Assembly (NCBI GenBank): GCA_025964625.1
Contig: JAOPYL010000325.1
Span: 1-32,773 of the forward strand
Direction of reading: 5' to 3'
Length of the DNA: 32,773 nucleotides
From: Actinoallomurus sp.
GTDB lineage: Bacteria > Actinomycetota > Actinomycetes > Streptosporangiales > Streptosporangiaceae
The notes beneath the pieces were generated by a model. The model searched no databases, was not told the DNA's origin, and saw only the letters and a program-made list of their open reading frames with translations. Made by a program: the position numbers and the translations under genes. Of the stretch, positions 1-32,773 are shown in pieces (positions within the stretch are counted from its first letter, which is position 1; the number at the start of each line of letters is the position of its first letter).

Positions 1-181
1 CCATCACCAGGGCTCCCGCGATGATGATCCACGTGCCGATCGACAGGCCCGTCTGGCGGGCGAGTCCCTGATGGAGGGTGTCCCACGGGTCGTTGCCGAG
101 CCCCGACGACACCTGGAACGCGATTCCAAGGCCGTACAAGGCCAATCCAACGTACAGCTGAGCCAATCGGCGTGCGATCAC
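1..181 (-). CDS. YczE-like integral membrane protein (5' part only)
   Basis: The minus strand encodes an open frame from a GTG at 181 running off the left edge, so only the first 60 residues are visible. It starts VIARRLAQLYVGLALYGLG and contains GLGNDPWDTLHQGL followed by a hydrophobic stretch, the typical opening of the YczE/YitT-like membrane protein family, with two membrane segments in view. A purine-rich AGGGAGGGAAAGG lies just upstream of the GTG. The gene diverges from a MocR-type regulator; a linked pair of MocR regulator and YczE membrane protein is a known arrangement in Actinobacteria and Firmicutes. The transported or sensed substrate is unknown. Family assignment is by recognition of the motif; the start is reasonable but not proven. 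Confidence 0.75.
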   Translation of the reverse strand, partial: MIARRLAQLYVGLALYGLGIAFQVSSGLGNDPWDTLHQGLARQTGLSIGTWIIIAGALVM

Positions 182-266
182 GGACCTTTCCCTCCCTGAC
201 ATGACCGCCGAGCGGCGGTGTACGCCATTGAGCCCGGTGAATGGCTTGCATTGTAAGAGCCAATCG
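160..266. promoter_or_regulatory. Candidate MocR operator: direct repeat GAGCCAATCG
   Basis: The 10-mer GAGCCAATCG occurs at 160-169 (inside the start of the yczE-like gene) and again at 257-266, 15 bases before the regulator start, with a related GGCCAATCC at 141. MocR-type regulators usually bind direct repeats in the intergenic region they share with a divergent target. The 97-base spacing is long, so this is only a candidate. Confidence 0.3.
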
Positions 267-280
267 AAGAAAGTGGCCTT

Positions 281-1699
281 ATGGCAGTCCGCTCCATCAA
301 CGCACCGACCCTCGCCCGGCTGCTGGGCGGCCCGCCGGAGGGCCGGCCGTTCTACGCGGCGCTTGCCCGGACCTTGCGCGGCCTCGTGCTCGACGGCCGC
401 CTGCCGCTGCGCACACGGCTCCCCGCCGAGCGGGACCTCGCGGCCGCTCTCGGCGTCAGCCGCACGACGGTCACCTCGGCCTATGACGCGCTACGGGCCG
501 AGGGTTACGTCGAGAGCCGCCGGGGCGCGGGAAGCTGGACGGCGCTGCCCGGCGGCGGCCCGATGGCGGCCCGGCACGGGCTGGCGGAGGACCGGACGCT
601 CATCGACCTGGCCTGTGTGGCTCCGGCCGCCCCCTCGGGGTTCGACGAGGGCGTGGCCGCCGCCGTCGCGGAGCTGCCGCGCCACACCGGCGGTCCCGGC
701 TACGAGCCTCTGGGGCTGCGAGCGCTGCGCGAGGCGATCGCGGAGCGCTACACCGCCCGCGGCGTGCCCACGATGCCGGAGCAGGTCCTGGTGACGACCG
801 GGGCCCAGAACGGCCTGTGCCTCGTGTTGCAGGCGTTCGTCCGTCCCGGCGATGCCGTGCTCGTCGAGTCACCGACGTACCCGCACGCTCTCGGCGCGCT
901 CCGCCGGGCGGGGGCCCGCCTCGTCCCCGCCGGCGTCAACGCGGGCTGGGACCTGGAGCTCATGGCCGGCGGCATGCGGCAGGCTGCGGCCCGGCTCGCG
1001 TACGTGATCCCCGACTTCCAGAATCCGACCGGCCGGCTTATGGACGATGAGAGCCGGGCCGCACTCGTGGCCGCCGCCCGGGACGCGGGCGCGTACGTGG
1101 TGACGGACGAGACCTTCGCCGAACTGGCCGTCGACGACGTCGTCAGACCCCGCCCGCTCGCCGCCCACGACACCGACGGCCGGGTCATCAGCATCGGGTC
1201 GGCGGCCAAGGTGCTGTGGGGTGGCCTGCGCATCGGCTGGATCCGGGCCGGCCAGGCCCTCGTACGCCGGCTCGCCGAGGCGCGCGAGACGGTGGACCTG
1301 GCCAGCCCGGTGCTCGAGCAGCTGATCGTCACCGAGCTGCTCGCCGGCATGGACGCGATCGCCGCCGAGCGCCGTGCCGTCCTGCGCGAGCGTCGCTCGG
1401 TGCTGATCGAGGCGCTGCGACGCGAGTGCCCGGACTGGGAGTTCGGCGTGCCGCCGGGCGGCCTGTCCTTGTGGGTCCGGATGCCCCGTACGTCCAGCAC
1501 GGCGCTCGTGCCGGCCGCCGGCCGGCACGGCCTGCACATCGTCCCGGGTACGGCCTTCGGCGTCGACGGGGTCCTGGACGACCACGTGCGGGTGCCGTAC
1601 GTCCTGCCGCCGGAGCGGCTGCGCGAGGCGGCCGCCCGGCTGGCCTTGGCCTGCCGCGACGCGGACGCCGCGCAGGTCACCCGGCGGGCGTACGTCTAG
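281..1699 (+). CDS. MocR/PdxR-type transcriptional regulator (GntR winged helix + class I aminotransferase fold)
   Basis: This 472-residue protein begins with a GntR-like winged helix (about residues 20-85, with PAERDLAAALGVSRTTVTSAY) followed by a full fold-type I aminotransferase domain. That domain carries the YVIPDFQNPTGR segment and the PLP-binding lysine K310 in GSAAKVLWGGLRIGW. This is the architecture and usual length (450-500) of MocR regulators, which sense PLP or a PLP-amino adduct rather than catalyse transamination. It is transcribed away from the partial YczE-like gene, its most likely direct target. It also abuts the amino-acid stereochemistry genes to the right, so a PLP/amino-acid effector that also controls them is conceivable, but that is inference. 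The ATG at 281 has no strong Shine-Dalgarno sequence. Confidence 0.9.
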   Translation: MAVRSINAPTLARLLGGPPEGRPFYAALARTLRGLVLDGRLPLRTRLPAERDLAAALGVSRTTVTSAYDALRAEGYVESRRGAGSWTALPGGGPMAARHGLAEDRTLIDLACVAPAAPSGFDEGVAAAVAELPRHTGGPGYEPLGLRALREAIAERYTARGVPTMPEQVLVTTGAQNGLCLVLQAFVRPGDAVLVESPTYPHALGALRRAGARLVPAGVNAGWDLELMAGGMRQAAARLAYVIPDFQNPTGRLMDDESRAALVAAARDAGAYVVTDETFAELAVDDVVRPRPLAAHDTDGRVISIGSAAKVLWGGLRIGWIRAGQALVRRLAEARETVDLASPVLEQLIVTELLAGMDAIAAERRAVLRERRSVLIEALRRECPDWEFGVPPGGLSLWVRMPRTSSTALVPAAGRHGLHIVPGTAFGVDGVLDDHVRVPYVLPPERLREAAARLALACRDADAAQVTRRAYV

Positions 1700-1715
1700 G
1701 GTCGCCGCTCCGTGA

Positions 1716-1736
1716 CCGCCCGGTACGGCCGGGCGG
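1716..1736. terminator. Hairpin terminator between convergent genes
   Basis: A perfect 8-bp stem CCGCCCGG / CCGGGCGG with loop TACGG lies 16 bases after the MocR stop and 39 bases from the peptidase stop. There is no T-tract, as is common in actinomycetes. It could serve both converging transcripts. Confidence 0.55.
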
Positions 1737-1775
1737 CGTCAGAGCGGACACCGGAGGGGATATCGGAGAGGGACG

Positions 1776-2906
1776 TCACAGGCGAGACACCATGATGCCC
1801 GCGAGCAGCGCGGCCCGTTCGGCCAGGCTCGTGACCTGGATCGCCTCGTCGGCGGCGTGCGCGCCCCGGCCCCGTGGCCCGAAGCCGTCCAGGGTGGGCA
1901 GGCCGAGCGAACCGGGAAGGTTCGTGTCGCCGGCCCCGGCGGCGGGACGGCCGGTGATCTCCTGGCCGAGCAGTGCCCCCACCTCTGCGACACGGTCGAG
2001 CAGCGGGTCGTCGGCGCGCTCCGGCCAGGTGGGCCGGGTGGACAGCACGGTCGCCTCGACGACGGCGCCGGTCCGCCGGGGCGTCGCGCCGGTCAGCGCG
2101 CCGAGTACCTGCCGCTCGGCGGCGGCGGAGGTGAAACGGAGGCCGATCTCGGCGGACGCCTCCCCGGCGATGACGTTGGCCCGGCTGCCGCCCTGGATCC
2201 GGCCGACGTTGAACAACGTCGTGCCATCGTCCGGCACGGCGTCCCGCGCCGCCGCGACCTGGTCGATGAGCTCGTCGATGGCGGAGATCCCCTTGCCGGG
2301 GTCGAGCGCGGCGTGCGCTTCGCGCCCGTGGACCCGCACAAGGACCCGGGTGCTGCCCCGGCGCGCGCTCTTCAGCGCACCGTCCGGATGCGGCGACTCC
2401 AGGCCGAGCACGGCGACCGCGCCGTCGAGGTGCCGTTCGACCACCGCGCGCCCGGTCGGGCTGCCCACCTCCTCGTCGGCGACCACGACCAGGCGTACCT
2501 GCCGGGCGGGCGCGGCCCCGGCGGCGTGCAGCGCGCGCAGCGCCATCTCCACGGCGACCAGTCCGCTCTTCATGTCGTACGTCCCCGGGCCGGCGATGGT
2601 CGTGCCATCGTCGGTGTAGGGCATGGTGGCCAGCCGCCCGGCGGGCCAGACCGTGTCGTAGTGGCCGACCAGCAGCAGGTGCGGGCCGTCACCGGGGCCG
2701 AACCGGGTGACGAGATGACCGTCCTCGCGCGAGACGGCTCCGCCCGCCTCCACGTGGCCCGCCTCGATGAGCGCGGCGCAGCGTTCCAGCGCGGCGGCGT
2801 CCCCGGAGGGCGATTCGGCGAGGGCGTAGTCCCGGAGCCGCTCGCGGCCGAAGGGGAGCAGCCGGCCGGCGGCGGCGGTCAGGGCGGCGGAGAGGTCAGG
2901 TGTCAT
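1776..2906 (-). CDS. M20 family metallopeptidase / N-acyl-amino-acid deacylase (CPG2-like)
   Basis: This zinc-dependent hydrolase of the M20/M28 clan has 376 residues from the ATG at 2906. Visible metal-site segments are VGHYDTVWP (His, Asp), GPGTYDMKSG (bridging Asp), VVVADEEVGS (catalytic Glu pair) and a C-terminal GRGAHAADEA (His). The dimerisation domain sits in the middle. Relatives are glutamate carboxypeptidases and N-acyl-amino-acid hydrolases. An upstream in-frame ATG at 2948 exists, but the ATG at 2906 is preceded by AAAGGCGAC and starts at MTPDLSAAL, where the homologous region begins. It is divergent from a COG3375-type GNAT and close to an N-acylamino-acid racemase. In that company the likely job is removal of the succinyl (or other acyl) group from N-acyl-L-amino acids. 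The acyl specificity is inferred from context. Confidence 0.85.
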   Translation of the reverse strand: MTPDLSAALTAAAGRLLPFGRERLRDYALAESPSGDAAALERCAALIEAGHVEAGGAVSREDGHLVTRFGPGDGPHLLLVGHYDTVWPAGRLATMPYTDDGTTIAGPGTYDMKSGLVAVEMALRALHAAGAAPARQVRLVVVADEEVGSPTGRAVVERHLDGAVAVLGLESPHPDGALKSARRGSTRVLVRVHGREAHAALDPGKGISAIDELIDQVAAARDAVPDDGTTLFNVGRIQGGSRANVIAGEASAEIGLRFTSAAAERQVLGALTGATPRRTGAVVEATVLSTRPTWPERADDPLLDRVAEVGALLGQEITGRPAAGAGDTNLPGSLGLPTLDGFGPRGRGAHAADEAIQVTSLAERAALLAGIMVSRL

Positions 2907-2947
2907 GTCGCCTTTCATCGGCCGAGCACCGGCAGTGACATGCGCCA

Positions 2948-3796
2948 ATGCTACTAAACTTGCCCTGTCGCGATCGTTGTGCTCGTTCGAGCGTTCACTG
3001 TGAGAAGGAATTGGCGCCCTCTTCGACCATCACCGTACGGCCGCTGACCACCTCCGCCGAAATGCGGGCCGGGGTGGAGGCGTACCGTGCCGCGTTCGCC
3101 CTGTCGGCCACCGACCCGGCGGTCAGTCCCCGGCTGCTCGCCGCGCTTCAGCGCAACGCGGGCTCGGTGCTCGGCGCCTTCGCGGGAGACGAACTCGTGG
3201 GCTTCACCTATGGCTTCCTCGGCTCCGACTCCGGCAACTTCTACCACTACTCACAGGTGGCGGCGGTGCTGCCGGACTGGCAGGGCCGGGGCGTGGGGCG
3301 GACACTCAAGCTGAGCCAGCGCGACTACGTGCTGTCCACGGGCGTGACCGTGATGCGCTGGGCCTTCGACCCCGTACGCACCCGCAACGCCCACTTCAAC
3401 CTCGACGTGCTGGGCGCCACCGGCCGCTGGTTCACGCGCGACCTGTACGGCGTCGAGGACATCGGCCGCGACCAGGGGATGCGCACCGACCGGCTGATAG
3501 TCGAGTGGGACCTGCTCGGACCGCCGGTGCGGGACGTTCCACCTCCGCAGCACACCGGCTGGGGTGAGACGCGGCAGCAGAACGGCGACCTGTTGCTCGG
3601 GGTCCCGCGGGACTGGGAGGCACTGGTCGGCCGTGACCGCACCGCGGCGTTCCACCTGCGCGACGACCTGGCCACCGAGATGACCCGGCTGATCGGCGAG
3701 GGGTACACCGCGATCTCCTGCCAGACCTGCGACCCCTACACGGCCGTCTACCGCTTCCGGGCCGGGCGGCACCGCGAAGCGGGCGGCGACCGGTGA
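2948..3796 (+). CDS. GNAT N-acyltransferase, COG3375 type (candidate D-amino-acid N-succinyltransferase)
   Basis: The protein carries a GNAT fold of the COG3375 group: VGFTYGFLGSD, then the acyl-CoA binding segment LPDWQGRGVGRTLKLSQRDY, then MRWAFDPVRTRNAHFNLDVLG, which is characteristic of this family. In Geobacillus a COG3375 GNAT beside N-succinylamino-acid racemase transfers succinyl from succinyl-CoA to D-amino acids; I infer the same role here from family plus neighbours. The left boundary given is the longest frame (ATG 2948). Its first 22 residues do not look like GNAT sequence. The in-frame TTG at 3011, directly behind GAGAAGGA, may be the true start although the spacing is short. 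The gene diverges from the M20 peptidase and is followed after about 105 bases by the racemase on the same strand. Confidence 0.85.
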   Translation: MLLNLPCRDRCARSSVHCEKELAPSSTITVRPLTTSAEMRAGVEAYRAAFALSATDPAVSPRLLAALQRNAGSVLGAFAGDELVGFTYGFLGSDSGNFYHYSQVAAVLPDWQGRGVGRTLKLSQRDYVLSTGVTVMRWAFDPVRTRNAHFNLDVLGATGRWFTRDLYGVEDIGRDQGMRTDRLIVEWDLLGPPVRDVPPPQHTGWGETRQQNGDLLLGVPRDWEALVGRDRTAAFHLRDDLATEMTRLIGEGYTAISCQTCDPYTAVYRFRAGRHREAGGDR

Positions 3797-3901
3797 CCGT
3801 GCCGCCGCCCACGCCGGTGCTCGACCCGTTCGCCGGCGGACATTCGACCGCAGAGGTGGCACCGCCATGGTGTCCGACCTCGACGAGGAGGATTGAAACG
3901 C

Positions 3902-5008
3902 GTGCCGCGCGTATCCACGATTGAGGCGTTCCGGGTGAGCCTGCCGCTCGTGCACGCCTTCCAGACCAGCTCGCACCGCAAGTCGCACCTCGAGCACATC
4001 CTCGTCCGCGCGCAGGACGCCGACGGGACGGTCGGATGGGGCGAGATCGCCTCGCCCAGCGACCCCTACTACTGCCCGGAGACCGTGGACGGCTGCTGGC
4101 TGACGGTCGAGCGGTACCTCGCCCCGGCGCTCCTCGGGGCCGAGTGGGATCATCCCGCCGAGGTCGGTGCGCTCTGGGCGCGGGTCCGCGGCCACCACTT
4201 CGCGAAGGCGGGGCTCGACATCGCCTGCTGGGACCTGTGGTCGCGGTCGGCGGGCACGCCGCTGGCGCGGGCGCTCGGAGGTGACCGCATGACCATCTCG
4301 GCCGGCGTCAGCCTGGGCATCGAACCCACCGTGTCCGACCTGCTCGCCCAGGTCGACCGGTACACCGCGGAGGGGTACCGGCGCATCAAGCTGAAGATCG
4401 CCCCGGGCTGGGACGTGGAGCCGGTCCGCGCGGTGCGTGCGGCCCACCCGGACCTGGCCCTGCACGTCGACGCGAACGGCGCGTACACCGAGGAGCAGAC
4501 CGACGTCCTCGCCGAGCTGGACCACTTCGGCCTGACGATGATCGAGCAGCCGTACGCTCCCGGCGCCCTCGCCGCGCACGCCCGGCTGCAGAAGCGGATC
4601 GAGACGGCCGTCTGCCTCGATGAGTCCGTTGACGACCTCGACCAGCTCGACACGGCCCTCGAGCTGGGCTCCGGGCGCGTCCTCAACATCAAGGTCTCCC
4701 GGATGGGCGGGCTGACGGCGGCCCGCGCCGCGCACGACCGCGCGGTCGCCGGCGGCTGGCAGGTCTGGTGCGGGGGGATGCACGAGTTCGGGGTCGGCCG
4801 CGCCGCCAATGTCGCCATCGCCTCGCTGCCCGGCTTCACCCTGCCCAGCGACGTGTCCGGCTCGGACAAGTACTACACGCACGACGTCGTCGAGCCGTCC
4901 ATCCGGGCCATCGACGGCCAGGTCACGGTGCCCTCCGGGCCGGGCATCGGCCACGAGGTCGACGAGGCGCTCGTGCGCCGGCTCGCCTCGGCGACGCTGA
5001 AGTTCTGA
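3902..5008 (+). CDS. N-acylamino-acid racemase / o-succinylbenzoate synthase (enolase superfamily, NSAR/OSBS)
   Basis: This 368-residue enolase-superfamily member has all catalytic residues of the NSAR/OSBS subgroup in place: K163 and K165 in IKLKIAPGW, metal ligands D190 (HVDANGAY), E215 (MIEQPYAP) and D240 (CLDESVDD), and the opposing base K264 in NIKVSRMGG. The C-terminal WCGGMHEFGVGRAANVAIAS matches the same group. The start is set by ribosome binding: GAGGAGGA at 3884-3891 is 10 bases before the GTG at 3902, whereas the earlier TTG at 3893 is almost touching it. A 9-codon frame (ATG 3867 to TGA 3896) with its own AGAGGTGG upstream ends just before the start and may couple translation. 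No menaquinone genes are near; a GNAT, an M20 peptidase and a D-aminoacylase are, so racemisation of N-succinyl (N-acyl) amino acids is more likely than OSBS as the main role. Confidence 0.9.
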   Translation: MPRVSTIEAFRVSLPLVHAFQTSSHRKSHLEHILVRAQDADGTVGWGEIASPSDPYYCPETVDGCWLTVERYLAPALLGAEWDHPAEVGALWARVRGHHFAKAGLDIACWDLWSRSAGTPLARALGGDRMTISAGVSLGIEPTVSDLLAQVDRYTAEGYRRIKLKIAPGWDVEPVRAVRAAHPDLALHVDANGAYTEEQTDVLAELDHFGLTMIEQPYAPGALAAHARLQKRIETAVCLDESVDDLDQLDTALELGSGRVLNIKVSRMGGLTAARAAHDRAVAGGWQVWCGGMHEFGVGRAANVAIASLPGFTLPSDVSGSDKYYTHDVVEPSIRAIDGQVTVPSGPGIGHEVDEALVRRLASATLKF

Positions 5009-5010
5009 GC

Positions 5011-5045
5011 GGCCGGCGGCGACCTCGACCGCGTCGTCGCCGGCC
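5011..5045. terminator. Strong hairpin terminator between convergent genes
   Basis: A 13-bp stem, GGCCGGCGGCGAC with GTCGTCGCCGGCC (one G-T pair), closes the loop CTCGACCGC and begins 3 bases after the racemase stop. The permease gene converges from the right, so it can act in both directions. Confidence 0.7.
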
Positions 5046-5101
5046 GGGGGACCGGACGGCGACGTGCTCGCCCGCCGGCTCCTCCAGTGACTCACGCAAG
5101 G

Positions 5102-6517
5102 TCATGTCAGCATCCAGAAGAGCATGGCGAACAGGGCCGTGTTGGCCGTGATGATCGCCCAGCCGTTGAACAGCATCAGCCGCAGGCTACTCGACCGTGC
5201 CAGGCCCATCTGGCCGATCATGTCGGCGCCGGGAAGTGGACCGAGCTGGTCGACCTGGGAGGTGCCGACCAGGGCCACCGCCCACACGCCGGGCGCTATG
5301 CCGAGCGCGGCGGCCACCGGCCCGAACAGCTTGTTGACCACGACGACCTGGGCGACGGCGGCGCCCGGCACCGCTTGCATGTACCCGAGGAAGACGATCA
5401 GCATCAGGAACAGCCACGGCCCGACATCCGGGAGGATCGGCTTGAGGTCGGCGAACACCGTCTCGAAGGCGCCGGTCTTGTCGATCAGCGCGAGCATCGG
5501 GTCGAGCATCCAGAACAGCAGGAACAGCCAGATCAGCCGGGCGGCGCCGGCGTACACCGCCTCCAGGACCTTCTTGGGGGCCAGCCCGCCGGCCAGGCCG
5601 GTCGCGGCGGCGGTGACGATCATGACGATCAGCGCGTACGAGTAGGTGGCCTTCTCCACGACACCGTAGATCGCGAGGGCCAGCAGCACGAGGGCGAAGA
5701 CCAGCGCGGCCCGGCGGGCCGCTCCGTCGCCGGTCTGGGGCTCGGTCTCGGCCGCGTCCGCGGCGGTGTACTCCTGGTCGGTGTGGCGCTGGATCCAGCG
5801 CGCCATGAAGAAGCCCGTCACCATCGTCACCGCAGCGACCGGCAGCCCCGCGTGGAGCAGGTACCCGCCATAGCTCAGCCGCGTCGCCGCCATGAGTGTG
5901 ACGACGGGCGGGGTGAACGGGCCGGTCATCAGGCCGGCCGCTCCGGCGGCGTGCAGCATCGCCGCCACGGCGGGCGGCCGCCAGCCGGTTCGCGCCGCGA
6001 CCGGGATGACGATCGGCGCCAGGATCGCGTTCCCACCGGCCAGGGTGCCCAGCGCGCCCACGAGGATGAGCGAGGAGACCATGATGCCGAGCTGCACGCG
6101 GGTGCGTGTGTTGAGCCCGATCCCGCCCATCACCAACCGGATGAGCGACTGCGCCGCGCCCGTCTCCTGGGTCACCCGGCCGAGGCCCGCGCCGAGCAGG
6201 ATGATCATGCCGATGACGGCGACCAGCGACCCCATCGACGTCGCCATCTGGGCGCCGAGCGGGATCGGGCCGGTTCGCGTCATCACCGCCGCGATGACCA
6301 GCGCGCCGATGGTCGCCAGCACCACGTCCACGCCGAGCACCGCGAGCAGCGCGTACAGGCCGATCGGCACCAGCCCCCACAGGCCGGCCTTGCCGCCGGT
6401 CATCGCGAGCAGGATGCCGATGACCAACGCCACCGCGAAACCTCCGGCGGCGATCACGGGCGCGCGGCCGGCGTGTTTCTCCGCGGTCGCCGTCTCGGCG
6501 GCCGTCGTCGTACTCAT
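5102..6517 (-). CDS. Ion-transporter-superfamily permease (GntP/NhaC/CitMHS-like)
   Basis: This is a 471-residue, very hydrophobic protein with about 12 membrane segments arranged in two halves separated by a charged loop near residue 240 (RWIQRHTDQEYTAADAAE). The first half carries GIMVSSLILVGALGTLAGGN and the second LGYMQAVPGAAVAQVVVV. Paired glycine-rich hairpins of this kind are typical of the ion transporter superfamily (gluconate, citrate, Na+/H+ and short-chain acid carriers). It lies 14 bases behind the N-acyl-D-amino-acid deacylase on the same strand, with GAGGAG just before its ATG, so the two form an operon. Uptake of an N-acyl-amino acid or another organic anion is the natural guess. 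Substrate and coupling ion cannot be read from sequence. Confidence 0.75.
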   Translation of the reverse strand: MSTTTAAETATAEKHAGRAPVIAAGGFAVALVIGILLAMTGGKAGLWGLVPIGLYALLAVLGVDVVLATIGALVIAAVMTRTGPIPLGAQMATSMGSLVAVIGMIILLGAGLGRVTQETGAAQSLIRLVMGGIGLNTRTRVQLGIMVSSLILVGALGTLAGGNAILAPIVIPVAARTGWRPPAVAAMLHAAGAAGLMTGPFTPPVVTLMAATRLSYGGYLLHAGLPVAAVTMVTGFFMARWIQRHTDQEYTAADAAETEPQTGDGAARRAALVFALVLLALAIYGVVEKATYSYALIVMIVTAAATGLAGGLAPKKVLEAVYAGAARLIWLFLLFWMLDPMLALIDKTGAFETVFADLKPILPDVGPWLFLMLIVFLGYMQAVPGAAVAQVVVVNKLFGPVAAALGIAPGVWAVALVGTSQVDQLGPLPGADMIGQMGLARSSSLRLMLFNGWAIITANTALFAMLFWMLT

Positions 6518-6531
6518 CTGGGGGGTGCTCC

Positions 6532-8097
6532 TCAGGCTCCGTGTCGCCGGAGCACGCGCCCGGGACGTTTTCCGGTCAGGACCGCGTCACGCAGCACCGG
6601 AGTGCCGTTGACGACGACGTGGCGTACGCCCGCCGCCGGCTTCCAGGGGTCGTCGAAGGTGGAGGTGTCGACGACGGTGCGGGGGTCGAGGACGGCGAGG
6701 TCCGCCGCCAGCCCCTCGCGGACCTCGCCGCGGTCGGCCAGGCCGGCCCGTGACGCGGGCAGCGAGGTCATCTTCCGTACGGCGTCCGCGAGCGTGAGGA
6801 CCCCCCACTCGCGCACATAGCGCCCGAGTACCCGCGCGAACGTGCCGAAGCTGCGCGGATGCGGGCGCCCTCCGCCGGCCGGGCGCAGCACCCAGCCGTC
6901 ACTTGCCACGCCGACGTGCGGGTGTGACAGCACCGCGCGCACGTCGTCCTCGGACATCGCGTGGTCGACGATGCCGACCGAGCCGTGGTGTGCGGCGATG
7001 ACCTCCAGAGCCGTCTCGGCACCGCTCAGGCCGAGCTCGCCGCCGAGCTCGGCCAGGCTCCGCCCGATCCACGCGGAGTACGGCCCGGGTGGCAGTTCGG
7101 CGAGGACGACGGCGTCGGCGTCGATGTGCGTGCCGGCGGCGATCCGGCGTCTGGTCCCCGCGTCGGAGAGGCGTTCGAGCAGCCGCTCGACGCCGCCGTC
7201 CATCGCCCAGCCCGGCAGCCGCGACGTCAGCGTCGTGGAGGAGGCGGTGTAGGGGTAGACGTCCGCGGTGACGTCCACGCCCTGGGCGCGGGCCTCGTCG
7301 ATCAGCCGCAGGGCCTCGTGCACCCCCCCGTGGTTCGCCCGCCCCATCGCCTTCAGGTGGGAGATCTCCAGGCGTACGCCCGACTCGCGCGCCGTGGTCA
7401 GGGCCTCGGTGACGGCGTCGATCAGCCGGTCGGCCTCATTGCGCATGTGCGTGGAGTACAGCAGTCCGAGCCGTGCCGCGGCGCGGGCCAGCTCGGTCAC
7501 CTCGTGGGGCGGCGCGTAGCTGCCCGGGGCGTAGATCAGGCCGGTGGAGAAGCCCGCCACCCCCTCATCGGCGGCGCGCTCCAGCAGAACTCGCATCGCC
7601 GTGCGCTCTTCCGGCGTGGCCGGCCGCTCGTCACCGCCCACGGCGGCCATCCGCAGCGCGTTCAGCCCGACCTGCGCCACCAGGTTGACGGCCGGTTTGG
7701 AGCGTTCCACCACGGTGGCGTAGCCGTCGAAGCCGGTCCAGTCCCAGAGCAGCTCGTCCTCCATGAAGGCGGCGGAGCGGCGCAGGCTCTCCGGGTCGGC
7801 GACGGGGAAGGGGGAGAAGCCGCAGTTGCCACCGACCAGCGTCGTGACTCCCTGGTAAAGGCAGGTGTCCGCGCCGGGATGGCCCTGGATCGAGAAGTCC
7901 GCGTGGGAGTGCAGGTCGATGAAACCGGGTGCCACGACGTGGCCGGTGGCGTCCAGAGTCTCGGCCCCCGGCAGTGTCCCGGGGGCCGCGACGGCCGCGA
8001 TACGGTCGCCGCGCACGCCCACGTCGGCCGGCACGGCCGGCGAGCCGGTGCCGTCGAGCAGGTCCCCTCCGGTGACGACGAGATCGAACTCAGGCAT
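6532..8097 (-). CDS. N-acyl-D-amino-acid deacylase (D-aminoacylase family amidohydrolase)
   Basis: This 521-residue amidohydrolase has FIDLHSHADF (H63, H65) and VGGNCGF (C92), the Cys metal ligand that marks D-aminoacylases. It also has YSTHMRNEAD and EISHLKAMG with the two further His ligands and a late GVASDGWV aspartate, all in the order seen in Alcaligenes D-aminoacylase. The family hydrolyses N-acyl-D-amino acids to free D-amino acids and carboxylate. Start: GGAGGTGA lies 6 bases before the ATG at 8097 and touches the alternative GTG at 8103, so the ATG is preferred. It is first in an operon with the permease. Next to the racemase/GNAT/M20 set, the free D-amino acid it makes would be a substrate for inversion to the L form. 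Confidence 0.88.
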   Translation of the reverse strand: MPEFDLVVTGGDLLDGTGSPAVPADVGVRGDRIAAVAAPGTLPGAETLDATGHVVAPGFIDLHSHADFSIQGHPGADTCLYQGVTTLVGGNCGFSPFPVADPESLRRSAAFMEDELLWDWTGFDGYATVVERSKPAVNLVAQVGLNALRMAAVGGDERPATPEERTAMRVLLERAADEGVAGFSTGLIYAPGSYAPPHEVTELARAAARLGLLYSTHMRNEADRLIDAVTEALTTARESGVRLEISHLKAMGRANHGGVHEALRLIDEARAQGVDVTADVYPYTASSTTLTSRLPGWAMDGGVERLLERLSDAGTRRRIAAGTHIDADAVVLAELPPGPYSAWIGRSLAELGGELGLSGAETALEVIAAHHGSVGIVDHAMSEDDVRAVLSHPHVGVASDGWVLRPAGGGRPHPRSFGTFARVLGRYVREWGVLTLADAVRKMTSLPASRAGLADRGEVREGLAADLAVLDPRTVVDTSTFDDPWKPAAGVRHVVVNGTPVLRDAVLTGKRPGRVLRRHGA

Positions 8098-8243
8098 CCG
8101 CACTCACCTCCGGTCGCGTACAGGTTCCAGGACGCTCGCCGGTCACGCGCCGCCGGCGTGCGGCGGGCGCCCGGGCGCCGGCGAGCGGCGGGGGTCGCCG
8201 CGGACGCCCGGCGGCCCGGCCGGCGTCGGACCCGCTTTCGCCG

Positions 8244-9149
8244 TCACGACGGCGAAGGGTCGTCGACCGGCAATCTACCTGCAGTTTCGATGTGCTCGCC
8301 GATGAGGCGGGCGATGGTCACCGGGTCGGTGAGCGGCACCCAGTGCGGTGCCCGGACCGGCCGCACCGTCAGCTCGGCGGTGAACGGCCGGGCCGCCTCG
8401 GCCGCCAGCCTCGGCGTCACGAAGGCGTCACGGGTCGCGACGACGACCTGCGTGGGCACGTTCGTGCGGCGCTCGCCCGGGTCGCGTCGACGGCCGCGCA
8501 TGTTGGCGCGGTAGAGGTTCACTCCGGCCGCCGCGTCCTGCGCGAGCGTGGGCGCGGGATGAGCGCCGCCGGCCGGCACGCCTTCGGTGCGCTCCAGCAG
8601 CCTTCCCCAGCGGCGGCCCAGGAGGCCCCGCCAGACCAGCTCGGGCAGCACCGGCGTGTGGAAGGCGGCGATGTACCAGGAGTGGAGCATCTGCCGCGCG
8701 ACCGCGGGCACTCCGGAGGTGCGCCGGAGTCCCGCCCGGATCCAGTGCGCGGCGTGGTCGAGGCAGGGGCCGGAGATCGAGGTGAAGGTGGCGAACCGCT
8801 CCGGCATCGCGCAGACCGCCTCCCAGGACTGGATCGACCCCCAGTCGTGCCCGGCGAGGTGCACGGGCGCGTCCGGGCTCACCGCGTCGAGCACCGCCCG
8901 CATGTCGGCCACGAGGTGCTCGAACCGGTACGCCTCGCGGCTCCGCGGGCGCGACGACGCGCCCGCCCCGCGGACGTCGTAGGTCACCACGTGGAACCGC
9001 CCGGCCAGCCGCCCGGCCACGGCGTCCCAGACGGCATGCGTGTCCGGGTACCCGTGTACGAGCAGCAGGGTGGGACCTTGACCTCGCTCATAGACGGCCA
9101 GGTCGACGCCGTCTCCGCGAACGCGCCGCGAACTCACTTCGTTGGACAT
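8244..9149 (-). CDS. Alpha/beta hydrolase, epoxide-hydrolase-like
   Basis: From the ATG at 9149 this is a 301-residue alpha/beta hydrolase. The oxyanion-hole motif HGYPDTHAVWD is followed by the nucleophile elbow LAGHDWGSIQSW. Asp in HDWG is the nucleophile of epoxide hydrolases and haloalkane dehalogenases. A later Asp lies in VVATRDAFVTP and the triad His in APHWVPL. The frame stays open further upstream, but that part is not hydrolase-like. There is no clear Shine-Dalgarno; a CATAAAT sequence lies 11-17 bases before the ATG, which fits a leaderless transcript. A palindrome covers the start codon (see 9142-9158). The gene lies upstream of the deacylase operon on the same strand with a 146-base gap, so co-transcription is possible. 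Substrate unknown. Confidence 0.8.
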   Translation of the reverse strand: MSNEVSSRRVRGDGVDLAVYERGQGPTLLLVHGYPDTHAVWDAVAGRLAGRFHVVTYDVRGAGASSRPRSREAYRFEHLVADMRAVLDAVSPDAPVHLAGHDWGSIQSWEAVCAMPERFATFTSISGPCLDHAAHWIRAGLRRTSGVPAVARQMLHSWYIAAFHTPVLPELVWRGLLGRRWGRLLERTEGVPAGGAHPAPTLAQDAAAGVNLYRANMRGRRRDPGERRTNVPTQVVVATRDAFVTPRLAAEAARPFTAELTVRPVRAPHWVPLTDPVTIARLIGEHIETAGRLPVDDPSPS

Positions 9150-9158
9150 GCGGTCCAA
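9142..9158. promoter_or_regulatory. Palindrome over the hydrolase start codon (candidate operator)
   Basis: On the minus strand TTGGACCGCATGTCCAA is a perfect inverted repeat, TTGGAC-N5-GTCCAA, with the start codon inside the spacer. The position just behind a possible -10 (CATAAAT) would let a TetR-type or similar repressor block transcription. No regulator gene for it is visible nearby. Confidence 0.4.
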
Positions 9159-9187
9159 TTTATGCCGTGGGCCGGGCGGGGGCGCGC

Positions 9188-10231
9188 TTACGGACGGTCG
9201 CCGAACTGGATGTTCAGGCTGCGCAGGTAGGTGTGCAGTCCGGCGTCCTGCACGGGGATCAGGTGCGCGTCGCGGCCCGACTCGTTGTAGTGGGCATGCC
9301 ACTTGCCCGGCGGCGTGACGAAGGCGCCTCCCGGCTCCCAGTCCACCCGCACCGGGTCGACGATGTCGCCGTGCTCGTCGAGCCGGTCGCCGAGCAGGGT
9401 GTAGCAGCCGGGCGGGCAGTCGAGGATCAGATCGAGGGCGACCGACTGATGCCGGTGCGGACGCTGATCCTGACCCGCGGGAAGCACTCCGAACATCGCC
9501 CACAGCACGTGGGTGATGGTCAGGGTCTGCTCCTCTTCGGCGTTGGCGAGCAGGACGCTGACCCTGCTCTTCTCGCCGGCGTCGGGCTGCGACGCGATCC
9601 GCTCCAGCTCGGCGACCGCGTCGGCACGCGCGAACTTCGTCGGGCGGAACCGGGGCCGGGTGGCCTCCGCGCCGAGATAGCGCAGCAGCGGCTCGTCGTG
9701 CACCCAGTACATGACGGTGTCGTGGGCCGCGTGATGGGTGCTGCGGCTGCCGGCCGGAAGGGTGACGAAGTCCCCCTTCTCCCAGCGGATCATTCGCCCG
9801 TTCACGTCGGAGTACCCTGCGCCCTCCATCACGTAGTAGAGCTCGGACGTCGCGTTGGGGTCGGTCGCCACCCGATCACCCGCGTTGATTCGGACGAAGT
9901 TGGCCAGCAGGGCGGGGCTGGTCGCCGCGCCGCCCTTGACGCCCAGGTGCTCCGACAGGTCCAGCGGGATGACGCGGGTCGGCCCCCCGGCGTACAGCTC
10001 GGGGCTGAACCGCTCGATCGGTACAGGCGGCGTGTGACCGCTGGCGATGGGGTCGGCCGCCTTGGAGTACTCGAAGAAGCGGGCGTCCTGCGACCAGTCC
10101 TCGAAACGCCCCTCGAAACCGTAGTCGGCGACGTTCACCTCGGGCGCCGCGACGGTCGGATCGAATCGCTTGTCGTCCTTCTTGGTCCTGGTCAGCTTCT
10201 CCTTCAGGTTCTCCTTCAGGCGTGCGGGCAT
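9188..10231 (-). CDS. Two-cupin protein, gentisate 1,2-dioxygenase-like
   Basis: This 347-residue bicupin has an N-terminal cupin with SELYYVMEGAGYSDVNG and GDFVTLPAGSRSTHHA, and a C-terminal cupin with QRPHRHQSVALDLILDC, GGAFVTPPGKWHAHYNES and the ending DAGLHTYLRSLNIQFG. The family includes gentisate and 1-hydroxy-2-naphthoate dioxygenases, which use Fe(II) to open aromatic rings. The start is the ATG at 10231: GAGGAGG at 10238-10244 is 6 bases upstream, against 3 for the GTG at 10234. The N-terminus is lysine-rich (KENLKEKLTRTKKDDKR). No other aromatic degradation genes are in view, so the true ring substrate is open. The gap to the hydrolase downstream is 38 bases on the same strand, so the two may be co-transcribed. 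Confidence 0.7.
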   Translation of the reverse strand: MPARLKENLKEKLTRTKKDDKRFDPTVAAPEVNVADYGFEGRFEDWSQDARFFEYSKAADPIASGHTPPVPIERFSPELYAGGPTRVIPLDLSEHLGVKGGAATSPALLANFVRINAGDRVATDPNATSELYYVMEGAGYSDVNGRMIRWEKGDFVTLPAGSRSTHHAAHDTVMYWVHDEPLLRYLGAEATRPRFRPTKFARADAVAELERIASQPDAGEKSRVSVLLANAEEEQTLTITHVLWAMFGVLPAGQDQRPHRHQSVALDLILDCPPGCYTLLGDRLDEHGDIVDPVRVDWEPGGAFVTPPGKWHAHYNESGRDAHLIPVQDAGLHTYLRSLNIQFGDRP

Positions 10232-10270
10232 CACTGCCTCCTCTTATGGCGGTGTCGTGAGCCGACGTTC

Positions 10271-10383
10271 CATATGAGCCGGCCGTGGTGCACGGCGGTG
10301 CACGGCGGTGCCCGACGCGAACGCGCGGTCGGTACGGAGCCGCCTGTCCGCGGCGGACCGGAGACTCCTGTCACATCATATGA
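10271..10383. promoter_or_regulatory. Intergenic region with CATATGA repeats and a GTCCGC palindrome
   Basis: The gap between the bicupin gene and the fdhD stop holds CATATGA at 10271-10277 and again at 10377-10383 (there within the palindrome TCATATGA), two tandem copies of GGTGCACGGC near 10290, and an inverted repeat GTCCGC-G-GCGGAC at 10346-10358. These may be control sites of the bicupin gene and/or a terminator for fdhD. None is assignable to a known regulator. Confidence 0.3.
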
Positions 10384-10422
10384 CCTGCGGGAACACGGTA
10401 AGCGGACACTGACGCCGAGTCG

Positions 10423-11265
10423 TCAGGTGCGCGGCGTTCCGCCGTCCGGGTCATCGGCCGGGTCGAGTCGCTCGGTTCCGGCATAGACGTTCATCGACGG
10501 GCCGCGCAGGAAGCCGACGAGCGTCATCCCGGCCTCCTCGGCCAGCTCGGCCGCCAGCGATGACGGAGCCGACACGGCGGCCAGTGCCGGGATGCCGGCC
10601 AGCAGCGCCTTCTGGGTGAGCTCGAACGACGCCCGGCCGCTGACGAGGAGCACGTGTCCGGTCAGGGGTACGCGCTTGTCCTTCAGTGCCCAGCCGACCA
10701 CCTTGTCGACCGCGTTGTGCCGCCCGACGTCCTCCCGGAGGACCAGCAGCCTCCCCGCCGCGTCGAACAGCCCCGCGGCGTGCAGTCCGCCGGTCCGCTC
10801 GAAGACCCGCTGGGCCGCTCGCAGCGTTTCGGGCAGCAGCGTCAGCACCGCCGGGTCGAAAAGGGTCCTGTCCTCGCGCACGTCGTACGACGTGCGCTGC
10901 CGGATCGCGTCGATGCTCGTCTTGCCGCACACGCCGCACGCGCTGGTCGTGTAGAAGGACCGCTCGACCGAGACCTCCGGCGGTCGCACGCCCTCGGCGA
11001 GTGTCACGTCGACGATGTTGAACGTGTCGGTGTCCGCGCAGTAACGCATCGCCGCGATGTCGTCCGCCGCACGGACGACGCCCTCGCCGTGGAGGAACCC
11101 GGTGACGAGGTCGAAGTCGTTCCCCGGCGTGCGCATGGTCACCGACAGCGGCCGCCCCGACAGCCGTATCTCCAGCGGCTCCTCCACCACGAGCGTGTCA
11201 GGGAGCGTTCGTCTCCCTCTTTCGTCGATATGCGCGATCCGACGTCGTACGGTCACTCGGCCCAT
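10423..11265 (-). CDS. fdhD: Formate dehydrogenase accessory sulfurtransferase FdhD
   Basis: This 280-residue FdhD passes sulfur from a cysteine desulfurase to the Mo-bisMGD cofactor, without which formate dehydrogenase is inactive. Diagnostic segments are VEEPLEIRLSG, TPGNDFDLVTGFLHGEG, the conserved cysteine loop SACGVCGKTS, and LREDVGRHNAVDKVVGWAL followed by LLVSGRASFE. The ATG at 11265 (MGRVTVRRRIAHID) is chosen because the frame upstream of it is not FdhD-like. It diverges from the formate dehydrogenase operon it serves; the 140-base gap between them must carry both promoters. It is cytoplasmic and works on the FDH catalytic subunit. Confidence 0.95.
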   Translation of the reverse strand: MGRVTVRRRIAHIDERGRRTLPDTLVVEEPLEIRLSGRPLSVTMRTPGNDFDLVTGFLHGEGVVRAADDIAAMRYCADTDTFNIVDVTLAEGVRPPEVSVERSFYTTSACGVCGKTSIDAIRQRTSYDVREDRTLFDPAVLTLLPETLRAAQRVFERTGGLHAAGLFDAAGRLLVLREDVGRHNAVDKVVGWALKDKRVPLTGHVLLVSGRASFELTQKALLAGIPALAAVSAPSSLAAELAEEAGMTLVGFLRGPSMNVYAGTERLDPADDPDGGTPRT

Positions 11266-11405
11266 GGCCCCGACGTTATCGCCGCCGGCCGTCCGGAATC
11301 CCGCCCGCCCGGCATGCCGCGCCGTACCGGCGCGCTCCGCGGTCGGCTCATCGCGCCACGCCGGATTCACGCGAAAGTGGCACGATCATTAGCAAAGACG
11401 GTTGA

Positions 11406-14400
11406 ATGGCGCGCGTGGGTATTGAGTCTTGGCCGGTTCTCCGCCAGCTGACCGGCACCGATCGGCTCGGCCGTGGCGAGGCCGCGCGATCGAAACGCAC
11501 GGACGCGCTCGTGGCGCGTACCGAGCAGGCCGACCGGGTCGTCTCCTCGGTCTGCCCGTACTGCGCCGTCGGTTGCGGGCAGAAGGTGTACGTCAAGGAC
11601 GAGAAGGTCATCCAGATCGAGGGCGACCCCGAGTCCCCGATCTCGCGCGGGCGGCTGTGCCCGAAGGGCTCGGCCAGCAAGCAGCTCGTCACGTCGCCGG
11701 GCCGGCAGACGACAGTCCTCTACCGCCGGCCGTACGGCACGGAGTGGGAACCGCTCGCCCTCGACGACGCCATGGACATGATCGCCGACAGGGTGATCGA
11801 GGCCCGGCGGCAGGGCTGGGAGGACACCTCCGGCGGCAAGCCCGTGCGCCGCACCATGGGGATCGCGAGCCTGGGCGGGGCCACGCTCGACAATGAGGAG
11901 AACTACCTCATCAAGAAGTTCTGGAGCGCGCTCGGAGCGATCCAGATCGAGAACCAGGCCCGTATTTGACACTCCGCCACCGTCCCCGGTCTGGGGACCA
12001 GCTTCGGACGTGGCGGCGCCACCGGGTTCCAGCAGGATCTCGTCAACGCCGACTGCATCGTCATCCAGGGCTCGAACATGGCCGAGTGCCATCCGGTGGG
12101 GTTCCAGTGGGTGATGGAGGCCAAGGCGCGCGGTGCCAAGGTCTTCCACATCGACCCGCGGTTCACACGTACGAGTGCGGTGGCCCACCGTCACGTGCCC
12201 GTCCGCGCCGGCAGTGACATCGTCCTGCTCGGCGCGCTCGTCAACCACGTGCTGAGCGGCGGCCACGACTTCCGGGACTACGTCCTCAACTACACCAACG
12301 CCGCGGCCATCATCAACGAGGACTTCAAGGACACCGAGGACCTCGACGGGCTCTTCTCCGGGTACGACCCCGAGAAACGTGAGTACAACCCCACCACGTG
12401 GGGGTACGACAGTGCCTCCGAGGAGCCCGCGAGCGGCCGGCGCGACGAGTCCAGCAGGGCGCCGGACCTGAGCGCCGGGGACCTCTCCCACGAACACGGC
12501 CCCGGCGCGACGTACGAGGCGACCCCGTCGCAGACCGGGCGGGCCCCGTACCGTGACGACACCCTGGAACACCCGCGCTGCGTCTACCAGGTGCTGAAGC
12601 GGCACTTCGCGCGGTACACGCCGGAGCTGGTCGAGGACGTGTGCGGCATCTCCCCGGCGGATTTCGGCGAGATCGCGGAGGCGATCGTCGCCAACTCGGG
12701 ACGGGAGCGCACGACCGCGTTCGTCTACAGCGTCGGCTGGACGCAGCACACCGTCGGCGCGCAGTACATCCGCACCGCCTCGATCCTGCAGCTCCTGCTC
12801 GGCAACATCGGGCGGCCCGGCGGCGGCATCCTGGCGTTGCGCGGGCACGCCAGCATTCAGGGTTCGACCGACATCCCCACCCTGTACAACCTGCTGCCCG
12901 GCTACCTTCCGATGCCGTACGCGCACGAGCACGAGGATCTGGACACCTATCTGGAGCGGGCGGCCGGCGACACCGGCTTCTGGGGCAACAAGCGCGCCTA
13001 CATGGTGAGCCTGCTCAAGGCCTGGTGGGGCGACGCCGCCACCGAGGACAACGACTTCTGCTTCGACTACCTGCCCCGCCTGACCGGCGACCACGGCACG
13101 TACCAGACCGTGCTCGACCAGATCGCCGGCAAGGTCAAGGGATACTTCCTGATGGGGGAGAACCCGGCCGTCGGATCGGCGGGCGGCCGGATGCAGCGTC
13201 AGGGCCTCGCCTCAGTCGACTGGCTGGTGGTCCGCGACCTCAACCTCATCGAGAGCGCGACGTTCTGGAAGGACTCTCCCGAGATCGCCTCCGGTGAGAC
13301 GACGGCCGAGGAGATCGGCACGGAGGTCTTCTTCCTGCCCGCCGCGTCGCATGTGGAGAAGGGCGGCACCTTCACCAACACGCAGCGGCTGCTGCAGTGG
13401 CATCACAAGGCGCTGGAGCCGCCGGCCGACGCACGCAGCGACCTGTGGTTCATGTACCACCTGGGCCTGCGCATCCGGGAAAGGCTCAGCGGTTCGGCGG
13501 ACCCCATCGACCGGCCCGTCCTCGACCTCACGTGGGACTATCCGGAGGAAGGTCCGCAGCGGGACCCGTCCGCGGCGGCGGTGCTGAAGGAGATCAACGG
13601 CTACGACGCCGACGGGAACACCCTCTCCGGGTTCACCGCGCTGAAAGACGACGGCACGACCGCCTGCGGCTGCTGGATCTACTCCGGTAGCTATGCCGAC
13701 GACGTCAACCAGACCGCGCGCCGCAAGCCGGGCGCGGAGCAGTCCTGGGTGGCGCCCGAATGGGGCTGGGCGTGGCCGGCCAACCGGCGCATCCTGTACA
13801 ACCGCGCCTCGGCCGACCCCGAAGGCCGGCCGTGGAGTGACCGCAAGGCCTACGTCTGGTGGGACGGCGAGCAGTGGACCGGGCACGACGTGCCGGACTT
13901 CGAGAAGAAGAAGCCGCCGTCGTACGTCCCGCCGCCGGACGCCAAGGCCCAGGACGCGATCGGCGGCGCCGACCCGTTCATCATGCAGACCGACGGCAAG
14001 GGCTGGCTGTTCGTGCCGAAGGGACTCGTGGACGGGCCGCTCCCGGCGCACTACGAGCCCCATGAGTCGCCGGTGGACAACCCGCTGTACGGCCAGCAGA
14101 CCAACCCGGTGCGGCAGGTCTTCCCGCGCAAGGGAAACCGCTACAACCCGGTGGGCGGTGAGGTCTTCCCGTACGCCTTCACCACCTACCGGCTGACCGA
14201 GCACCACACGGCGGGCGGCATGAGCCGTTTCCTGCCGTACCTGTCCGAGCTGCAGCCGGAGATGTTCTGCGAGGTATCGCCGGCACTGGCCGCCGAGCGC
14301 GGGCTCGTCAACGGCGGCTGGGCGACGATCATCACCGCACGGACCGCGATCGAGGCCCGCGTGCTCGTCACCGACCGGATCCGGCCGCTGCGGATCCGGG

Positions 14401-14627
14401 GCCGCACGGTCCACCAGATCGGGCTGCCCTATCACTGGGGCAGTGCCGGGATCGTGCGCGGTGACTCGGCCAACGACCTGCTGCCGATCGTGCTCGACGC
14501 GAACACCCATATTCAGGAGAGCAAGGCGGCGACCTGCGACATCCGGCCGGGGCGCCGCCCGCAGGGCGCCGCGCTGCCGGCCCTCGTGCGCCGCTACCGC
14601 CGCATCGCGGGGATACCAGAGGATTGA
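11406..14627 (+). CDS. Formate dehydrogenase catalytic subunit, selenoprotein (Sec188 at in-frame TGA)
   Basis: This is the Mo/W-bisMGD catalytic subunit of a formate dehydrogenase, 1073 residues counting one in-frame TGA at 11967-11969 as selenocysteine (residue 188). The N-terminal [4Fe-4S] site is C50, C53, C57 and C85 (SVCPYCAVGCG, RGRLCPKG). Around the TGA the frame reads NQARI-U-HSATVPGLGTSFGRGG, exactly where the Cys/Sec metal ligand of this family lies, and conserved FDH sequence continues in the same frame to 14627. Later landmarks are GENPAVGSAGG and SHVEKGGTFTNTQRLLQWHH. A SECIS hairpin follows the TGA. No twin-arginine signal is evident, so an inward-facing complex is likely. The ATG at 11406 lacks a good ribosome site; the GTG at 11415 is an alternative. 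The beta subunit start overlaps the stop. A standard gene caller would split this gene into two or trim it. Confidence 0.95.
11967..12016 (+). promoter_or_regulatory. Bacterial SECIS element for selenocysteine insertion
   Basis: Directly after the TGA, the outer stem CCGCCAC (11974-11980) pairs with GTGGCGG (12010-12016). The inner stem GTCCCC (11982-11987) pairs with GGGGAC (11993-11998), closing the apical loop GGTCT (11988-11992). The loop starts 18 nt after the TGA. In E. coli fdhF the SelB-binding loop is also GGUCU and, as I recall that sequence, is at the same distance. The element lies inside the coding region, as is normal in bacteria. Confidence 0.9.
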
Positions 14628-15469
14628 TGATGGAGAACAGCCTGTACGGGCCGCTCGCGAACGTCGCCGAGGACGCGGGCTACACCGACCCGCCGGCGCG
14701 GGCGGGCTTCTTCACCGACACGTCGGTCTGCATCGGCTGCAAGGCGTGCGAGGTGGCGTGCAAGGAGTGGAACGCCATTCCCGACGACGGCTTCGCGCTC
14801 ACCGGCATGTCCTATGACAACACGGGCGCGCTCGGGGCGAGCACCTGGCGGCACGTCGCGTTCATCGAGCAGACCGCGCCGCGCGAGGTCGGTGACAGCG
14901 CGGGCAGCACCCGGTGGCTCATGGCCTCGGACGTGTGCAAGCACTGCACGCACGCGGCCTGCCTCGACGTCTGCCCGACCGGCGCGCTGTTCCGGACCGA
15001 GTTCTCGACCGTGGTCGTGCAGCAGGACATCTGCAACGGCTGCGCCTACTGCGTCTCGGCCTGCCCGTACGGCGTCATCGACCGGCGCGAGGACGACGGC
15101 CGGGCGTGGAAGTGCACGATGTGCTACGACCGGCTGGGCGATGGCATGGAGCCCGCGTGCGCCAAGGCGTGCCCGACCGACTCGATCCAGTACGGCCCCC
15201 TCGACGAGCTTCGCGCGAGGGCGCAGGAGCGGCTCGGCGATCTTCACCGGGAAGGCGTGGCCGAGGCCCGGCTGTACGGCGAGGACGAGAACGACGGGGT
15301 CGGCGGCACGGGCGCGCTCTTCCTGCTACTCGACGAGCCGGAGGCGTACGGCCTGCCGCCCGACCCGGTCGTCACCACGCGTGACCTGCCGGCCATGTGG
15401 AAATGGGCCGGCGGTGCCGCATTGGCCCTCGCCGGGGGAGTGGCCGCGTCGTTCCTGGGGAGGCGCTGA
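14627..15469 (+). CDS. Formate dehydrogenase iron-sulfur subunit (4 x [4Fe-4S])
   Basis: This 280-residue electron-transfer subunit has four ferredoxin-type cysteine groups: CIGCKACEVACKEWN, CKHCTHAACLDVCPTGA, CNGCAYCVSACPYGV, and CTMCYDR with CAKACPTDS. It ends in one hydrophobic helix (GGAALALAGGVAASFLG), as in FdnH/FdoH, which anchors it at the membrane. The ATG at 14627 overlaps the catalytic-subunit TGA (TGATG), with AGAGG just upstream; the ATG at 14630 is equally possible. It carries electrons from the Mo/Sec site to the NrfD-like membrane subunit encoded next, again with a TGATG overlap. This is a tightly coupled operon. Confidence 0.95.
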   Translation: MMENSLYGPLANVAEDAGYTDPPARAGFFTDTSVCIGCKACEVACKEWNAIPDDGFALTGMSYDNTGALGASTWRHVAFIEQTAPREVGDSAGSTRWLMASDVCKHCTHAACLDVCPTGALFRTEFSTVVVQQDICNGCAYCVSACPYGVIDRREDDGRAWKCTMCYDRLGDGMEPACAKACPTDSIQYGPLDELRARAQERLGDLHREGVAEARLYGEDENDGVGGTGALFLLLDEPEAYGLPPDPVVTTRDLPAMWKWAGGAALALAGGVAASFLGRR

Positions 15470-16434
15470 TGCCTTCGGAGGCGGTGGGGGGTGGCCGAGG
15501 GGGTAAGGCAGGTCGCGAGGAGCGCATGGTCCCGCGGGCGGAGTTCCGCTCGTACTACGGCCGGCCGGTGCTGAAGAAGCCGCGCTGGAAGGCACCGCAC
15601 ATGCCCGGCTACCTGTACCTCGGCGGACTGTCGGGCGCGGCCTCGACGATGGGGGCGCTGGCCGACGCGACCGGGCGGCGGCGTCTCGCGCTGACCGGCA
15701 AGCTCACGGCCGTGGCGGCCGCCGCGGCCGGATCCGGGCTGCTCGTCGCCGAGCTGGGCCGTCCCGAACGCTTCCTGCACATGCTGCGCGTCTTCAAGCC
15801 GACGTCGCCGATGAGCGTGGGATCGTGGGTCCTCGCCGCGCACGGCGGGCTCACCGGGGCGTCGGCGGCCTCGGCCGTCACCGGCATCGCGCCATGGCTG
15901 GGCCGGGCCGCCGGGGCGGCGTCCGCGGTGACCGGCCCGGTGCTCGCCACCTACACGGGCGTGCTCATCGCCGACACCGCCGTTCCCGCCTGGCACGAGG
16001 CCTACCGCCACCTCCCGCTGCTGTTCGCGGGCAGCGCGCTGGCCAGCGCCGGCTCGGCCGGGATGATCGGCACACCGCGCGGTGAGGCCGGGCCGGCCCG
16101 GCGGATGGCGCTGCTCGGCGCCGGGCTGGAGCTCACCGTGGCCGGTGCCCTCGAACGCGGTGCGGGCATGCGTGAGGAGGCCGAGCTGGTCTCGGAGCCG
16201 TACCGCACCGGCCGCGCGAGCGCGCTGCTGAAATCCGGTCGCTGGCTCACGGCCGCGGGGGCGGCGGCCACCCTCTCCGCGGGCCGGAGTCGTACCGCCG
16301 CCGTCGCGGCCGGCGTGGCGCTCACGGGCGGGGCGCTGTGCACCCGCTTCGGCGTCTTCTACGCCGGGATCGCCTCGGCCGAGGACCCGAAGTACACGGT
16401 CGTCCCCCAGCGCGCGCGCCTCACAGCTTCTTGA
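15469..16434 (+). CDS. NrfD-like membrane subunit of formate dehydrogenase
   Basis: This 321-residue membrane protein of the NrfD/PsrC type has a basic N-terminal region with FRSYYGRPVLKKPRWKAPHM, then roughly eight hydrophobic segments. Family landmarks are LGRPERFLHMLRVFKPTSPM and SVGSWVLAAHGG. NrfD proteins pass electrons to or from quinone without haem, unlike the cytochrome b subunit FdnI of E. coli. The ATG at 15469 overlaps the beta-subunit stop (TGATG). The last residues (DPKYTVVPQRARL) are also typical of the FDH-linked NrfD group. It completes a quinone-reducing formate dehydrogenase of Sec-alpha, 4Fe4S-beta and NrfD. Confidence 0.88.
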   Translation: MPSEAVGGGRGGKAGREERMVPRAEFRSYYGRPVLKKPRWKAPHMPGYLYLGGLSGAASTMGALADATGRRRLALTGKLTAVAAAAAGSGLLVAELGRPERFLHMLRVFKPTSPMSVGSWVLAAHGGLTGASAASAVTGIAPWLGRAAGAASAVTGPVLATYTGVLIADTAVPAWHEAYRHLPLLFAGSALASAGSAGMIGTPRGEAGPARRMALLGAGLELTVAGALERGAGMREEAELVSEPYRTGRASALLKSGRWLTAAGAAATLSAGRSRTAAVAAGVALTGGALCTRFGVFYAGIASAEDPKYTVVPQRARLTAS

Positions 16435-16501
16435 GGCAGAGCACGAAGCTCGGGGCGCCGTACGAGGTGTCGCGCCGGCGGCCCGTGGTCGTGCGGCGGA
16501 G
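16421..16501 (-). pseudogene. In-frame 26-codon tail behind the POT transporter stop (possible methyltransferase 3' remnant)
   Basis: After the TGA of the transporter at 16502-16504 the same minus-strand frame continues for 26 codons to a second TGA at 16421. It ends in TSYGAPSFVLCLKKL, which resembles the C-terminal strand of class I SAM-dependent methyltransferases. All 26 third codon positions are G or C, as in real genes here. It overlaps the last bases of the NrfD-like gene. It could be the end of a lost gene or a stop-readthrough extension. No SECIS-like hairpin follows the first TGA. Confidence 0.3.
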
Positions 16502-18001
16502 TCAGCGGTCCGCGGTCGCGGGCTCGTGGTGCTCGGCCATCATGTGGCGCAACGGCCCGACCGCCATCGCCAGGACGGCGCCGGTGGCGATCGCGATCAG
16601 ACCAAGTATCAGGAAGTAGGTCGGCTCGGACAGGACGGTCCCCGCGAGCCGGGTCATCTGGCCGCCGATGGCGTCGCCCACGGCGACGGCGAGGAACCAG
16701 AGCCCGATCATCTGGCTCGTGAAGGCCTTCGGTGCGAGCTTGGTCGTCACCGACAGGCCCACCGGGCTCAGGCAGAGTTCCCCGGTGGTCTGGATGAGGT
16801 AGGTGACCACCAGCCACAACACGGACACCTTCGCCCCGTGGGCGGCCTGGGCGGCCGCGAACATCATGATGACGAAGGACAGGCCGCACAGCACCATGGC
16901 GATCGAGAACTTCAGCGGCGTGCTCAGCCGGGTGCCCGCCTTCACCCAGAGGGCCGCGAACACCGGGGCGAGCAGGATGACCATGATGGGGTTCACGGCC
17001 TGCAGCCAGCTCGACGGCATCTCCCAGCCGCCGACGGACAGGTCGGTCTTGTACTGCGCGAAGGTCGACAGCTCGGTGGCGCCCTGGTCGTAGATCATCC
17101 AGAAGACGGAGGCAGCGACGAACAGCCAGATGTAGGCCTTGAGCCGGGTGCGCTCGTCCGGTGTGATCTCGTGGCTGCCGAAGAACATGAAGGCGAAGTA
17201 CGCGACGGCGACGCAGATGGGCACGACGGTCAGCGCCCAGGTCACGGCGTCCAGCGTGAGCGTGCGGGTCGCCAGGCCTACCAGGATGACCGCGGCCACG
17301 GCGGCGCAGCCGGCGCTGGTGATGGTCGTGAAGTGGCGCCGCTCCTTCTCCGTCAGCCGCTGGGGCGGCTCGCCGTCATGGAGGTTCTTCTGACCGAGGA
17401 CGTACTGCACCAGGCCCAGGGCCATGCCGATCGCGGCCATCCCGAAGCCGAGGTGCCAGGAGATCTTCTGCCCGAGCGTGCCCACGACGAGGGGGGCGAG
17501 GAACGCGCCGAGGTTGATGCCCATGTAGAAGATCGAGAAGCCCGCGTCCCTGCGGGCGTCCTCGTCCTCCCGGTACAGGTGGCCGACCAGAGTGGAGATG
17601 TTGGGCTTGAGCAGGCCGGTGCCGATAATGATCAGTGTGAGCCCGAGGTAGACGAAGGCGGCACTGCCCGGGATCGCCAGCGAGAGGTGCCCCAGCATGA
17701 TGATGACGCCGCCGTACAGCACCGAGCGGCGCGGGCCGAGAACGCGGTCGCCGATCCAGCCGCCTGGCAGCGCCACCAGATAGACCATTGCCGAGTAGAC
17801 GCCGACGAGCGCCTTCGCCGTGCCCTCCCGCAGCCCCAGACCGCCGCCGGCCGCCGAGGCGGCGAGGAACAGCACGAGGACGCTGCGCATGCCGTAGAAG
17901 CTGAAACGCTCCCACATCTCGGTCATGAAGAGTGTGGCCAGCCCCCGCGGGTGGCCGAGGAAGCGGCGTTCCTGCCGTGCCTCCGTTGCCGATGTGGCCA
18001 T
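16502..18001 (-). CDS. POT/PTR2 family proton-dependent oligopeptide transporter
   Basis: This 499-residue major-facilitator protein has the POT hallmarks: E28-x-x-E31-R32-F in LFMTEMWERFSFYGMR on the first helix (proton coupling), FSIFYMGINLGAFLAP (PTR2 signature) and SPVGLSVTTKLAP on the tenth helix. About 14 membrane segments are predicted by eye, as in bacterial DtpT. It imports di- and tripeptides with protons. The start at 18001 is preceded by GGGGGAA four bases upstream; an in-frame ATG at 18031 is less well placed. It lies downstream of selD on the same strand with a 64-base gap, and converges with the FDH operon. No functional tie to selenium is apparent. Confidence 0.92.
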   Translation of the reverse strand: MATSATEARQERRFLGHPRGLATLFMTEMWERFSFYGMRSVLVLFLAASAAGGGLGLREGTAKALVGVYSAMVYLVALPGGWIGDRVLGPRRSVLYGGVIIMLGHLSLAIPGSAAFVYLGLTLIIIGTGLLKPNISTLVGHLYREDEDARRDAGFSIFYMGINLGAFLAPLVVGTLGQKISWHLGFGMAAIGMALGLVQYVLGQKNLHDGEPPQRLTEKERRHFTTITSAGCAAVAAVILVGLATRTLTLDAVTWALTVVPICVAVAYFAFMFFGSHEITPDERTRLKAYIWLFVAASVFWMIYDQGATELSTFAQYKTDLSVGGWEMPSSWLQAVNPIMVILLAPVFAALWVKAGTRLSTPLKFSIAMVLCGLSFVIMMFAAAQAAHGAKVSVLWLVVTYLIQTTGELCLSPVGLSVTTKLAPKAFTSQMIGLWFLAVAVGDAIGGQMTRLAGTVLSEPTYFLILGLIAIATGAVLAMAVGPLRHMMAEHHEPATADR

Positions 18002-18065
18002 GCGGTTCCCCCGAATCTCCGCTACGGCCATACAAGTGTGACTGTTGTGTACCCTCAGTGATCTC

Positions 18066-19049
18066 TCATCGAACGATCAACGCGTGAGTTCCCCGCCCGA
18101 CGAGCTCGCCGACGACCGGCGCGCCGGGCACCTCACCGGCCACGAGCAGGCCACCGGAGGTCTGGGCGTCGGCCAGCAGCAGCCGGTCCTCCTCGGACAC
18201 GCCGCCGAAGTCCGTGTGCGGCGTCACCCACGCGAGGTTCCGGTGAGTGCCGCCGGAGACGAACCCGTCTCGTACGGCCTCGCGCGCGCCTGCGAGGTAG
18301 GGGACGGCCGAGGCGTCCACGATAGCGGTGACACCGCTGGCACGGGCCATCTTGTACAAGTGGCCGAGCAGCCCGAACCCGGTGACGTCGGTGGCGCACC
18401 GGTGGCCGCGCTCCAGCGCGGCGCGGGACGCATCGGCGTTGAGGGTCGTCATCGCCTCCACCGCCTCGGGGAAGACCTCGCCGGTGGACTTGTGCCGGGT
18501 GTTGAGCACGCCGATGCCGAGCGGCTTCGTCAGGGACAGCGGTATTCCGGGGCGCCCGGCGTTCAGGCGCAGCAGCCTGTCCGGATCGGCGAGCCCGGTC
18601 ACGGCCATGCCGTACTTCGGCTCGGGGTCGTCCACGCTGTGCCCGCCCGCGACGTGGCAGCGCGCCTGCCGGGCCACGTCGAGCCCCCCGCGCAGCACCT
18701 CCCGCGCGAGCTCCATCGGCAGGGTGTCCCGCGGCCAGCCGAGAAGGTTCACCGCGATCAGGGGAAGACCGCCGACGGCGTACACGTCGGACAGCGCGTT
18801 GGCCGCGGCGATGCGTCCCCAGTCGTACGGGTCGTCCACGACCGGCGTGAAGAAGTCGGCCGTGGCCACCGCCGCCCGGCCGTCCTGAATCCGCACGACG
18901 GCGGCGTCGTCGCCGTCGTCCAGCCCGATGAGCAGGTCATCGGGGCGATCGGCATCGATGAGCCCGGCGACCACCGCCTCGAGCTCGCCCGGAGGGATCT
19001 TGCATGCGCAGCCGCCGCCGTGGGCGTACTGGGTGAGGCGATACTTCAT
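18066..19049 (-). CDS. selD: Selenide, water dikinase SelD (selenophosphate synthase)
   Basis: This 327-residue SelD makes selenophosphate from selenide and ATP, the selenium donor for Sec-tRNA. The N-terminal active loop YAHGGGCACKIPP carries Cys at the position that is Sec in some SelD proteins, and the essential Lys. ATP/Mg segments DDAAVVRIQ and TADFFTPVVDDPYDWGRIA, plus CHVAGGHSVDDPEPKYG and TDVTGFGLLGHLYKMA, are all typical. The ATG at 19049 (MKYRLTQ) begins the family sequence. Together with the tRNA-Sec and the Sec-dependent FDH in this window it shows an active selenocysteine trait; selA and selB must be outside the window. Confidence 0.95.
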   Translation of the reverse strand: MKYRLTQYAHGGGCACKIPPGELEAVVAGLIDADRPDDLLIGLDDGDDAAVVRIQDGRAAVATADFFTPVVDDPYDWGRIAAANALSDVYAVGGLPLIAVNLLGWPRDTLPMELAREVLRGGLDVARQARCHVAGGHSVDDPEPKYGMAVTGLADPDRLLRLNAGRPGIPLSLTKPLGIGVLNTRHKSTGEVFPEAVEAMTTLNADASRAALERGHRCATDVTGFGLLGHLYKMARASGVTAIVDASAVPYLAGAREAVRDGFVSGGTHRNLAWVTPHTDFGGVSEEDRLLLADAQTSGGLLVAGEVPGAPVVGELVGRGTHALIVR

Positions 19050-19132
19050 GTGGGTGATCTTCCCGCCCTGTGCTCTGACCAGTTGGCGCCTTACAGTCTC
19101 TCTCATCCGGCCGGCCGCCGGTTCGGGGTACG

Positions 19133-19153
19133 CGGAGGTTCCGGTGTCCTCCG
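19133..19153 (-). terminator. Hairpin after the DUF77 gene
   Basis: A 6-bp stem CGGAGG / CCTCCG with a 9-base loop lies immediately behind the stop of the thiamine-binding gene (minus strand), before selD. It is weak and has no T-run, so it may only attenuate. Confidence 0.4.
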
Positions 19154-19154
19154 A

Positions 19155-19445
19155 TCAGGCGAGGTAAGCCTCCACCGCCTCAACCTTCGAGGTCAGGGCA
19201 TCGGTGACGCCGGGACGCATATCGGCCTTCAGTGTGAGACCCACGCGCGGAGCGATCTTCGCCACGGCGTCGACGGCCTGCTTGATGACCGCCATCGTCT
19301 GGTCCCAGTCGCCTTCGATCGTGGTGAACATCGAGTCCGTTCGGTTCGGGAGGCCGCTGGCGCGGACCACCCGGATCGCTTCGGCGACGGCCTCACCCAC
19401 GTCTTCGCCGATTCCGAGCGGCGTGATTGCGAATGCGACGAGCAT
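19155..19445 (-). CDS. MTH1187/DUF77 family thiamine-binding protein
   Basis: This small 96-residue protein starts [20 protein letters not shown] and contains [16 protein letters not shown]-like sequence (here [20 protein letters not shown]), the signature of the COG0011/MTH1187/YkoF-like family, ferredoxin-like folds that bind thiamine or hydroxymethylpyrimidine. It is usually a tetrameric cytosolic protein of unclear physiology. The ATG at 19445 has GGAAGG about 9 bases upstream; the frame upstream of it does not fit the family. It is upstream of selD on the same strand, and divergent from the acyl-CoA ligase. No thiamine genes are near. Confidence 0.88.
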
Positions 19446-19505
19446 CGGATGACTTCCTTCCGCTGGAGCGGCCAGGTTCGGCACGTTCTTACGGGCCGCC
19501 AGCTA

Positions 19506-19524
19506 CTCGTAAGTGTTCTACGAG
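19506..19524. promoter_or_regulatory. Inverted repeat CTCGTA-N7-TACGAG upstream of the acyl-CoA ligase
   Basis: A perfect 6-bp inverted repeat with a 7-base spacer lies in the divergent gap between the DUF77 gene and the acyl-CoA ligase, 90 bases before the ligase start. The size and position fit an operator for a dimeric repressor. No regulator gene lies next to it, so this is a candidate only. Confidence 0.3.
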
Positions 19525-19613
19525 GGAATTTATCGTGTCGGGCCTTGTCCGAATCCCGTTCTACGTGGTGCGATGCTGCACTGCGAGTGTGCACTGACAT
19601 CGGAGGCGCGAAG

Positions 19614-21407
19614 ATGGCTGTTCTGCAGGATCGGGCGGAGGTGGAGAAGGAGATCCAGGGCGCGACGATCGCCCACGCTCTCCTCGAGACGGCGGAGCGC
19701 CACCCGGACGCCCCCGCCTTCACCCAGGGCGACGAGACCCTGACCTGGGGCGAGACCAGGCAGCGGGTCCTACGGATCGCCGCGGCGTTCGCCGCGCTCG
19801 GGCTGGAACGCGGTGACGTCGTCGCGCTGATGATGCCGAACCGGACCGAGCATGTGCTCGCCGACCTCGGCACCGTGCACGCCGGCGGAACGCCCACGAC
19901 CTTGTACGCCACCCTGGCCCCGGAGCAGGTGGCGTATGTCGCCGGCGACTGTGCCGCGAAGTACGCGGTCCTCGACGGGCGGGACCAGCTCGACCGCTGG
20001 CTGCCGGTGCTCTCCGAACTGCCCGGGCTGCGCAGGGTCATCGTGCTGAACGACTGCCCCGAGGGTGAGCCGTTCATCCCGTGGGAATCGTTCCTGAGCC
20101 TGGGAGACGGGACCTGCGAACGATGGCGCGACCTTCACCACGACGACACGCTGACCGTGCTGTACACCTCGGGCACGACCGGTCCTCCCAAGGGCGTCGT
20201 CATCACCCACCGGATGGCGCTGTACGAGTGCGAGGTGTCGAACGCCACATCGGGGCTCCCGACGCCCAGCGTCGGCGTCTCGTACCTGCCGTTCGCGCAC
20301 ATCGCCGACCGGGTCCTCAGCATCTACCTGCCGATCGTGCGCGCCTCGCACATCCATTTCTGCGCCGATCCGGCGCGGCTGTCGGCGGTGCTGGCGACGG
20401 CCCGGCCGCACCGCTTCTTCGGCGTGCCGCGCGTGTGGGAGAAGATGATGGCCGCCATCCAGGCCGTGCTCGGCGCGGAGCAGGACGAGGCCAAGAGGGC
20501 CGCGGTCGCCTCCGCCATGGCGGCCGGGCGCGCCTACGTCGAGTCGTGTGAGTACGGCCGGGAGACCACGCCGGCGGTGCTGGCGGCCTACGAGGAGGCC
20601 GACGCGGCCGTGCTCTCGGTCATGCGCTCGCTCATCGGCCTGGACCGCGTCCGGCACACCCTGAGCGCCGCCGCGCCGCTGCCGATCGAGGTCGCCCGCT
20701 TCTTCGCCGGCCTCGGACTGTGCATCCTGGACGTGTACGGCATGACGGAGACCACCGGCGCCGCCACCGGGAACCTCCCCGAGGCCTTCAAGCTGGGCAC
20801 CGTCGGCCGGCCCATGCCGGGCATCGAACTTCGGCTGGCCGGCGACGGCGAGATCCTGCTGCGCGGCACCACCTGCACTCCCGGCTACCTCAACCGCCCC
20901 GAGGCCACCGCCGAACTGCTCGACTCCGACGGCTGGGTGCACACGGGCGACCTCGGCGAGATCGACGCCGACGGGTTCCTGAAGGTCGTCGACCGCAAGA
21001 AGGAGATCATCATCACCGCGGGCGGGGAGAACATCGCCCCCTCCCTGATCGAGAACCTGCTCAAGGAGCACCCGCTCGTCGGCCAGGCCCTCGCGTACGG
21101 CGACCAGCGCCGCTACGTCGTCGCCCTGGTCACCCTGGACGGAGAGGTCGCCCCGGTCTGGGCGGCGGCCCACGGCATCGAGGGGGACCTCGAGGCGCTC
21201 GCCGAGCACCCACTCGTGCTGGAGGAGGTCGGCACGGCGGTCCAGGAGGCCAACGAGCGGCTGGCCCGGGTACAGCAGGTCAAGAGGTGGCGGCTGCTGC
21301 CCGATGAGTGGACCGCGGAGAGCGAGGAGCTGACCCCGACCCTGAAGGTCAAGCGAGGTGTCGTCCACGCGAAGTACGCTCCAGTCATCGACACGCTGTA
21401 CGCCTGA
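19614..21407 (+). CDS. Long-chain fatty-acyl-CoA ligase (AMP-forming, FadD-like)
   Basis: This 597-residue ANL-superfamily enzyme activates a fatty acid with ATP and CoA. Motifs in order: P-loop-like LTVLYTSGTTGPPKGVVITH (A3), YLPFAHIADR, FFGVPRVWEKMMAAI (typical of the long-chain, FadD15/ACSBG-like group), DVYGMTETTGA (A5), GWVHTGDLGEID (A7), VVDRKKEIIITAGGENIAP (A8), and the C-terminal catalytic Lys in LTPTLKVKRG (A10). The start at 19614 has GGAGG 7 bases upstream. The frame is open far upstream, but that part lies antisense to selD and DUF77 and is not coding. Very likely a housekeeping lipid enzyme; exact chain length cannot be told. Confidence 0.92.
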   Translation: MAVLQDRAEVEKEIQGATIAHALLETAERHPDAPAFTQGDETLTWGETRQRVLRIAAAFAALGLERGDVVALMMPNRTEHVLADLGTVHAGGTPTTLYATLAPEQVAYVAGDCAAKYAVLDGRDQLDRWLPVLSELPGLRRVIVLNDCPEGEPFIPWESFLSLGDGTCERWRDLHHDDTLTVLYTSGTTGPPKGVVITHRMALYECEVSNATSGLPTPSVGVSYLPFAHIADRVLSIYLPIVRASHIHFCADPARLSAVLATARPHRFFGVPRVWEKMMAAIQAVLGAEQDEAKRAAVASAMAAGRAYVESCEYGRETTPAVLAAYEEADAAVLSVMRSLIGLDRVRHTLSAAAPLPIEVARFFAGLGLCILDVYGMTETTGAATGNLPEAFKLGTVGRPMPGIELRLAGDGEILLRGTTCTPGYLNRPEATAELLDSDGWVHTGDLGEIDADGFLKVVDRKKEIIITAGGENIAPSLIENLLKEHPLVGQALAYGDQRRYVVALVTLDGEVAPVWAAAHGIEGDLEALAEHPLVLEEVGTAVQEANERLARVQQVKRWRLLPDEWTAESEELTPTLKVKRGVVHAKYAPVIDTLYA

Positions 21408-21424
21408 GCGGCCCGCACGGCCTG

Positions 21425-21661
21425 GTGTTCCTCGGCCTGTTCGCGCTGCTCGCCCTGGTCGCATGGTGGACGTCGCGCCGCATGTACGCGGACGGGACGG
21501 CCCCGGCCGGCGCCGTCGGCACGATGATGCGCCTGCTGCCGTTCGGCACCATCGCGGTAGCCGCGTACGTGCCGCTCGCGGCCGGCCTCTACCTCCTGAC
21601 CACGACCGTGTGGACGGCGGCCGAGCGCGCCACCCTCTGGCGCGGGATGATCACCGCCTGA
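21425..21661 (+). pseudogene. C-terminal fragment of a YidC/Oxa1-type membrane insertase
   Basis: A 78-codon frame (from the first usable GTG) encodes VFLGLFALLALVAWWTSRRM, then a short loop, MMRLLPFGTIAVAAYVPLAA, and GLYLLTTTVWTAAERATLWR. The last part matches the final helix pair of actinobacterial YidC/Oxa1 insertases (LPFxT...PLAAGLYLLTTTxWTxxER). The N-terminal five-sixths of such a protein are missing; upstream lies the end of the acyl-CoA ligase. It ends 14 bases before tRNA-Sec. It may be a remnant left when the ligase region was joined to the tRNA, or a small membrane protein derived from it. No good Shine-Dalgarno is seen. Confidence 0.55.
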
Positions 21662-21675
21662 GTATGCTCACCCGC

Positions 21676-21771
21676 GGAGGCGTGAGGGTGCCTGGTGGCC
21701 CTCTTGGTCTTCAAAACCAATGGACGGCGCTCAGCGTCGTCGGCGGGTTCGATTCCCGTACGCCTCCGCCA
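21676..21771 (+). tRNA. selC: tRNA-Sec (anticodon UCA)
   Basis: This 96-nt tRNA has an 8-bp acceptor stem (GGAGGCGT with ACGCCTCC), discriminator G and encoded CCA (21769-21771). The anticodon arm is TTGGT-CTTCAAA-ACCAA with anticodon TCA at 21711-21713. A long variable arm (GACGGCGC with GCGTCGTC around TCA) and a T arm GGG-TTCGATT-CCC follow. The extended acceptor stem, long extra arm and UCA anticodon identify it as the selenocysteine tRNA. It decodes the UGA at 11967. Confidence 0.96.
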
Positions 21772-21972
21772 AGACGCTCTTCGCCGCGCAAGCCCAGGTT
21801 GTGCCAGGTTCGCGAGCTGAGGAGTGGCTGCTGACGTGTCCGGCTGCGTCCGGGCGGAGGAAGACATCCGCTGCGAGCGCTCCCTGGTGCGTCGCCTTGT
21901 CCTGGGCGACGGCGAGCGAGTCTGGCGATGCTCAGCTCGTGGATTTGGGAAGCGTACGGTGCCGGGTGGATG

Positions 21973-22872
21973 TCACCGTGTCGGGCCGAGCCCTGCGAGC
22001 AGCGCGGTGAGGGTCGAGCCGAGCGGGGCGTCGAGGGTCAGGAGGGCGTGGGCCTCGCCGCGGGTCGGGCCCTGGTTGATGATCGCGACGGGTATGTCGT
22101 GTTCGGTGGCGTGGCGTACGAAGCGGTAGCCGGACATCACGGTCAGCGAGGATCCCAGAACGAGCAGCGTATTGGCGCGCTCGGTCAACGCGTAACACTC
22201 CTGGACGCGAGGTCGTGGCACGTTCTCGCCGAAGAACACCACGTCGGGCTTGAGTAGGCCGCCGCAGCTGTGGCAGTCCACGACGCGGAAGGCGTCGATC
22301 TGGTCGTCGGCGAGGACGGCGTCTCCGTCGGGGTTGATCGCGCTGATCCGGGCGTGCCAGTCGGGGTTGGCTGCGCGCAGGCGCTGGTCGAGCATCTGGC
22401 GGGAGGTGCGTTGACCGCAGGTAAGACAGATGACGCGGTCGAGGCTGCCGTGCAGCTCGATCACGTGCTGTGCATTGGCGGCCTGGTGCAGGCCGTCGAC
22501 GTTCTGGGTGATGATCCCGGCAGTCAGCCCGCGGCACTCCAACTCGGCGATCGCGCGATGACCGGTGTTGGGAATCGCGCGAGCGACATGCCGCCATCCG
22601 AGGTGGCTGCGCGCCCAGTACCGCCGACGGGCCGCGGCGCTGCCGACGAACGTCTGGTACGTCATCGGCTCGGCCCGCCGCCTGCGTCCGCTCTCCCCTC
22701 GGTAGTCCGGGATGCCGGACTCCGTCGACAGGCCGGCCCCGCTCAAGATCACCATGTCGCCGTCTGCGATGAGGTCGACCAGCATCTCGAACGGAGGACT
22801 GGTGAACACACCCGGCGGGTCGGGCAATGCACCGAACATGCCGCCGGGACCCTCGTCTACGGTCCGAGTCAC
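21973..22872 (-). CDS. Sir2-family NAD-dependent protein deacylase (sirtuin)
   Basis: This sirtuin has about 299 residues from the GTG at 22872. It shows the NAD site [16 protein letters not shown], the catalytic [11 protein letters not shown] and [17 protein letters not shown], and zinc ligands C-x-x-C (CLTC) and C-x-x-C (CHSC). It ends with [25 protein letters not shown] and IINQGPT. It removes acyl groups from lysines of target proteins at the cost of NAD. The start is uncertain: the ATG at 22839 ([10 protein letters not shown]) is the other candidate, and neither has an ideal ribosome site. It diverges from metH; the gap between them contains the metH riboswitch. Confidence 0.9.
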
Positions 22873-23010
22873 CCGTCCATGGTGCCTGACATCCGCACCT
22901 GCCCAGGCCATCACCCCGCGACGTCTCCGCCGCACAGCCAACAGCACACGTGCTCTCATGCCGGGCGTTTCCTTGAGCAGTCCCCTTTCGGTACTCTGGA
23001 CTACCAGGTC

Positions 23011-23088
23011 GAGAGGCGCTGCGACGGGCTCAGGTCCGCCACGCTCGGCCTGCACCGTTCACCAAGGGCGCCTCCCACAACGGGAGGG
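23011..23088 (+). promoter_or_regulatory. S-adenosylhomocysteine (SAH) riboswitch of metH
   Basis: P1 pairs GAGGCGC (23013-23019) with GCGCCTC (23068-23074). The 5' strand runs into GCGCTGCGAC, the conserved SAH-aptamer core, and the inner part holds CAGG (23031-23034) opposite CCTG (23049-23052) around GCTCGG. Overlapping its 3' end, CCTCCC (23071-23076) can instead pair with GGGAGG (23082-23087), which is the Shine-Dalgarno of metH. SAH binding would favour P1, free the ribosome site and switch metH ON, the known behaviour of this class. A TACTCT at 22992 may be the -10 element. Confidence 0.85.
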
Positions 23089-23095
23089 TGGTCTG

Positions 23096-26782
<3,687 letters not shown>

Positions 26783-26828
26783 CTCAAACGGACGGCTGAA
26801 TCCCCCGGGACGGCAACGCCGGCGGCAG

Positions 26829-26864
26829 GCCTCCGCGGATACGAACTCCCGTACCCGCGGAGGC
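26829..26864. terminator. Strong hairpin terminator between metH and the dehydrogenase
   Basis: GCCTCCGCGG pairs perfectly with CCGCGGAGGC; after one A-C mismatch the stem continues TAC/GTA and closes the loop GAACTCCC. It sits 46 bases after the metH stop and just before the convergent dehydrogenase stop, so it can work for both. Confidence 0.75.
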
Positions 26865-26871
26865 AGACCGG

Positions 26872-27903
26872 TCACGGGCGGACGAGCACCTTGAGCGCCT
26901 CGCGGTCGGCCATGGCGCGGTAACCGTCGGGAACCTCGTCGAGGCTGACGGTGCGGTCGAACACGCGCCCGGGCTGGATCGTGCCGTCGAGGATGTCGCG
27001 CATGAGCTCCTCGATGTAGGCGCGGGCCGGAGCCACGCCACCGGTCAGGGTCAGGTTGCGCATGAGCACGCCGAACCCGATCGGGCCCTCCTCGTACTGC
27101 GGCGCACCGACCCGGCTGACCACGCCGCCGTCGCGGGCGACGCCGAAGGCCATCTCCAGGGCCGGCTTCGTACCGACGCACTCCAGCACGGTGTGCGTGC
27201 CGTCGCCGCCGGTGAGCTCCCGGACCTTCTCGATGCCTTCCTCGCCGCGTTCGGCGACCACGTCGGTCGCACCGAACTCACGCCCGAGGTCGGTACGGTC
27301 CTTGTGCCGCCCCATGAGCAGGATCCGCTCGGCGCCGAGCCGCTTCGCCGCCAGCACCGCCGACAGGCCGACCGCGCCGTCGCCGATGACCGTCACGGTG
27401 GTGCGGGGCCCGACGTCGGCCTTCACGGCGGCGTGGTGGCCGGTGCAGAACACGTCGGACAGGGTCAGCAGGGAGGGCAGCAGCGCGGAGTCCTCGCCGA
27501 CGGGCAGCTTCACCAGCGTGCCCTGCGCCTGTGGCACCCGTACGGCCTCGCCCTGACCGCCGTCCAGATCATGTCCCCACTGCCCACCGTGGCGGCAGGA
27601 GGTGTGCAGTCCCTCGGCGCAGAAGTCGCAGGTGTTGTCCGCCCACACGAAGGGCGCGACCACGACGTCACCGCGCCTGAGCCCCGGCACATCCGAACCG
27701 GTGTCCTCGACGACGCCGAGAAACTCATGGCCCATGCGCCTGCCCTGCCCGGAGGCCGGCATCGACCCGTACGGCCACAGGTCACTGCCGCAGACGCACG
27801 ACTGCAGCACGCGCACCACGGCGTCGGTGGGCTCCTGGATGACCGGGTCGGGCACGTTCTCCACCCGTACGTCACCGGCGCCGTACATCAACGTTGCTCG
27901 CAT
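26872..27903 (-). CDS. Zinc-dependent alcohol dehydrogenase (MDR superfamily)
   Basis: This 343-residue medium-chain dehydrogenase has catalytic zinc ligands in SCVCGSDLWPY and GHEFLGVVED. The structural zinc loop is partly reduced (DNTCDFCAEGLHTSC has three to four Cys). The Rossmann motif VIGDGAVGLSAVLAAKRLGA is followed by RHKDRTDLGREFGATD. It is typical of actinobacterial NAD(P)-dependent alcohol dehydrogenases with unassigned substrate. The ATG at 27903 (MRATLMYGAGDVRVE) follows GAGGAAGGA and is the family start. It diverges from an MmyB-like XRE regulator, which is followed by a small cupin; this trio is likely a regulon. Confidence 0.9.
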   Translation of the reverse strand: MRATLMYGAGDVRVENVPDPVIQEPTDAVVRVLQSCVCGSDLWPYGSMPASGQGRRMGHEFLGVVEDTGSDVPGLRRGDVVVAPFVWADNTCDFCAEGLHTSCRHGGQWGHDLDGGQGEAVRVPQAQGTLVKLPVGEDSALLPSLLTLSDVFCTGHHAAVKADVGPRTTVTVIGDGAVGLSAVLAAKRLGAERILLMGRHKDRTDLGREFGATDVVAERGEEGIEKVRELTGGDGTHTVLECVGTKPALEMAFGVARDGGVVSRVGAPQYEEGPIGFGVLMRNLTLTGGVAPARAYIEELMRDILDGTIQPGRVFDRTVSLDEVPDGYRAMADREALKVLVRP

Positions 27904-27982
27904 GAGAGTCCTTCCTCGGTGGTTGAGAGCGCCCTGGCGGAACCGCGAGGGGTGGGCGGTCGCTCCGCGTCGCCTGAGCACT

Positions 27983-28003
27983 GTCAAGACAACAGGACTT
28001 GAC
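27983..28003. promoter_or_regulatory. Inverted repeat GTCAAG-N9-CTTGAC upstream of the dehydrogenase
   Basis: A perfect 6-bp inverted repeat with a 9-base spacer is centred 90 bases upstream of the dehydrogenase start. It overlaps a minus-strand TTGACA that resembles a -35 element, although no good -10 follows at the right distance. It is a plausible operator for the neighbouring MmyB-like regulator or for the deleted copy of it. Confidence 0.35.
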
Positions 28004-28082
28004 GCGGGCGCGGGAGTCCCTGGCTATTGGGGTACTGGCAGACCCCCCCAGCACGTTTCAGCAGGTACGTGCCATCGATGGC

Positions 28083-28190
28083 GTGGACGACCGGAACGAG
28101 GTGCGTGACTTCCTGGCATCCCGGCGGGCTCGGATCACGCCGGAGCAGGCGGGCTCAAGCGGTACCGCCACCCCGTCGTCGGAGACCTCC
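28083..28190 (+). pseudogene. Internally deleted remnant of an MmyB-like XRE regulator
   Basis: VDDRNEVRDFLASRRARITP and EQAG (28083-28154) copy the start of the intact regulator 174 bases further on (VNDRNEIRGAIREFLTSRR). Right after, in another frame from 28157, comes KRYRHPVVGDL, matching KRIHHPLVGDL near the intact protein's C-terminus. About 230 codons between these parts are gone, joined near GCGGGCTCAAGCGG. The sequences differ enough that this was an older paralogue rather than a fresh duplication. Confidence 0.65.
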
Positions 28191-28327
28191 ACGCGTCGGC
28201 CGCTGAAGACGAACGCAACGACGTTCGATCCGCCGCCCCACGCGGACACCCACCTGTGGGAGGCCAGGTCGAGAGGGGTACCAGCAGGGACTCCCACCCT
28301 GTGCCGGGGGCTCGTAGCGTTGAATAC

Positions 28328-29221
28328 GTGAACGACAGGAACGAGATCCGCGGTGCGATCCGCGAGTTCCTGACCTCCCGGCGGGCCAGGATAACTCCGG
28401 AGCGGGCGGGCCTGCCCGTCTACGGCGGCAACCGCCGAGTGTCGGGGCTACGGCGCGAAGAGGTCGCGCTGCTGGCCGGCATCAGCGTCGAGTACTACAC
28501 CCGGCTCGAACGTGGGACCGCCACGGGGGTCTCAGAGAGCGTCCTCGAGGGCATCGCCCGCGCGCTCCAGCTCAACGAGGCCGAACGCGCACACCTCACG
28601 GACCTCGTCCGCACCGCCAACACGACCCGCCCCATAAGGCGCCGCCCGACCCCACAGCGGGTCCGTCCGGCCGTTCAACGCATTCTCGACTCGATGACCG
28701 GAACACCGGCGTTCGTCCTCAACGGACGGCTCGACATCCTCGCCGCCAACCAGCTCGGGTATGCCCTGTACTCCCCGATGTACGCCGATCCGGTCCGCCC
28801 GGCCAACCATGCCCGGTTCATCTTCCTCGACCGCCGCTCGACCGAGTTCTGGTCCCACTGGGACAAGGCCGCAGGCGACACCGTGGCGCTCCTGCGCGCC
28901 GAAGCCGGGCGCGACCCCTACGACCGCGGGCTCTCCGACCTGGTCGGCGAACTCTCCACGCGCAGCGAGGAGTTCCGGGTCCGCTGGGCCACACACGACG
29001 TCCGCATCCACGACACCGGGGTGAAGCGGATCCACCACCCACTCGTCGGTGATCTCACCCTGCCCTTTGAGTCCCTCCAACTCGCCGCTGACACCGGCCA
29101 GACCCTTCTCACCTATACCGCGGAACCGAACTCGCCCTCAGATGAGGCGCTCAACCTCCTCGCCAGCTGGACCACGACGCGGCACCCCGGGTCACCCGCC
29201 CAGACCGAGGACAACGTCTGA
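28328..29221 (+). CDS. MmyB-like XRE family transcriptional regulator
   Basis: This 297-residue regulator has an N-terminal HTH_XRE domain (RRVSGLRREEVALLAGISVE, then YYTRLERGTATGVSESVL). The C-terminal MmyB-like ligand-binding PAS-type domain contains ILAANQLGYALYSPMYAD, FLDRRSTEFWSHWDKAA and HHPLVGDLTLPFESLQL. MmyB binds fatty-acid-like ligands, and the group often controls a divergent oxidoreductase. The GTG at 28328 starts VNDRNEIRGAIREFL with no Shine-Dalgarno and a TAGCGT about 10 bases upstream, so the mRNA may be leaderless. The alcohol dehydrogenase lies divergently beyond the pseudogene copy, and a cupin gene follows 46 bases after the stop. Confidence 0.92.
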   Translation: MNDRNEIRGAIREFLTSRRARITPERAGLPVYGGNRRVSGLRREEVALLAGISVEYYTRLERGTATGVSESVLEGIARALQLNEAERAHLTDLVRTANTTRPIRRRPTPQRVRPAVQRILDSMTGTPAFVLNGRLDILAANQLGYALYSPMYADPVRPANHARFIFLDRRSTEFWSHWDKAAGDTVALLRAEAGRDPYDRGLSDLVGELSTRSEEFRVRWATHDVRIHDTGVKRIHHPLVGDLTLPFESLQLAADTGQTLLTYTAEPNSPSDEALNLLASWTTTRHPGSPAQTEDNV

Positions 29222-29267
29222 GCTGCGACAACGCGCAGCAACGACACCTATCACCAAGGAGACACCT

Positions 29268-29663
29268 GTGGAAATCCTGCCCAAGCATCCGTCCGTCAAA
29301 GGACCGGCCGAGATGTTCACCGGCGACGTCTACTTCGACGTGATCGCCAAGGGCGAGGAACCCTCGCGAATGCGGGTCAACACCGTCCGCTTCGCTCCCT
29401 GTGCCCGCACCGCCTGGCACAGCCACGCCGTCGGACAGACCCTGCACGTCACCGAAGGCGTCGGCCTGATCCAGTCCCGCGGCGGCGAGATCACCGAGAT
29501 CCGTCCCGGCGAGACCATCTACACCCCGCCCGGCGAGTGGCACTGGCACGGAGCCGCCCCGGACCACTTCATGACCCACATCGCCATGTGGGAAGCCCCC
29601 GACTCCGGCCCCGAGTCCGAGTGGGGCGACCTCGTCACCGACGAGGAGTACAACAACCGCTGA
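29268..29663 (+). CDS. Small cupin protein (hydroxynitrile-lyase-like RmlC cupin)
   Basis: This 131-residue single-domain cupin has metal ligands in TAWHSHAVGQTLHVTEGVG (His, His, Gln) and PPGEWHWHGAA (His). The full pattern, including KGPAEMFTGDVYFD at the start and the ending VTDEEYNNR, resembles the Mn-cupin (R)-selective hydroxynitrile lyases of bacteria. Many members have no known reaction. The GTG at 29268 has AAGGAGA at the proper distance; the frame upstream runs inside the regulator gene. It is probably co-transcribed with the XRE regulator and ends at a strong hairpin. Confidence 0.85.
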   Translation: MEILPKHPSVKGPAEMFTGDVYFDVIAKGEEPSRMRVNTVRFAPCARTAWHSHAVGQTLHVTEGVGLIQSRGGEITEIRPGETIYTPPGEWHWHGAAPDHFMTHIAMWEAPDSGPESEWGDLVTDEEYNNR

Positions 29664-29680
29664 CCCCACCGCAGCAGCGT

Positions 29681-29711
29681 GAGGCCCCGGAGCATCCCAC
29701 CCCGGGGCCTC
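29681..29711 (+). terminator. Hairpin terminator after the cupin gene
   Basis: A perfect 10-bp stem GAGGCCCCGG / CCGGGGCCTC with an 11-base loop lies 17 bases after the cupin stop. Confidence 0.75.
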
Positions 29712-29775
29712 GCCGCCCGCAGGGGAGCATCCAGGTTCGAGGCCCGAACAGTTCCCGGCACCGGCACAGCGTCCA

Positions 29776-30059
29776 GCCGCGACACCCAGATCCTGGTTCA
29801 CATCCGGCGGATCCACGACAAGAGTCTGGGCACCTACGGGGCCTACCGCCTCTACAAGCAGCTGCGCCGCGAAGGACATCAGGTCGCACGCTGCACCGTC
29901 GAGCGGCTCATGCCCACCCACGACTTCCAGGGCGTCATCCGGGCTCATAAACGCACGACCACTATCTCGGATCCGGCCGCGTCCCGGCCCGCTGACCTGG
30001 TCAACCGGCGGTTCACCGCCGACCGGCCCGATGCCGCGCGGGTCGCCGACATCACCTCA
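29776..30059 (+). pseudogene. Truncated IS3-family transposase (OrfB fragment)
   Basis: The frame reads RDTQILVHIRRIHDKSLGTY, GAYRLYKQLRREGHQVARCT, VERLMPTHDFQGVIRAHKRT and, later, ADLVNRRFTADRPDAARVAD with IT. These are the HTH_21 region and the beginning of the rve integrase core of IS3-group OrfB, up to and including the first catalytic Asp. The start of OrfB, all of OrfA and the rest of the DDE core are missing. After 30059 the frame stays open but is no longer transposase-like. The product cannot be active. Confidence 0.8.
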
Positions 30060-30163
30060 TGGGAGAGCCACAGGGTCGATCGGGGATATGCCGCCCACCG
30101 AATAAGAGAACCTGTGCCACGGTGTGATCAACACCCCGACCGCCGCATAAACCATGTAACCCG

Positions 30164-30189
30164 GCCTCTACGAAACCCGGGGCGGCTCA
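30164..30189 (+). repeat. IS3-type right terminal inverted repeat
   Basis: Read inward on the minus strand it begins TGAGCCGCCCCGGGTTTCGT, matching the TGAACCGCCCCGG type of actinobacterial IS3 ends. No partner was seen. Confidence 0.55.
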
Positions 30190-30258
30190 ATGTATCGGCG
30201 CGGGGGCGTCGTGGTGCACGCACTCGTCAGGGTAGAACGCGAACGCGTCCCTGTCTGG

Positions 30259-31335
30259 TCATGCGCGATCCTTCGCTTCGGTCAGCGCCTGCTCGTACTC
30301 CCGGACCCATTCGGCCCCACGCTGGTCCGCTGGCATCCCGTCCAAGCCTTCACCGAGCATGTCGGCGGCATCCCCGTACTCACCGATCCCGGCTTGCACT
30401 AGGCCGATGTTCAGCCGGAAGAACGGTTCGGTGTACCAGTACACGGCCGCCGGCGGCTCTCCGGCGTCCTGTGCGAGGTCCGCGGCGTCGTCGAGCATCC
30501 GCCGTACCTGTTCCCGCTCGCCAATCGCCGCGTACCCCTGCGCGGCCTGCAGCGTGTCGAAGGTCTTCTGTGTCTGGTGCACGCCGGATGTGGCCAGCGC
30601 CGCAGACGCCGCACGGATCACTGCCCGCGGCCGGCCCTGCTGCCGCGCCACATAGCCGCGGAACGACGTGGCGAGCGCGGCACCGGTGCCGTAGTCGACG
30701 TCATCGGCGAGGTCTTCGGCAAGATCGAACAACGCTAGAGCGCGGCCATCTTGTCGTGTCGCCGCGTGCAACCATCCGGCGAACGTCGCCCACTCTGACA
30801 CGACCCGCCCCAACTCGTCACGGTGCCGCCCTGACGCTTCCCGCAGCACCCCCGTTATGCCGTGTGTTTGTGCCGTGACGGGCTCGAGCAGCGCGGCCGG
30901 GCCGATGGCATCCTCAAGTCTCCGTTGACCCGCCAGGATCGCCGAGAGCGCGCCCACCGTACCCGCGTCCTCACGGGACGGCCGGTGCGTAGCGAGTGTG
31001 AGACGTTCCTCGTCATCCGGGGTGACCCATCGGTTCAGATCGGCCCCGGGAACGCGCCACAGAACCGCTGAGACGTCCCGCTCATCGGCGAAGAGGATTT
31101 CCTCGTCGATGCTGAACACGGCGGCGTACAACATGCGGTAGCGCGGCCCTGGGACATGCTCACAGGCTTCGTAGCCGCGGATCATCCGACGGAGGTCCTG
31201 AAGCTTGGGCAGTCGATGGCGGTCGCGCCCGCTGGCGTGATCCCGGAACGCCTCTGCGAGCGCGTCAACGGTCATGCGCCGCGCCTTGCGTTCGGAACGC
31301 AGGCGAGCGCCAATGCGGGTCGTGTCGGCGGACAT
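30259..31335 (-). CDS. HTH-domain regulator with TPR-like C-terminal region
   Basis: This 358-residue protein of a type abundant in Streptomyces relatives has an N-terminal helix-turn-helix (RIGARLRSERKARRMTVDAL) interrupted by a charged insert (RDRHRLPKLQDLRRMIRGYE), then YRMLYAAVFSIDEEILF. A long alpha-helical, alanine-rich region with TPR-like repeats follows (ALFDLAEDLADDVDYGTGAA, LQAAQGYAAIGEREQVRRML, INIGLVQAGIGEYGDAAD-like). The ATG at 31335 has AGAGGTG upstream at good distance; the open frame before it is not coding. It diverges from a small unknown gene and may control the adjoining radical SAM remnant's former cluster. Ligand and targets unknown. Confidence 0.8.
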   Translation of the reverse strand: MSADTTRIGARLRSERKARRMTVDALAEAFRDHASGRDRHRLPKLQDLRRMIRGYEACEHVPGPRYRMLYAAVFSIDEEILFADERDVSAVLWRVPGADLNRWVTPDDEERLTLATHRPSREDAGTVGALSAILAGQRRLEDAIGPAALLEPVTAQTHGITGVLREASGRHRDELGRVVSEWATFAGWLHAATRQDGRALALFDLAEDLADDVDYGTGAALATSFRGYVARQQGRPRAVIRAASAALATSGVHQTQKTFDTLQAAQGYAAIGEREQVRRMLDDAADLAQDAGEPPAAVYWYTEPFFRLNIGLVQAGIGEYGDAADMLGEGLDGMPADQRGAEWVREYEQALTEAKDRA

Positions 31336-31476
31336 GTGCGTGCACCTCTGCCGTGATGACCACGGATACGAGGGGGCGCATCCGTGCCTATCCCTCAGTA
31401 TCACCGTGACGCGGCAAATCCCGCAGGTCTTCACTGGCCGTAGCCGAATTGTCAGGACGCCGGGAGGCGACGAAAG

Positions 31477-31830
31477 GTGCACGCGCAACCAGAGAACCCA
31501 GCGCAGCCGGCCGAGACTGCCAAGGACTTAATGGTCCGACTCATGCCGCTGCTCATGCGGCAGGGCCTGCGGGTCGTCGCCCAGCGGAACGGCTTCGTAG
31601 AGGTCCGCAACCCGAGCGGCAACCGGACCACGGACCCCCTCGGCCGGGTGCTGAACCCGGGCATGAAGCAGAGCATCGCGCTCGGCGACCGCGACGGCGT
31701 CTTGTGGTGGCACTGGGTGTGGTCCGGGGTGACCCGCGATGCGCCCCCGGAGTACGAGGCGATGTGTCCCGCAGACGACCTCGACGAGGTGGCGCGGCAG
31801 CTCGCCAATGTTCTAGCGGTCGGTACCTGA
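31477..31830 (+). CDS. Small hypothetical protein
   Basis: This 117-residue protein of unknown function starts at a GTG with GGAGG about 11 bases upstream. It has a short polar N-terminus (HAQPENPAQPAETAKD), then a compact mixed domain with GFVEVRNPSGNRTTDPLGRV, RDGVLWWHWVWSG and DDLDEVARQLANVLAVG. No signal peptide, membrane helix or catalytic motif is seen. Small proteins like this often sit between an HTH/TPR regulator and other accessory genes in actinomycetes. The divergent arrangement with the regulator suggests shared control. I do not recognise a named family. Confidence 0.65.
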   Translation: MHAQPENPAQPAETAKDLMVRLMPLLMRQGLRVVAQRNGFVEVRNPSGNRTTDPLGRVLNPGMKQSIALGDRDGVLWWHWVWSGVTRDAPPEYEAMCPADDLDEVARQLANVLAVGT

Positions 31831-31843
31831 AGACGTGGGCGCG

Positions 31844-31880
31844 CTGTCCGGTACAGACTGGGGAAGAGCCGGCCGGACAG
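31844..31880 (+). terminator. Inverted repeat after the small hypothetical gene
   Basis: CTGTCCGG (31844-31851) pairs with CCGGACAG (31873-31880) across a 21-base loop, 13 bases after the stop. The long loop makes it a weak candidate. Confidence 0.35.
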
Positions 31881-31988
31881 TGCGCTCGCCCAGACTCGGC
31901 GCAGCCGTTCTATGTCCCCCAGGCAACCCGCTGCGCGGGCTATACGGGGCCACCGGCGAGCACAGGACGACGGTCGCGGCGCTGGCAA

Positions 31989-32023
31989 GGGGGTGCCGGA
32001 TAGGAGAGACCGGCGCCCCCTTT
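31989..32023 (+). terminator. Hairpin with T-run upstream of the radical SAM remnant
   Basis: GGGGGTGCCGG pairs with CCGGCGCCCCC (11 bp, one G-T pair) around a 10-base loop and is followed by TTT. It is 54 bases before the radical SAM start. It could end transcription from the left or act as an attenuator for the radical SAM gene. Confidence 0.6.
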
Positions 32024-32076
32024 GGGGCTGTCGGGAACCCCCGCCTTCACACCCCATCGACATGGGAGAGACGCTC

Positions 32077-32163
32077 ATGACCACCACGACGACAGAACTG
32101 TCCCCGGTCACGTTCCTCGAACTCGAGATCACCGGCCGCTGCCAACTGGACTGCGTTCATTAG
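32077..32163 (+). pseudogene. N-terminal fragment of a radical SAM protein
   Basis: The ATG at 32077 (GGGAGAG 6 bases upstream; in-frame ATG at 32062 also possible) opens 28 codons ending TFLELEITGRCQLDCVH and then TAG. This is the start of a radical SAM domain: the iron-sulfur motif is C-x3-C-x2-C, and the frame breaks after the second Cys and the His that precedes the third. Proteins of this kind (LEITGRCQLxCVHCY) are SPASM-type peptide maturases or similar. The rest of the gene is not in the remaining 610 bases on either strand, so an insertion or deletion junction lies at about 32160. Confidence 0.7.
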
Positions 32164-32374
32164 GCAAGTCAGTTGTCGGGATCGTTGTTGTCGAGTTCGG
32201 CTGCTGAGATAAATGAGCCCGTTGAGCGCATCGATTAGGCCCGGATCGTCAGGGGTGCCTGGCACCCTGTCGGTCATGGTCATCTATGACATCGCAGCTC
32301 TGCTGTCGCGGTTCGACATGCGTGTTGAGACCGAGACGGCGCTGACGGGGAAGCTGAGCAGTCTCCTTGGTGAG
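32164..32374. other. Unassigned lower-GC stretch with a palindrome
   Basis: No convincing gene. It holds an interrupted palindrome GGGTGCC-T-GGCACCC at 32253-32267. A minus-strand 20-codon frame at 32169-32231 encodes MRSTGSFISAAELDNNDPDN. A plus-strand frame begins near 32276 (MVIYDIAALLSRFDMRVETE) but runs into the next candidate gene on the other strand. Base composition is clearly less GC-rich than the rest of the window. Confidence 0.3.
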
Positions 32375-32644
32375 TCACTGCTGCTTAACCGCGCCGATCG
32401 TTTTGAACCTTGGCCTGAGTACTGCGGCCGCTTGATCCGTAGAAGAATCACGAACGTCCATAGCCGTCCACGCCGGTCCGTGCGCCCTGTTCAGAGCCGT
32501 ATCGCGCTGCCGCTCAGTCCGCGGATGTCCATGCTCGTCCAGGATTGCTGTTAGCAGTGCCGTTAGCAGTCTCGTTCGGTAAAGATCAGCGTTCGGCGGT
32601 GGGTGGTATGTGACGACGTCGAAGGCGTCTCCGGGCGTCAACAA
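32375..32644 (-). CDS. Small hypothetical protein (uncertain)
   Basis: This 89-codon frame starts at TTG and reads LTPGDAFDVVTYHPPPNADL, YRTRLLTALLTAILDEHGHP and so on to FKTIGAVKQQ. The repeat RLLTALLTAIL comes from two copies of GTTAGCAGT at 32550 and 32562. GGGAG directly precedes the start but is too close. Third-position GC is lower than in the other genes. It may be a real accessory gene, a remnant, or chance. Confidence 0.3.
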   Translation of the reverse strand: MLTPGDAFDVVTYHPPPNADLYRTRLLTALLTAILDEHGHPRTERQRDTALNRAHGPAWTAMDVRDSSTDQAAAVLRPRFKTIGAVKQQ

Positions 32645-32773
32645 CTCCCATCATCCCAGGTCGCAAAGCACCTCACCCTCATTCACGGCGTTCGAGACAG
32701 ATTCAGCTCCGTGAATCCAGGCTGAGGACCTTTGCCCGGTCGCCTTCAAGGGCAATAATGGCGACGCAAGGTC
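32645..32773. other. Right edge, nothing recognised
   Basis: No coding frame, tRNA or repeat could be supported. Short inverted pieces such as TTCACGG (32682) and CCGTGAA (32709) flank a 20-base centre and may belong to the end of something outside the window. Confidence 0.25.

Follow-up and report, generated by a model that had tools for sequence, protein, structure and literature searches.

We analysed a 32,773-nucleotide stretch of DNA from Actinoallomurus sp. (contig JAOPYL010000325.1), hereafter the window. All five genes named in a preliminary description of this DNA were recovered from the ORF list and by Pfam and NCBIfam domain searches, namely those for an M20 hydrolase, a GNAT, a racemase of the NSAR/OSBS family, a permease and a D-aminoacylase (Table 1). 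The single five-gene operon proposed there was not recovered, as the strand order (-,+,+,-,-; ORF list) defines three transcription-direction units, with the M20 gene divergent from the GNAT-racemase pair and the aminoacylase-permease pair, whose genes are separated by 14 bp, convergent to the racemase gene. The probable start of M20 is supported by seven same-genus relatives, four of which align from residue 15 and the rest from residue 10 or 13, that of GNAT by a stop upstream of the corresponding point in two relatives, and that of the racemase by an alignment of three same-genus relatives that opens at this residue. The region between M20 and GNAT is presumed to be a promoter region shared by M20 and GNAT-racemase; no obvious conserved operator was seen there when seven Actinoallomurus-type sequences were aligned and judged by eye.

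Table 1 Position, strand and start assignment of the features of the locus
Feature	Coordinates	Strand	Remarks
M20 metallohydrolase, carboxypeptidase-G2-like	1776..2906	-	Probable start ATG 2906; listed ORF 1776-2948
Divergent intergenic region, M20 vs GNAT-racemase	2907..3010	.	From gene ends and alignment
GNAT N-acyltransferase	3011..3796	+	Probable start TTG 3011; listed ORF 2948-3796
NSAR/OSBS-family racemase	3902..5008	+	Probable start GTG 3902; listed ORF 3893-5008; menC by curated model
Permease, DctM/CitMHS-like ion-transporter type	5102..6517	-	Pfam PF06808
D-aminoacylase-family amidohydrolase	6532..8097	-	Start ATG 8097; alternative GTG 8103; PF07969

The M20 protein (PF01546/PF07687) has carboxypeptidase G2 as its nearest solved structure (E 6e-17) and reached the cut-off of none of the 25 NCBIfam models listed for it; we propose that it acts as an L-specific N-acyl (N-succinyl) amino acid hydrolase. 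The GNAT (PF00583), whose AlphaFold model has a GNAT fold with a pLDDT of 95, is proposed to be a D-amino acid N-succinyl or acetyl transferase, and in an 18-protein set a profile of window-type GNATs matched the NSAR-linked GNATs of Lysinibacillus, Streptomyces and D. radiodurans (E < 1e-37). The permease matched its Pfam model with 39.3 bits (cut-off 23.8) and no NCBIfam model, and is proposed to bring N-acyl-D-amino acids or short peptides into the cell. The aminoacylase is related to the D-aminoacylase 1m7j (E 3.8e-89), and its residues H65, H67, C94, H219, H249 and D402 (numbered from GTG 8103) stand opposite the H/H/C/H/H/D of that structure, which we take to be the metal and catalytic set (HxH, Cys, His, His, Asp) of these enzymes; against its best NCBIfam model, PRK09061, it scored 229, below the cut-off of 340.

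A flanking MocR gene (281-1699) had been read as a PLP-sensing regulator tied to the cluster. Its product matched NF052290 (YczR) with 615.6 bits (cut-off 487.4), and the divergent gene beside it (1-178, -) encodes the N-terminal part of a YczE-like protein, of which the corresponding full-length ORF at a same-genus locus scored 254.2 (cut-off 205); the gene therefore belongs to a yczR/yczE pair and lies outside the set. A MocR match was present in four of the seven same-genus stretches examined, and the remaining loci of the same-genus and canonical-type surveys gave none except one partial match (L067). The linkage is not kept across relatives. On the YczR and YczE matches, MocR was rejected as the regulator of the cluster.

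Family assignment of the racemase

The racemase matched TIGR01928, an equivalog model for o-succinylbenzoate synthase (OSBS, menC), with 297.8 bits, above the cut-off, and racemases of this family match the same model and are annotated as menC in the annotated records examined. This equivalog name speaks for a plain menaquinone OSBS in an incidental neighbourhood. The best PDB relative is the N-acylamino acid racemase 1sja (E 6e-88), and alignment to it places K166, K168, D193, E218, D243, K267 and R270 among the residues kept. K168 and K267 occupy the positions of the 1sja lysine pair, and D193, E218 and D243 those of its metal ligands, which we take to be K163 and K263 and D189, E214 and D239, respectively. 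R270 is the equivalent of R266, a residue tied to NSAR activity, at whose position PDB entry 7s8w differs; 16 of 17 aligned rows carry it, and the one that does not, the distant L065, also lacks K267 and lies beside neither a GNAT nor an M20 gene. The lysines, the metal ligands and the R266 equivalent of the crystallised NSAR are thus all retained, as the preliminary description had stated.

That description had also named OSBS activity alone, with a menaquinone operon lacking another menC, as an outcome that would count against its reading. The same genome carries a menB-menC-menD cluster elsewhere (C359), whose PRK02901-type OSBS scored 430.9 bits (cut-off 288), with menB and menD likewise above their cut-offs. 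Since the NSAR residues are kept and a dedicated OSBS is encoded in this menBCD cluster, OSBS as the sole function was rejected as unlikely; linkage to GNAT in 78 and to M20 in 75 of 80 surveyed loci further argues against an incidental neighbourhood, which we regard as highly improbable. A dipeptide epimerase was also set aside, because WCGGM, as in NSARs, occupies the place at which those enzymes carry a DxD motif.

Occurrence of the core and entry genes in related loci

Two peptide patterns taken from racemases of the window type retrieved 251 loci, of which the best 80 named ones were surveyed, so that all proportions hold for this set only. Gene presence was scored by tblastn (E 1e-10), the queries coming from six loci and, in addition, two SIS sequences, within at most 10 kb of flank; 13 of the 80 loci offered under 3 kb on the upstream or under 6 kb on the downstream side. 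Twelve of the 80 apparently derive from the same genomes as loci of the same-genus and canonical-type surveys, and the surveys are therefore not independent. For the neighbouring genes, ORFs were called by a simple picker and clustered by single-linkage blastp, and part of the clusters were named from one or two representatives each.

Among these 80 loci, M20 was present in 75 and GNAT in 78, and 71 of the 74 loci with both genes have the divergent M20 / GNAT-racemase arrangement. The aminoacylase was linked in 31 loci from 12 genera, together with a permease homologue in 26, and was absent from the flank examined in 49; an M19 dipeptidase was found in 13 loci (12 of them with a peptide-binding protein gene), both enzymes in one, and neither module in 37. 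The entry branch is thus real, recurrent and exchangeable, and the five-part set is not unique, as it also occurs outside the window genome. In 29 of the 80 loci the aminoacylase lies within 5 kb, whereas a simple calculation that allows an 8.5-Mb genome five such genes predicts this for approximately 1 locus in 100 at most; the clustering therefore exceeds chance. On the racemase tree, the aminoacylase label changed 11 times (9 forced; mean of shuffled labels 25.2; the fragmentary gene of L126 unlabelled), and this linkage has been repeatedly gained or lost. Distances between NSARs and between aminoacylases were correlated (r 0.84, n=31). None of the seven same-genus core stretches examined carries the entry branch. 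One of these genomes has an aminoacylase-permease pair at another site, with the core not nearby.

The M19 loci also carry S12 hydrolases, some with an S66 LD-carboxypeptidase; elsewhere, an M55 D-aminopeptidase neighbours the NSAR locus of L072 and an oligopeptide:H+ symporter that of Lysinibacillus. The replacement of the aminoacylase by M19, peptide-binding and S12 genes, and by S66 in some loci, would favour L,D-dipeptides from cell-wall peptides over N-acyl-D-amino acids as the entry substrates, with the aminoacylase serving as an L-Xaa-D-Xaa dipeptidase, and Sco4986 and Sco3058, members of the aminoacylase and M19 families, reportedly cleave L-Xaa-D-Xaa. The window permease, however, is of an ion-transporter type and not a known peptide transporter, and each family label of these neighbours was read from one or two members of its cluster; we consider dipeptide substrates a genuine possibility, though one we lean against.

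An HTH-less RpiR-like SIS-domain gene, missed in the preliminary description, was present in 69 of the best 80 of 251 loci, exactly between GNAT and racemase in 57, while none was found in the window's own genome at E 1e-6. Its product is weakly similar to HxlB and MurR, which, together with PDB relatives of the aminoacylase that include PpOngB and 9kb3, named carbohydrate de-N-acetylated protein, would fit a cluster whose substrates are amino-sugar acids or some other N-acyl compound, the SIS protein being a sugar-related enzyme or sensor. This appears improbable, given that no such gene was found in the window genome, that no kinase or sugar gene occurs among ten neighbour proteins scanned, and that the aligned SIS consensus has DVLVAFSLRRYRRET at the place expected for SxSGxT, which we take to be the phosphate-binding motif. 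We tentatively suggest, at somewhat less than even odds, that actinobacteria possess a modular system, not described before, by which D-amino acids are assimilated from acylated or cell-wall-derived peptides, and that the locus represents a reduced form of it. In this system, a conserved divergent M20 / GNAT-SIS-racemase core would be combined with exchangeable import-and-release modules, and the HTH-less RpiR-like SIS protein would sense or handle the amino acid substrate instead of a sugar phosphate.

Proposed pathway and comparison with known systems

We interpret the locus, with a probability of roughly two in three, as an actinobacterial D-amino acid assimilation cluster consisting of an NSAR-type inversion core and a detachable aminoacylase-permease entry branch, by which this soil bacterium probably takes up D-amino acids in acylated or peptide-bound form, releases them and converts them to the usable L form. 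The permease would import an N-acyl-D-amino acid (or L,D-dipeptide), from which the aminoacylase would release the D-amino acid; the GNAT would acylate this with succinyl- or acetyl-CoA, the enolase-superfamily racemase would interconvert the N-acyl-D and N-acyl-L forms, and hydrolysis of the L form by M20 would make the net D-to-L conversion irreversible. Relatives have peptide-transport genes and an M19 dipeptidase in place of the entry branch, or lack both modules in the flank examined. Gene content, homology, conserved catalytic residues, the recurrent linkage with its repeated gain or loss and the separate OSBS were observed here; all substrates, the stereochemistry, the transport direction and the regulation are predictions. 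The idea of a branch that frees D-amino acids for the core, as opposed to the operon and MocR link first attached to it, gains support from the recurrence of the aminoacylase (31 of 80 loci, 12 genera), its replacement by M19 and peptide transport, and the supply of OSBS elsewhere in the genome. Also in its favour are the retained NSAR residues, the conserved divergent core, the correlated NSAR and aminoacylase distances, the M55 D-aminopeptidase and oligopeptide:H+ symporter neighbours of other NSAR loci and the tight gene run of a Streptomyces plasmid described below. Against the pathway stand the OSBS name of TIGR01928, the aminoacylase score below the PRK09061 cut-off, the carbohydrate-named aminoacylase relative 9kb3, the different M20 subfamily, the 49 loci lacking the aminoacylase and the 37 lacking both modules in the flank examined, and the seven same-genus core stretches, all devoid of the entry branch, with the pair lying away from the core in one of those genomes.

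The benefit of deacylating and then re-acylating the substrate is not obvious, since NSARs accept many N-acyl groups, including N-acetyl, N-formyl and N-carbamoyl forms in the excerpts of PMC7431475. An imported N-acyl-D-amino acid might instead be racemised unchanged by a promiscuous NSAR and hydrolysed by M20, leaving the aminoacylase for D-specific clean-up and the GNAT for free D-amino acids only; the window racemase has a Tyr at the F323 place, and the same excerpts describe the use of an N-acetyl substrate with a G291D/F323Y variant engineered from the Amycolatopsis NSAR. This shorter route leaves unexplained the repeated linkage of aminoacylase or M19, two enzymes that would release D-amino acids, and we consider it unlikely.

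The Geobacillus kaustophilus NSAR pathway that Sakai et al. are said to have reported in 2006 comprises a GNAT, an NSAR and an L-desuccinylase, and the window encodes the same three predicted activities and a homologous racemase. A passage of a review (PMC8762209) gives the N-acetyl and N-succinyl derivatives of D-Phe, D-Tyr or D-Trp as products of the GNAT of Sakai 2006. The likeness to the Geobacillus three-gene set claimed in the preliminary description held for the GNAT, which is homologous to that of the Bacillaceae triad (Lysinibacillus as proxy for Geobacillus), but not for M20: blastp at E 0.01 gave no match between the window protein and the M20 of the Lysinibacillus triad, and the latter scored 269 bits in TIGR01891, above the cut-off, compared with 35.1 for the window protein, which places the window M20, by sequence, in a different, carboxypeptidase G2-like subfamily. 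The divergent gene order and the added aminoacylase-permease pair are further differences.

In canonical-type actinobacterial NSAR clusters (Streptomyces sp. NBC_00257 plasmid, L072 and L073), which were partly chosen for the closeness of both genes, amidohydrolase, GNAT and racemase genes likewise lie close together, and the Streptomyces plasmid includes M20 in a tight co-directional amidohydrolase-M20-GNAT-NSAR run. Their proteins, however, are ~31-47% identical to those of the window, and these clusters include serine hydrolases, a regulator of the PucR type and transport genes of the peptide ABC or MFS kind. The DgcN-DgcA pathway also proceeds by N-acylation followed by an enolase-superfamily racemase, but its acylating enzyme is of a different family and the window racemase falls far below the cut-off of the DgcA model NF042940 (106.8 vs 400); excerpts of two articles name this D-glutamate pathway as an irreversible D-to-L conversion route (PMC12363236, PMC10845958). 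Industrial tandems combine NSAR with a stereospecific D- or L-acylase and, in the excerpts of PMC7431475, are man-made from purified enzymes or recombinant cells, whereas the window would hold both proposed acylase types in one natural locus.

No description of the gene combination was found in the open-licence PMC literature. Proposed D- and L-specific acylases that occur naturally beside an NSAR would be useful in biocatalysis, and the SIS gene makes it possible to test whether a sugar-isomerase-type domain can work in amino acid metabolism. A neighbourhood so conserved, in which genes for an acyltransferase, a hydrolase and enzymes that release D-amino acids accompany the racemase, would correct the menC annotation in many actinobacteria and indicate that D-amino acids follow a common route.

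Gene families, transcription units and the OSBS alternative

Open reading frame calls and family model scans confirmed that the five genes lie where the preliminary description placed them and belong to the families it named. Its single operon was not borne out, as the strands divide them into three transcription units: the M20 gene alone, GNAT-racemase, and aminoacylase-permease, the last with a 14-bp gap between its genes and convergent to the racemase. The beginning of a gene for the YczE-like partner of the YczR-type regulator forms the left edge of the window.

Features with coordinates (window positions unless a locus is named)
Feature	Strand	Position	Remarks
yczR/yczE pair		1-1699	MocR-type regulator and membrane protein; adjoins the cluster
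MocR gene		281-1699	YczR-type regulator (NCBI model match)
M20 hydrolase	-	probable start ATG 2906	
GNAT	+	probable start TTG 3011	Upstream stop in two relatives; TTG at same place in L088, L089, L090
Racemase	+	probable start GTG 3902	From alignment of window-type racemases
Permease	-		DctM/CitMHS-like (Pfam)
Aminoacylase	-	probable start ATG 8097	
Flanking genes		8244-14627	Alpha/beta hydrolase, gentisate-dioxygenase-like cupin, FdhD, long ORF (putative formate dehydrogenase)
M19 dipeptidase ORF		L122:11903-13825	C-terminal class-I glutamine amidotransferase-like domain
Class A beta-lactamase-fold protein		L097:11179-11994	Example
SIS gene		L139:6101-6754	HTH-less, RpiR-like; one of 69 SIS loci (best 80 of 251)

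The closest solved structures to the racemase are N-acylamino acid racemases, namely 1sja (E 6e-88; from Amycolatopsis) and its relatives. It has lysines K166, K168 and K267, metal ligands D193, E218 and D243, and R270 (R266 in 1sja), with F323 replaced by Tyr and I293 by His. The lysines and R270 are kept in every row of an alignment of 17 window-type racemases except the most distant (L065), which has no adjoining GNAT or M20 gene. The racemase also matches the curated NCBI model TIGR01928 (297.8 bits, cut-off 200.65), whose name, o-succinylbenzoate synthase, would, read literally, count against an NSAR assignment. The preliminary description had named OSBS-only activity of the racemase, together with a menaquinone operon lacking another menC, as telling against its reading; a separate menC does exist, since contig C359 of the same genome carries a menB-menC-menD cluster with an actinobacterial-type OSBS (PRK02901-type, 430.9 bits vs cut-off 288). 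Three further close NSAR/OSBS homologues occur in this genome (L039, L040, L041), two above the TIGR01928 cut-off and one below, and the copy on contig C298 adjoins its own GNAT gene.

Sequence search gave no significant solved relative of the GNAT, and a profile yielded weak matches; its AlphaFold model (mean pLDDT 95) has a GNAT fold plus an additional C-terminal part. The window-type GNAT profile matches the NSAR-adjoining GNATs of Lysinibacillus, a Streptomyces plasmid and D. radiodurans (E < 1e-37). The M20 enzyme scored under the cut-off of all NCBI models listed, its closest solved structure being carboxypeptidase G2; it is related to the M20 enzyme of the Streptomyces plasmid cluster (33%), whereas that of the Lysinibacillus NSAR triad belongs to another subfamily. 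For the amidohydrolase the best alignment is with D-aminoacylase 1m7j, whose H, H, C, H, H, D residues are all conserved in it.

Distribution of the aminoacylase-permease unit

M20, GNAT and racemase genes are kept in all stretches from the seven same-genus genomes searched, while the aminoacylase and permease were found in none of them within the region examined around the core. One of these genomes (G002) has the pair elsewhere (80-82% identical), and in one same-genus stretch (L044) the racemase and alpha/beta hydrolase matches end 26 bp apart, the window hydrolase sitting beyond the aminoacylase. The MocR gene has a match in 4/7 stretches, as do the alpha/beta hydrolase, FdhD and long ORF. 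Because Actinomadura xylanilytica (L094) shares the five-gene order, the arrangement seen in the window is probably an old one that sister species lost.

Named genomes were scanned once with the alignment of 17 racemases, and the best 80 of 251 loci were taken; all survey counts refer to these 80. By tblastn, M20 was present in 75, GNAT in 78, aminoacylase in 31 (12 genera; ≤5 kb away in 29) and permease in 26, with M20 divergent from GNAT-racemase in 71 of the 74 loci with both. Among 67 loci with enough flank, 29 had the aminoacylase and 13 an M19 dipeptidase; across the 80, the two occurred together in one and neither in 37. With neighbour families assigned through representatives, the 13 M19 loci also held a peptide-binding protein (12), S12 hydrolase (10), C39-like peptidase (9) and S66 LD-carboxypeptidase (6). 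The M19 ORF of L122 sits in a cluster of peptide transport and peptidase genes.

On the racemase tree (81 rows, with L126, whose aminoacylase is fragmentary, scored as lacking it), presence of the aminoacylase switches 11 times; supported branches require no fewer than 9 of these switches, and shuffled labels gave 25.2. Aminoacylase and racemase distances in linked loci correlate (r 0.84, n=31), as expected from long shared inheritance; GNAT, M20, SIS and permease distances likewise correlate with those of the racemase (r 0.75-0.87).

In Actinomadura and one Pseudonocardia (L094, L095, L096, L097, L099, L101, L103), a class A beta-lactamase-fold protein, perhaps a peptide hydrolase, adjoins the aminoacylase-permease pair.

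Nine NSAR loci of the canonical type, taken from other genomes (~42-47% identical), were mapped. An amidohydrolase of the D-aminoacylase family lies in five (L056, L072, L073, L077, L078) and is absent from the mapped stretches of L054, L055, L057 and L058; the loci were selected in part for having it. L072 additionally carries an M55 D-aminopeptidase, and the Streptomyces plasmid NSAR cluster likewise has such an amidohydrolase.

An associated SIS-domain gene

In 57 of the 80 loci a gene for a SIS-domain protein of ~230 residues separates GNAT from racemase, and 12 more have it either elsewhere (10) or where no GNAT was found (2); all five genes and the SIS gene occur together in 24. It is missing from 11, including all six Actinoallomurus-clade loci, and a search of the window's genome did not find it. 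Its closest structure is the SIS domain of the RpiR regulator 3sho (model pLDDT 87), and Pfam detected no HTH domain in four members scanned. The aligned sequences have a segment of RRY or RY type, in which one R and the Y do not vary across 32 rows, at what we take to be the place of the phosphate-binding SxSGxT of sugar isomerases. We suggest an amino-acid-sensing or accessory role.

Proposed route

NSAR pathways have been described before, as have artificial tandems of an NSAR with an acylase (PMC7431475), and in the parts of the open-licence literature covered we found no description of a natural NSAR linkage with an aminoacylase, dipeptidase or SIS gene. In the proposed route, substrate would be imported and the aminoacylase would free the D-amino acid, which the GNAT would N-acylate before racemisation and L-specific hydrolysis, these last three steps being modelled on the published NSAR pathway (Sakai et al. 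2006, as summarised in a review, PMC8762209).
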